This document shows positions 1-64,000 of a DNA stretch of 64,000 nucleotides, piece after piece; position 1 is the stretch's first letter; every line of letters begins with the position of its first letter. The notes below the pieces were generated by a model. The model made no database searches and was not told the DNA's origin. It worked only from the letters and a program-made list of their open reading frames with translations. The DNA lies in the NCBI GenBank assembly GCA_037176885.1, contig JAWWNJ010000201.1:124001-188000 (forward strand), given 5' to 3'. The position numbers were made by a program, and so were the translations under genes. The DNA comes from Favolaschia claudopus (lineage: Eukaryota > Basidiomycota > Agaricomycetes > Agaricales > Mycenaceae).

Positions 1-713
1 TCGCGTCCTTCTTCAAGCCAGAATAGTAAATGGGGGGAGAAAGTAAGGGTAGCTTTGACTTGTCGTCTCCAGGAAAGTATAAGAACTCCTCTGGAGTTTT
101 CTTCATTTCGGATTCTGTCTGCAGTTTTTCCCAAGAACCTTTAAGACGCTCAACGAAGTTGGAACGTCCGCTGCTCATGTACTTCAAAAACTGCAAGACG
201 GTCAGCAAAAAAAAATTCAGTCCATCAATAAATCAGAACTGACATTGTCTTTGAAGCCGGGAAAAGACGACCCATCGACTAGTGAGTGGAACTTCACAGG
301 AACGTGCTCATACAGAGTGCAGGTAAGCAAGTTGTTATAGAGCTTAGATGATTTGAAAATTGCGTCAATGTCTTCTGCAGTACCATCAAGGCTTATGCAT
401 TAGCGCAAAGCTTTTCTCTAAAGCTTGAATAGCGTCGAGATAATTATGCGGATTAGCCTGGACTTTCTCCTTGCTGCCGCTTGTTGTCTGAGCGATAGTC
501 TGGTAGTCACGCAGCTCTACCTGAGTACGAGCTAGTTGTAACTGGGTGTCTCTCAATGCCTACACCACATTTTTTTCAGATTCAATGAACGCCTCGTATT
601 AAAAAAAGGGATGAAATGAATACCTCACGCAGTTCATCGACCGTTGCATCTGCACCTGGAATGTTGAATGTACGAAGAATGACCTCAACCTCGCCCTGGC
701 CGTCGTCCTCCAT
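1..713 (-). CDS. Hypothetical protein, 3 exons, cut by the left window edge, one frameshift
   Basis: I do not recognise the product. Reading the minus strand, three exons join in phase: 713-624 (ATG at 713), 559-244 and 190-1. The introns, 623-560 and 243-191, have GT/AG ends and usual basidiomycete lengths. Exon 1 gives an acidic start (MEDDGQGEVEVILRTFNIPG), exon 2 a helical stretch (ALRDTQLQLARTQVELRDYQ) and exon 3 a segment with FLYFPGDDKSKLPLLSPP. No known catalytic motif is visible. Exon 2 is 316 bases long, so one extra base near 395 shifts the frame; without it the three exons read through. That may be a real mutation or a consensus error. The start could also lie further upstream behind another intron, because TTTGCCAG just before the ATG looks like an acceptor. 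Confidence 0.5.
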
Positions 714-1261
714 TTGCTGGCAAAGAAAGTGGGAGTAAAGGTATGTTTTCGAGTGGCGTTGACGGTGATGAAATCTATTTTTGATGCAGTCAAAAGTTTA
801 AATTTTCACTGTGGTCGTCGAGTCGGGTTAAAGCAATTTTGTGTCAAGGACAGTCAAGCATTACGGTGTAGTCCAAATACTAGTAATATACTATTTCATG
901 AATAATAAACCAGTGTATTCAAAGCAAAAGATCAATCGCAAGTACAATGTTTAGGGAAGTATCGACGACAATCGTTGGTCTGTTTAGAAGTTTCGTCGTG
1001 AAATCCAATGCAAATTTGTGGAGCATCTGCCGGAGTAACTGAGATGACTGGAGAGATGGCATGCAACGAGGTAGATTCGGACGCCGGTGCCGCACTGGCG
1101 AAGGAGGAGGGTGCAAATGTTGGAGCGGACATGGGACCGGGTTTCGTCTACATGGAATGAGCTCAAAATTGGGCGTTTCAAATGATTGAGGGAAGCTCAC
1201 AAAGCCCGCATATATAGATCTCCAAGTTTACTGAAACGCTCATGAAGAAGAGCATGGTTTC
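714..1261. other. Intergenic stretch, nothing recognised
   Basis: Short open frames occur on the minus strand at 930-1200, but they overlap in three frames, are Pro/Ser-rich and match nothing I know. Treated as intergenic, or as further decay of the Cdc48-related sequence beside it. Confidence 0.4.
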
Positions 1262-1686
<425 letters not shown>

Positions 1687-2214
1687 TTTTTTTTTTGAAT
1701 CCTCGTTATTTTGCCCTTTGTCCCTAAAAACATGGTAGGCATACTTGGTACTGTAAATGTAATCTAAGTATCATAATAGACTGTTTTCGTGGAATTGTTT
1801 CGACCGGTGGTAGACTGTTATCAGGCCGACATTAGGCCATGACGAACGTATGCGCGTGTAGCGCGTAAGGTAAGGTATGGGGGGGTCTAGGCCTCGCTGG
1901 GGGCACTGGTGAGTAATGTAAAGATAAATAAGACGTACGTAGAGGGTTCAGGCATCATGGGCGCTTCTGCGGGTCGGGTGGGGTCTGCGAGAGGGTTCAC
2001 TGCGTTTTGCGGAAGGGATCGGCGGCGCGGGGAAAGTCTACAAGGGAGACCTCGCCATTGTAACGGAGTGATGCGAGGAATTCGTCGCGTGTGGGTGCGG
2101 AGGGGTCCGGGGCGTCTGGAAGTTGGCTATGGACATTGTGGAAACGACCGGTGCGAGCGATGTAATGGGGGGGGGGGGGGGGGGGCGGCTTGAGAGAACA
2201 AGCTCTGTTTAATC
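1687..2214. other. Intergenic, G-rich, with a run of 19 G
   Basis: No gene recognised. An uninterrupted run of 19 G lies at 2167-2185, in a 200-base G-rich stretch on the plus strand (GGGTCGGGTGGGG, GGAGGGGTCCGGGG). Such a run can form a G-quadruplex and is prone to length errors. Confidence 0.5.
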
Positions 2215-3079
2215 AACCATACTTGGTTTGAACCATGTATAATCAAGGTTCATTAAACAAGGGTTCAAACAACGGTTTAAACAAGGTTTGAACAGTGTTT
2301 GGAACACATGCAAAAAGAGCAGCCGTTAAGAGGAATTGAACGACAGACCACAGCATAAACACGAAAGTGAATTGGATAGTAAACCATTAGACCAAAGAGG
2401 AGATGATAAGACACTCCTCTGAGGGTTCTCGATACTGATTTTGCGCAACTGACTTCAACAAAATTAAGCTCATTAGACCGAGCCACCATATGAAACCGAC
2501 CTCTACTCTAAGCTAGGAGATTAATTTAATCATGGAGTCCCTCCTATGTGGAAGGCTATCTCTCCCTTAAACAGCACAAATGCATTGAAAAAGGAGTCAA
2601 TTTCGAGAGTGATCACGGTAAAAGCTTGGTAAACGCCTCCTCGCTGGTAGCAGTGAAAATTCTTTCACAGCGCAAATATAGGCCTTGCATGCCATGCATA
2701 GTAATCCTCACATGTGAAAGCAGGTTTACAGTGCGTTTTGAACACTCGATTGACACAATCCACAAGAGAAAAGGGACTTGGTAGATTTCGTCTGAAGAAT
2801 GAGCCATGGGCCCAGTGTATACAGAACACTTTAGAGGCTACCAATTGTACCTTTGGTGTACTTGTATGTGTTTCTTAATCTTCTTTGCGCGCGAAGTCTG
2901 ATGGTCACTGGTTCAATCCCCGCTCTTGTTTTGCACTGAATTTCTTATATGCTTAATCACTGTTTAAACCATTCTCTTTTCCCACCCGTTCTGAAGGCCG
3001 CTTGGCCATTTAATTAAATCAGTAAATAATCGGTGATTCACGTTGAGACGCTGATTGTTTAAACAAACTTAGTATGGTT
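2215..3079. mobile_element. Possible non-autonomous element with imperfect terminal inverted repeats
   Basis: AACCATACTTGGTTTG at 2215-2230 faces CAAACTTAGTATGGTT at 3064-3079; 14 of 16 positions pair as an inverted repeat. Sequence just inside both ends is rich in GTTTAAAC/TTTGAAC words. No open frame of note. No clear target duplication was found, so the boundaries are tentative. Confidence 0.3.
2325..2400 (-). pseudogene. Degenerate tRNA-derived sequence (A and B box remnants)
   Basis: On the minus strand TGGTCTAATGG (2394-2384) fits a Pol III A box and GTTCAATTCC (2341-2332) fits a B box about 50 bases downstream. No cloverleaf can be closed. A second isolated B-box-like word, GGTTCAATCCC, lies at 2910-2920 on the plus strand. 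Both sit inside the putative repeat 2215-3079, so a tRNA-headed SINE remnant is possible. Confidence 0.3.
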
Positions 3080-3844
3080 ACTGGGATGACGGCTAGGGCA
3101 CGGGGCAGTCTGCGAGCGGTTTTAATGTACGAGCCTCGGAGGAGCTTTGCGTCGTATCGAACGAGCCGCGCGTATCGAGGAGACTGTTTCCAGTCCTTCA
3201 ATACCGCAGCTCGCAGTTCGGCGTTGTATAGTGACCCTAGTCTAGGGTTAGAAAAGCGCAAAATCTCGAAACTGTGTGTGTCTAACTCCCGATTTCAGGG
3301 AGAAAGGCATCGGTTTATGGCTTAAAGTTAGCCAGTACATAGCTCACCCCTGACCTAGCAAACATCCATAACAAGAATTTCTTGGTGTTGATTGAGATTT
3401 GGTCAAGGTTCAATGGTGCGGCAGACATTTGATGCGCTGATGGAATCGTACAGCCACCGGCTATGTCTCGGCCCGTACCAAGAGCGCGAAATCCGTGGGA
3501 GAAAAAAAAATATTTTGTGAATTTTGAGACTTTTGACCCGGGGGATCTCTAGTCTTCCTTCTTATAGTGATTTCTGCACAGTTTCAATCCCACTGGGTAA
3601 AAAGTGAGTGCACATGTACAGTAACAATTTCCAAATTAGGTATCTGCCTTGTCACGAAGTTGACAAGTAGACCACGTACATTGAATATGATGTACGTGGA
3701 CAATGGTCCACATAGGAGGGGAAGCTCGCTACAATCCATTCAAAGCACAAATTAAATATACATTCAGTCTACTTATTCTAAGCAATTATACAGCTGTTCC
3801 GAGTCAACATATATAAGGCCCAACAAAACTGAATTCTGTAAGTA
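3080..3844. other. Intergenic, no gene recognised
   Basis: Overlapping antisense open frames at 3019-3325 share no recognisable domain. A short palindrome lies at 3671-3700 (10-base arms CCACGTACAT / ATGTACGTGG, loop of 8). Confidence 0.4.
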
Positions 3845-4130
3845 CTGTATCTCCCTGTATGGAGGCAACCGCCAAGCGACCGTGACAAAACGGTTGCCTT
3901 ATTTCAAGGCAACCGACCCTCCGTGAGCCGTGACCGTTGCCAAAAGAGGCAACGGGCGTCCAACGCGCCCAAGGCGCTTACTGATTTTTTTGGGCCTTTA
4001 AACCATATTTTTCGATGTCACGATTTTTTCAAGGAAATGACCCTCACCGTGACCGTGACCACGTCAAAAAGAGGCAACGCAACCGACCCCACCGTTACCG
4101 TGACGGTTGCCTCCATACAGGGAGATACAG
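3845..4130. mobile_element. MITE with perfect inverted ends and TA duplication (Tc1/mariner-like)
   Basis: CTGTATCTCCCTGTATGGAG at 3845-3864 begins an inverted repeat that returns perfectly at 4104-4130 (27 bases each arm). TA lies immediately outside both ends (3843-3844 and 4131-4132), the usual target duplication of Tc1/mariner-type elements. The 286-base interior has no coding sequence and consists of GAGGCAACSG and CCGTGACCGTGAC words that themselves fold. Confidence 0.75.
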
Positions 4131-5046
4131 TATCTCCTGTATGACATTGTGGCAAAGCCATAGGTGTTCAGTTCGAAACCAAGAATCTCTCTACGGCAAC
4201 TCTACGGTCCATATCAGCCCTAAGCATCTGACGAACCGCAGTCTCATTTGGTCGCTGCAATCTTTCCACAACAAAAGGTGAACGAAAACCAAACTTATTC
4301 CCTTCAATGTTTTTGCCCCTGAGATTGCAACAAATGACAGGGCAGGAGCAAAGTCTTGTTTACCCAGATCAATCACTGCTGACTTTTGTAAATGGTATTT
4401 GCCCAGGCTAGAGTCAGAGGGAACGTTCGTGATAATGGCAGTCCATTAGATTCCCATTCCACTGTTCTCGGAAGAATAGGAAAACCCTGAGTTCCATTGA
4501 CCAGCCCTTTTGATGTCCACAGGTCGCAAGTGATTATGATATGAGCACCTTCTGCTAAAAAGATCTCTGCCTACAATTGTCCAACAACCTCCACATCCTC
4601 AGCTGATGCTTATCTAGAAATTCTAGAGTTTGCTCCGTTAACACGGTGATGCTTAGCTCTGCAGCAAGTCCCAGGCTTATTGAGTGCTGCTAACTATGTT
4701 TTGTTTACCATATCAACCGCTTCGTTGGTGGCAAGCAAGTCAGAAGTAAATTAGTCTCACCAAGTCAGACTCTACAAGATTTATGATAGTCGATAAATCC
4801 AAGGGGGTGCGGGCCGGAGAAGCCGGCACACCGGGCAGGGAGGGTGGGTCAGCCGAGGAGGTCGATAAAAAAAAATAATGATGTTTTATTTTCGGCCTCA
4901 GATTTGATATTATGGCCTCAAAACCATGTCCAGAATGCACGTTTCTGCGATTCTAGCCTCAGAGATGCACTTACTAGGCGTAATTGTCGAGTTTGAGCAT
5001 CTTCATCCAATTTGGGAAGTTGATGTCGTCAACTCTTTGGTGATAT
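4131..5046. other. Intergenic upstream of the large gene, nothing recognised
   Basis: No domain, RNA gene or repeat end recognised. Promoter or leader exons of the gene that follows could lie here; I could not identify a splice chain reaching them. Confidence 0.35.
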
Positions 5047-8000
5047 TTGACAACGGCACTAAGCAAATCACCGATCAACACGACCTCGACAGACCTGCGA
5101 AGCTACCGCGGCATTCTCGCCATTGGAGGCCTAATTCTGGCCCAGTATGGCATCTTCTCAGGTCACCCACTTCCGCGCAACAAGCGTAGATCATGCTCAC
5201 GTCTTCAGGTGGAGAATGAAACCCGTAACGCGCGCTGGGAGAAAGACCAAAATAAAGCCGGCTTCGCGCGATGTCCTGAATGCAAACGACTTCTGCAATA
5301 CGGCCCTGGAGGAGTAGTCAACCTTGAAAAAACCCTGTGGAAGTGAGTTCTGGATGGGAGGTGATCCAGGAAAAGGGTCGGTGGTCCGAAGATGGTGAAG
5401 CACGGTGAAGGTGAGGTGTGTCGAATATCGCCTGTACGGGTAGAGCAGGAAATACGAAGAATAATGGAGTAAAAATGGGAGTGATTCGGAGGGGGTGTGC
5501 TCGGACTCGGAAAGCTCGGTAACTCGGTATCTCGGTGGCTAGAAGCCCACTGGCGACGTTCCACGAAGGAACAGTGGATTCACTCTCTGGAACCCTAGCG
5601 CTCGTGCGCTACACTGGCCGCGATGGTGGTGGTACAAGGGTAAGATTGCACGATCAACTCCTATCTACGACAGCTGTACCTAATGATCGCAAATAGAAAT
5701 TATTGTGCAGCAAGTGTGAACGGGATAAAGTAGAGAAAGAGATGTGCGGGTCAGCTACCCCTTCCACAGTGGGGGAAACCTTTGATGTCGACCCCGACAT
5801 CCCGTGAAACAAGAAGGAAAGATGACCCGCACTCTCGGTTACGGGACGAAACGGAATGAATATCAAGGCAGTGAGGTAAAATGCGCACGAACGGGTGCCA
5901 GATATTCAGCCAAACTCTGTGTTCCCCTCTGCGTCTCCAGTCGATCTATCATCGCGATGATCAGCGCCAATTGACGGCGAAACACGGTATTTCCAACGAG
6001 GATTTCGAAAATGAGCAGCGGAAACTTGTCGACGCCGGGGATGTGCGGTTTGGTGGCATGTGAAGGTGAGTGATGGGGAGGATGACGAGCTGGTGAAGTT
6101 GGAATTGAATGGATACTCGGCACAGTTGGAAATATGAAGTCGCGGGAAGGATGAGGATTAGGGTGGATTGGAGGATCGGAAACTCGACTCGGATGAACAG
6201 GTTCGAGGTGGGGGAAACCTTGAGATTTTCGAAGATCGGGATGAGGAGAAGGCGAAGGATGGTTGTAGGATGCTAGAAGATGAGCCGCGACACCGCCTCG
6301 ATTGCGTGTCATCGGAAGGGGAGATCCGTCGTAACGAACAAGACGTCCCTCGAGCGTATAAGCTGCCAACTTCTTCTCGATGAGCTCGGCAGTTCGTGGG
6401 CATGCAGCATAGCTGAGTCGATGAGCGCGTGTCTTTCCGCAAACAAAGCAGCGAAGCGAGCGTTGTACGCGTGAAGTCGAAATAGGAGTCGTAGGAATCA
6501 TGACGGCGATCTCCGGAACGTGCGTTTGAGCGACAGATATTGAACGGATAGGGGATAGGGATGAGTGAGGATGACTCGGGAACGACTCGGAAGGCTCGAA
6601 GCAGGGCGATACGACGGCGAGAGGGCGAATAGAATGTGGAGATGGATGGGATGAAGCACGGACCAACACGGAATACCCTGCAGGTCAAGCGAAGCGTAAG
6701 ACCTGCCCTCCCTCGCGGTGGGCTCCACTGTGGAAGTGAGTTCTGGATGGGAGGTGATCCAGGAAAAGGGTCGGTGGTCCGAAGATGGTGAAGCACGGTG
6801 AAGGTGAGGTGTGTCGAATATCGCCTGTACGGGTAGAGCAGGAAATACGAAGAATAATGGAGTAAAAATGGGAGTGATTCGGAGGGGGTGTGCTCGGACT
6901 CGGAAAGCTCGGTAACTCGGTATCTCGGTGGCTAGAAGCCCACTGGCGACGTTCCACGAAGGAACAGTGGATTCACTCTCTGGAACCCTAGCGCTCGTGC
7001 GCTACACTGGCCGCGATGGTGGTGGTACAAGGGTAAGATTGCACGATCAACTCCTATCTACGACAGCTGTACCTAATGATCGCAAATAGAAATTATTGTG
7101 CAGCAAGTGTGAACGGGATAAAGTAGAGAAAGAGATGTGCGGGTCAGCTACCCCTTCCACAACCCACCTCGGTAAACAGGTCTGTGTCGATGAAAAGAAA
7201 CAGGTCGAAAATGCAAAGAAGACACGCACACTTGGCCAATTTTTCACGAAGAAGGCTCCTCCCGTGCCGAGCACTGTTCGTGCGCCGCCCCCCGTCGGTC
7301 CTTCTCGTCTTCTTCTGTCCAATTCGAACCAAAATTCTGGTCCCATCAATATTCCGACTTCATCTTCGCGGACTGGGCCAACCCCATCTGTTATCGCGCG
7401 TTCCGACACCTCAGACTCGGCTCGGCGTCTCACAGATCTTATCATTCAACTGCGAGAAGGCGCTCGGCATCTTCCTCCCTCTCCAGAAGCAGACGAATCA
7501 AACCCACTGTCAATTTTCTCTGCGGAACCAGCCTCGTATGTTCCCGCCAACGCCGATCCCGAAAACTTATGGGAGCTTCTATCGTCAACATTCCACAAAG
7601 CCTTTGACTATGGCGGAAGTGCGGAAAGTCGGGAGCGTATGATTCAACCCGGACTTTTGGGGATCGAAGGATTTTGTCGATTTCTCGAGTATTTTGTAGG
7701 ACGCGGGCTCGAAGGAGCAATGGTGGAATTAAAAGCTGAACAATTACTGTCTGCGCTGAATTCCATGTAAGTCACCGTTGCTATATCATCTCTTTTAGCT
7801 AGTAGGACCTGATTAATACCATTCAGACGCGAAAAATCTGGCATTCCTCCCCCAACTCCATCGCCTCAGCATCAAGCAGCCTTTGAAATCGCCCCCCACG
7901 AAGAAGCAATCGATGCTAGCGTACCCTCAACCCCGAAAACTCAACAACACTGCGTAGGCTTCATTTTTCCGTGCGGTTTGGACTACCCGTGGGGCCTCCA

Positions 8001-11000
8001 CGACAAGATAACATTTCCGTGGAGTGTTCATCTCGATCGCGGCGTCATCACTCTCCGATCCCACGCATGCGCAGGCCAGCCGGCGAGTGGGAGGACCATG
8101 TGCGCCTCTTGCTCTGGTTTATCTAGCGAAACGAGCATGGAAGGGATTCTGGATCGCGCCGAGCACGGAATTCCTGCCAGCGCCAATTACGCTTATTACG
8201 GTGTTGCGGGACTTACCGAGCTTCTGCGGCGTAAGAGTCAACAACTTCAGGAGCTCCGTTTGAAGGGTATGAACACAGCACGAAAGCTTTTGGTCCAGGC
8301 ACGCTCGCTTTCGGATTATAAGCGTCTCGTTCGTGCAATTGGCAGTGGGGTGGCGCAGAACGTAGATCGTCTCATTCGGGTTGCTTTGAGGCAGGGGCGC
8401 GGTGTTCGTGGCGTGCTTCGGCTTCACGACGAGGCTGCGCGGGGCGTCTATCATCCGAAAGATTACACAGAGGAGGACGATCTGCGGGGCATTTTGAATT
8501 GGAAAATGGGCGGAAATCGGCTCGCCGATTTTGCGCATCGAGCTCTCGGTCTCCCGAGTCGAACTACATTGCGAAATCGACTCACCGTACCTCCCATCAC
8601 GCCTTCACCAGGAATTCCACAGGTTGCGGAGGTGGCGCAAAATGTTGAGGCATGTTTCAAGGGCTTGAAGGACGCTCTGACCGATCGGAAAGCCGTCCAC
8701 GCGATCCTGATGTTTGACGAATTGGCAACCGAGAAACGGATTCGCTGGGATGACAAGACAAATAACTTCCTTGGTGTCTGCAGACAGCATGGGCACCGCG
8801 TCTCGTTGCAATTCAATAACGAGGACGATCTCGAAGAGCTTTTTCGAGCTTTGGATTCAACCGTACCGACTCAAGCTGTTCATCATGCGGGGGAGGTAAG
8901 ATATTTGAATTCCATCTATTCAGAACTTGGATTTACTGTTTTACAGGCGACTGTGGCAGCTGTTGGTGTACTCAGCAGCGATACCCGTCTCTACGCTGCA
9001 CGCCCAATACTTATTTCGGGCGACTGCAAAAAAGAGACGGGTGCAGAACATGCCGCCAACGTGATACGCCCCACAATCGACGGTGTGAACAGCAAAAAAG
9101 ATCTGCACAACCTTCGCATCGTGTCGATCGAATCGGACGGCGAAAGCCGTCGAGGTTCAGCTTTCATCGACTTGACATTCGTTCGGAAGCTATCGCCGGA
9201 GTCCCCTATTCACCCCCATCTGAAGGATTTGCCCCTCATGAATCTGTGGGTCGGCGAAGACGATCTAACTCCTGGCAAAGACCCGAAACATGTTTTCAAG
9301 CGAGGGCGGAATCGGTTCTTGCGCAAGTCTGGCACCCAAGTCATGGGTGTCTACATCTCACCCGCCATCATTCGAACTCATCTTCAATCGGTGCAGCATT
9401 CCTTCCAGCATATCAACTCTGTCTTGAACCCCAAGGACAAGCAGGACGTCAAATTGGCCTTCGAATTACTGAAAGATATCTGGTCTTTACCTCTGGTTTT
9501 CGAGAACAGTCGCCCAGGCTTCATATCCACTCGCACTGCGCTCCACACTGCCGGTACATTATTCTTGCATCTCCTTTTCCCGTACATCTGTGTCGACCTC
9601 TCTTTATCTGAGCAACTCGAGCACCTCAGCGCAGCTGCTCATTTGACCTTGGTCCTGTACCGCGATGGAGGGAAAGAGGCATTGCCGACACTTCTCTTCA
9701 CCGATATCATGATTATGATCAAGAACGTCTACTTCTGCGTTGCGAAAGCAAAAGTCGATGATCCTGAAGGCAACTTTTGGTTGGTTTTGCTCGGCACAGA
9801 TCGTCTAGAGCAACTTTTCGGAATCTTGCGCACTATGATCGGCAATGACTCGAATCTCGATCTGCTTCAACTCGTCGAGCGAATCACAGGTATGTTCAAC
9901 TCTTGAATGTCATCAGAAATCATGGTAATTATCGAATCCTAGGTACTACGGAATGCGCAAATATATTCGCAAAGTACCCACATTGGGATAGACCGCCACG
10001 GCGACTATCGCTGCCTGCATTGACGCGGGACGCGACTGAACTGCCCGACAAAGTCGATCACATCCGACCACCCTCCTGGCACGGCAGCACAGCCGTCCGA
10101 GATGTGACTCTGCTCACTTGCTGGAACCGCGGACGTCGTACTCTTGAGGCTGAACTCCCGCATATCGTATCCGCTCTTCAGTCTCTAGATGCCGATGCAG
10201 CCTCCAACCCCGATATCGACATTCTCTCTCCGCACGGCACCCTCATCACAAAAGTCAACATCGACGCGGACGACAATGAAGACGATGATGAACCAGATAC
10301 CGAAGATTCTACGACTACTCATTCTTTGGCTCACGACATCGAAGACGCGGTGATGGAGGAAGAAGAACGTGAGGCGCTCGCAACCCCAGTTGTCTCTCAT
10401 TCCATTGATATGGGCGGCAAACTCGTTCGAAAAACTCGTGCGCTTGGGCTGATGCAAAATTATCGTCGGAGCCCAAGTTCCACTGATCGTTTGCGCCGTG
10501 TCGCCGACATCGAGCGATTTTCGCGTGTTGAACCAACAGGTATCGCTGAATTTGATTCAGCATTTGGCGCTCCATCGATCCTCATCTCCGAGCCGATCGT
10601 TACCCTGGTTCGTTGCGACGACAAGCTCTTTGTCTGCGTCGGAGAAGTTACCGATATATTCGTCGACTCGCAGTCTGTTGACCAAGTTGCACTCGATACT
10701 CTGCTGGAGCGAGCGACCACCATATCATTTCAGATCCTACGCCTTGCTGCAGCCACCATCGAAGACGATCCCTCATTGAAACACGACTGGGTTTCTGGAA
10801 GTCGCATCAAAGCAATTCACTCTGCTCCAGGACGGCTCGTCCTTCCCATCGACCCTGCTCTTTCCACTCGTATCCCCGCCAAGCCATGCTATCTACTCGA
10901 CAGCTCAACCTTACGTGCATTCGGCGTTCGCCTCTTGGAATTGAACACAAAATCTACGAATAAATCAATTCCGAAATTCACGCCGACCGAAAGTTTTCCG

Positions 11001-12457
11001 TATCGTGAATCGCACGGTAAGCTTGATTTAATTCTGTCCTCGTCGTAATCAACATTTCATTAGGTCTGGCGTGTTTCGTTTGTGAGAACGAAGACGAGTC
11101 GACACTTTTCCCGACTGACCCGCATGTCTGTGGCTACTGTTCTCCGTCTGTTCCGCTCGACACCGCGCATCCACAATTGGTTCTATCTCATATTGGTGCC
11201 CACATCCTGTATGATCCAGCAATTGACCGATCCACAGAGCCTTGCGGTCTGTGTGGCCGTCCAGCGTCTTTGTGCTTTTTGTTTCTCAAGAGAAGCTCAA
11301 GCCGATCCAATGCCTTAACAATCGACTTGAAGCCGTCTCACGGATGCCCCAATTTAATCAAAAGGTTCTCCATCGGCACCGCCTCGAAATCCACGACCAG
11401 CTCACCATGCTCAAACGCTCCAATGAAATGCCCAATATGTACGAAGAAAGATCCGGCGGTCTGGAGATACAACATGAAGGCACACCTGATTCGGCACCAT
11501 CCTGACGTTCAACCGTCGAGACATGCTGATCTTTGGACGCTCAGTAACGAGGAGATGTCCGGGATGAAGCTGATTTGGGACAAGCGGCAAGAAAGAAAGG
11601 TAACGCGAAAGTATAGATCAACACTCAAAATTTCTGCTGCCCATAGTTCGAAGCTTGCTTTCGTGTGAGTCGCCCATTGCATCACCTGTCGTAGCTGAAA
11701 TTTTGGAAAAGTAACGAGACTGGGATGGATGCTCAAGAGGAGAATGAAGATTCAAGCGAAAGCGAACCTTCATCTCCAGAACTCTCCCCGGTCATGGCAC
11801 CCACACTGAATGAAGGAACGGAAACAAACCTGTCCGCTATCGAAGAACTGGACGAATTCCCCCTTTCACTGATGATCTCGACGCAGCAGCCCATCGAGGA
11901 AAGTGTTGCAGAGCCACAGGAATCGCAAACCGAACTTCAAGACATCGAGATGATTGATTCTGCCCCGCCCGACGTATATTTTCTATTAAATCAACGAAGA
12001 TTTGACTCACCGGCTCTCAGGTTGACTTGACACACGGTACAGACTCAACCGTATCGGCTACGATGGTTCCTACACCCGTAATCCCACCACCTATGCTTGC
12101 AACACCAGCGGCGGCGAATTCTTCTGGGGCTGCTACACATGGACCAGCGGTCTCGGTGAGTGCTCACTCGGGCCGGAAACGAACCCTGCGAACAGTCGGA
12201 AATTTGAATGATTGTATCTGTGGCGAGTCTGCAGAGCCCTCTACCTCTGAATCGATGTCCAATGTTGTCCAATGTCGGAAAGAGGGGTGCGAAACTAAAT
12301 GGGTGAGCTTTAACAATAAACTCTGTATTTCCTGAACTAACGTAACTCACTGTAGTATCATTTGTTGTGCGTCGATTTGGAAAGGGCGGGGAGCAATTGG
12401 ACCTGCGAGGCATGCAGCTCATCCAGTGGACGTATCAGCAAGAGACGTCGTAGATGA
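5047..12457 (+). CDS. Large transposase-like Agaricomycete family protein: zinc finger, RNase H-like core, PHD-like finger; split by an LTR element
   Basis: Nine exons join in phase: 5047-5335 (start uncertain) continuing at 7162-7766, then 7827-8895, 8947-9889, 9943-11016, 11064-11664, 11712-11973, 12021-12302 and 12356-12457. Introns are 46-60 bases with GT/AG ends. Order of parts: a Cys/His finger (CPEC...GPGGVVNLEKT|HLGKQVC) split by the retrotransposon; a Pro/Ser-rich linker; a core with FDELATEKRIRWDD (near 8714), DPKHVFKRGRNRFL (near 9280), TDRLEQLFGILR (near 9797) and KYPHWDRPPRR (near 9970); an acidic stretch; a Cys-rich region (CFVCENED, CGYC, CGLC, CPICTKK...H..H); and a last PHD-like finger (CIC..C....C....H..C..W.C..C, 12213-12420). 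From memory this is a many-copy Agaricomycete family of unknown function. The D-x-LE-x-LFG-x-LR word resembles the last catalytic segment of P-element/KDZ-type transposases, so a DNA-transposase origin is likely but unproven. The only break seen is the retrotransposon. Confidence 0.75.
5336..5768 (-). repeat. 3' LTR of the inserted element
   Basis: 433 bases, TG...CA ends with an 8-base inverted repeat TGTGGAAG/CTTCCACA. It appears identical to 6729-7161. Confidence 0.88.
5863..6669 (-). CDS. Gag-like protein with a modified zinc knuckle
   Basis: 268 residues. The middle carries RCFVCGKTRAHRLSYAACPR, a Cys-x2-Cys-x5-His-x6-Cys variant of the CCHC knuckle, followed by ELIEKKLAAYTLEGRLVRYD and GSPLPM. 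That pattern (knuckle, short helix, EGRLVxxDGSxLP) is familiar from the C-terminal part of fungal LTR-element Gag. The flanks are Pro/Ser/His-rich. Gag packages element RNA in cytoplasmic particles. It is the only coding capacity between the two LTRs and is uninterrupted. The first ATG of the frame was taken as start; a later ATG (position 6499, MIPTTPISTS) is possible. Confidence 0.55.
   Translation of the reverse strand: MLVRASSHPSPHSIRPLAVVSPCFEPSESFPSHPHSSLSPIRSISVAQTHVPEIAVMIPTTPISTSRVQRSLRCFVCGKTRAHRLSYAACPRTAELIEKKLAAYTLEGRLVRYDGSPLPMTRNRGGVAAHLLASYNHPSPSPHPDLRKSQGFPHLEPVHPSRVSDPPIHPNPHPSRDFIFPTVPSIHSIPTSPARHPPHHSPSHATKPHIPGVDKFPLLIFEILVGNTVFRRQLALIIAMIDRLETQRGTQSLAEYLAPVRAHFTSLP
6729..7161 (-). 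repeat. 5' LTR of the inserted element
   Basis: 433 bases, apparently identical to 5336-5768. It should hold the promoter for the minus-strand interior. Confidence 0.88.
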
Positions 12458-13936
12458 ATCGCCATATTCAAATTGTCAGTACGAGTTGACTCTTGAACGC
12501 AACGACGATATTGTGGTGTTCTCAAGCTCTTGTGAGGAATTAAACGGGACCAGAATACTCATCAGCGCTTGAGAGCTTTCGGAATCAATATACACCTGCT
12601 ATCATGCGCCGATGTGGGGCTGAATGGCGACAAAATCGAGACAAAATGGCGAACAAAGAGAAGGCTTGGGAAATAATTGCCCGATTTAGGCATGACGTAA
12701 GGTCACGTGGTAGGGTGGTTCCAAGAAACGGCCTCTAATGAAAAATGCAGCGTGAGGTCTTTTTTTCCGTTTTCAGTACCCCCTTGGATAAATCCTATAC
12801 ATGAAAACACAAGGTGACGTTAGTAACGTGACTTTTGACAGAAAGTAACGTGCTTTTTGACAGAAAATCACGGGGTCCCCGGCGCCGCGCGCCGGCGAGT
12901 GCAGCGAGCGGCAGTGCGGCGCCGCGGGCACGGAATCCAGCAAAAAAATTCGCAAAAAATTTAAACCGGGGTTTGCCCCGACAAGCTGTGCACCAGCCGT
13001 AGGGAGGGACGCGAGCGCAGCGAGCCGGCCCTGCCGAAGGCGGGGTGCTTAAGCTTGTCTATTATATAGAGTCTGAACTTGATGGCGCCTGCCATCCAAG
13101 ACCTCGGATTCTGTGACACACGTGCCAGTTCACACGGTCGGATAAGGAAATGACACGTCGTTCGGAAAACTTGGCGGTCCAACTTGAGCCTTGACTTGAG
13201 CCCAATATGGAGCTTGTTGGCTGTATGGAGGGCTTAAAACCCCACATTTACATTTGCCGGGGTTATATTTACCATTGTGAAGCATCTGGGACTTTTGGAC
13301 GGGGCCGTAATCCCGAAGATAATATACTCATTCCATGAACATAATATTACTTGATGAATATGGTCCCAAAACGTGAAGTAGCACGGAGTTATGTGTATTT
13401 ATGGGCTGGGCAGTCTTCCGATACTTCCCCAGGCTTGCGAAGCCTTCACAGTGGTGGTCGCTGCGTACCACAGCACCGACGCGCATACGTGTCATTCCCC
13501 ATTGGGGCGTGGGGAAATGCACATGATGTTACAACTGTGACAAAACCGAGGTCCGGGTCGACCCCCGCCAACAATTTCAGACTAGAAGTAAATGCAAGAC
13601 TTCAAATTCGTCTTGCTTTAAAGGAGACAATTTCTGCCAAAAACAGTGAATACATCTCGTGATCCTCTGCAGTCGTTTCGTAAGTTTGGCAGTATATAGC
13701 AGGGACTATCTATCCATCCATCGGAGATAAGGTTCAAGCAAGCTAGCGCTGCTGCTGCAAGGTTTTCACAGATCGAAGAGTCCCCGAAAATCACGTGTAC
13801 AGATTTCCACGGACTCGGCACTCTCCGAAACCTGTGCTGCTGTGTGCTGACAAACCCACAACAAAGCCGCGGTACGTGGATTTGTAAGCATCTGCATTTA
13901 CCGATGAATGGGGAAGCAAGCTTCCCCTTCCCCATT
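12458..13936. other. Intergenic with a small tandem repeat and a GC-rich block
   Basis: A 22-base unit (AGTAACGTGACTTTTGACAG..) is present twice at 12822-12865. A GC-rich block follows at 12876-13050 with a self-complementary core GGCGCCGCGCGCC. CATTCCCCATTGGGG and a matching TGGGGAAATG near 13493-13522 form a hairpin. No gene recognised. Confidence 0.4.
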
Positions 13937-14097
13937 AGGTGACTGTGACATCAATCCAGTCCTTTCGGCTTCTTTGCCGTGTTGAAACTGGTCATTTTCG
14001 TTTCTGAATGCTGGCAATTGATGGAATTGATCGCCTGGCAGGCCGCCTGATCCATATCAGCTAGCCGCGTTTTCGTTTTCGTTTTTCGTTCATACCG
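13937..14097 (-). repeat. Terminal fragment of the DNA element found complete at 52264-53054
   Basis: These 161 bases are the reverse complement of 52264-52420 with only scattered differences. The terminus GGTATGAACGAAAA ... CGAAAACGCGGCTAGC is kept at the 14097 end; similarity stops at GTGACTGTGACATCA near 13937. It abuts, and probably interrupts, the Copia gag remnant that follows. Confidence 0.7.
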
Positions 14098-14344
14098 CCC
14101 CGATGCAAAGTCTGCCGCTCTGGTGACTCGCAACCGCAGTTACCCCGCTAAGCAGAAATCAGCCGTGTCCTTTTCCAAAGGCAAGCAGCCCGTTGAATGC
14201 TTCAACTGTGGCGGCCGCGGACACCTTTCGCGTGATTGCCCATCACCACGCACCAACGGCACTACTCTCGCGGCAGTTACTCACGCTGACAGCGAATCGG
14301 AGTACGAGGACGAGGAAGAGAGCGATCAAGATTTCGCCTTCTAA
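14098..14344 (+). pseudogene. Copia gag C-terminal fragment with CCHC zinc knuckle
   Basis: An open frame ending at 14344 encodes a basic stretch, then ECFNCGGRGHLSRDCPSPR, a perfect Cys-x2-Cys-x4-His-x4-Cys knuckle, and an acidic tail (EYEDEEESDQDFAF). This is the C-terminus of a Ty1/Copia Gag. Everything upstream was lost where the 13937-14097 repeat sits, and no protease, integrase or RT follows before the LTR, so the element is a deletion derivative. Confidence 0.7.
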
Positions 14345-14681
14345 TTCATTTATTCCTCCCGAACCGCCCTCCTACGCTATAAATCACTTTTAATCAACAA
14401 ACGTTTCCCTTCCACCTTCATCGATCGTTTCCGACATCCCCACAATTTTCCTTGCTTATCTTTCCAACCCCGAAAACTCCAATGTGTAACTGTTACGAGC
14501 GTGCAGGTCCTGCGAAACTGTTAGGCGTGATGCCGTCTGATGGGGGACGTGCGAGCCGGTGCGAGGAGATGGTCCTCTGTGCCATGATGGCTGCATAACA
14601 CTGTGTACTGTGCCAACTCGAGTCTAGACATGGTTGTGAGCTCCAGGGGGAGCTGGATTTGATAGAGCTCGGATGTTGCGT

Positions 14682-14691
14682 CAAGGGGGAG
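14682..14691 (+). other. Polypurine tract
   Basis: AAGGGGGAG sits directly before the LTR starting TGTTGGAATT, the expected position of the plus-strand primer site of an LTR element. Confidence 0.6.
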
Positions 14692-14929
14692 TGTTGGAAT
14701 TCTGAGGCTGTGACGCACCTCCTCGCGAACTCTCTAGAATATTCTTTTGACTCACATTTGCAGAACATAGTAGAATTAGCTAGAATACCTACTGTAGTAT
14801 AAATACCAGACTGAATCTACAGTGTAGGGCATCTGTTTGCCCTAACACACATTCTATCTAACCTTAGTGTGATTGCAAACCTATTTCATTGTTCTTGATC
14901 TCGGCATACTTGCCGGCAGAAATTCAACA
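14692..14929 (+). repeat. Copia 3' LTR
   Basis: 238 bases beginning TGTTGGAATT and ending AATTCAACA, preceded by a polypurine tract and by the gag remnant. TATAAATA near 14800 is a likely Pol II promoter element. Confidence 0.65.
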
Positions 14930-14997
14930 TTCCCAAGAAGGCTGGAGTGATGCAAGGAATAGCGGAGCGGGTCGGGGAAGCGGGGGGTTCCCCTGAC
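14930..14997 (-). repeat. Truncated Gypsy-type LTR fragment
   Basis: 68 bases matching 27123-27191 (the end of a 797-base solo LTR) with one length difference in a G run, ending TTCCCCTGACA. The rest of that LTR is missing, cut exactly where the Copia LTR ends. Confidence 0.7.
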
Positions 14998-15133
14998 AAA
15001 TATCTTGGAACCCGTACTTTCTGCGCTCTCCCGTCTAAATAATCTGGATTCAAATAACCAACGGTAAAATTGATCCTTACTTTGTTCTAACCTTCCAACC
15101 AACAGATCACCATCTTCTCTAAAAATCCTCTGC

Positions 15134-15536
15134 TGTTGGAATGTGGGTTTTGCCTCTGACATCTCTCACTCTCATGAGTGTCACCACTTTGATCCTTTAT
15201 GATCCTATCATCAATGTCTGATCCTACTGATCCTATGCATCCCTCTGATCCTTTATGATCCTATCATTGATACCTGATCCTACTGATCCTATGTCCTTTG
15301 TTCTCTTTATGGTAATCCCCTTGTTCCCAATTAGGTAGTTCCTTTGTGCCCAATTAGGTCTTCCCTTTGTCTACCATATGTAGCATTCCCTTTGTCCCTG
15401 TACCTATATATACAGCCTAGCTAGTGCCTTGAGTCCTCAGTTCTCACTGTTGACTTCAGGCAAGTATTTACTTCACATTGCAATCCACTAGAGTTCTCAC
15501 TGTTGACTTCAGACCTCTGTGCTTGCCTGTTCAACA
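15134..15536 (+). repeat. Copia 5' LTR
   Basis: 403 bases from TGTTGGAATG to TTCAACA (TGTTG/CAACA ends). It contains a two-copy tandem repeat of TGATCC-rich units at 15193-15296, TATATATAC near 15408 and a repeated GTTCTCACTGTTGACTTCA. GGTTATGGGCCCCAG follows at once at 15537, the same word (GGTTATGGGC) that precedes gag in the Copia copy at 22500, so it is the likely primer-binding site. Confidence 0.65.
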
Positions 15537-16632
15537 GGTTATGGGCCCCAGCCTTTGAACATCTCCTGAGTTTATCATCCTGAGATCTCATCCCTCTGCG
15601 CTCTTCACTCTCTTTGCCCTTATAGTGTGTGTTTTTAAGTCTTGTAGTTAGGAACACCAACTGTTGGGACAAATCCTCTTTGAGAGGTAGTCTTTGATCC
15701 ACCAAAAAACAAACAGTAGTCAATCCTGTTGATTCTGGGGTTAGGGCCTAAGTGCCTTACAACTGGGTGTTCTTTAGCATCAGTTACATACCTACTTTAG
15801 TTTCCTCTCCACACACACACTCCTGAGGGCGCCATCTGTTTGTGCAGGTGGTTTTAGCTTATCATCCATCTTTCCTGCTGCGCATTTTCCATTCCCTATA
15901 TTCCCCCATATTCTCTCTCTGCCATGACTCATGATGAGAGGCTTCCCATCCTTACCAAGGAGTCTATATTCTCCAACTGGTCCAGTGACTCCAAGGCTAA
16001 ATAAACTCAAAGCCAAGGGTGTCTGGTCCTATTGTCTGCCTGCAGCTTCTGATGCAGAGATTAATGCAGAGAGGCTAGAGACAGATGCTCTGGTCTCTTG
16101 TGGCAGATGTTGGGTGATGATGTCAAGCCTCTTGTTAAGGAACATGAGGATGATCCTTGCGCTCTTTGGACAGCTTTAGAACAGCACTTTTCCCCTAGAA
16201 AGGCAGGCGCTCGTTTCACTGCCTACCGCACTCTCACCTCCATTCGTCTTGGTGAGGGTGAGAGCTTACCAATGACCAGGCATTCAGATCTGCTAATCAG
16301 GGAGATGCCAACCAGAATCCTCTCTCTGGTCTGGCCATGGCTGCATTCACCTCTGCTCCTGCTGCCCCCTCGTCCCCTGCTGTTGCTCTTGCTGCTGCAC
16401 CACCTCCTGCACCTGCTGCGACTTCGGTCTGTCCAGGGTGTGGGAAACCAGGCCACTATCTCAATCGCTGCTTCAAGTTCCTTGGACTTATTGGCAAGAA
16501 GCAACCTGGTGGTGGTCCAAGACTCCAAATGCAACATCCCAAGTGGCCTCTAATGCAAGTCTTCTAACTACCTCCACTTCATCTTTTGCTGACAAACGAT
16601 GGAACTCAGACTCAGGCGCCACATCGCACATG
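15537..16632 (+). pseudogene. Copia gag and protease start, frameshifted
   Basis: Starts with ATGACTCATGATGAGAGG at 15924. Pieces in shifting frames give LTKESIFSNWSSDSKAK, LKAKGVWSYCLPAASDAEIN, MLGDDVKPLVKEHEDDPCALWTALEQHF and LTSIRLGEGESLP, typical Copia Gag. Then an Ala/Pro linker, a CCHC knuckle (CPGCGKPGHYLNRC, about 16430) and the retropepsin start RWNSDSGATSHMT (D-S-G active site). At 16633 the sequence switches to Gypsy gag, so everything downstream of the protease motif is lost. At least two frameshifts. Confidence 0.7.
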
Positions 16633-16634
16633 AC

Positions 16635-16821
16635 CTCGAGTCTAGGGCATACTATATGGGCTCGCGGGATGTCTTCAAGTACACTGATGACTTTGAAGAC
16701 CTCTTCGACCTTGTAGGGTGTGGTTCGAGTCTAGGGCATACTATATGGGCTTCCGGGATGTCTTCAAGTACACTGATGACTTTGAAGACCTCTTCGACCT
16801 TGCTGGGTTTGCTGACGCGTT
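16635..16821 (+). repeat. Tandem duplication inside gag
   Basis: A 93-base piece beginning CGAGTCTAGGGCATACTATA (16635) is repeated at once from 16728, with few differences. The other Gypsy copy has it only once. Confidence 0.8.
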
Positions 16822-18773
16822 GGTCAAGGTCACCAAGTTCCGCTCTGCCCAAGCTCTGCCCTTGACCCTGCCATCAATGCGGCCATCACCTCAACCAGCG
16901 ACCCCCCAGACCTCCGCAACTACATGGCTTGGCGGACCCGAGCGTACCGCCAGTACGAATCACACGTGCGGGCTCGTGCTGCTGGGCTTCTCCCGAAAGC
17001 CCCCTCAGCTCCGCCAGCCGCTCGCTCACGTAGTGTCTTCCCTGTTGTCCCTGCGCCTCCTCTTGTGGCCATGCCAGCTCCTGCTCCTCCGCAGGTAGTC
17101 CCCATGGAACGCGCTCTGGGAGAGGACCTCCCCGTGGCTGCTACCGATGCGGTAGTCCACACCTGGCCCGGGATTGCCCCATCCCGGCTGACGTCCGAGC
17201 CGCTGATGTCCTTGACAAGGTCATTCGTCAGCTTGGGTCCGAGCTCCTCTCTGAACTGGTGGCCCGGGTTGCCACCACCGACTCGCTCCCTGAGCCGGAG
17301 TCTGTAGCCGCCGAGGAAGAGCAGGGTTTTCTCCCACGCGACGAGTGAGGCGTACGCCCTCGATCACGTCTCCTAATTGTTTCGCATGTTTGTATGATGA
17401 GTCTGCCAATATTACATCTGTTGAACCTGCCGAAATGAAAGATGTACCCCCTGCTCCCCTCCGTTCCCCACGCATCCGGTGAAAGCCTTGGGAACGTAGA
17501 CTTCCTCAGCGCTATACCGTTGCTGCTGCACCCGGTGCCAACTCCCTGCATCTCCCCCTTGAGATTCAGGCAGTCCAGGACATCACCAAGCTTTCCCTCG
17601 AAGGTCTCGTTGACTGTGGTGCCACCTCAGACTTCACTGACTCTGAGTTCGCAGCTAAGTCCGGCCTCCCCCTCCGCCGCCTCGCACAGCCCATTCCAGT
17701 CTTCAATGTGGATGGCTCGCCAAATGAGGCTGGTGCGATCCGCGAGGTGGCTGACGTCGTGCTGCAGTATCGTGGTCACTCTGAGCGCATGCAGCTTGCT
17801 GTTACCCGTCTTGGGAAGCAGAAGCTCATCCTCGGCTACTCCTGGCTCCGGAAGCATAACCCGGAGATCGACTGGGACACCCGAGAGATCAAGATGAGCA
17901 GATGCCCCAGCGAGTGCTCTACGTGCCGCACCGAGGTTCGCCTGGAGGCTCGTGCTGCACGCCGAGAGTCCCGCCTGGCCGCTGAGATCCTCCGGCAGCT
18001 CCGGCTTGGTCCCCTTCCTTCCATCTGTGCCATAGACTTAGGCGAAGATGAATACGATGACCTGCCAGAGCTGTTCCCGGACTACGAGGATGATGACGAG
18101 GATGATGTGGATGATATGGATGATGCGGATGATGTGGATGACCCCCTTGAGCCGGGAGACCAGGTGTTCTACACCCAGTTCCTGCCTTCTGAGGATATCC
18201 GTGCTGGAAGCACCGTCTCCCAGCCCCTGGCTGAGGCATACGCCAAAAACTCAGCCCCGGCGCGCTCGGACGTTCCCGAATGGGCCTGAGAGTTTGACGA
18301 TGTTTTCAACAAGGAGTCCTTTGACTCGCTGCCTGAACGCCGATCCTGGGACCATGCCATTGAGCTCGTGCCGGACTCTAAACCCACAAACTGCAAGGTC
18401 TACCCAATCTCGCCTCTCGAAACAGAAGGAACTTGATGCCTTCATCGAGGAGGGACTTGGCACTGGCCGGATTCGACCGTCAAAATCACCTATGGCCTCA
18501 CCCGTCGAAGAAGGACTGCGGACTTCGGTTCGTACAGGAATATCGAGCTTTAACGCTATGACCGTGAAGAATCGTTACCCGCTCCCCTTAATCAACGACC
18601 TCATCAACCGACTCAGGGGAGCCCGGTACTTCACGAAGCTCGATGTCCGATGGGGCTTTAACAACGTTCGAATCCGTGAAGGCGACGAGTGGAAGGCAGC
18701 GTTCCGGACCAACCGGGGACTGTTTGAGCCGCTGGGTATGTACTTCGGTCTGACCAACTCCCCTGCAACCTTC

Positions 18774-19929
18774 CACTGTGAAAACATCGGCGCATGATTT
18801 TCATGTACCTAGACGATGAATCAATTATTTCATGGAAATGTCCATGATTTTTCTCTTTCATGTATCCCAGAGAAATCAGGTCCCATTCAATGAATTTCAC
18901 CCGATGCTCACCTCCTCAAAAAATCATGGAATATGACATTAAAATCGGAGGGTGGTGCTGCGCAGAAATCGCGAAAAAGTGTTGAAGTCCAAATGCCGAA
19001 ATGCCGAGAAGTGACGTCAGAGCTCCACATCCGCAGCACATATACTGTGTGACGACCTCGCACGTCCCTTGCCTCCCACCACCACCACCACATTGCCAGG
19101 ATGCCGTCGCCGTCGTTGTCGTCACGTACCACCACTCCGCCGTTGTCGTCGCCGTCGCCGTCGCCTTCCTTCACTCCTTCAATGTCACTGTCAATGACTC
19201 GAGAACTGTGGCAGCGCCTCTACCTTCGACCCGCTTGCACCACCCCACAGGCCACATACACCTTTTCCCCGCCCGCCGCCGTGGTTTCTTCTTCCGCAAA
19301 TGCCATGCAACTCGTGCAGAGATCTACTGGTCGAAGTGGGCGAGAAGATAAAAAGTGCGTCGTAGTACTTACTACCCACCCCCTCACACTTTGCACTAAC
19401 AACTTCCCTTACTCTCTGTAGTGGCTACCCCTTTGCTATTTGCCTCGCCGTTGTCGTTGAGTAAACTCTACGAGCAAGTCAGCGAGCGTCGATCCAAAGG
19501 TGTGTTTTGTTTATCTATTGTTCGTACCATACTTATCAACAATGTCCCCAGGTAGTCCGCCCGTGAACTGGAGATCTTGTAGCAGGACTGGAGTTCCATC
19601 GCGCGCGGTGTTCACACGTAGATAACACATGTATTGGTATATAGACCTTAATATCATCTCATTTCATCCTGAATTTTGCTCCGTAGCCCATTATTTTTAT
19701 TGTCTCGTTCCATGATTTCGTGCTTGTTGAGGGAGCAATTCGGACTTGAGACTGATTTTCATGGAATCGGTACATTAAAAAGGCACATGAAAACGTCGAA
19801 AAAGAGTATGATTTTGTTCACGCGCTGGGACATGAATTTCAGGGAATGCTCGATGATTTTCAGTGTAAGAGGACATGAATTTCGGGGTACCAAGGTACAT
19901 GATTTTCATGTGCCCCCAGTCTCACAGTG
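18774..19929. mobile_element. CACTA-like (EnSpm/CMC) non-autonomous DNA element
   Basis: 1156 bases with ends CACTGTGA and TCACAGTG and a 3-base duplication TTC (18771-18773 and 19930-19932); removing both restores ATF|QTMMND of the Gypsy RT. CACT ends with 3-base duplications are the mark of the CACTA superfamily. Subterminal repeats of CATGATTTTCATG type occur at both ends (18795-18860 and 19780-19912). The middle holds a Ser/Pro/Thr-rich open frame (19101-19421) followed by a possible intron; no transposase domain is visible. Confidence 0.75.
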
Positions 19930-19952
19930 TTCCAGACCATGATGAATGACAT

Positions 19953-20629
19953 TGACGCGCACGCTCGCGCGCTACGCGTGTAGAATGAAAGTCATGAGGC
20001 ATGGTTTGTTTGGCAACAACCTCCGACTGATCAGCGGATCATCCGCCCCGCACGCCGCTCCGCCCTTGCTCTGTTACCACCACCATCCATGCGCGGTCCC
20101 GCCCCGTTGACTCGAGTCTCACTCGGGTCTTCGGCCCTTTCTCTGTCTTTTCATTGGACAACTCTATTCCATCTTTCCCTGCACAGCCTGTACCTGGAGA
20201 TCACCACACAGTTCAGCTCTTGGATTTCCTCAAGTAGCCCTTTTCCTCCCATCTTGGCTCTTGCATCCACATGGACAGTCTTATTCATCTATCTACTGCT
20301 TATTCACATGCTCTCTGTTATTTATTCTGTACTCAAAGTGCGAATACGATGCTTTTTGATCCCACCATCTGAAGTCCAAAGTATTAGTTTCTGTCTCGTT
20401 CCGTCGCCGCCCACGTCTCCGTCTACGTTCTCGCCCATCGCCTACGTCTACGCCTTCGCTCTCGTCTCCGCCTACGCCCCCACAGCTGTCTAGCTTTAGT
20501 TTTCATCTCGTTTGCTCGCGCTCGGTCCCAGTTGTCAGCACGGCACTGGATTGATTTTGAAGCACTCATATTATTCGTTCTTGTCGTCTCCTTTGAGCTT
20601 TCGAGTTCAGGACGTCGACAGGCGTGTCA
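19953..20629. mobile_element. Second DNA insertion in Gypsy copy 2
   Basis: 677 bases between two copies of ACAT (19949-19952, 20630-20633); removal restores the RT sequence seen in the other copy (AATGACAT|CTTCCAG). Ends TGACGCGC and (inverted) TGACACGCC are only partly matched. The interior is C/T-rich, with repeated CTACGTCTCCG-like words and no domain. Superfamily unknown. Confidence 0.55.
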
Positions 20630-21218
20630 ACATCTTCCAGGATCTTATCCTCTCTGGCGACGTCATGGTCTACCTCGACGATATTCTCATTGCCCGCATC
20701 AAGAGATCGTCCGAGAGGTCCTGCGGAGGCTTCGCGCAACCAAGCTTTACCTTCGAGCCGAGAAGTGTGAGTTTGAGCGGACCTCCATTGAGTACCTCGG
20801 CGTGATTATCTCCCACAACCACGTCGAGATGGACCCTGTAAAGGTTGCAGGAGTGGCAGCTTGGCCAGCGCCTGAGAATAAGAAGGATGTGCAGCAGTTC
20901 CTTGGCTTCTATCGCCGGTTCAAGGCCTTCTCGGACGTTGCTCAAGCCCTCTTCAGACTCACCAAGAAGGGCATTGCCTGGACCTGGGGGCCTGAAGAGC
21001 AAGCTGCCTTTGACGAGCTCAAGCGGCGGGTGACTCGGGACCCCGTTTCTCCCGAACCCCGAACGCCCAAGGCTGACAGCTCTGACTATGCCACCGGTGC
21101 CGTCCTCTCCCAGCAGGGTGACGATGGCAAGTGGCTTGAGGAGTGGCGCCACTTCCTTGAGGGCGCACAGCACCCGGTTGAGATCTGGACGGACCACAAA
21201 AACCTGGAATATTTCCGT

Positions 21219-22455
21219 GGTGCTCAGGATTTTTAGCAACCTGGATTGCAGACTGGTTGTCCATGAGGAGAAGGGAAGGGCCAGACACTCCATAGCCCAG
21301 TTGATGGAGCAAATTGCGCACCCACTTGATCTCCTTCACAGCTTCCAAGGCAGCAAGATATTCTGCCTCAGTAGTAGAAAGAGAGACTGTAGATTGCAAC
21401 TTGCTACTGGTCCATCACACATCATTACCACATAACCTCCAGTGCTTTTGCCAGTGTCTGAACAACCGCCATGATTGGCATCAGCATAAGTGATGGGAGG
21501 CACAGGCTGAGGTGATTTTGTATAGGTAATGCCATAATCAAGTGTTCCTTTGATGTAACGGAACACATGCTTGACAGCCTTCCAGTGGAGTTCACCAGGA
21601 TTGGAATTGAACCGTGCAAGAACTCCAACAACATAGGACAAGTCAGGACGCGTTTGAGTAGCCAAATAGATGAGGCGACCAACGGCAGAGATGTAGATGC
21701 CATGGTACTTCTTGGCTTCCTCATCTGACTTGGCACCCATCTCCTTGGTCAAAACTAGACCAGGGAGCATTGGCGTCGAAACAGGATGACAGTCCGACAT
21801 GTTGAAGTCCTCAAGCATGTCCAGAGCATACTGGCGCTGAGATAGGGTAATGGCTCCAGTCTGGGGGTCACGCTCGATCTTGATACCCAACAACCACTCT
21901 GTGGGACCAAGATCTTTGAGCTTGAACTCTTTAGAGAGCTCTTCAATGACCTTGTCAATTTCAGCATCGTCTTTTGCAGCGATGGTGCTGTCATCAACAT
22001 AGATAGGAATGATGACACGCGTCAAGCCTCCAGCGAAGATGAAGCAAGAGCGGTCAGACTGGAGACATGTGAAGCATCTTAACCAGCTTTGCACACAGGA
22101 CCTTGTACCATTCACGGCCAGCTTGCCTCAGACCATAAATGGTGTGATGAAGCTTAAGAAGCTGGTCATGCCGTCCCTGAGGAAAAGCAGGTGGCTGAGT
22201 CAGGTGACCATTCAGGTAGGCAGTCAATGGAACAAAGTTTGAGGTTGTGTTGTGCAGCCAGTGCAAGGACAATGCGGAGTGTGGCAGGTTTTACAGTAGG
22301 GGAGAAAATCTCGTTGTAGTCAACACCATATTTCTGGGTGCGACCATCTGCAACGAGTCTCGCCTTGTAACGCTCAATAGAGCCATCAGACTTGTGCTTT
22401 ATAACAAAGACCCATTGGGAACGAACTGGCTTAACGCCAGGGGGTGCATCTGTTA
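21219..22455 (-). pseudogene. Copia pol fragment: RT and RNase H
   Basis: On the minus strand from 22455: RT start (KARLVADG-type region, then YNEIFSPTVKPATLRIVLAL in broken frames), LHHTIYGLRQAGREWY (22165), the catalytic YVDDSTIAAKDD (22000), LGPTEWLLGIKI (21900), GRLIYLATQTRPDLSYVVG (21690) and the RNase H end STTEAEYLAALEAVKEIKW (21370) up to NQSAIQVAKNPEHHG, where it is cut at 21219 against the Gypsy copy. Frameshifts near 22100 and 21410. No LTR, gag, protease or integrase. Confidence 0.82.
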
Positions 22456-22669
22456 GATGTGCGTCGCGGACACGTGTGGATTTGGGGTGACACGGTCATA
22501 GGTTATGGGCTGTTAAGAGACCCTGTACCCAACCTACGCACTTCCAATACCTGCGGTATCATATATCATCCCTTCTTAGTCTTCTTGTACTTTCGTGGCT
22601 TTCTGCGCTGGGCGTGTCGAGTTTTTTCAATAACGCTGCTTTCGCACCGATTTCAATCTCGCCTTCGCA
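22456..22669 (+). other. Leader of Copia copy 2 with likely primer-binding site
   Basis: GGTTATGGGCTG at 22500 matches the word after the 5' LTR at 15537 and is the likely primer-binding site. A TGTTAGATGTG start at 22450 may be all that is left of the 5' LTR, because the Copia fragment on the other strand ends here. Confidence 0.4.
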
Positions 22670-24461
22670 ATGGCCACGAACGGGTTCACCACTCTAAGAT
22701 AGGCGTCACGCCGATCCGGTACCCTTATATAATCATTACGTTAAGCACAGCCACCCGCCAAATCTTGGAAGTTCAAGAAATAAACTTGTTCTCTTTGCGA
22801 TTTTGAGTACTTCGGAACCTCAGAGGATTTTTTTTGGCAGATCTACTGACTCAAGAGGCCTTTCAAGTACCAGGCTTGAGGCCCTGGAGCCACTTTCTTG
22901 TGCTCACCATTCAAATATGTGAATGTCAATACACATCTGACCCTAAATTCCGTGTCTGAATTCTGTTTGTGTTAAGTTCATGGAAATACATTGGATGTTT
23001 ATGAACCAACAGAGCATAACACTTTGCTAGCTCATTATGAGGCAATCACACCTTCCTAGCGTTAAACAAGGTATTTTGATGCTAATTCGGCGCGTCGCGT
23101 CGCGTCTATAGTCACGGATATCTCACGTGTAGTGTGTACGTAAGCTTACATAATCCGCCAAATCTCCGCCTTATTTTTCGCAAGATGCGCTCAAACGCGT
23201 CGAAAATGAGTTTGGAAGCTTTTCATAATGGGTTGCCTCTTTCGGAAAGATCACCTTACATCTTTTCAACAAGGAAATATTGGCCAAATCTGCTCCATCG
23301 AATCATAGATATGCCTATTAGCTACAGTTTGGTGGTCTTACATTTGTCAATATGGTGTTGTGGCCAGACTTATAAGCATTTTGTTGACGTGATGTTTTGG
23401 CTTACATAACCAGGTGCCGGATCGGCGTGACGCCTATCTTACCTTCTTCTGGCTCCAACAACCCGTTTCACAATGAAACGGCCATGCGCGCCGTGCCCTC
23501 GTCGTACAACCCTTTCTCGCCGCCCCGCTTTTGTTCGACAACACCCCAATCATGCCGGCTGTGCCCTTCAACGCACCTCCCGAGTCACAACGCCCGCAGA
23601 CACCGCCCTGGGGCCCGTCGCCGATGCCCCCGCTGCTGTTGCCGCGTCCGACCGTCCCGCTGCCCGCTCGTAGTCCGCCACGCGCCCCGCCAGCTCATGC
23701 TCCCGTCCAGCACCCATGGGTTGGCTCGCAGGTGCCTCGCGCCTACGACCCACAGTGGCATGCTCCGCCGCCGCTTTACCAGACGGCTCCGCCACGCCAA
23801 TACGCACCCGCGCACGACGCACCACTCCCGCATCCGTATCACGCACCCGCCATGTATATTCCACCCTCCATTTCCCAATACGTGCCTTCCGACCACGACA
23901 GCTCTTTCAAAGTCATATCCGTGTCGACCTCGAACTGGCCGGCTGAGGAGAAGCTGTCGTTAGTCAAGGGGAACTGGATCCCGTGGGAGCGCCGCGTGCG
24001 GAACACCCTCACGATGAATAGCGCGGCAGATAAGTACTTGAGCGTCGTTCGCTTGCCCAGACCCAGCGCGTAGCCCTCGCGCGCACAGCGTATGGATGGA
24101 CAGCGACCGCATCGTTCGCCTGTCCGAGGTGACGGAGCTCGCCGAGCACGAATTCTTCACGAACTGTACTACCGCCGCTGCCGCGTGGGAGGCCTTGCGT
24201 TTGCGCCACGAGAAGGCGGGTCCTCAGCGCTTGATTCGTGCTCTGAAGGACGCTTTCGCCGTGCGTTATTCTCTGACGGATTCGTCTACGTGGGAAGCCA
24301 CTTCTGTGGTCCTCGCTGACTTTGCGAATCTTATCTGGGCGTCAGCCGTGCCGGATCCTGAGTCCTTCCTCGTCTGCTTGATGCTCAACGCGCTTACGGA
24401 CCACCCCGGCATGGTCGAAGGCTTCGTCACGAACTCCAGACCGTCTCCTCCAAAAACATAA
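22670..24461 (+). pseudogene. Copia copy 2 gag, interrupted by a MITE and frameshifted
   Basis: ATG at 22670 reads MATNGFTTL up to the MITE at 22697; after its removal (with one TA) the frame continues PSSGSNNPFHNETAM at 23442. A long Pro-rich region (23531-23880) is followed by the Gag core: KLSLVKGNWIPWERRVR, then after a shift near 24060 LAEHEFFTNCTTAAAAWEAL, GPQRLIRALKDAFAVRYS and DPESFLVCLMLNALTDHPGM. A third shift lies near 24450. Gag forms the virus-like particle of Ty1/Copia elements; this copy cannot do so. Confidence 0.75.
22697..23439. mobile_element. MITE (TA target) inside Copia gag
   Basis: 743 bases. AGATAGGCGTCACGCCGATC at 22697 starts an inverted repeat that returns at 23413-23439 with one mismatch. 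TA flanks both ends (22695-22696, 23440-23441). Excision restores gag codons T-T-L-P-S-S. A short GCGTC repeat (CGCGTCGCGTCGCGTC) lies near 23091; no coding content. Confidence 0.82.
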
Positions 24462-24528
24462 CCTCCCCAGCTCGAATACGACCGGACTCGGAACGTACGC
24501 CGCATCTTCCTCGTCCGCACCGTCTTCG

Positions 24529-25190
24529 TTGAGGGAGACTTGCACCAACAAATCATGCAAGTCGCCTTTGTTGCACTCCTGGCCATACTGTACTGCGCCT
24601 GGGGGGGGAATGGCCGGGAAACAAATCGATGATGCACGCGCAGCACAGCGCCGTGGGGCGGGAGGAGGGGGTGATCGTAGGGCCAACCGCGATGACGCAG
24701 AGAAGGCGAAGAACTTGCAGTCGCAGATCGAGTACCGCAGCAATGGGGAGGCGTACATTGTGTCCCATGGGATGGAGTTCCCCGTTCCCCGCAACATGAT
24801 CCATGCGCCCGCCCCGGCTCCCGTTGCGGCGCAGCCGACGGCACCGCCGCCAATCGCAGCCTCGGCGACGTACCAGAATCTGAAGACGGACGATCCCCCG
24901 TTTGACCTCTACGATTGGGGTGCGCATGTGCTCATCAGCGACACTCAGGTTGGTGTGCCTCTCGACGGCTCTCTCTCTGCCCTCTCCGCCGCAGCCGACG
25001 ACTTCACGATATACGCTGATTCTGGTGCCAACGTCCACATCTCGCCTTTCCGCTCCGACTTAGCCAGCTTTACACCCATTGCAGCCAGACCCATAAAGAG
25101 TGTAGGGGCTTCCGTTGCGGCCATTGGGATCGGCAGTATCATCACCGATAAATTCACTCTTGAGAACGTACTCTACTTATGTTCCCGGCG
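24529..25190 (+). pseudogene. Copia copy 2 gag zinc finger and protease
   Basis: Begins with CTNKSCKSPLLHSWPYC, a Cys/His knuckle of the kind used by this Copia clade, followed by APGGGMAGKQIDDARAAQR. The retropepsin site is FTIYADSGANVHISP (about 25010, D-S-G). The frame leaves the true reading after KFTLENVLY near 25175 through a frameshift. Confidence 0.75.
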
Positions 25191-26286
25191 CGCACCTTCG
25201 TCTTTGTTCCGTCATCCGCCTTATTACTTCTTGCTCATTCACCGGTCCTCCTGGTCTCCACATTTACGATGCCTCCAAGTCCCTCGTCTGCTCCGGCTTC
25301 GCTGTACCCGGCCGCGAACTCTACAAACTCGACTGCTCCCTCGCTCCCTTCACCGCCGCTACCGCCTCCGCTCCCCGCTCGTTACACAGCTGGCACCTCC
25401 GCTTCGGCCATGCGAATCACCAAGCGTGCGCCGACAGCTACCAGCTGGATCTAGTGGACGGTATGGAGATCGACCCCTCGTCTGACCCCCCTACGTGTGT
25501 TGATTGCATCCTTGGGAAACAGGAACATGTGTCCATTCCGCGCGCGCGCTATCCAGACACGAAGGCGAGGCGAGGGTTGGGGAAGATCTTCATTGATCTG
25601 AGCGGGCAGTTCGATACGAGGTTGAGAAGTGGAAACGAGTACATCCTAGACATAGTTGACGACCACTCGTCGCGGGGGTGGTGTATTCCCATACCAGATA
25701 AATCAAAAGCACTACCTCACGTTAAAGCATGGGTGACGATCATGGAGGCACGGACCGGCGATCGCGTTGGCGTTATCAACATGGACAACGGTGAGCTGGA
25801 GTTGACGGAGATGCGGGAATGGTGCACTGAGCGGGGGATTGAGTTGCGCAACAGGCGCCGTATTCGTCGGCGCAGAACGGGAAGGTGGAACGTTTCCACC
25901 GTGTCATGCATGAGAAGGGGCGCGCGATGCGCATTTCTTGTGGGGCGCCCAAGAATATGTGGGACGAATTCGTCTTCACGGCCGCCTATTTGCACGCACG
26001 CACACCGAGTAAGGCGGAGGGGCGGAAGACTCCGTTTGAGCGGTTTGAGGGTAGGAAGCCAAACGTCTCACACTTACGCGAAATAGGATGTCGGGCCTTC
26101 GTCCTCGTCGAAACGCACAACCCGAAACTCAACCCGAGGTCTTACGAATGTGTTCTCGTCGGCTATGCCCCGAACGCGAACGCTTACCGCGTTTGGCACC
26201 GCGCGTCCGGGCGAGTATTTCATTCAATCAACGTTAGATTCATCGAGAGCGGACAGGTCGTGAAGGTTGTATGGAATAAGGATTGA
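25191..26286 (+). pseudogene. Copia copy 2 integrase
   Basis: GAG-pre-integrase part: LHSWHLRFGHANH (25385) and CVDCILGKQEH (25496), the HHCC zinc site. The catalytic core shows FIDLSGQ (25595), INMDNGE (25780) and, after a one-base shift near 25850, QNGKVERFHRVMHEKGR (25880), giving the D, D and E of the active site. C-terminal part FERFEGRKPNVSHLREIGCRAF and RSYECVLVGYAPN is normal for Copia. Integrase inserts the cDNA copy. Confidence 0.8.
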
Positions 26287-26394
26287 CTGGCGGAACGGCA
26301 AGCCCAGATCCCCGCAGAACCGCTGGCAACAGTTCCCGACGATCAAAGCTCCACGGATCCCGCTCTCACTTCTTCCGATCCACCCGCCGACGCC

Positions 26395-27191
26395 TGTAAG
26401 GGCAACAGCTGCCAGGGCTGAGGCCCGAGGTACTCAAGAGTCCAACAAGCGCTGGGCAGAGGGAGAATCCTTAGAAGGCTAGCTACAACAAGAGGAAGAG
26501 TGTCTACTCACCTGGGCAGAGGGAGAATCCTTAGAGAACAGAGTAAGGAGTCTCCATGCCCAGGCGTCACAGTAAAAGGGCGTGTGATGCGTGACTTCTC
26601 ACGGGTCGTGGGAACTATGTAGTAGCACAGCATCTATGATGTGATATCAATGATCAGATGATCCAACAGTAGCAGGGAGCCAGGGATATGCCCAGGAGGG
26701 GAGGATCACAATACTGGTCCAGAGATTGTAGACCAACGGAGGCCCGGGATACCCTGTCGTCCGGGGGCGTGGGAAACCGGAGCCCGGAGGACCGGAGGAA
26801 CAGAGCCCAGGGAACCCGGAAAGGGCGCTAGAGCTGGGATGAGACAGCGGAGCATTAGGCCTTCGGCTGTAGGACCGCTGGGGCTTGGCCCAGGTCGGGG
26901 GGGAGCGTGGGAAGCCGGGCCGGGGACCGGGGGACCGGAGCCGGAGGACCGGAGGACCAGAGCTCACGGAGGGCTAGAAGTCTGACTGGAAGACCAGTAG
27001 GGAACCGGGTTGCGCTGAGCACTAGCTGTAGGAGCACAGGGTCGACAGGAGTCCGTTGAGGAGGGGAACGGGGAGTCGGAAGGAGGAAGATGTGACAAAG
27101 GGGGAACTCTGGAAGGAGTAGCGTTCCCAAGAAGGCTGGAGTGATGCAAGGAATAGCGGAGCGGGTCGGGGAAGCGGGGGTTCCCCTGACA
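26395..27191 (-). repeat. Solo LTR (Gypsy type, 797 bases) in Copia copy 2
   Basis: Ends TGTAAGGGCAAC ... TTCCCCTGACA match the ends of the chromovirus LTR. The 5-base duplication is ACGCC (26390-26394, 27192-27196); removal restores a Pro-rich Copia linker (PPADA|LETVPPPP). It contains two copies of CTGGGCAGAGGGAGAATCC and a long GGACCGGAGG-rich part. It is more than twice the length of the 332-base chromovirus LTR, so it is another subfamily. Confidence 0.85.
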
Positions 27192-27491
27192 ACGCCCTCG
27201 AAACTGTTCCACCACCACCTTCACCACCACCTGTACCACCACCACCTCGACGATCGACTCGCGAACGACGGCCTCCACGGCCCTTCGCCACCGCTGCGGA
27301 ATACGAGGAGGAGGATGGGGAGCAGGAAGAGCTGGAGTCGTTGAGGGAGAACGATGAGGAGATTGCGCGCATGCCAGAGGATGATGATGGAGAGGAGAGG
27401 AAGATGTTAGAGGAGCTGAACGCGTACCTGTCGGAGAATCCCATCGACGTTGAGTTCCCGAACAATCCCAGGAACTACAGCGAGGCGATGG
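27192..27491 (+). pseudogene. Copia copy 2 integrase-RT linker
   Basis: Pro-rich then RRSTRERRPPRPFATAAEYE, a long acidic segment and LSENPIDVEFPNNPRNYSEA, the usual approach to the Copia RT. It runs straight into RT once the 132-base element at 27492 is removed. Confidence 0.7.
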
Positions 27492-27623
27492 TGTTGGGAA
27501 AATGGCTGAAGCAGGATTCGAACCTGCGACCTTCTCATGTCATGTGAGATGCTCTGACCCGAAGGTATCCAACTGAGCTATTCTGCCGATAGTGCGAACG
27601 GGACTAAACCCCAGACTTCAACA
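27492..27623 (-). mobile_element. 132-base LTR-like element carrying a tRNA-like gene (copy A)
   Basis: Reads, on the minus strand, TGTTGAAG ... TTTTCCCAACA, with TGTTG/CAACA ends and a 5-base duplication GATGG (27487-27491, 27624-27628). Removal restores the Copia frame NYSEAM|AAPDAAQW. Ends and duplication are those of an LTR integrated by a retrotransposon integrase, yet nearly the whole length is a tRNA-like unit. It has 4 differences from copy B. Confidence 0.88.
27503..27587 (-). tRNA. tRNA-like gene inside the LTR-like element, Met-type body with altered loops
   Basis: Acceptor GGCAGAA/TTCAGCC pairs at 6 of 7 positions; A box TAGCTCAGTTGG, B box GGTTCGAATCC and the T arm (GCAGG/CCTGC) are intact. 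The D loop carries about 10 extra bases and the anticodon loop reads CATGACA without U33, so it is probably not a working tRNA. TTTT follows the discriminator base, a Pol III stop. Confidence 0.65.
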
Positions 27624-27628
27624 GATGG

Positions 27629-28649
27629 CGGCACCGGACGCGGCGCAGTGGATGGAGGGAACGCGCGAGGAATTGGAGTCTCTTCGTGAGCAAGGTGTCT
27701 TTAAACTCGTTCCTCCGTCTGCCCTACCTGCTAACAAAACAATACTCGACCTCCGCCCCGTCTACGCTCGCAAACACGACATGAATGGCAATGTCGTACA
27801 ACACAAGGTCCGTTATTGCGCGAAAGGCTTCCGACAGGTCCACGGGCGCGATTTCTTCGACACGACATCGCCGACCGCGCGCCTCGAGTCCTTCCGTGCG
27901 CTCCTGCACCTCGCGACCTCGCGCGGCTGGGACTTGCAGCAGATCGACATGAAGACCGCATTTCTCAACTCCGCCCTGCCGGAGGAGGAACGACAATACG
28001 CGCGTCAGCCGAAACATTTCGAGGAGGAGGGGAAGTTGGATTGGCTGTGGGAGTTGTGGAAGGGGATTTATGGCCTGAAACAGGCGTGTTGGAAGGTGTA
28101 CACCAGATGGAAGCCGAAAAGGCAAACAGAGCACCAGATGGGAGGCGAAAAGCCCAGTCACCTGTTGTCACAAAGTGCCTAAATACGTGACAATGTACGA
28201 ATAAGGAAGGCAACACCGTCTGTACCAAACCACGCCAAACACCACGTTCAACAAGGCGGGGCGGTTATGGAACAGGGAGTTGAATGCGGCGATGTTGGGA
28301 TGGGGTTTCCGCCGCCTGAGCTGCGAATGGTGCGTTTACTTCCGCAGGACCGCCGATGGGAAGATCACGATTGTGGTGATTCACGTCGACGACATGGCGG
28401 TCGCTGCCTCCAGCCGGGATGAAGCAAGCTGTTTCAAAGCTCAGCTTCGTTCGCGTTGGACGATATCGGACCTGGGCGACATAAATTACTGTCTTGGGAT
28501 CAGAATCGTCCGTGACCCAGAATGCCGTACCGTCGCCTTGTCCCAAACCGCTCTCATTGACCGTGTCATCGCCCAATTCCGCCAGACCGACGCTTATCCT
28601 GTCGCCACTCCGATGGAGCCGAAACTCCGCCTCGTCCGCCCCGACACCC
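27629..28649 (+). pseudogene. Copia copy 2 reverse transcriptase, interrupted
   Basis: APDAAQWMEGTREELESLRE (27633) opens the RT; LQQIDMKTAFLNSALPEEE (27938) and WKGIYGLKQA (28056) precede the insertion 28087-28253; after it GRLWNRELNAAMLGWGF, VVIHVDDMAVAASSRD (28373, the xVDD site) and INYCLGIRIVRD continue in frame to PMEPKLRLVRPDTL. There the third insertion (28650) lies, and beyond it no RT or RNase H continues. The element is therefore truncated at its 3' end and has no 3' LTR. Confidence 0.82.
28087..28253. mobile_element. 167-base LTR-like insertion without tRNA
   Basis: TGTTGGAAG ... GTTCAACA with TGTTG/CAACA ends and a 5-base duplication AGGCG (28082-28086, 28254-28258). Removal restores GLKQA|GRLWN of the Copia RT. 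The interior has an imperfect tandem repeat around CACCAGATGG (28100-28150). No coding or RNA gene seen. It looks like a solo LTR of a very small element. Confidence 0.82.
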
Positions 28650-28781
28650 TGTTGAAGTGTGGGGTTTAGTCCCGTTCGCACTATTGGCAGAATAGCTCAG
28701 TTGGATACCTTCGGGTTAGAGCATCTCACATGACATGAGAAGGTCGCAGGTTCAAATCCTGCTTCAGCCATTTTCCCAACA
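28650..28781 (+). mobile_element. 132-base LTR-like element carrying a tRNA-like gene (copy B)
   Basis: Same element as 27492-27623 in the opposite orientation, 132 bases, ends TGTTGAAG and CCCAACA, with its own 5-base duplication CACCC (28645-28649, 28782-28786). It is an independent insertion, because the duplication differs. Confidence 0.88.
28686..28770 (+). tRNA. tRNA-like gene inside the LTR-like element (copy B)
   Basis: A box TAGCTCAGTTGG at 28693-28704, B box GGTTCAAATCC at 28749-28759, TTTT at 28771-28774. Acceptor and T stems pair as in copy A; anticodon loop CATGACA. The body resembles fungal elongator tRNA-Met, whose loop would be CTCATAA. Confidence 0.65.
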
Positions 28782-28787
28782 CACCCT

Positions 28788-29575
28788 TTTTCTGAAACGG
28801 CTGTAGCTGAATATGAGACAAACCCCATCCCTCTCTGCAGCTAATTGTTACTCGCACCTAAATGCAGGTTAGAAGAGTGATTTAGGCCAAGTCTGAAATT
28901 TAAATGTTAGCTGGAAATTCCCTTCCAAGGCTTTGTATGCCGGAGTACCGGCCTACAGCAGGGGGAGCCTGTGTAAATTGTTACTGGAATGGCACTCAAA
29001 TTAACAATGACAATGTTGCGCAGAACTTGCGCTGTTGTTTGGGGCATAATTCGGCCGGATTCTTTTCACGCACATAATCTACTGTTGTGAACAAAACCTC
29101 ACCTATGCCGGGCAATGACGTTCTGAAGGATGAACCACCAATCAAATTTTTGACTAGCTTATCATCGTGATAGAATTTCCACTCAGAATCATAGTGGGTG
29201 ACTTCCCGTAAGATAAATTTATGCTGGCCCAATTTCTGAGGTTGTTTGAGAGTGCCAGTGATGCAATCAAACTGGCGATATTTTAATCGCAAAACAATTC
29301 TACCAAACACGCAACTGCCCTGTTTGCGGGAGAGAGGTTGCAGGACCTGATGAGGTATCAACAAGTGTCTGGGGATTTATTTTTGGGTAGTGGAGGGGTG
29401 CCGACCCCCCCATCCAATCTTTATTATTATTCGACTGATGAGGACTACTCGGTGTGACCAAAAGTAACCGGAATCGGAAATTGCGTGTTTTCAACCAAAT
29501 TTTGTGGGTGACTGCTGGGCAAACTGACCCCATCGGCAGTCTATAAGCGTATACCATTGCATACAAGGCAGGCAA
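28788..29575 (-). other. Unassigned open frames
   Basis: Minus-strand frames 29364-28996 (122 residues, with GGSSFRTSLPGIGEVLFTTV) and 29575-29300 overlap slightly in different frames and could be one broken gene. The composition is protein-like, but I do not recognise the family. An inverted copy of a 27-base piece of it (29195-29221, encoding KFILREVTH) lies at 30046-30072. Confidence 0.25.
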
Positions 29576-29974
29576 AAGGTTTCATGGTCTCTTTGTCCTA
29601 TTATTACACATTCTTTTTATGTATGCTTTGAGGCGGGAAATTGGTGTGCCGAGTTGCCTCCCTCTCTGAACAACGGGAAACACCTCCCAACCTTAAATAT
29701 TGGATCTATAGACTATTGGGATACTAAGCACCTTTCTGAGGTACTTACTGGCTCGAAACTCCGGCATCTCCCCTTCAGACAGCGCAAATATTTCCAAATT
29801 GGTCCACTTTCAAAGATTAAATCACCAACTCAAAACAAAACATTGCATGCCAGGCCCATATCATGGAAGTCGTAGAAAAGATGATTTAGAGGAGCCCTGT
29901 ATCACTTGGAGTTGTTTGAGTTTTGAAATTCCGCTCTAAAAACCCAAATTCCGGTTACTTTTGGTCACACCGAG
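29448..29974. mobile_element. MITE with 27-base perfect inverted ends and TA target
   Basis: CTCGGTGTGACCAAAAGTAA at 29448 begins an arm that returns perfectly at 29948-29974; TA lies outside both ends (29446-29447, 29975-29976). 527 bases, no coding content. It sits inside the larger inverted pair 29195-29221 / 30046-30072. Confidence 0.8.
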
Positions 29975-30106
29975 TAAATCTTCGCTCGATTTGGGTGCGA
30001 AGAGTGATGGGGTCCCAACAGCTGTCTCGAAATATTCTGGTGGAGTAAATTTACCTTACGGGAAGTCACCCAGTCTCTCTATACAGACACTAACTGAGCA
30101 ACAATA

Positions 30107-30555
30107 GAGAGTTTGCGGTGAGCCGCCAGAAGCCACCTGGTGGCTCCGACGGCATGCGGATTGGAGCGGCTACGTCATGTGGCGGCTCGTTCAGCGGCTC
30201 ATCGCGCGCGGTCCTTAGCACAATTTTGAGGTTGGATACCTTGCATACTTGACTATACCTTCAGCCAATGAGAGTTCGTTGTCCAAACGTGCATAATTGT
30301 TTTGAATTGAAGCAATTTCCAGCGTCAACCGAAGTCTTCGGCTCGAATGTGCGATAGCGTCAGATTTTCAGATCCAATTTTCTTCGTGTGTGTATGGGTC
30401 AATATATAGATGACTAAGTACTAAGAATGCACTCGCAAAACCAAATTTGAACCAGTCTTACCAGCCGCCAAACGAGCCGCCAGACAGCATAGCCGCTCCA
30501 ATCCGCATGCCATTAGAGCCGCCAGGTGGCTTCTGGCGGCTCACCGCAAACTCTC
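30107..30555. mobile_element. MITE with about 67-base inverted ends and TA target
   Basis: GAGAGTTTGCGGTGAGCCGC at 30107 begins an arm of about 67 bases that returns at 30489-30555 with few differences; TA flanks at 30105-30106 and 30556-30557. The arms contain nested GAGCCGCCA/TGGCGGCTC words. 449 bases, no coding content. Confidence 0.82.
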
Positions 30556-31316
30556 TAATGATATTTTATATACGTTTGAACGACTATCTTCAAAAGAGTA
30601 AATGAAGTCTTGTTAAGTACGAGACTACATTGATATCTATTTTCATCGCCTCATCACAGCAGCTGTTTGCAAAACTAATGGCACCATTAACAACACCTCG
30701 TCGAGAACCTGCCCCTCTGTACCGTGTATGAAAAGGAGAACTGTATTTTTCACTTCCGTTAAGAAGCTTTACACAGGATCCCCAGTCAAAAGTCGGTTGG
30801 ATGATTCGAAATGGTTTGAGATGGACCGGCACAAGCAGCAGTCAAAGGGAATTGTTTGTCGGGGGTGAGCAAACCATTCCATTTCATCGCATTCACTCGC
30901 CTACTTTCCCAGCAGCATCCACCAGCAATTTGCAACCCGGATGGCCTCGGACCTTTGTCTCAGTCGCCTATCGGACCATAAAATGGTGCCACTTTTTTTT
31001 TTTTTTGGCCACGTCTACTTTCTCTTGCTTGCCTTCTCCCAGTTTGTCTCCTCTGCGTGCTCCATGTCCTCCATCTCTCCTCTTTTGGGGCCCCAACGCT
31101 CCTGTCTTTTCTTTCTGACACTGCCTAGGCTCGAAACCAGCCGTTATAGTCAATGACGAGCAAGCAGGTATTACTGACAATAACGGCTGGAAGCACTTAG
31201 CCGTAAACTGATAGATGGCAATTTCAAACTCTGACTATACCTTTTTGGGAAGTATCTCCGAGGCTTGAAGCGACTTTTTTTCCCGTTTGCCTAGGCTCGA
31301 AACCAGCCGTTATAGT
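30556..31316. other. Intergenic with a direct-repeat pair and hairpin
   Basis: GCCTAGGCTCGAAACCAGCC (start of a 28-base repeat) occurs at 31126 and again at 31288. CCAGCCGTTATAGTCA at 31138 can pair with TGACAATAACGGCTGG at 31175. The second copy abuts the cut end of the Copia relic that follows. A run of 14 T lies near 30993. No gene. Confidence 0.45.
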
Positions 31317-34100
31317 ATGTAGCTTCTTACGGTTTTGAACGATCTCGATCCCAAGGAGGTATTTGGCTGGACCTAGGTCTCGCATCTTAAAAGTAGATGA
31401 AAGCATTCTTTTGACTTTGGAAGAGAATTCTTTAGAAGCTGCAGCAACAAGAAGATCATCAACATAGACCACAACAAAACAAGTCTGTTTGCCTTCTTTA
31501 TAAACATAAAGGCAGGTCTCTGAATTCAAGCGATGAAATCCGAGTTTTAGAATCTCTGTGTCAAAAGTCCTGTTCCAAGTTCTCCCAGCTTGTTTAAGAC
31601 CATACACTGAACGCTTGAGTCGCCAGCAGTGACCTTCTGGAATTTCAACACCATCTGGAGGCATCATGTAGATTTCTTCCTCCAGTTTACCATTGAGGTA
31701 GGCTTGTGAAACATCCAGCTGATCCAGTTCTAAGTCATATTTGGCAGCAAGAGCACAAATGATGCGAACAGACTCAAGATTGGCAGTGGGCGCAAAAACT
31801 TCTAGTCAACACCTTCTTTCTGAGTATCTCCTCTCAGTCTCTGGCAACGATTCGGACTTTGTAACGAGCAATTTTGCCTGTTTCATCCACTTTGACTTTG
31901 GGAACCACTTTGGATTTAATAGGCTTGACACCGTCTGGTATGGGAACAACATCATAGACATCATTTGCTCGGAAACCAGCAAGTTCCTCTTCAAGTCCAG
32001 CTTTCCAATGTTCAGCATTAGGACCCTGCAATGCTTCTTGTCAACTAGAAGGGTCAAGAGGGTTCTGAGCTAAAAAAGGCTTCTTCAATAGCATCATCTA
32101 GAGAAGCAAGCAAGACTGCCTCTGGAGCATCAGGGACTTCAATGTCTGGTTCGACAGAAGCTTCATTTTCTTTCGCCTGTTTACGTGCTGCATTCTCTGC
32201 ATCACGCGACTGATTCTGTGGTCCTTCAGCTATTCTGTCGTACTCAGCAGTGGGATGTTGTGCCCTTGCATGTGGACGTGTTGACCGCCTAGTAGGTTCC
32301 TGTCGTACGCCTGCGACCTTGCGCAATGGTGGAGCTCCCCTACAATAGACGGCGGATCAGCCTGACTTAGATTATCCCCCACTGAACCTGGTATCGGGTG
32401 AGGCAAAGTGTCCAGTTCACCATCATCGTCATCATCACCATAATATGGGGTAGACCTCTTCCGCAGTGCTGAGCAAAATCCTCAAATTCTTTCCTAGATG
32501 TAGCAGGTGCCTCAAGCTTTGGTTCTATAGGTGAATCAAGTTCCTGGTCATCAAACCGAACATGCCTAGATGTGATGGTTTCACCATAAGAACCATCTTT
32601 GTTGATTACTAGCAAGTCATACGCTTTACTGTTTTCATGGTAGCCAACGCTTTATCGCCAAATTTCTGCTTGTGACGCTTTTCTTTAGGAATCAGCGGAT
32701 AAGCTCTACAGCCAAAGGGATGCAGGTGTCGTATGTTTATTGGACGGTCAAAAAGTTTCTCATGAGGGATCTCAAATTCCTGTGCTGAAGTAGGTGTTCT
32801 ATTCACAGTATAACCAGCTGCTCGCATTGCTACCCAAAATTTACGAGGGGCAATCAACATAGTTGTAGCTCTGGAAACAAGTGTTTGATTTATTCGCTCT
32901 GCTACTCCGTTTTGCTCTGGAGTGTAAGGTGCTGTTGTTTCATGGATGATGGCTAGACGTTTGAATTCTGTTTCCATTTGATGAGACGTGAATTCACTAC
33001 CCCCATCTGTGCGAAAGAATCGAGTCCAGCCCTCACAGAATTCCCAATTAGCAATTTGAGCACGAAAATGAGCCTCAGTAGATTTTCGCCATTCTTTGAG
33101 TTTTCAATAGACTTGGGATTTCTTTTGGGCAAATAGAATCCAAACCTCAGAGGAATGATGATCTATAAGGACCACCCAGTAGCGTATTCCACCTGGGCCT
33201 TCAGATGTTACTGGACCACCAACATCAGATGATACAATATCTAAAGGACCACGAGCTTTGGTTTGACTTTTGGAAAATGGTAATTTCTTCATTTCCCAAG
33301 AACACAGGGTTCACAGAATTGGGGTATTCCTGTCAAGGATGTAATTTCACCAAGTTGGCCTTTAGCAACAGATTTCTGTAATAGTTGCGGAATCAGATTC
33401 AGAATCTGTAGTAGCAGAGGCATTTGCCTTGTCACGGCGCTTTCTAGGTCTCGCTTTCCCAGACTTCTGCTTGTCATTCTTCTTGGAGTCCTTTGATCCC
33501 TGCACTAGATTCTTCAACTGATAGCAGTTATCGGAAGTACGGGATTTGTTTTGTCCATGTATAAGGCAATGTTTATCGCCCTTGGCAGATGGCTTTCCTT
33601 TGCCAGGGTTTGTGGATTTAGCAGCTAGAGCAGTGTCGTCGCTGTTCTCACTCTTTGGCAGTTTACCAAGAGTGATCAGACGAGCACGAGCTTTATCCCA
33701 AGTTATGCCTGTACCAAGAGACGACACAATGTTCCCTTTAATGCCTGTCCAGTAGCTATCATCTGGTAGAGTGCTGAGCAGGATGACAGGCTGAAGCTCT
33801 GGGGGAAATGGAAATTCCAGGCGTGCAAGCCTATCAAAACAGGTCTTGATAGCAGCTACATGAGAAAGAATCTTGTTGCGATCCATGAGCTCTGGTTCGC
33901 CTTCAATAACGAGCTTGGTGCTAAAAAGTTCTGCTAGAACACCCATTGCGGAATCGGCACGATTTACTGCTTCAAAGCGCTGGCGGAGTTTGGCCCAGAG
34001 AATTCCAGCATTAGATTCGTTGACATACTCTGTGCGCAGTTCTGCTGAAAGAAGCTTCTGAATGACACCTAAAGCATGGCTATTACGTTAGCCAGGGGTA
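31317..34100 (-). pseudogene. Copia copy 3: gag, integrase, RT; decayed and truncated
   Basis: Read on the minus strand. Gag (34050-33362): LSTLPDDSYWTGIKGNIVSS and a knuckle-like HCLIHGQNKSRTSDNC. After a deletion that removed the protease and the start of the GAG-pre-integrase, ICYRN..KGQLGEITSLTG and CVLGK lead into integrase: PLDIVSSDVGGPV (33240), RTDGGSEFTSHQ (33000) and PEQNGVAERINQTLV (32900), the D, D and E site. Then HRHLHPFGCRAYPLIPK, an acidic linker (32330-32050), the RT start GPNAEHWKAGLEEELAGF (32028), RLKRSVYGLKQAGRTWNR (31640), YVDDLLVAAASKE (31460) and LGPAKYLLGIEIVQNRKK, cut at about 31317. Frameshifts lie between nearly all blocks; no LTR, no RNase H. Confidence 0.85.
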
Positions 34101-34740
34101 TCCTTGAAAGCTACGCCAGCAACAGGAGCTGTGGCAGGCAGAGGAGTAACAGCAGCAGCAGCAACAGTGGCATCAGCTTCATTTGCAGCGAGGATAAGAG
34201 ATTCCAAACAATAAGCGAATGTAGGTGAGTTTTATCGAGCTCCATACCTGTTTTGTAACAGACATAATGCCAGTATCCCATCGCGCTCGCGTATACCACT
34301 GCACGGAGGTGTGCGTGAGATAGAGAATCTGAACATTCGAGTTCGGCGACTCAGAGAGGTTATAACAAAGGAAAGAAGGGACGAACCATGAAGTAGAGGG
34401 TTGTAAAGTTCAGAGTCAAGCCCCTGTGTGTTGCATAGACCTCGGACAGCACGAGATTCTTCAATGTCGGTGGGTAGGGTACAGGTGGATAGTTGTTGAC
34501 CGAGTGCGCCATGACTTCGGGGTAGATCGGGGTCTGGTGGCTTTCACTTCCACGTACCACCGTTGAGGTAGGCTCGAGTTGGTAGGCCAGGCCGGTTTGG
34601 GCACGTTCTGGCGCGCCTTCGGCTGCCGCTTCGCTTGCGCTTGCATCAGCGACTATGGCCTTGACAGTAAGGTCGGCGCCAGCTTGGAGAGCGGTATCAA
34701 AGCCAATCTTTGCGACCTTGCCAGAGGCCGTGCCCGATAA
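34101..34740 (-). other. Coding-like minus-strand sequence, unassigned
   Basis: Frames on the minus strand give KVAKIGFDTALQAGADLTVK (34715-34660), then, after a shift, ESHQTPIYPEVMAHSVNN and LSEVYATHRGLTLNFTTLYF ending at a possible donor (ATG|GTTCGT, about 34385). The composition and length suggest exons of an unknown gene or the N-terminal part of the Copia Gag. I cannot name it. Confidence 0.25.
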
Positions 34741-35141
34741 AAAGAGGTGTATTCAAAGGAGGATACACCTCCTAGAAGGCCCTACACCACATAGCCCCAT
34801 CCTGAGAGTTCACAAAAAAAAAAAAAGTTTCTCCCTGTAAAAAAACCATTCTATTTTGATTTTTGCAACGGTTGTTCCGTCATATACCTAAGCATCAGTT
34901 GCGTAGACGATTTTTTTTTTTTTTTTTTTGCCCACAGGGTCTCTCTGTGACTAGCAGTGCCCTCGCCGCGGCAGAAGCTTTGGCAGTGACACCCATTTCC
35001 GGACTTTGCCATTTTCAGGCGGAAGTAGAGATCCGGAACCCGGGAGGAAATGCATTTATGCAGACACGTGACATGTCACGGTACTGTGGAACTCGCAGCT
35101 TGGGATTTAGACCAGTGCAAATACCTTCACTAAAACCCCCC
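34741..35141. other. Intergenic with homopolymer runs
   Basis: A-run at 34814-34826 and a T-run of about 19 at 34911-34929. A plus-strand open frame crosses the T-run (34863-35174) and is not credible as a protein. Confidence 0.4.
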
Positions 35142-35248
35142 ACGGTTGCGTGGGACTCGAACCCACGACCGTAAGCGTTACCACACTTACGGCAGCCGGT
35201 CTTTCCCGGCTAGGACTCATGGCATACCCGCTCGACCATTCGTCCCGC
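35142..35248 (-). pseudogene. Type II tRNA-like sequence (Ser/Leu type)
   Basis: On the minus strand: A-box-like TGGTCGAGCGGG (35238-35227), a stem AGCCGG/CCGGCT with loop GAAAGA, a long variable arm (CCGTAAG/CTTACGG, 7 pairs) and a perfect T arm with B box GGGTTCGAGTCCC (35164-35152). The 3' acceptor strand (GCAACCG) has no matching 5' strand, so the gene is rearranged or dead. Confidence 0.5.
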
Positions 35249-35488
35249 GTAGACGAATATCAAATTGTTAAATTGTTAAATTTGGTATAGCAATACCCCC
35301 CATCCTGTCACAGACCCTTTCCTCCTTCCATGTCCTTGCTTGGTACCCTGGATAGTGCTTGCACACGCAATCTAAAGTCTTCAGTTATAGTGTGATCGTT
35401 CTTTTCTTACTTATCATTCATTCCGGATCAATCCGAGGGCTGATAAGATACATAAGAACACTACCCTCAAGAATAGCTCAGGTAAATA
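35249..35488. other. Intergenic, nothing recognised
   Basis: AT-rich, with a short tandem AAATTGTT repeat at 35261-35280. Confidence 0.35.
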
Positions 35489-36057
35489 GAGGGTTTGCGA
35501 AGAGCCATTGGAGCCATTGAATGGCTACCGATTTCCGTATTAGGAAACATTGATGGGCTAAACTTTCATGTAGAAGTCAAGAAGAGCTGCCTGGAATGAA
35601 ATTTGGATACTCGAACCGGAGGCAAGGGGTACCGGAAGAAGAAAAAAATACCTTATGCCTTATTTTTTTTTATCGGCCTTTCTTGGGGACCCTCCCTACC
35701 TCGTAAGCGTTACGTAAGTCCAAATAAGGCAATCTCACATGAGCAGAGGGTGTGATGCTCGTCAACTTTCACCAAAACGGCTAGGAACACCTTGAGACTC
35801 CTTCACACGTATACTGAAGTGTTGCTCCCGCATATTCACCCCACAACACACAGCTCCTGAGCTTCGAATCACATTTCAGTGTACAGAACCCAATATGGCA
35901 ACGGTGATTGCCGACTGAGGCCAAATCAGGAAAGAGAACTTGATTGGCTCTCCCTCAACCACTGTGGGTGTGCAGAACACTTGTGCCGTATTCAAGAACC
36001 CTTAGGACCTCACAGAACTTAGCCATTAGCCATTCAATGGCTGCATCGCAAACAGGC
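35489..36057. mobile_element. Probable MITE related to 30107-30555
   Basis: GAGGGTTTGCGAAGAGCCAT at 35489 and an inverted GCCATTCAATGG...TCGCAAACAGGC ending at 36057; TA flanks (35487-35488, 36058-36059). The arms are imperfect but share the GTTTGCG start with the element at 30107. Confidence 0.6.
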
Positions 36058-37292
36058 TAATACCTCGTTGGTTCGGCTTAGCGCATATACATTGCAGAGA
36101 GAAACAGTAAAATAAAGGGAAAATACCAGGGGAACCGGGAGATTGTGTTCATGGCAGGGGATTCCACAGCTAGGACGTCCTTTGACTTGGGCAGAAGTTC
36201 TCTGTCTCCAAGACATCATGCTGTGTGCTCACTTATGTCATATCTTACGTCACCTCTTGTATATAAGTAGTCCGCTGGGGATCTCTGATCCCCAGGTTTG
36301 TTATCGACTTGGCTCCTGGGCCCTTCTCCCCTTACAGTTCATGAGAACATATCAAGCCTGGTCCGCTGAAAAGAAGAAAACCACTGTCAAGGGAAAACAC
36401 ACAGGTCATCTCATGTCCTTCTTCCGATTGAACATCCCTCTGACCCAAGGTCTCCACCCTGTGCCGGATGGGAATCGGAAGGGGCAAGCGGGTCGGCATC
36501 TGATGCCCGGGGAACACTTGGGCCGGGATAAAATTGTTGGGGACCGGGATACGGACTGGGGGAAGACGATTCCGAGCTCTGAACAAAGCTGGAGTTCGGG
36601 AAGGATGGCGGAGGAAGTGGGACGGCAGGGGCAGGTGCAACGGGCGGCAAATCGCCTGTCCTAGTAGGCCTTGGCGTTTGATCGTCGCCAATGACGTCAG
36701 ACTTGGCGACGTCTCGGTAACCCAGACGTTATAGTGTGACCTGTGGCTACTTACCACCACCACCACCACCACCGCTTTTTGGTGAGGAATCTGTGTGGTG
36801 AGAATACGCATCGGCAACCCATCGGTGCAGTTCCACATTTCAGCCTTCACTGCTTCCCTACACCGCTACAAACATGGACTCGACATCATCTCCCCCACGA
36901 CATCCCTCTCATGGAACAGAGCATCGTTCCCCAGGTCGCTTTCCCAACTCTAGAGATAAAGCAGCTTGCGCGAGATTCCGGCTCGCTCGCAAACGACGTA
37001 CATCCGCTTCTCAGTCGCTCCCCGCTTCCGGCTTCACTTGCGAGCGACAGCTGTGGCATGAGATGCACTCGCTGAGGCTCTATCGAAAAAATCCATCGCT
37101 GTCGACGGCGGGCTACAGTGAGGTAGCGGGGGCTCCAAGGAAGCATGAAGCCGAGTCGAAGGGAAGGAATAGTCTCCATAGATGCTATGAGACGGGGCAG
37201 GGGTAGTCTCGCTACTCAGACTTTCTGCCGAGTCGATGAGAAGATAGTCGTTCTCAAGGATCTATAGAAAGTCTGGGCGCTGATGGGGGGTA
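36058..37292. other. Intergenic, possible old LTR remnant
   Basis: TATATAAGTAG at 36259-36269 and a CTTACA end at 36337 suggest an LTR promoter region, flanked by two GTTCATG words (36147, 36339), but no second LTR or coding region supports it. Open frames at 36143-36664 (plus) and 36411-36650 (minus, Pro/Ser-rich) and a 110-residue frame at 36874-37206 match nothing I know. Confidence 0.3.
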
Positions 37293-37535
37293 GGTCAGTG
37301 AAGCGTCCGTGGGAATGATGCTGGCGATGCAGAGACTGATGGCCGCAAGTTGGACAATTTTCGCGTGTAGATTGGGTCCCCAAACCAGTGTATAACCTGT
37401 ATGTGAACACTTGAGGACACCAATCAAGCATGAAAATCAGTATTTCGACTGAGTTCTGTGCGTCTAGGCTGAAAACGTCTGCGGCCATCAGCAGTCGGCA
37501 TGGTTGAAATCACTCCCACGGACGCTTCACTGACC
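37293..37535. mobile_element. MITE with 22-base inverted ends and TA target
   Basis: GGTCAGTGAAGCGTCCGTGG at 37293 returns inverted at the 37535 end (22 bases, perfect); TA at 37291-37292 and 37536-37537. 243 bases, no coding content. Confidence 0.75.
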
Positions 37536-37812
37536 TATGTACCCCCCAACAGATCCTAGACTACGCACATGTCACGCTCGATTTACTAAACACTATTGAC
37601 CCAAGACTGTAGCGCATGCCGTAAGTCCGGCGATCTCCGCTGTCACGTCTTGGAGTCTTTTTGGCAAACGTTCAGAGGGCAAAATATGGCTCGCGCTGCA
37701 CCTGCCCTTTGAGATGGAGGTAGATAAAGTGTATTACTTTGTATTGAATAGGTACAAAGTAAACAACATCCTTTTTTTGTCACACAAGACTTGCTTCAAG
37801 GTTGGTCTTCGA

Positions 37813-37863
37813 TATGACGCAAACGAATTTGAACGATCGTTCACTGAAATTCATTTGCGTCAT
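37813..37863. repeat. Short hairpin
   Basis: ATGACGCAAACGAATTT pairs with AAATTCATTTGCGTCAT across a 17-base loop. It may be the tip of a foldback element. Confidence 0.5.
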
Positions 37864-38164
37864 CTCTCACTTCAAACTTTACCAGTAAATAGCATCTTTG
37901 AATAATAAATTATATGAGGAATGATTACAAAACTTTATACCCTATCGTGTTGCGGGTATACCTCGCAGACTGCTTGGTACCTTGAGCCCATGTGGTTGCA
38001 CGGGTCTCTCGAGCAGTGTCCGTGAAATGGCGGACATCTTTTGCCATCTGCGCGAGGTCCCCGCCAATATTGAGATTTCATTGATCGCAACCAAACCCGA
38101 TTGTCGTGGCACGCATTATCAGCTTGTTCCCTCAGGATCTCAATCCCCTTCTCAAGCTCTTTGA

Positions 38165-38326
38165 AGCTTAGCCAGGGCGCACTGCAGCGCAGTCCAGAGT
38201 CTGCAGATGAACACCTTCCTTGTGTAGCTCTGCTAGTCCGCCCTGGCTGCCAGCTGGGGATAGGCAGCATGCCATTGCGGCAGCCATTGATGCAGAGCAT
38301 CCTGCCGCATTATCCAATAAAGCTGG
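38165..38326 (+). repeat. Dispersed repeat R1, copy 1
   Basis: From AGCTTAGCCAGGGCGCACTG to CCAATAAAGCTGG, similar over its whole length to 59347-59527. AGCCAGGGCG and CGCCCTGGCT make an internal stem. It is followed by a T-run (38331-38341). No coding content; AATAAA near the end recalls a processed 3' end. Confidence 0.7.
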
Positions 38327-39475
38327 CCAGGTTTTTTTTTTCTCCTTGGTGGGAATCTCTTCATCCTAGCAATGCAGAGTTTGGGGGGCCATTGTGATGC
38401 TATCATGGGATGAGCATACTCAATTTCTGCTTCATGGCAGGCACCAACCGTGTGGGGGGCACTGTGATAGGGCTATATTATATTATATTTACTTACTTAC
38501 ACGCTTGCTACCTCACATTCCGCTTGTCAACTATTACATAATATTATCTTGCTTAACTTTGACCACCATGTCCTACGGTTAAGAGAGATCTCAACGAGCG
38601 GCGGCACTACCACCGAAGGCTAACCACCCAGGACCCGTTGCTAGCCTGAACATGCGTATAACTGTTCCCCGTGCCTTCTAGGTCACAGGAGCCCGACTGA
38701 GGGTCATACAATCCCTTACCGATGGGTTACAACGGCCTTACGACTCACGACGACCTCCTCCTCCTCCTCCGCTCTTCCTCTACGGTGTGAGGCAGTAAAA
38801 TAACTACGTTCACGTATCGATTAGATGTATCGTTTATCACAATACGTGAATGAGTGGGCTCCTATGTCGAATATACTCCGTTGCACGGTAGAACAACACA
38901 CAGACAGCTGATTTGAAGATCCTGAGTCCCTATGAGTCGCTTTTGAGGAATTTACGCGCTGGACGTAAACTTCCACCAAAATGTTGTTGAGTCTTAAAAT
39001 CGAGAAGTCAGTACGTTTAGGTAAAACACTAGACAATACTGATGGTCTCGATCTTTACGAGGACCGGAGGGCGATAGGAAAAGCAAAGGGGTTGATCAGG
39101 CAGATTCTTTAGGTGCACAATCAATTGGATTGACTTATTTACACCCGCGAAGGAAGCAAAAGTGGGGATCAAATGTACATGGACCAGCACAGCAGACAAT
39201 AATGCTACAATGAGAAGGGCAAAATAACGGTTGCCGAAACAAGAAAACAAGGCTGTGAAGCCAAAGAACGATAAGAAGGGGTTACTATACTTGGAAAGTG
39301 GTCTGATTCTGCTCATTGAAAGCTGTACGCCTTATTGTTCTTCTGGAGCTTGCGACTGTGGAGGTACGAAATTCGGTGGGAGTATTTGTTCTTTGGTTTA
39401 ACAATCCGACTCCCACCGAATCCAACACTCCATCTCCCACCGAATCCAGCTAAGTTCAATGAGGGGGCAGATCAG
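38327..39475. other. Intergenic, nothing recognised
   Basis: TTATATTATATTTACTTAC-type AT-rich sequence near 38470, a CCTCCT run near 38753, and a short inverted pair ATTCGGTGGGAG/CTCCCACCGAAT near 39370-39421 whose right half is repeated. Open frames here are short and overlapping. Confidence 0.35.
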
Positions 39476-39856
39476 AGACATCACCGTAACGGTCTCCAAT
39501 GTGGATGCCCCAGAGCTCGAGAAACACCTCGGGATAGCAGCAGACGCTGTGAGGAGATCGGTGACGTCTTTGAGCGTGGGCTCCGCAGCGCGAGTGAGAA
39601 GGACAGTGCGGACGGAGCTGTAGGAGGGATGGAGGTTGATAAGGAGAAGATCCTTATGATACGTGTCGTCAATGGTGACCCCCCATGGCGCGCTTAAAAA
39701 CGGCGCGCCATTGACCGGCGGTGATGATGGCGACTGCGCAGTACCCTGCAAATGCCCATTGTAGCGTTTTTGGTAAGGTGAAGCGTACCTGATAGCGGGA
39801 GCTTTCAGCTCCAGAAGGGTGAATCCTCCTCTGAGCCACCCGTACATGATGCTCAC
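39476..39856 (-). pseudogene. Copia-type Gag fragment
   Basis: A 152-residue frame includes LLLINLHPSYSSVRTVLLTR and AAEPTLKDVTDLLTAS, the pattern L-L-x-x-L-P/H-x-S-Y-x-x-x-R-T-V-L of Ty1/Copia Gag (UBN2-type) domains. It has no ATG context, knuckle or pol nearby. Remnant only. Confidence 0.5.
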
Positions 39857-39963
39857 TCGGTTGCGAGGTGCGTTCGGGGTGCCAGGAGCGTTGATTTCTC
39901 ATGCATCCTGGCGCTCACTACCCGTACATGATGCTCACTCAATCAAGAGGTGCGTTCGGGGCA
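39838..39963 (+). repeat. Two-copy tandem repeat, unit about 80 bases
   Basis: CCCGTACATGATGCTCACTC ... GAGGTGCGTTCGGGG occurs at 39838 and again at 39918. Confidence 0.7.
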
Positions 39964-41589
39964 TGTGAGCCGCCCTGGAGGGAAGACTGAGGCAAAAGGA
40001 AGCGTAACATACTGTTTTTAAGCCCATCGGTTGAGAGGTGCTCCTTGACCCGAGAATTCACTGAGTTGATTGACGCCTTCATTCCTCATTTATTAAAGCG
40101 CTGATTGGCTCCGATACGCCTTTATTCCTCATTCCTCAAACTTTTAAAGCGCTGATTGAATCCCAAGGGCCCAATGCTCCACAAATTATTAAATTACTTT
40201 ATTGAATACATCCTCTTACAGTAAAATCGCTCACACTTGGTTGTCGGCTGAAATTTTTTTTTTAGGCTCTGCCAGTTCTGCCGAGATAAGGCAGTTGCCG
40301 TTCTGCCAGGCAGAACGGCAGAACTCAGCCCAAACAGTTCTGCCACGTTCACTAGAGCAGGGAGAAGAGGGAGGTTATGACGTGCAAGTTGTTCTTTATT
40401 TACAAGATGATCGGAAGCGCCATTAGCTGTGCAAACAGCTGAATCTTTTCGACTCATTTTCGTTCGGCCAGGGAGTGTAAGTAATAGGTTTGGGTTCTTT
40501 TGGGTTCGAAATCATACCCGCTTCAGTCAGCCGAGATCCACGAAGGCCGGAATGAAGCTTGCGACATGAGAGTCTTGGATTTTGCATCTCAATCACTAGA
40601 CGAACTTGCATAGGAGAATAATAGGTGGCTAGACTAACAACATAAGAGCTGCGACGGCGAGCGTGATATCTCGGTCTGACGAAAGATTTATTTTGACATA
40701 TTGGAGAATGAATCAGGTATTTTGATGGGGGTGCGATGACGGAAGGCTTGGGACTTGGGTTCAGGTCGTTGAGTTGCGAGCATCAGAATCGTGCTCTCGA
40801 CGTGTTGATCAGGCTTGACGTATTCTCGTATTGAAGGTTGAATGCGCTCGAGTGTTGTAGTAAGTGATATGCAATTGACGCTGCGACCGGTGCCGAGGTT
40901 GAAGGCTAGAGTCTTCATAACGGGTGATCAGTGATATCTGTCGAGCTTGACGATATACGGTTGGAGGGAAATAAGGAGAACGAGGGTTTGACGGCCGATA
41001 CAGCGACGAAAGGTTTGCGATTTTGGGATACAAGTCTTGCTGAGTGACGAACGAGTCAAGAAGTGAACATCAAAAAGTCGATATGCATTTGCCGGTGCAG
41101 TGACAGATGTGAACGTTAAGATCTAGCGGCCGACGCCAGGCACAAGTCTCGGGCGGGGTGGGAAGAGGCGACGAGTGGATGGGGCGAGGGAGAGGCTGAG
41201 AGACTGGTCTTGAACAGAGTGTTGACGGATTTGAAGTACGCAGATCGAAGACAGAAGTCGGGCAGAGATCGCAGAGAACGATACTGAAGACGGGACGGAG
41301 TCAGAGCACGTCGGCTTAGACAACACGGCTACACACCCGGTTTCGCACAGCACACCAAGGTCAGGTCGACCCCGGGGGGCTTGACACAGAGGAGGAGGAG
41401 GAACTTGAGGTGTACCGAGCGGCTGAGAACCTGCCAGCTTCCGGTGGCGGCGGCACAGACAGCTGGCAGAAGATAGAGCGCTATAGAGCGAGCTTCGAAG
41501 AGGGCCGGGGTAGTGGCAGGTAGGTGGGTGGTGAAAGAAAAAAGTCGTACGATGTTGACGACTGTTGCGCGTTTGATCAAACCAAACCC
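39964..41589. other. Intergenic with short repeats
   Basis: CCTTTATTCCTCATT / TTAAAGCGCTGATTG words occur twice at 40076-40157. GTTCTGCC and its complement occur repeatedly at 40271-40345 and can fold. No gene recognised; the part next to 41590 may belong to the LINE. Confidence 0.35.
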
Positions 41590-42436
41590 TTTACCACACT
41601 GGGCACGTGTCCTCGGACTTGTCCATTTTCAGTGTCACCGCTGTCCGCGACGACTCATCTCCCCGCAAAAGTTCAGGCTTTGCTGCCGATGCCAAAGGGA
41701 GTGGTGGACCCCAAAGCTCACAGAGATAAACGATGCCCGGAATGAGCTGCGTGAGCAACAGCAAGCCCGCAAACAGCAAACGGACTCACCGTTTCAGGAG
41801 AGTGTACCTCGTAGTCTCGTACACACGACCCTCATGACATCCCAATTTGGAAGCCCTGTCATGAGGCTCTCAAATTGGGATGTCCTGAGGGTCATGTGTA
41901 CGAGACTAACACGCTCGGCCTTCTTTCAACAGACTTTGGAAGAAGCTCAGCCAAAGGACGTCTGGAGTTTCACAAAGTGGTCGAAGGGAACTCGTAACTA
42001 CCCGTCACCCGCTATTAAACGGACAGAAGGTCGTCAGCCAGCAGTACAACACGAAGACAAGTGCGACGCACTGCGAGACGTGCTGAGGCCGCCGCCTGAA
42101 CTTCCTGACAACGAACCACCACAGTTCGATCCCCACCCGGACGACATCGAACATGTATCAGTCACCAGAGAAGAAATCCGCCAAGCACTCTTCGAACAAG
42201 ACCCCGGGAAGGCGCCGGGAATTTCTCAAAACTCGTTCCTTGTGGTACGTCGTGCATGGGGAGTGGACGAAGATCTCCTCGTAGCTTTCGTGCGGCGCTG
42301 CGTTGACACCGGTCATCACCCTCGCGACCTAAAAACGTCGATCGCCGTGGCGTTGCGCAAAGCAAAGAAGTCGGACTACTCGGAGCCGGAAGCTTACCGA
42401 CTAATTCAGCTGCTAACTTCAATGCTGCTAAGGTAG
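41590..42436 (+). pseudogene. LINE (non-LTR retrotransposon) fragment: linker and start of RT
   Basis: An open frame to 42436 shows a coiled stretch INDARNELREQQQARKQQT, then VTREEIRQALFEQDPGKAPG (42160), the N/P-G-K-A-P-G entry to a LINE RT, VRRCVDTGHHPRDLKTSIAV (42294) and LRKAKKSDYSEPEAYRLIQL (42355), equivalent to the RKPGKxDYSxPxAYRPI motif of Tad1/RTE-like reverse transcriptases. The RT palm with its catalytic Asp pair is missing; the frame stops where an inverted-repeat element begins at 42440. A 37-base hairpin lies inside (41813-41907). Confidence 0.72.
41813..41907. repeat. Long hairpin inside the LINE frame
   Basis: Arms 41813-41849 and 41871-41907 pair at 35 of 37 positions around a 21-base loop. 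Confidence 0.85.
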
Positions 42437-42439
42437 GCT

Positions 42440-43735
42440 CCATCGAGTCACGTGTACGTGACGTGACGCGTTACAGTAACGTGGGAAAGCGCGAAATTTC
42501 AGATTTGCAAAACAAAAATTGTATTTTTGCCGGTTTTGAGGGCCAGTATGAGAACAACTAGATCTTATGGTGCACATCGCATAAACACCACCAAATAGGT
42601 CCCATCACTGATGCCATCATTGATGTCTCAAATTGCCCAAGAACAAAAAACCAAATTTTATATTGCATTTTCTGTACTGAAATCTCATGGAGGGCTTCTT
42701 CAAAACGCTAGGGGAAGGACATAAGTTGCAGCCAATAGCTTTCCAACGACTTTGGGAGCATGTAACTCGGCGTCCGGACTTATGGATACCCAATAAGGAT
42801 ATGTGTCGTAAGCACACGTGAGTGATTGATTGATTGTATCATTGATGTCTCAAATCCATGCCGTGAAAAATATATTTATTGTGAGTTTTGAGCGGACGAG
42901 AAATCCCTCTAGAGGGTTTAGTCTACTATCTAATAGGAGTGTTTTGGCCAGAGGATCAGGCGTGGGAAGGCTCTGTCGATGTGGTGCAATAAATTTCGTT
43001 CCTGTTTGGTGGTGTTTATGCGATGTGCACCATAGTATGCCTTCAGACTGTGAATCCAGGGGCTATTTACCACATTTTCTCGATGCTTGCATGGTTTCCT
43101 GTCAATTTGCCGCGTGCCGGTACGGCCGAGTCATTGCCGGTGACAATGGAAGTAGGAGGCAGGACGGCCGAAAATGAAGCTGAGTTGTTTGCAGGTTCCG
43201 TTGAACAATGTCTCTGGACTGCATACACTTGTCTTCCCTATTAATGCTCCTTTCCACTTGAATGCCTCCCCATTTTCCCAAGAACAAAATTACATGATAT
43301 TGTGCAGTGGCCTTGTTTAAACCAAAATATCATTGTAACAGCTTTTATAAGTGTTTGAAAGTGTGCCAGAGGGACATAAGGCCAAGCAAAAAGCTCTACT
43401 AGCTTAAAAGAACATGAAAGAAATTGAAAAGAGCACGCCGGGGGCAGGCACGTGGTCGTGTTTGATCACGTTTACGCTTATGTAAGCGGGCGAAATCTTC
43501 AGCGCAAAAACATTTAACTGCGGCGGTGGCATTGAAAACTGATTTGGAGCACTTTTCCAAAAATCGGCTTAAAACATTTGATTGAGGAAAGTTATTCAAA
43601 GTTTGAAACCACAGAGTTGTGCAGACACCCAAATAGAACATTTCTGTGGTTCCACATCATTATTTTACCCCCGCCCTCCCGACTAGTAAGGGCGGGAGTC
43701 GGTGTCACGCCGTGACGGCACGTGACTCGATGGAT
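42440..43735. mobile_element. Element with 16-base perfect inverted ends
   Basis: TCCATCGAGTCACGTG at 42440-42455 and its reverse complement at 43720-43735. 1296 bases, no recognised coding region. It contains a nested MITE (42568-43032). No target duplication was identified. Confidence 0.55.
42568..43032. mobile_element. MITE with about 32-base inverted ends and TA target, nested
   Basis: TGGTGCACATCGCATAAACA at 42568 returns inverted, with one mismatch, at the 43032 end; TA at 42566-42567 and 43033-43034. TCATTGATGTCTCAAAT occurs twice inside (42618 and 42841). Confidence 0.72.
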
Positions 43736-44180
43736 GCGAATGTCGTCTACCTTAAACTTCAAACTTAAAGCCAGTATGAAAAATTGATGATGGCATCAAC
43801 CATCATTAGGGTTTGTTTCACTTTTGCGGAGGCGAAAAGACAAAGCTTGTTCAATTGCCTTGCAAAGGACAAGATGAGTTTGCTACACATCCATATTGCA
43901 TCCATACAAGAGGTGTCCATCCATATAGAGACGTTCTACAGTCGCGGCGAAATTAGATGCATTACCATATTAGGAAATTCCCATCAATTTCACTTCTTGC
44001 CAGCGCATCGTCGTCCTCAGCGTGCATGAGCTCGTCAGTCTTTCGTTATACAGCCTACTACGCCTCGCAAGCGATGTACCAAGACCCAATGAAGTGTGGA
44101 CGTCGGCTTCAAAGAGTATGTCGCTACCATTTATGAGTCCTTTTCCGAGCCATTTGCGCGAATTGAAAGAACTTGTCCTG
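43736..44180. other. Sequence outside the palindrome, with an extra copy of part of its arm
   Basis: 43940-43987 repeats, in the opposite direction, a piece of the left arm (44227-44272) beginning TCGCGGCGAAATTAGATGCA. No gene recognised. Confidence 0.5.
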
Positions 44181-45076
44181 TGGTCGCAGACCTTGTGAGC
44201 GTCGAGGAGAGCAGCGGTGAAGAATTTTTGATGGGAATTTCTAATGTGGTAATGCATCTAATTTCGCCGCGACCTGTACACTGTTTTTTAGTCGAAAGGT
44301 GATGACGGCATAATGTAGAGGCCTGCCATCTCGGCGTCAAAGACTTCTGATTTGGGACCCCCATCGGTCCGATTCTCGCTGTGCGCTCGCGGCCCCGGTG
44401 TATCCCACTGCCCTCTGCTCTCCAGTAGCGAGCCGTCGGAGTAAAATGCTAGGTGGTCGGGGTGGTGCTCATATTCGCCGACTTTTGCTTTGTGCGCTTT
44501 CGCCGCATCCTCCTTCTCGATTTTTCCCCTCGTTCGCATTACAGGGATTCCTGAAAATAATGACAATCACGTTGTTTTTTTTCGCGTGTTTCCCAAAAAG
44601 GAAATACAGCCTCCTCCCATTCCTTCTCGCGTTTCTATACCCTCTGGAGCACTGACAGACCATTTAGACCCAGAAACTCGTTGTTAGCTTTGTATTCAAG
44701 TGTCTTAGAGGCGGATATTGCCTCAACTTCAAACAAATTATATAGTAGCATGTGTCTAATCGTGTACTTAATAAGCAGAACACATACAGCGATGCCAATC
44801 AGCGAGGATGCCAGCAAGAAGCTAAGATGCAGCGGCGAGAGGAAGTGAAGGGACTGGGAGAATTTTGAGGAAGGACGCGCGAAGTTCGCGCCTAATGGAG
44901 AGGGAGCCAGGCGGATCTGCGGGAATACATGGCCTGAGCGTGTGAAATACATGAGCGCACAATCCTCCAGGGGATGGCCGCTGAGTTGGACGTCGTTGGC
45001 GCGGGAGATGCCAGGGAATGTATTGAGGCAAGGGGGGCCAGACAATGCTTGAAATATCGGGTAGGGAATCACATAT
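44181..45076 (-). repeat. Left arm of a 2.1-kb palindrome
   Basis: 896 bases that are the reverse complement of 45424-46323, differing mainly by one-base length changes. The spacer is 45077-45423. Confidence 0.9.
44288..44566 (-). pseudogene. LINE RNase H fragment (left arm copy)
   Basis: KVGEYEHHPDHLAFYSDGSL followed, after a shift, by GPKSEVFDAEMAGLYI: the D-G-S-L and E-V-F-D-A-E-M signatures of the RNase H domain of Tad1-like LINEs. No RT is joined to it. Confidence 0.65.
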
Positions 45077-45423
45077 CGACCGTGAACCGGAGAAATTGCA
45101 GAGTACAGCTTGCTGGGGAGACTGCGGAGAGATCAGATGTCCGATAAAAGAGATGTTTCAACCGGAGACATAGGTATGAGCGGAGTTGGCACGCACCGTC
45201 ATCCAAAGGAGCCATCACACCAACCATCCCAAATCTGACGGACTCCTACTCCATCGCGCAGGTTTGCGAGCCTTCGAGAGTGCACAGAATTCATGGAGAA
45301 TGCAAAAGGAGGATCTCCTAGCCCAGAGAAGTAGCGGAGAGCAACACAAGGGCCAGGAGCTCCCCAGGGTCACACGTAAACGCTATGGGGTGAATAGCGT
45401 TTAGTAAGAGGTAGAAGAGTCGC
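45077..45423. other. Palindrome spacer
   Basis: 347 bases, present once; no coding region recognised. CGCTATGGGGTGAATAGCG near 45382 is a small hairpin. Confidence 0.6.
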
Positions 45424-46323
45424 ATATGTGATTCCCTACCCGATATTTCAAGCATTGTCTGGCCCCCTTGCCTCAATACATTCCCTGGCATCTCCCGCGC
45501 CAACGACGTCCAACTCAGCGGCCATCCCCTGGAGGATTGTGCGCTCATGTATTTCACACGCTCAGGCCATGTATTCCCCGCAGATCCCGCTGGCTCCCTC
45601 TCCATTAGGCGCGAACTTCGCGCGTCCTTCCTCAAAATTTCTCCCAGTCCCTTCACTTCCTCTCGCCGCTGCCATCTTAGCTTCTTGCTGGGCATCCTCG
45701 CTGATTGGCATCGCTGTATTTGTTCTGCTTATTAAGTACACGATTAGGACACATGCTACTATATAATTTGTTGAAGTTGAGGCAATATCCGCCTCTAAGA
45801 CACTTGAATACAAAGCTAACAACGAGTTTCTGGGTCTAAATGGTCTGTCAGTGCTCCCAGAGGGTATAGAACGCGAGAAGGAATGGGAGGAGGCTGTATT
45901 TCCTTTTTGGGAAACACGCGAAAAAAAACAACGTGATTGTCATTATTTTCAGGAATCCCTGTAATGCGAACGAGGGGAAAAATCGAGAAGGAGGATGCGG
46001 CGAAAGCGCACAAAGCAAAAGTCGGCGAATATGAGCACCACCCCGACCACCTAGCATTTTACTCCGACGGCTCGCTACTGGAGAGCAGAGGGCAGTGGGA
46101 TACCACCGGGGCCGCGAGCGCACAGCGAGAATCGGACCGATGGGGTCCAAATCAGAAGTCTTTGACGCCGAGATGGCAGGCCTCTACATTATGCCGTCAT
46201 CACCTTTCGACTAAAAAACAGTGTACAGTCGCGGCGAAATTAGATGCATTACCACATTAGGAAATTCCCCATCAAAAAATTCTTCACCGCTGCTCTCCTC
46301 GACGCTCACAAGGTCTGCGACCA
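45424..46323 (+). repeat. Right arm of the palindrome
   Basis: About 900 bases, inverted copy of 44181-45076. It ends 39 bases before the ATG of the next gene. Confidence 0.9.
45937..46215 (+). pseudogene. LINE RNase H fragment (right arm copy)
   Basis: Same content as 44288-44566, in the right arm: HHPDHLAFYSDGSLLESRGQ, then in another frame SEVFDAEMAGLY. Confidence 0.65.
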
Positions 46324-46362
46324 GTAGCCAGAACAAGTACTTATTAATATTCTCTGCTCGCC

Positions 46363-49175
46363 ATGCTCACGACGAAGGTTGCGGGGTACAAGGGGAAGGA
46401 CTGTCCGTTCTTGGGCGGAACTGCCTACAGAGGCCATCCAGTACGCCTCCTCGCTTTATGGGTTTTCCGCCTTTCTACTCTACCGTGTCCGACTGCCGGA
46501 GTCCCAGATCATTAGCTACTTGGCATCTCACATCACTGCCCCCACCCGCCCACTCCCCGCCACTTGGGACTTCTACACCAACCCCGAACACAAACATAGA
46601 TATATCCCGTATCCAGAATACCTCATCTACGTTGCCGCTCGCGATGCGAAGGCGGTGGAGGCGTTGATGTGTGTTTGCACGCGGTGGGGAGTCACTCGTG
46701 AGTCCTCTAGCCCGAGTGTCCTTCGTAGTTGCTGACGACAAGAAACGAAATTTTCGCGCAGTGGAGCAACATCCATTTTGGACACACGCGATCCAATGCT
46801 TTGACCCGTATGGCGCGTGTGCGCATTTTGCGTGGTTCGCCACCATTTCCTCTGGCAATGCTACCTCATCCTTCGTTGCCACGACCCCCTTCCACTTCGC
46901 GCCATCTTGCACACCTCCTGTCTGCCCTGCCGCATCAATTTCCCGCAATCCAACACTGGGTTGGGGAGTGCGAGGTGGGACCGTCAATACGCTGCGGCTT
47001 GGGATGGTCAATGTCTGCGGCGAGCATTTTTCCAGTGCTGGCGGAGGTTCGCTCTTAACTCTCACAAATAAGGCCTTTACTAACGGTTGATCTCTCTCTC
47101 TCTCCTCTCCTCTTTTTTTTTTTATTTTAAAAAAAAAAAAATTGGTTGCCGATTTAGATGTGAATACGATTGATGTGAACTCGCGGGGCTCAAGGCGGGC
47201 AAGGGACGACGCGGTCAGGGTTGCGAGGGACGAGCTAAAGAGGGCGGAATGGGCCGTTGCGCAAGCGGTTGTGGTGGGGTGTGGGATATGAGGGGTGGCA
47301 GGGCAGTTGGCGACGCGGCGGCGGCGGGAAGCGGCCCCGGATTCGCCGGGAGTGGGAGTGTAGATCTTGTGTCTAGTCCGCGGGGAGCAACGAACGAGCC
47401 GCAGGCGCAGGCAGCGCACTTTCTTCAGCAAGCGCGTGCGGTGGTGGATCAAGCGTATCTGTGTCTCCAGCACGTCGAGCAGGATGCAGAGACACCACCC
47501 GGAGGGAGGGAGCGACTCGCCGGCGACACAGGTTTAGCAGAGAACGAGGATGATTGTGCATTTCCCGGGGCGAAAGCAACGTGTCGATCGTGTCGTGCCG
47601 AGTGGCTTTGGCGATGTGCGGTTCTGGATTGCGGGGTTGGCGAGGAGGGGCATGGCGTGGAAATGGTGAGTGGGGGTTTGCCGGTTACTGCGGGTGCCCT
47701 GTTCGTTGACGTCGACGTCGCCGATTTTTGCGGGGGCGAGAGGCGGAAAGACGACGACGGCGCAGGCGCACAGCTAACAGAGAGTCCTGGGCACGCGAGT
47801 GGATATGCCGGGGTACTTCTCGCCACAGGAGGATATGAAGGTGTTGGTTTCCGCGTATGTGGAGTGTGGGGAGGGGACAATTGAGCGTGTGCTGGGGACG
47901 GCAATGGAGAGGGGGTGGTTGAGGGCAAATACAAGATGGGGAGACCTAAGGAAGCAGGCTTTAGCGTCAAGGAAATTAAATTGGGGGATGCTGACGCCTC
48001 TGCCTTTGACGACACCCGCCCATACTAAAAACCAAAGGTCCGCTGGGTTTAGGGAAGGCGCACTCACCAGCAGGATGGCGCGTAGTAGCGTGGATGCGAT
48101 TAGGGACGTGCCGTATGCAAATGACGCGGCGGCGTGCACGGCGTACGCTAGCACGACCATTCGGACGAATGCTACGGACGAAGGACAGTTCGGAGCCCGG
48201 TGACGATCCCTTGGGGAATGAGGAGGATGAGTCGCTGGATATGGCGGTGAAGGAGATGGCGTTGACAGATTGGGCTAGGGCGAGGGTATTGGATGGGGCT
48301 TGGGCTGCGCCGGCAGATGTACATCATAGAATGAAGGACGGAGTGCGGCTGGGTTGGTAATTTTTCTTTCACTTATGTCTTGTTCTGACCGGTACTCGCA
48401 GCTAGGACGCCAATCCATACGTACCTGCAGTGCACCCTGTGCATTGGTCTGTGTGTTCCGACCCTTCAGCGCCGCGTGCGCCCCTTCTGCAGCAACGGAG
48501 GGGTCTGTACGAGCTATCGGCACTGTGGGCTGGATAGACGCAGCATCACAGTGCCCACCGGGCCTCCCACTCAGCCCCCACCAACCCAATGCCTTGCAGA
48601 GAAGGCAAATAACGCGTTCGTGAAGCAGATGCGCTCTATCCTCCTACCCGTCTTCAGCAACGTCGTCCGCCGCCTCGTGATTGACTATGCGATTGACCCC
48701 GTGGAGGTCCAGGCTTCTCTGCTTACTGGCGCTGCCAACAGTAGCAACCCCCCCCTCAGCATATTACACAGGTGCAGGGGAGAAAGCCTCTTCCCCCCCG
48801 CGATTTGTGCGGCTCGGATGACCATTGCGGAAGTGGTGCAGCAGTTGAGGGAGGAGGTGGGTCTATGGTTCGATGGGCCACAGCTGCTGCGCGAGATTCC
48901 ACATGTCCCCCCAGTCAATTGATCATCTGTCGCAGAATAGCAAGGAGGTACTCATCATTGTACGTCATTTATTTATTTATTTTTTCTTCGCGTGATTCGT
49001 TGCTTTTTATTAAATTATTTGTTTCTGTAGATATGGAGGGAAGCCTGCACGCCGCTTTACCAGTGCCGTTGCTCCATATGCGAGCGGCAACACTGGTCCA
49101 GGAGGCCGCTGCAGGGTGAGGACGAGCGATGCCACGAAGATCATCGGCGCAGGCGAAGGGTAACACGCCCAGACA
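46363..49175 (+). pseudogene. Conserved Agaricomycete protein of unknown function, frameshifted
   Basis: From memory this matches a conserved family of mushroom-forming fungi with no known function. Blocks in order: MLTTKVAGYKGKDCPFLG (46363), ELPTEAIQYASSLYGFSAF (46418), RYIPYPEYLIYVAARDAKAV (46599), an intron GTGAGT...CGCAG (46694-46758), HPFWTHAIQCFDPYGACAH, FLWQCYLILRCHDPLPLRAI (46849), CRINFPQSNTGLGSARWDRQ, VNTIDVNSRGSRRARDDAV (47161), CRSCRAEWLWRCAVLDCGVG (47582), GTIERVLGTAMERGWLRANT (47875), ALTDWARARVLDGAW (48261), ANNAFVKQMRSILLPVFSNV (48606) and the last exon IWREACTPLYQCRCSICER (49031). The reading frame changes at least five times outside introns, so the gene is broken, or the consensus has indels. 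The start lies directly beside the palindrome. Confidence 0.68.
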
Positions 49176-49384
49176 TTGGCGGGTTTGTGCAAAGCGACCC
49201 GGGTCGCTTTGGGACCACTCAGATCTCGACAACGAGCAGTCTCAGGTGTGAAGTCCCAGCGACCTAAGAGTGCCCCCAGGGCAGTACTCCTATAGGTCGC
49301 TTAGAGCTCACACCTGGTATCCTGTTGTTGTGAAGATCTGAGCGATCGAAAAGCGACCTGGGTCGCTCGCACAAACTCTCTATT
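49176..49384. mobile_element. Probable MITE with inverted ends
   Basis: GTTTGTGCAAAGCGACCCGG near 49180 and inverted CCTGGGTCGCTCGCACAAAC ending near 49376; further inside TCAGATCT and CAGGTGTGA also pair. TA follows CACAAACTCTC at 49381. The right end (GAGAGTTTGTGCG inward) recalls the GAGAGTTTGCG MITEs at 30107 and 35489. Confidence 0.6.
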
Positions 49385-50109
49385 GTATCATGCCCATGCA
49401 CGCCGAGGATGATAACGAGACGGGCGCAGTGAGCTTCGTGGCCAAGGAGATTCGGGCTGGGAAGTGAGCTAGCGGTGCTGGAGGGTATGGCCAGGATGAT
49501 TCGTTCTCGCTTGATGAAGCAGAGGATGAAACGATCAGGGACGAGAAGCCCTTCCTCTTCCATCCCACGCCAGCGACGTGGGCTGCGCCTCCGCACATCT
49601 TCCCGAAACTGTCCGAGGCAGATGGAGGGTGTGCGGAAGTACATCATCCTTCTTCTGCAATGACATTGCGGAAGCGCGCTTGCAACCTTCAGGGAGACCC
49701 GGTGGATGCGATGGATGCGGCTAGTGTGGGCTCTGCCTTGAAGCGTTCGCCTGTAGATTTGATCTGACTTTCGATGCAACCCATGTCATGGGAGGCGCGT
49801 GAGTTACAGTGACTTGCAGTGGCCGCCACTAAAAGTTCAACACGTGGTTCTGAGGCATCATCGATCAGGAGACTGCAGGAGTCGAGTATAGCGAGGCTCA
49901 GATGTATGAGTTTATAGGCTGGCCTGAGGGCTGCAATGCGATAGCTCAAGATGGGTATGGGCAACGCCCTATGATTTGATGACATCCATCATTATTTCCC
50001 AATTAGGAAGCTCCCGCCAAATGGCAGTCCCGTTTTCGCCCAAAACCTATCTCAAAAAGTAGATAGTTGACCCCCCTCGGACTTTTGGCCATTCGATGTT
50101 TTGCGCGAT
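49385..50109 (+). other. Unassigned coding-like stretch and intergenic DNA
   Basis: A plus-strand frame without its own start runs from about 49490 to 49766 and contains SLDEAEDETIRDEKPFLFHP and KLSEADGGCAEVHHP. It may be an exon of an unknown gene; nothing before or after joins it convincingly. Confidence 0.3.
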
Positions 50110-50226
50110 TTTATTTGTATTTGACAGAGGAATTTTCCTGATCTGTCCTAGTTCGTGAGATCAAGGTTGTAAATTCTGCAAAAATCATTATTTCGAGAAT
50201 TCCTCTGTCAAATACAAACAAAATAG
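50110..50226. repeat. Foldback repeat
   Basis: ATTTGTATTTGACAGAGGAA near 50115 and its near-perfect reverse complement at 50203-50226; partial complementarity of ACTTTTGG words continues outside. No TA pair or coding content identified. Confidence 0.6.
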
Positions 50227-51921
50227 GATGCTATGAACATCCCGCATAATTCCGAGGCCCAACTTTTGCCCCAAAAGTCATTCCGGGTTTCTGCTCCGAG
50301 ACACCGAATCAACACATACAAACAAGCGCGTGTCGCGGTGAATGAGATCCCAGACACTCAATCTAGGTTCAGGTATGGTATGCAGAACTCACATAAGTAT
50401 GGTAGCTGCGACTGGGGGCAATGCTCACTGCCGGTAACCTCCAGAGGGTCTGTGGTAAGTACATTTGCCTGAAAATAGATGCACGACTTTCCAACAACTT
50501 TGGCCTGTTTTTTTCATGGTTTTGACATGGGATCGATTTCTTTGAGTCTATATAGTACATTCCGCTTGCATTCCGCACCATCTAATCTAGAGAGAATAGA
50601 GGGAGAAATACGGGCTCGAGCGTGTACCACGAAATCTGTGGGAAAGTTGATTAGTCAGCGCACGATCTTCCTCGGAGCAATTGCCCATACCCCACTCAAG
50701 AGGCACGCGGAACAAAAGTTTCGGACATCAACCTCAAAAAGTTTTTGTCATGCTGTGCACATGAGGAGGAGGAGGGTCCGGATCACCGGTCCGCTACGGG
50801 AGGGCGGTCCCATCGCCTGTAAGGCCATTTTCGGTGGAATTGTAAGTTTCGGACGAAGAAAAGCCATCTCTCGTCATCATAACTGCCTCAGGCGTCAAAC
50901 GATCAATCCATTCATTGTGCGGGTCTGAGACCATAACATATAATTCTGAAGAGACAAAACGAAAGAGAGCATACAAAAATGGGAGGAACAGAAGTTTTTG
51001 TTTCGGCTCATTAACCATGTCTGTGGGATGCCTATGTACATAGGTCTGCACCCGTGCTGATTGACAGATGGCCGCGGGCCCCGTTTGATCCTGGCGAAGA
51101 TAACACCGATTAAGTCCGATAATCCCGAACAGTATCGAAAAGTTGAATGGCGCTCCTGGCACAAACTTGAAGGCTCTATCTCACGGGGACATAATTTTCT
51201 GGGGGGGCATAGGTGACATTCCTGACCAGTGCATTGAGGAGGAAGCTTTAGTTCATTATAGATGTGCATACTTTGATTGTTTTCGATGATTCATAGCCTA
51301 TGTTGAGCCTATGGGCTGCTAAATGCCTGCAGTTGCAGTCTTGAAATTAATACAGATGCCCTGAAAATTCGATTGGAATGTCCGGGTGCTCTTTTGCCAA
51401 CTCCCAGGCCACCGCCTGTTGATAAATATTTCAGAAAGGGACAACCTTAGTTGCAAAGTTGAGTACTCAGTAAATGATCGGAAATCCAATCCGAGGTAAG
51501 GTATGCGCAGGAATAGAGTGAATCGCGCGGAGCGCGGGATTTTTTTTTGGAATGTATGTCGGTCTTGGGGGCAGTTTTCAAGCCAAACGGGTACGGGAGG
51601 GTGTGGAGGAGGCAAATCAGCGGACATCAGGACACTTTAGCACAAGAAATTGGCCTGTGAACAGTGAGAATTGTCTTTTCTCGGCTCAGGGTGAAAGAAA
51701 ACTTAAAAAACACTCCCAGAGTCAGAAATACGGTAATCAGCTCCCCCCTACGACTGAGAGAGACGTGACGCGGTCGCGTCATTTGGTTCAGTTTGCAACG
51801 CCTTCGCCGAGTTGCCGGCGTTGACGTGAGAGATAGGTTTGAAATCAAAGGATTTTCCACGGAACGGGCCAACCTAGAGTCTATGCATAGCGTAGACTCA
51901 GAGGCTGCTGGAGCGTGAGCT
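50227..51921. other. Intergenic, nothing recognised
   Basis: Several open frames of 60-150 residues on both strands overlap without recognisable domains. No RNA gene or terminal repeat seen. Confidence 0.35.
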
Positions 51922-52057
51922 CTATAGCGCCAGGGATGCACTCAACATACCCCGCAGGCCAGACAGGAGTAATACAGGCTGGCCTGACTAGCTACAGGTG
52001 GAGGGAAGCCCTGGAGCGCTGTTAGGGTGATACTGCGGATGCAGTACAGAGTCTATG
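51922..52057 (+). repeat. R1-like repeat, left of the chromovirus insertion
   Basis: GATGCAGTACAGAGTCTATG (52038-52057) continues, across the chromovirus, in CTATGCTTAGAGGC..TAGCTCTGCTAGTCC (59167 on). The joined sequence resembles TGCAGTCCAGAGT...TAGCTCTGCTAGTCC of repeat R1, so the element landed in an R1-like copy. Confidence 0.5.
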
Positions 52058-53193
52058 TGTAAGGGCAACCTTTAGGACCACGAGATGTCTCGAGGGTCTA
52101 GCGAGGGAGAATCCAAAGTTAATTAAGAAGCTACTAAGAATACATCACACCCGCACCTAGCGAGGGAGAATCCAAAGAGAAGAAAGGCTGAGGATTCCCA
52201 CGCTAGGTGCAGTAAACATATAGTAACTAGTTCCCACAAGCTCGGAGCAATCGGCAATGATCCGGTATGAACGAAAATCGAAAACGAAAACGCGGCTAGC
52301 TGATATTGATCAGGCGGCCTTCCAGGCCATCAAGTCCATCAATTGCGAGGATTCAGAAACGAAAATGACCGGTTTCAACACGGCAAAGAAGCCGAAAGGA
52401 CTGGATTGATGTCACAGTCACAATGTACGTGGTCTATCGTGCTTGCCGAACGTGTCCGAGTGGCTGTACCAGGTCACGCACACGGCGTGCTTTAGCACTC
52501 TAAATTATCAATTGATTTAAGAGTGAAGATCACTCAGTGCAAGACTCAGTGCGCTCTGCACTTCAGAATCATAAAATAGAAATTTTTTACGACACCCATT
52601 CGTGGCAAACATGATATAGACGAACACTAAAGGCAAAACAGGAAACAAGAATGGACTACATAAAGTAAACAAATATTATTATTTTATATTTTGGTTAATT
52701 TGTGTTGGCTGCCGGCAGTAGCTAAGTTGCACGAGCATATCAATTTGCGGGGAAAAACGGCAATTTCGGGTACTTTTGGTAGCTGCGAGTACAAAAGCGG
52801 AGCATCGGAACCAACATACAGCCGTTTTGGAAACAATATACGGGTCTTGAGTGGTGCTCGTGCTTACGTTTCGATCGAGCAAGCATGTACGTGACCCGTG
52901 ACCCTTGGCGTGATGACATCATAGAGCCGACCTTGACTTGTTCCGTGCCGACTGTTTCATTTTCGTTTCTGAACCTGCTGCCGACGGGCACCGCCGGCCA
53001 TCTATACGCTATTCTATATATAGTCGTTTTCGTTTTCGTTCTTAGTATATACTCGCAATGATCCCGGGCCAAGTCACATGCCTTACTCCACGATGACATA
53101 GGGCTTTGGGGATTTGACGGGAAAGTGGGAAATCTGCAGGAGGCCTGCGTCATAGGTGGCTGTGTAGTGCCAAAAGAGGGAGTTCCCCTGACA
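52058..53193 (-). repeat. 3' LTR of the chromovirus, split
   Basis: TGTAAGGGCAACC at 52058 to TTCCCCTGACA at 53193, matching 58835-59166 outside the inserted DNA at 52264-53054. It contains the doubled GCGAGGGAGAATCCAAAG. Confidence 0.88.
52264..53054. mobile_element. DNA-element-like insertion in the 3' LTR, 9-10 base duplication
   Basis: Flanked by CAATGATCC (extendable to GCAATGATCC) at 52254-52263 and 53055-53064; the intact 5' LTR has it once. Ends GGTATGAACGAAAATCG and (inverted) GAGTATATAC..GAACGAAAACG are partly matched. A 9-base duplication suggests a Mutator-like element. No transposase inside. The left 157 bases recur at 13937-14097. Confidence 0.72.
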
Positions 53194-53256
53194 TCATCCC
53201 CCCCTTGGAATGCGGCGCCTCGACGCATAGATCGCACCTGAGCTGGAGTTGACAAG

Positions 53257-56200
53257 CGGTCAAAGGGAATCGAAGGCAGCAACAGCAATGGAGCGAGGTT
53301 TGGAAGGGTATTTGCGGTAGAAAGCAGCGACAGCGTCCGGGGCAAAGACATTAGAGTGCTTCACCCATTGATCATGGGACGGGTCATAACCCTTCCAGCG
53401 AACAAAGTACCATAGACTCCCGTAGCGGATCTTGGCATCCAATATCTCCTCGACCTCCCATTGCTTGTCGCCAGGGAACGTCAAGGACTGGTGGCGGCTC
53501 TTCGTGTCTGGGGCGAGTGGGGAATGGATCGGCTTCCACAAGCTGAAGTTTCACGACAGGGAAGACAGGGTGGAGGGCAGAGTACCGGGGCGGCAGCTCC
53601 AGTTTGAAGGCACCATTACCGACGACCTTCAGAACCTTGAAGGGGCCGATACGCCGGTGGGAGAATTTCACCGAAGGGCGGGGTGGTGCGGATATCTGAA
53701 GCATCAACCCACACCCGGTCACCAACCTTGATGTCTGGAGCTGGTGTCCGCCGGCGGTCATAGTACTGCTTGTACTCTGCTTTGGCCTTGACAAGTGCTG
53801 CCTTCGCCTCGGAAACCCCCTGATGCAATCCGATCGTGGAACTCGTTCACAGCCTCCAACCTAGAGCGTGCAGCGTGGGGCTCAAAGCCCATCCGTGGAA
53901 GCCGACCAGTGTCCGTCATGAACGGTACCTGCTGCGTGGAGGAGTGCATGTGGTTGTTGTACGCAAACTCCGCTGCAGGTAGCAGCTCATCCCAGTCGTC
54001 CTGCTTGTAATTGGTGAAGAGTCGGACGTACTGCTCGAGTTCCTGGTTAACACGCTCCGTTTGGCCATCGGTCTGCGGGTGGTAGGCCGTAGAAGTGGCT
54101 GGGGTGACCCCAACGAGGCGCCAAAGCTCGCGCGTGAACTCTGCGATGAACTGGGTGCCACGATCCGAGATGTACTTCTCTGGCAGGCCATGGTGGCGCC
54201 AGACGTTCCGGTAGTACAGCCGAGCAGCACCAACCGCGTCGATGGTGGTGTGACACTCCATGAAGTGCGCTCTCTTCCCAAGGGCACAGACAACGACCAT
54301 GACTGCATCGTATCCATGGGCCTCGGGAAGCTCGACGATAAAGTCGACCGACACGGTGTGCCAGCGCTCTTCTGGGATCTCTGTGGGGTGGAGCTCACCA
54401 ATCGGCAGTTGACGAAGCGCCTTGGTGCGGCAGCACAAGTCACAAGTCGCCGACATACCGACCGACATGGCGCGACAGCTGGGGCCACCAGTAGTTCCGA
54501 GACAACGAGCTCCAGGGACTTGAAACGACCAGCATGGCCTGCAACGCGCGTGTCATGGTGCTGCTCCAGGATGCGTCGGGCGGAGGTCCTTGTCTCGGGG
54601 GACGACAATCTTCCCCCGGAAGTAAAGGAGTCCACCTTCAATACGCCATTCCGAAGACCGGGCGGACCGCACACCTCGGGCCTTGAGGAGTTCCTTCGCA
54701 GTCAGGGCAATGGGCTCTTCAAGGTCGGGGTCTCCAGCAAGCGCATCACGAATGTCGCGCAGGAGGGGAGCCTCAGGGCCAGCAATAACCAGGGCCTCGG
54801 TGGCCCGAACGTGGAACAGCTCGGGTCGAAGCAGGGTAACGTCCTGGTTATCGTCCTGCACTCCATGGTCCGGTCTCCGAGAAAGCGCGTCGGGGCGACC
54901 CATGAGGCGACCCGGTTGGTGGTGCAGCGAGAAGTCGAAACGGGGAGAGGTAGAGAGACCACCGAGCTTGGCGACGGTTGAGCTTCTGGGCCTTCCGGAA
55001 ATATTCCAGGTTTTTGTGGTCCGTCCAGATCTCAACTGGGTGCTGCGCGCCCTCAAGGAAGTGGCGCCACTCCTCAAGGGCTCGCACGATCGCAAGCATC
55101 TCCTTGTCGTGAATCTCGTAATTCCGCTGCACCTCGTTCAGGCGTTTGGAGTAGAACGCAACCGGATGCCACTTGCCATCGTCACCCCTGCTGGGAGAGG
55201 ACGGCGCCGGTGGCATAGTCAGAGCTGTCAGCCTCGAGCCGGTACGGGCGTTCGGGGTTCGGGAGAACCAGAACGGGGTCCCGAGTCACCCGCCGCTTGA
55301 GCTCGTCAAAGGCAGCTTGCTCTTCAGGCCCCCAGGTCCAGGCAATGCCCTTCTTGGTGAGTCTGAAGAGGGCTTGAGCAACGTCTGAGAAGCCCGCAAT
55401 GAACCGGCGGTAGAAGTTTGTGAAGCCAAGGAACTGCTGCACATCCTTCTTATTCTCAGGCGCTGGCCAAGCTGCCACTCCTGCAACCTTTACAGGGTCC
55501 ATCTCGACGTGGTTGTGGGGAGATAATCACGCCGAGGTACTCAATGGAGGTCCGCTCAAACTCACACTTCTCGGCTCGAAGGTAAAGCTTGTTTGCGCGA
55601 AGCCTCCGCAGGACCTCTCGGACGATCTCTCGATGCCGACGGATGTCTGAGTGGGCAATGAGGGATATCGTCGAGGTAGACCATGACGTCGCCAGAGAGG
55701 ATAAGATTCTGGAAGATGTCATTCATCATGGTCTGGAAGGTTGCAGGGGAGTTGGTCAGACCGAAGTACATGACCAGCGGCTCAAACAGTCCCCGGTTGG
55801 TCCGGAACGCTGCCTTCCACTCGTCGCCTTCACGGATTCGAACGTTGTTAAAGCCCCATCGGACATCGAGCTTCGTGAAGTACCGGGCTCCCCTGAGTCG
55901 GTTGATGAGGTCGTTGATTAAGGGGAGCGGGGTAACAATTCTTCACGGTCATAGCGTTTAAAGCTCGATAGTCCTGTACGAACCGAAGTCCGCCGTCCTT
56001 CTTCTTGACGAAGAAGACAGGTGAGGCCATAGGTGATTTTGACGGTCGAATCCGGCCAGTGCCAAGTCCCTCCTCGATGAAGGCATCAAGTTCCTTCTGT
56101 TCGAGAGGCGAGATTGGGTGTCAGGGGAACCCCTGTTCTGCGCAGCATGACGCAAAGGGACTTGGGCACTTCTGCCCAAGTCCCATTACAATCATTCCTG

Positions 56201-57566
56201 TGGAGCTCCATCAAACTGTGACAGAGTTCTATTTTTGGGTACACAAGATCCCAGTCCAACTACGTCATCAAGGTGGGACTTAGCATGTGATCGAGCCAGG
56301 GACTATTGCCGGTTGACCCGGCCTTGTGGGAATTAGTTAGTATATGTTTGCCACACCTAGCGTGGGAATCCTTAGCCTTTCTTCTCTTTGGATTCTCCCT
56401 CGCTAGGTGCGCTGTAATGTATTCCTAGTAGCGTCTTTAATTAACTTTGGATTCTCCCTCGCTAGACCCTCGAGACATCTCGGGTCCTAAAGGTTGCCCT
56501 TACATTGGGTAGACCTTGCAGTTCGTGGGTTTAGAGTCCGGCACGAGCTCAATGGCATGGTCCCAGGATCGGCGTTCAGGCAGCGAGTCAAAGGACTCCT
56601 TGTTGAAAACATCGTCAAACTCTCGGGCCCATTCGGGAACGTCCGAGCGCGCCGGGGCTGAGTTTTTGGCGTATGCCTCAGCCAGGCGCTGGGAGACGGT
56701 GCTTCCAGCACGGATATCCTCAGAAGGCAGGAACTGGGTGTAGAACACCCGGTCCTCCCGGCTCAAGGGGGTCATCCACTTCATCCGCATCATCCACTTC
56801 ATCCACATCATCCTCGTCATCATCCTCGTAGTCCGGGAACAGCTCTGGCAGGTCATCGTATTCATCTTCGCCTAAGTCTATGGCGCAGATGGATGGAAGG
56901 GGACCAAGTCGGAGCTGCCGGAGGATCTCAGCGGCCAGGCGGGACTCTCGGCGTGCAGCGCGAGCCTCCAGGCGAACCTCGGTGCGGCACGTAGAGCACT
57001 CGCTGGGGCATCTGCTCATCTTGACCTCCTCGGGTGTCCCAGGTCAATCTCCGGGTTATGCTTCCGGAGCCAGGAGTAGCCGAGGATGAAGCTTCTGCTT
57101 CCCAAGACGGGTAACAGCGAGCTGCATGCGCTCAGAGTGACCACGATACTGCAGCACGACGTCAGCCACCTCGCGGATCGCACCAGCCTCATTTGGCGAG
57201 CCATCCACATTGAAAACTGGAATGGGCTGTGCAAGGCGGCGGAGGGGGAGGCCAGACTTAGCTGCGAACTCAGAGTCAATGAAGTCTGAGGTGGCACCAC
57301 AGTCAACGAGACCTTCGAGGGAAAGCTTGGTGGCGTCCTGGACTGCCTGAATCTCAAGGGGGAGATGCAGGGAGTTGGCACCGGGTGCAGCAGCAACAGT
57401 ATAGCGCTGAGGAAGTCTACGTTCCCAAGCTTTCGCCGGATGCGTGGGGAACGGAGGGGAGCAGGGGGTACGTCTTTCATTTCGGCAGGTTCAACAGATG
57501 TAACATTGGCAGACTCATCATACAAACATGCGAAACGATTAGGGGACGCGATCGAGGGCGTACCGC
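53257..57566 (-). pseudogene. Chromovirus pol: protease, RT, RNase H, integrase, chromodomain (frameshifted)
   Basis: Minus strand. Protease: VDCGATSDFIDSEFAAKSGL (about 57290) and LILGYSWLRKHNPEID (57070). [22 protein letters not shown] (56045), [14 protein letters not shown] (55870), [16 protein letters not shown] (55760), VYLDD (55680). RNase [21 protein letters not shown] (55235), [20 protein letters not shown] (55155). Integrase: [17 protein letters not shown] (54550), [14 protein letters not shown] (54440), [15 protein letters not shown] (54350), [16 protein letters not shown] (54165) and [14 protein letters not shown] (54070), giving the D, D,E triad. Chromodomain: WEVEEILDAKIRYGSLWYFV RWKGYDPSHDQW (53460-53370), which in this clade guides integration to marked chromatin. 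Shifts lie near 57290, 56170, 55700, 55500, 55200, 54950, 54520 and 53700. Confidence 0.88.
56119..56504 (+). repeat. Solo LTR inside the chromovirus RT
   Basis: 386 bases, ends TGTCAGGGGAAC and TTGCCCTTACA, duplication TTGGG (56114-56118, 56505-56509). Removal rejoins [15 protein letters not shown] RT sequence. The last two thirds resemble the chromovirus LTR closely; the first third is unrelated. Opposite orientation to its host. Confidence 0.9.
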
Positions 57567-58696
57567 TCACTCGTCGCGTGGGAGAAAACCCTGCTCTTCC
57601 TCGGCGACTACAGACTCCGGCTCAGGGAGCGAGTCGGTGGTGGCAACCCGAGCCACCAGTTCGGAGAGGAGCTCGGACCCAAGCTGACGTATGACCTCGT
57701 CAAGGACATCAGCGGCTCGGACGTCAGCCGGGGTGGGGCAATCCCGGGCCAGGTGTGGACCGCCGCATCGGTAGCAGCCACGGGGAGGTCCTCTCCCGGA
57801 GCGCGTGCGATCAACGTCCATGGGGACTACCAGCGGAGGAGCAGGAGCTGGCATGGCCCGAGGAGGAGGCGTAGGAACAACAGGGAAGACACCTGCTGGA
57901 CGTGAGCGAGCGGCTGGCGGAGCTGAGGGGGTTTTCGGGAGAAGCCCAGCAGCACGAGCCCGCACGTGCGATTCGTACTGGCGGTACGCTCGGGTCCGCC
58001 AAGCCATGTAGTCGCGGAGGTCTGGGGGGTCGCTGGACGAGGTGATGGCCGCATTGATGGCAGGGTCAAGGCCAGAGCGGAACTTGGTGACCTTGACCAA
58101 CGGGTCAGCAAACCCAGCAAGGTCGAAGAGGTCTTCAAAGTCATCAGTGTACTTGAAGACATCCCGGGAGCCCATATAGTATGCCCTAGACTCGAGTTTG
58201 TGTAGGGCGTGGTCCTGCTCATTCTCCTCGACAAAGCGTGAGCAGAACTCCTTGGTGAAGGCGTCCCCAGGTGAGGAAGGGGAAAGGGGTTTTGATGGAC
58301 ATGCGCTCAGCCCATTTTTGCGCAGAGTCTTTGGACATAAAGGACATGGTGAAACGCACTGCCTTTTCCTCGGGACATCTCGCCACCTTCGACAAACGCC
58401 TCCGGAACCAGTCGATGTAAGTCCGAGCTGAGTGAAGGAAGGCCCGGCCAGCCGAGCGGTCGCCGTCAAAGACGAAAGGGGGGTTCGGTCGAAGGACCGT
58501 TTTTGCTGCCGGGGTGAGGTTGGCAAGAGTCCCTGGACTCTCGGCCGGAGGCTCTGGAGGAGCGGCAGGGGGTCGGAGCAGTAGTAGTGGAAGGATTGGC
58601 AGCAGTTTGAAAAAGCTCGACCAGACGGTCAACAGTCCTCTCGAGCCTATCCATCCGCTCGGCGGCGGCTGCAGCAGCGGCGGCAGAGTCGGTCAT
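57567..58696 (-). pseudogene. Chromovirus gag (frameshifted)
   Basis: ATG at 58696 gives MTDSAAAAAAAAERMDRLER, a coiled start. After a shift near 58560: VLRPNPPFVFDGDRSAGRAF and RTYIDWFRRRLSKVARCPEE, the retrotransposon Gag capsid. After a second shift near 58260: GDAFTKEFCSRFVEENEQD, ALHKLESRAYYMGSRDVF, SGLDPAINAAITSSSDPPDL and the knuckle CYRCGGPHLARDCPTP (57785-57735), ending at 57567. Gag forms the particle and binds element RNA. Confidence 0.85.
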
Positions 58697-58820
58697 GGTG
58701 GGCTCTAGAGAGGGGGAGGAGGGGGCAAGATTCGCGGTTTGCGCGTCCGAGGACAGCAGAGGAGGAGTCCGACGAAGCGTCTGAAAAATCGCCAAAGCGC
58801 GCAATCTTGACCTCCCTTGG

Positions 58821-58832
58821 AGCCTTTCTTCT
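58821..58832 (-). other. Primer-binding site of the self-priming type
   Basis: AGAAGAAAGGCT on the minus strand, two bases inside the 5' LTR, complementary to AGCCTTTCTTCT of the LTR (58964-58953, minus). No match to the usual TGG start of a tRNA-primed site. Confidence 0.65.
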
Positions 58833-58834
58833 GC

Positions 58835-59166
58835 TGTAAGGGCAACCTTTAGGACCCGAGATGTCTCGAGGGTCTAGCGAGGGAGAATCCAAAGTTAATT
58901 AAGAAGCTACTAAGAATACATCACACCGCACCTAGCGAGGGAGAATCCAAAGAGAAGAAAGGCTGAGGATTCACACGCTAGGTGCAGTAAACATATAGTA
59001 ACTAGTTCCCACAAGCTCGGAGCAATCGGCAATGATCCCGGGCCAAGTCACATGCCTTACTCCACGATGACATAGGGCTTTGGGGATTTGACGGGAAAGT
59101 GGGAAATCTGCAGGAGCCTGCGTCATAGGTGGCTGTGTAGTGCCAAAAGAGGGAGTTCCCCTGACA
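58835..59166 (-). repeat. 5' LTR of the chromovirus
   Basis: 332 bases, TGTCAGGGGAACTCCC ... GGTTGCCCTTACA on the minus strand. If the self-priming reading is right, transcription starts at AGCCTTTCTTCT near 58964. Confidence 0.88.
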
Positions 59167-59346
59167 CTATGCTTAGAGGCTATGCCTCCATAGCTCTGCT
59201 AGTCCCCCCCAGTGTGCATCCCCCTGAGTCTGTGACTCATAGCTGGCAGAGCGCTAGCAGAGCTAGCGTCTGGGATGCACCCTAGCTCAGTTCTCTTGCC
59301 AGGACGAGAGCAATAGAGGCTGGCCAGAGGATTCTGTGGAACGTGG
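59167..59346 (+). repeat. R1-like repeat, right of the chromovirus insertion
   Basis: Continues the repeat left of 52058. GGATGCACCCTAG and GTGTGCATCCCC pair, and GCTCTGCTAGT/ CTAGCAGAGCTAG words form further stems. Confidence 0.45.
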
Positions 59347-59527
59347 AGCTTAGCCAGGGCGCACTGCAGGTGCAGTCCAGAGTTTACGAAGGAACATCAT
59401 CCTTCTGTAGCTCTGCTAGTCCGCCCTGGCTGCCAGCTGAAGATAGGCCATCTGGACTATCTCCCAGATGCCATTGCCGGCAGCCAATAATGCAGAGCAT
59501 CACTGCCGCATTCTCCAATAAAGCTGG
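59347..59527 (+). repeat. Dispersed repeat R1, copy 2
   Basis: AGCTTAGCCAGGGCGCACTG to CCAATAAAGCTGG, similar to 38165-38326 throughout, with a few insertions. Internal stem AGCCAGGGCG/CGCCCTGGCT. Confidence 0.7.
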
Positions 59528-60185
59528 ATCGGACACACCCATCAACATACGTAAACCCCACCCTCCCCCCCCCCCCCAAATGCGGAAGTGCCATCAATTT
59601 TGTACTTGCCCTAAGTTTCGCCCGTTTCTTGTGGTAAGGTGCTGTAGATTAAGAATTCTAGAGGCATTTATGCTACAGCGTACACTACACCTTCCCTATG
59701 GGTCTCAATGTGCCGTGTTGAGGGTAAAGAAATTTGAGGATGACCATTGTCGCTGACGAAGTCGAACAAACGGCATGAAAACGTGAGTTTTTTCGTTCGT
59801 TCATCAGTGTGTGAGATCCAGAGATCTGCGACCTCTTGGAACGGGCGGCTTTGATAGTCAAATCAAACAGAAAAACACATCGTTTTGAGCGTTAGAGGAA
59901 GCTTTGAGCTACAAAACGAGGTACGAGAGCTCCCATTAAATCATTGAATGTCCCTCTCTTTTTTCCCTCTTTTTCTCTTTTTTCGTTTTGAAAAAACGCG
60001 ATTTATTCCCATCCACAGACATAGTACATGAGCCTTTGTTTCGCCCCGTCAAAAGTTGTCCATCAGCACCACCTTCCTAATTGAGGGGCCCTGTCAATGA
60101 GGTCTGTGTGTGATCGGACATTCCCCGCGTGCCTCTTGCGATAGCTGGAAATAGATGTCGCAGTCATCATTGATCATAATATTAG
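59528..60185. other. Intergenic, nothing recognised
   Basis: A run of 13 C lies at 59565-59577 and a T/C-rich stretch at 59956-59990. No gene or repeat end identified. Confidence 0.4.
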
Positions 60186-60376
60186 TCGCAAAAATCGGAT
60201 TCCCGATTATAACTGGTTATAAGTCTGATCAGGGTTTATAGGCGGGTTATAAACCGACATAGAAATTATGACCCCCGTCTCCGAATACTTCGATCTTGGC
60301 TTATGACTGCCTATAAAGCCTGATTAGACCTATAACCCATTATAATCGGTTATAATTGAAATCCGATTTTTGCGAC
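60186..60376. mobile_element. Small MITE
   Basis: GTCGCAAAAATCGGATT at the left end returns inverted (AATCCGATTTTTGCGAC) at 60359-60376, and the GGTTATAA-rich sequence inside also pairs. About 190 bases; target duplication not clear. Confidence 0.65.
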
Positions 60377-60544
60377 AATTTAAATTAAGATTGATCATCG
60401 AAAAGGAATACGGATTTGGATCTTCCTTCTTCCTGGGGATTTGGCCGTGGGAAACGATTAATAAATGTGCTTAAGTAAGGTGCGGGGATCCCACGCTCTC
60501 TAGGTGGCCAAGTGAACGGCACCATACAGGCAAGTAACAAACAC

Positions 60545-63500
60545 TCAGTCTCCCCCCTGTCCAGCCAAACGATCCCGATGTTTTGTGATAATACCGATAA
60601 ATTCCAAAACCCCGCTGTAAGCCAGATGATTGAAGTCCGGTAGACCGACTCCGCCCGTCGTGCTCGCCTGATACTGTCGGGCGGTCCAGACGTCGTCCAT
60701 TTGATCAAGAGCCGAGTGCCAGTCTTTAAGAACAGGCGCCATGGTTCGAAGTATCGGAGGGAACTGTCTTTGAAAATCTTGAACTTTGATGATTGCCCTG
60801 ATAGCCCCCCTCCCGCTCGTCGGCCGAGCGCGACCTTACATGCAGCCGCCACGCTAGCTCTTGGCTTGACAGGGGAAGCAGATCCATGCTTGGTCGTTGC
60901 GCATGAAAAAGGGTAGCCCAAACGGTGGTGTAGAAGAAGGCCCAAAGGTCATCGAGAGGTGATTGTAAATAAGGTTGTGAAGCATCCAAAGCTGCCCGCA
61001 ACCGAACCGACATGAACTCAACTGTGCCCTATGCGCCAGACTGAGTGAAAATGTAGGGATTCGAGGTAAAAAAGGCTCACTGATAATGACCTCGCATCAG
61101 CGCGCGCAGCGGTGAAGTAGTCTTGCATACAAGCCGACAGATCGAAATCGGTCAAGATAGCTTTACAGCCACGGGGTCTACCGAGAGCAATCACAGCACT
61201 TTCGACTCCGAGGCGCGCTTCGGATCCCAAGTGCCAAGGGTCACCGAGGTAGATGACTTTAGATGAAATGACTCCAACTGCTTGTCAAGATGCTCCGATC
61301 CCTCCTCTTCTAGCGTGGTGTCAGCGCCCCAAGACTGCACTCGATCGTGGCAAAGTCTTAGTATGTTGCCGATGCTAGGGTCGCGTTGAAGCCAGCCTCG
61401 CTCGTAAGAAGCCAGCCACCCTAAGGACAAGTTAAAGGAAAACGAGGTTCTAGATACTAATTTTTGCACCTAGAAGCGCGTGGAGTATCGATTCACACAA
61501 ATCTTCAGCACCGGCGCATCGTTCCAAGGACATCCCCTCCTCCTTCATAATGCAGATAATCATTGGCCGGCGGTCCGGATCGGGGTTGACTTTGCTATCC
61601 TTCGAGAACGACCAATGCACTGAAGTGTCGTTGCCGTTTTCTGTGGGCTCGAAAAGTGCAGAAGATACAGGTCGGCCGCTTTTGAAGCATGCTTGAAACC
61701 AGGTCTGGGTGATGGGAAGTCCAAAAAGCCCGGAACAAGCAGATGCCATCGCCGTTTCGTTCAATGGCCCCGGGCCAGAGGTCTTGGGAGAAGAAACCCG
61801 GACAACACAGCTGTCAGGCACCGATGAAGGGGCGGAACCTTTGGGAGCTATACGAAAGCGCGAGGCTGCACTTTGAAAGACCTCAAGACCATCCTCGGGA
61901 GTGAAAGCCGCGCCCAGTGTGCGAAACTCTGGGGCAACACATGCTGATGCTGCAACCGCTTCGTCGTGATACTTCACAGATCGGATCTCTGGGGCAATTT
62001 GTGGGAACACTCGAAATAGAGAGTGGGAAAACAGTTTGGGCGTACGGGGAATGTCGATAGCAACTGACGGTCCTGGTGATTGGTGATTCCCAGAAGCTTG
62101 AACACAGCTCAGACCAAGAAATCGAGCGCAGACAGCACTCACAAGAGGGCTGCGGAGACGGCGACTGCCGTATCTTTATCAATTCGAAAGTTTTTTTTGT
62201 GCCGGAGCCTCAAGTTCAAGTCGTTTCAGAATAACGGGGAAACGAGGAAATCAAAGAGGAAAGTCATACCAAGTTGCTTCTGGCCTGTAGTGGCCTGTTT
62301 AGCTTCACGCTCATCTACTGCGCATTTACGCAACCACACCGCCAAGTATAATGAGAACTTGCCTTTACGGTCTTTCGACGCCTGGGTTTTGGACTGTGTT
62401 GAGGCTCGCGTGCGGCGGAGTCCACCATTCAGACAGGTTTCAGGTTGGAGGCCAATAAATGAGACGCTTTGGGTAGCAGTCTTGGTCGGAAGGCAAAGCT
62501 GAGCCTTGATTACAAGGGTTCCACGGCCTCGGCAGGTCAGTGAATGAGAAAGGATGGCCACACGACGAGCGATGCAGTCCGTATTGTCGCTGCCGTCCAG
62601 CGCAAGGTGATCACCATCAGTGAAAGATGGAAATCCAGCATCTTCAGCGTCCTGCCAGAGGAAGACAGACCAAAGCATGCGCACCACATCTTTGCGGCCG
62701 GAGGGGGACCTCAGATCGCACGGCAGGCTTACAGCGAGGCCGCCGTTGTGGAAGATAAGGACCCGAAAGTCGCAAGTGGCCTGGTTATAACCAAAGACGA
62801 GCCTGAAGGCACGCTCAAGGGTAGCGCTACGAAGAGCTCGAGCGTAGGTTCCCGCCTGCCATATGAGCTCCGGCCACGCCTTCTTCACCTCCACCGGAAT
62901 CCGAACTTGTGGATTTGTCGCATCCAAGAAGCCCCAACAGCAAGGAAGGGCCTTGGGATTGAAGTCTTTTTCGTGGAGCCCCACAACGTCCGGTTTCAGC
63001 GGAGCGGCTGAATCGATGCCATCCACAGTAGCCTCCTCGTTGCGGTGGAAATAGAGCTGCGGGTACCATCGCTTCTGTCTGGGCTTCAGCACGAACTTGC
63101 CGATGCTGGGGTGTGCATTCGCGAGCCGGTCGTACGCGCTATTGATTGCTTGCACGCAGTCATTGAGGAAGTCGCAAAGCATTTCGTAACTCTGCGACTC
63201 CCGATCGACAGGTTTCGGCGCCGGGGAATGGATGTCAATCTCGCCGAGTGCACTCGAGGCAACTGTGGTCGTCCAGAGTGGGATGAAGCGGTCCTTTGTG
63301 CCCGTCAGTGATCAGGCTGCAATGTAGGTGGACATTAGCCGCTTCGGGGATAGCATCTGCGAGATTCTTTGAGGCGAAAACTGCCAGATGTAGCTAGTCT
63401 CGTAAACAAGACAGATAGTCGTTCAAACGTATATAAAGTCTTGGACGTATGAGGGGGGTCGGCTGAGAAGCGACAATTGATGGCTCGGCTTGATCACGGC

Positions 63501-64000
63501 ATCCATTCTAGGAAAGTCGCTACGATGGCCATCACACACCAAAGCATTGCGTGCTCGCATGAGCTCGATGGTAAAGCTCACCGCTAAAACTGACCTGTAT
63601 CAAGGTAGATTTCATCTTCGAAGTAAACCCACACAATTTCTTGCTATTTGTCCGCCGACAGTTCGTAAATTGCGTATAAACGTGTTTTCGCCGACAATGG
63701 ACGAAGATTTGACCTTAAGCCGCTGCTAAAACAAGATTTTTTGTGTCAAGGTATGCATACAGTACTTCGAGCATATTCTTGAGGCTCAGAAGGCTACCAG
63801 TATGCTCAGAGGTATCGAAAGCAGGAGCAGTTGCCCGATTTAGCAGAATTTCCCAATTTGGCAGGGTTTCCAAATAGAGTGAATTTAAAACTCCGCAGTG
63901 ATCGATGTCGCTTCTCCACGGGACCCCTTAACAAATCCGTGACTAAGATGTAGCCGCCAAACTCGTCGGCCATATCCTTCTTCAGCTCCGACTGGAGCGA
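60545..64000 (-). CDS. FunK1-type fungal protein kinase, 5' end beyond the window
   Basis: Minus strand, several exons. At the window edge: SLQSELKKDMADEFGGYILV. Main N-terminal exon (about 63300-62267): FIPLWTTTVASSALGEID, MLCDFLNDCVQAINSAYDRL, VEVKKAWPELIWQAGTYARA, ERAFRLVFGYNQATCDFRVL, then FHNGGLAVSLPCDL, the block that marks the FunK1 family. Next exon (62140-61470): FGLPITQTWFQACFKSGRP and EDLCESILHALL; an intron 61469-61421 joins in phase to GWLASYERGWLQRDPSIGNI, the catalytic loop, where the usual HRD is QRD with the Asp kept. Then AILTDFDLSA (61160), the Mg-binding DFx, and after an intron ELMSVRLRAAL..PYLQSPL DDLWAFFYTTVWATLF (61020-60910), the P+1 and activation-segment side. The end DVWTARQY...LPDFNHLAY SGVLEFIGI runs to the stop at 60545. 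The join near 61190 is not resolved (frameshift or short intron). FunK1 kinases are expanded in mushrooms; substrates are largely unknown. Confidence 0.78.

Follow-up and report, generated by a model that had tools for sequence, protein, structure and literature searches.

A probable Helenus-type TRIM family with a tRNA-like sequence in its LTRs in Favolaschia claudopus

Helenus was described in 2024 as a group of TRIMs that carry a tRNA-like sequence in their LTRs (Kojima 2024, PMC10886601). Its published hosts are rust fungi, three Agaricomycetes, animals and Selaginella. The fungal families, which were ascribed to Copia, are reported to have 5-bp target duplications, and most of them use anticodon-loop primer sites. 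Priming with the 3' end of initiator tRNA-Met was reported to have arisen several times (PMC10886601).

We analysed a 64,000-nt stretch of genomic DNA (hereafter, the window) and searched the genome from which it comes (264.6 Mb, 460 contigs). Its source, Favolaschia claudopus, is a wood-inhabiting mushroom. Two short repeats in the window had been interpreted, in a sequence-only reading, as a TRIM-like element or as a SINE mobilised by an LTR integrase. Comparison with the rest of the genome indicates that they are very probably solo LTRs of a Helenus-type TRIM, with copying and integration of the LTR type. Elements of this kind are already known, and what is new is the family in a further fungus, F. 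claudopus; no other report of a Helenus family in this fungus was found in the literature searched, outside which most subscription journals lie.

Two short LTRs in the window

Both repeats were 132 bp long, with the ends TGTTG and CAACA. Copy 1 was located on the plus strand at 28650..28781 and copy 2 on the minus strand at 27492..27623. The target duplication CACCC flanked copy 1 (28645..28649 on the left and 28782..28786 on the right), and GATGG flanked copy 2 (27487..27491 on the left and 27624..27628 on the right). The sequence-only reading was correct in the coordinates and strands of the copies, their equal length and the four substitutions between them, and the ends and duplications were as it had claimed.

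Each copy contained a tRNA-like sequence, at 28686..28770 on the plus strand in copy 1 (85 nt, with the anticodon loop CATGACA) and at 27503..27587 on the minus strand in copy 2. Both matched Rfam RF00005 with 51.3 bits, the gathering score being 29. 5S rRNA, the feature of Cassandra elements, was absent: at gathering scores, these two tRNA matches were all that Rfam gave for the window. ARAGORN (bacterial setting) reported no tRNA. In copy 1, an A box (TAGCTCAGTTGG; 28693..28704, plus strand), which is a putative Pol III promoter element, and a B box (GGTTCAAATCC; 28749..28759, plus strand) were read by eye. A 25-nt piece of the A-box region matched the window at two places only with up to three mismatches, as compared with zero matches in 100 shuffles, and an exact scan of viral contigs with a 25-nt A-box piece gave no match. 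The TTTT at 28771..28774 (plus strand), a putative Pol III terminator, directly followed the tRNA-like sequence, seven bases before the LTR end and within the last 11 LTR bases; it had been noted earlier as lying inside the element's last bases. The sequence-only reading had also credited each copy with an A box, a B box and a paired acceptor stem. The two boxes were confirmed. The stem was not paired throughout, its fourth pair being mismatched in all 26 aligned LTR rows with letters at this place (A-A in 25 rows, C-A in one).

The target of the insertions was a broken Copia pol (RVT_2) at 27629..28081 on the plus strand (Pfam PF07727, E 1.8e-27 on 27592-28089). Between the two Helenus LTRs, and nested in this broken pol, a solo LTR of a Copia family was found at 28087..28253 on the minus strand (167 bp, 5-bp duplication AGGCG). 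Its identity to L109, a Copia LTR on C124, was 96%. The window locus had a twin on C145, 99.9% identical over 3.3 kb and with the same insertions. The published assembly of F. claudopus comprises 265 Mb, and 86.8% of its BUSCO genes are duplicated (PMC10905254). It seems that the assembly contains both nuclear genomes, which would explain the twin.

Two further features of the window were recorded. A Gypsy-like integrase fragment at 53758-54468 (minus strand) had a weak Pfam rve match below the cut-off, and this Gypsy region is the unfilled target of a Helenus copy on C14. An open frame of 642 aa at 7978-9906 (plus strand) had close relatives among the proteins of many Mycena and of other mushrooms, and no Pfam family was found for it at E 0.001. 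Among the hits of a window protein, whose named relatives were from mushrooms and often from Mycena, one was from F. claudopus (81% identity over 39% of the query).

Complete elements and insertion sites

At least 45 stretches of the genome matched, fragments and twins included; this is a lower bound, since 40 of 81 first-look candidates were scored. The genome search for paired direct copies that had been proposed with the sequence-only reading was run and yielded two complete elements, with 118 and 122 bp between the LTRs and with a primer-binding site (PBS) and a polypurine tract (PPT) inside. The first (C30:1977702-1978083; 132-118-132 bp, 382 bp in total) had the duplication TAGTG on both outer sides, and its LTRs differed at one base. 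The second (L023, C212:167327-167701; 120-122-133 bp, 375 bp in total) had the duplication TCAAG outside. Its LTRs differed by seven substitutions and 13 gapped columns, and its 5' LTR, which was without the extra piece of the D loop, reached a tRNA score of 60.6 bits with Rfam. Both elements had the order LTR, PBS, short internal part, purine tract and LTR, and no coding part was seen in them.

The PBS behind the 5' LTR (TGGTAGCAGCAACT) was complementary over 14 nt to the 3' end plus CCA of the host initiator tRNA-Met, and the end of the element's own tRNA-like sequence matched the PBS over 4 nt only. Six initiator tRNA-Met genes with introns were found in the genome, assigned by the fit of their sequence to an initiator. 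ARAGORN labelled three of them Met and three His, and we ascribe the His labels to the intron. The purine tract GGGGGAG was located immediately upstream of the 3' LTRs. The internal part matched eight places, of which seven were in elements or in truncated, tandem or broken forms and one was in a fragment on C115. As a candidate for the LTR of a partner element, C115 was rejected, being a Helenus fragment that comprises an LTR end, the PBS and 67 bp of the internal part and adjoins an abundant repeat. Six further copies of this repeat were read, and each continued differently.

At C30:1941402-1941962 (L044, L045) and at L014, Helenus pieces were joined to a segment of a Gypsy pol, with the microhomology CATGA at the junction (by eye). 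The fusion at C30:1941402-1941962 was arranged in tandem with a 438-bp period, and its Helenus part was circularly permuted (by eye). L012 (C14:1592205-1599081) was a perfect inverted repeat, its two arms being 2,944 bp long and 100% identical, with one Helenus solo LTR per arm; it is either a real palindrome or an assembly artefact.

Target duplications were counted in the 18 insertions with both outer ends, namely 16 solo LTRs and the two complete elements. Twins or duplicates of one locus (C145, the second C14 copy, L017, L028, L033, L034, L036 and L038), loci with a missing outer end (L014, L015, L020, L027, L030, L035 and L037), the tandem at C30:1941402-1941962 and the partial group L039-L042 were left out of this count. 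The sequence-only reading had named the borders and the duplications as the features on which it would stand or fall. The TGTTG/CAACA ends were constant, and the 5-bp duplication was perfect in 12 of the 18 insertions, preserved at four of five bases in one and absent from five.

Unfilled sites were found for two insertions. For copy 2 of the window, the same Copia stretch occurred at L037 (C38) with GATGG present once. For the C14 copy, the site was the window's own Gypsy at 55113-55119, with CGAGA present once. In both cases, therefore, a unit of the LTR plus one duplication was added, and the unfilled sites are proof of insertion. Since the complete elements combine the LTR-internal-LTR order with a PBS, a PPT and 5-bp duplications, we regard the window copies as solo LTRs of a TRIM; the TRIM-like alternative of the sequence-only reading was thus upheld by the two complete elements, the PBS, the purine tract, the duplications and the unfilled sites.

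The tRNA-like sequence and its predicted transcription

The tRNA-like part was compared in an alignment of 28 LTR rows, including L033 (twin of L031). The A-box pattern was kept in 26 rows, and the misses were the C212 5' LTR, with a 12-nt deletion in the D loop, and a partial row whose first letters already lie within the box. The B-box pattern, or its consensus, fitted 22 of the 28 rows. In a descriptive calculation on 23 rows, nucleotide diversity (pi) was 0.007 in the A box, the lowest of eight LTR segments, and 0.036-0.085 in the other seven. With a pi of 0.074, the B box was no less variable than the remaining LTR; hence, the A box alone speaks for constraint, and conservation of the B box as added support for Pol III use was not borne out by pi in these 23 rows.

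The anticodon loop CATGACA has an A at position 33, and the D loop was lengthened in every aligned row but the C212 5' LTR, by approximately 12 nt relative to this LTR in copy 1 of the window. Together with the mismatch in the acceptor stem, these are marks against a role in translation. A co-opted tRNA, not used in translation, had already been proposed from the D-loop insertion and the anticodon loop. Both of these were seen, the acceptor mismatch was added to them, and the proposal agrees with Kojima, who considered it unlikely that a working tRNA is encoded by Helenus (PMC10886601).

Minimum-energy folds of the two window copies had z values of -2.17 and -0.69. The fold of the plus copy was close to a cloverleaf, its D arm being altered, and that of the minus copy was not. 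A stable UUCG hairpin, considered for the extra piece of the D loop, was absent from both folds. The C212 5' LTR, without the extra piece, folded as a cloverleaf (z -2.66) and ranked 13th among the 58 tRNA matches listed, and annotators should be warned that tRNA counts include LTRs such as this one. By eye, the anticodon arm resembled host tRNA-Thr(TGT) and the D arm resembled host tRNA-Ile(AAT). A pattern search for a single host gene joining a Thr-like anticodon arm and an Ile-like D arm gave no match.

We propose that Pol III would initiate in the 5' LTR, at its tRNA-like sequence, and that a fraction of the polymerases would pass the single T4 there and end at the T4 of the 3' LTR. By arithmetic on the C30 copy, the transcript would be approximately 339 nt long, with the tRNA-like body as its repeated R region (approximately 89 nt). 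Proteins of Copia elements would copy and integrate the Helenus RNA in trans, and recombination between the LTRs would leave solo LTRs, as in the window. From its sequence features, a full-length Pol III transcript of the element is moderately probable.

How such a transcript would pass the terminator of the first LTR is a checkable question, which was not found addressed in the portions of PMC10886601 used here. At the eight junctions between an LTR end and a PBS, TTTT was present in seven (the C20 chimera described below included) and TCTT in one, the complete C30 copy. Four junctions were examined further: three had T4 and no second T4 within 40 nt, and C30 was without T4 there. The internal part held another T4 in three of the four loci examined, which a Pol III transcript would need to pass too. 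For the host, terminators were taken from 61 distinct tRNA genes (64 loci), a set that takes in all but eight of the 58 tRNA matches listed; for three of the 64 loci, the sequence covered was shorter than 40 nt. A run of at least five T, or a further run of at least four T within 40 nt, was found in 56 of the 61 genes, and a lone T4 terminator in five. This suggests that the lone T4 of Helenus is weaker than most of the host tRNA terminators examined and offers a route to a full-length Pol III transcript. In budding yeast, only terminators stronger than six U stop transcription effectively in vivo, and where the first terminator is weak, a second one often serves as a backup (PMC4937561). Set against the host runs and the yeast data, the lone T4 makes read-through in the 5' LTR plausible. 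At the same time, a T4 may be enough for efficient termination by Pol III in F. claudopus, since five of the 61 host genes end in a lone T4.

A rather doubtful extension of the proposal would have the tRNA gene serve as promoter, R region and leaky terminator at once, with the T4 at the R/U5 border kept weak and the RNA co-packaged with Copia RNA in one particle. Co-packaging is included because a Copia copy carries a Helenus end and primer site. If the leaky-terminator reading were true, the problem posed by having the same terminator in both LTRs would be solved by termination efficiency.

For the transcription step only, a different course has to be weighed, in which the tRNA part is a passenger that gives only a Pol III RNA of approximately 89 nt, ending at the first T4, and Pol II produces the full-length RNA, using promoters that are cryptic or lie in the flanks. 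The presence of T4 behind the tRNA-like part in 22 of the 28 LTR rows is in keeping with it, as are the five host tRNA genes with a lone T4. The low diversity of the A box speaks against it, and so does Kojima's argument for promoter function from the conservation of the boxes in many families, itself made from sequence alone (PMC10886601). We consider the Pol II course unlikely and prefer Pol III transcription of the whole element.

Relation to Copia and to known elements

The LTR ends TGTTGAA/CCAACA were common to Helenus and a Copia family of the genome, to which the solo LTR between the two window copies belongs. Behind the LTR of this Copia family, GGTTATTGGGCCC or GGTTATGGGCCC was found, which fits the anticodon loop of the initiator tRNA (by eye) and differs from the Helenus primer site. 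One Copia copy (L052, C20:718400-728000) contained at 502-532 a stretch of 31 nt identical to the LTR end plus PBS of the C102 Helenus. The piece was located in the leader, four bases upstream of the start of the gag frame (Pfam PF14223, E 1.2e-13), and the copy had its own LTR end and primer site upstream; its second LTR was not found within 9.6 kb. The 31-nt piece was missing from nine other Copia copies read upstream of gag, including the nearest relative, C229 (96%), the search having matched 27 other places. A template switch between co-packaged RNAs would explain the C20 copy as a Copia-Helenus chimera, and a deletion in a nested insertion would explain it too.

An autonomous Copia with the Helenus PBS was not found when the genome was scanned with a 17-mer and a 13-mer, both matched exactly, and with a 16-mer for which one mismatch was allowed. 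All nine places with the 17-mer were in Helenus copies, in the chimera on C20 or in the fragment on C115. The 16-mer had eight exact places (Helenus and C115) and seven with one mismatch; in the six of these seven that were read by eye (C26 was left out), no LTR-like CAACA end directly preceded the site. The 13-mer occurred at 20 places, compared with 32 for its reversed control, and of the 12 places outside Helenus only C16 was read. The partner may have a shorter or diverged PBS.

The Copia-like LTR ends could point to an autonomous Copia whose LTR happens to carry a tRNA gene and of which the short copies are deletion derivatives. However, each of the eight matches of the internal part comes from the short element, from one of its broken forms or from a fragment, and the sole Copia gag that adjoins a Helenus end, on C20, is preceded by an LTR end and a primer site of its own, making this origin very improbable. 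A SINE mobilised by a LINE, with LTR-like ends that arose by accident, would account for the tRNA-like part but hardly deserves credence given the constant TGTTG/CAACA ends, the duplications of fixed length and the two-LTR copies with PBS and PPT. The SINE alternative of the sequence-only reading was ruled out because of the PBS, the PPT and the fixed-length duplications, and no poly-A or repeat tail was seen in the flanks inspected. A DNA transposon or MITE with TGTTG/CAACA as short terminal inverted repeats would suit the inverted 5-bp ends and the small size but has a vanishingly small probability, as the complete copies have direct terminal repeats, a tRNA-complementary PBS and a purine tract, features that MITEs are not known to have.

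Membership of the family in Helenus is accepted on the features tested, the published families having been compared by description. A recently named group of LTR elements with putative Pol III promoters is thereby extended to another fungus. Also new here are the unfilled sites of two insertions, the primer tRNA found in the genome itself, the Copia-Helenus chimera on C20 and the lone T4 terminator.

Like Helenus as described in PMC10886601, the F. claudopus family has two short LTRs, a tRNA-like sequence with A and B boxes, a PBS and a PPT. Its length of 375-382 bp lies inside the published range of 311-1263 bp, it shares the 5-bp duplications and the many solo LTRs, its tRNA is probably not working in translation, and its PBS is unmatched to its own tRNA. 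The host family, Mycenaceae, is missing from Table 1 of that paper, and its PBS corresponds to the 3' end of initiator tRNA-Met, unlike in most fungal Helenus families. The plant TRIM Cassandra also has a Pol III gene inside its LTR, but this gene is 5S rRNA and the hosts are land plants (PMC10886601). Ajax, a nemertean TRIM, shares a Pol III promoter sequence in the LTR and 5-bp duplications, whereas its promoter is a partial 5S rRNA, its hosts are nemerteans and its primer is tRNA-Leu (PMC10886601). The tRNA-derived SINEs (SINE2) are likewise short, non-coding elements with a tRNA-derived Pol III promoter; unlike the F. claudopus family, they use LINE machinery and are without LTR, PBS and PPT (PMC10886601).
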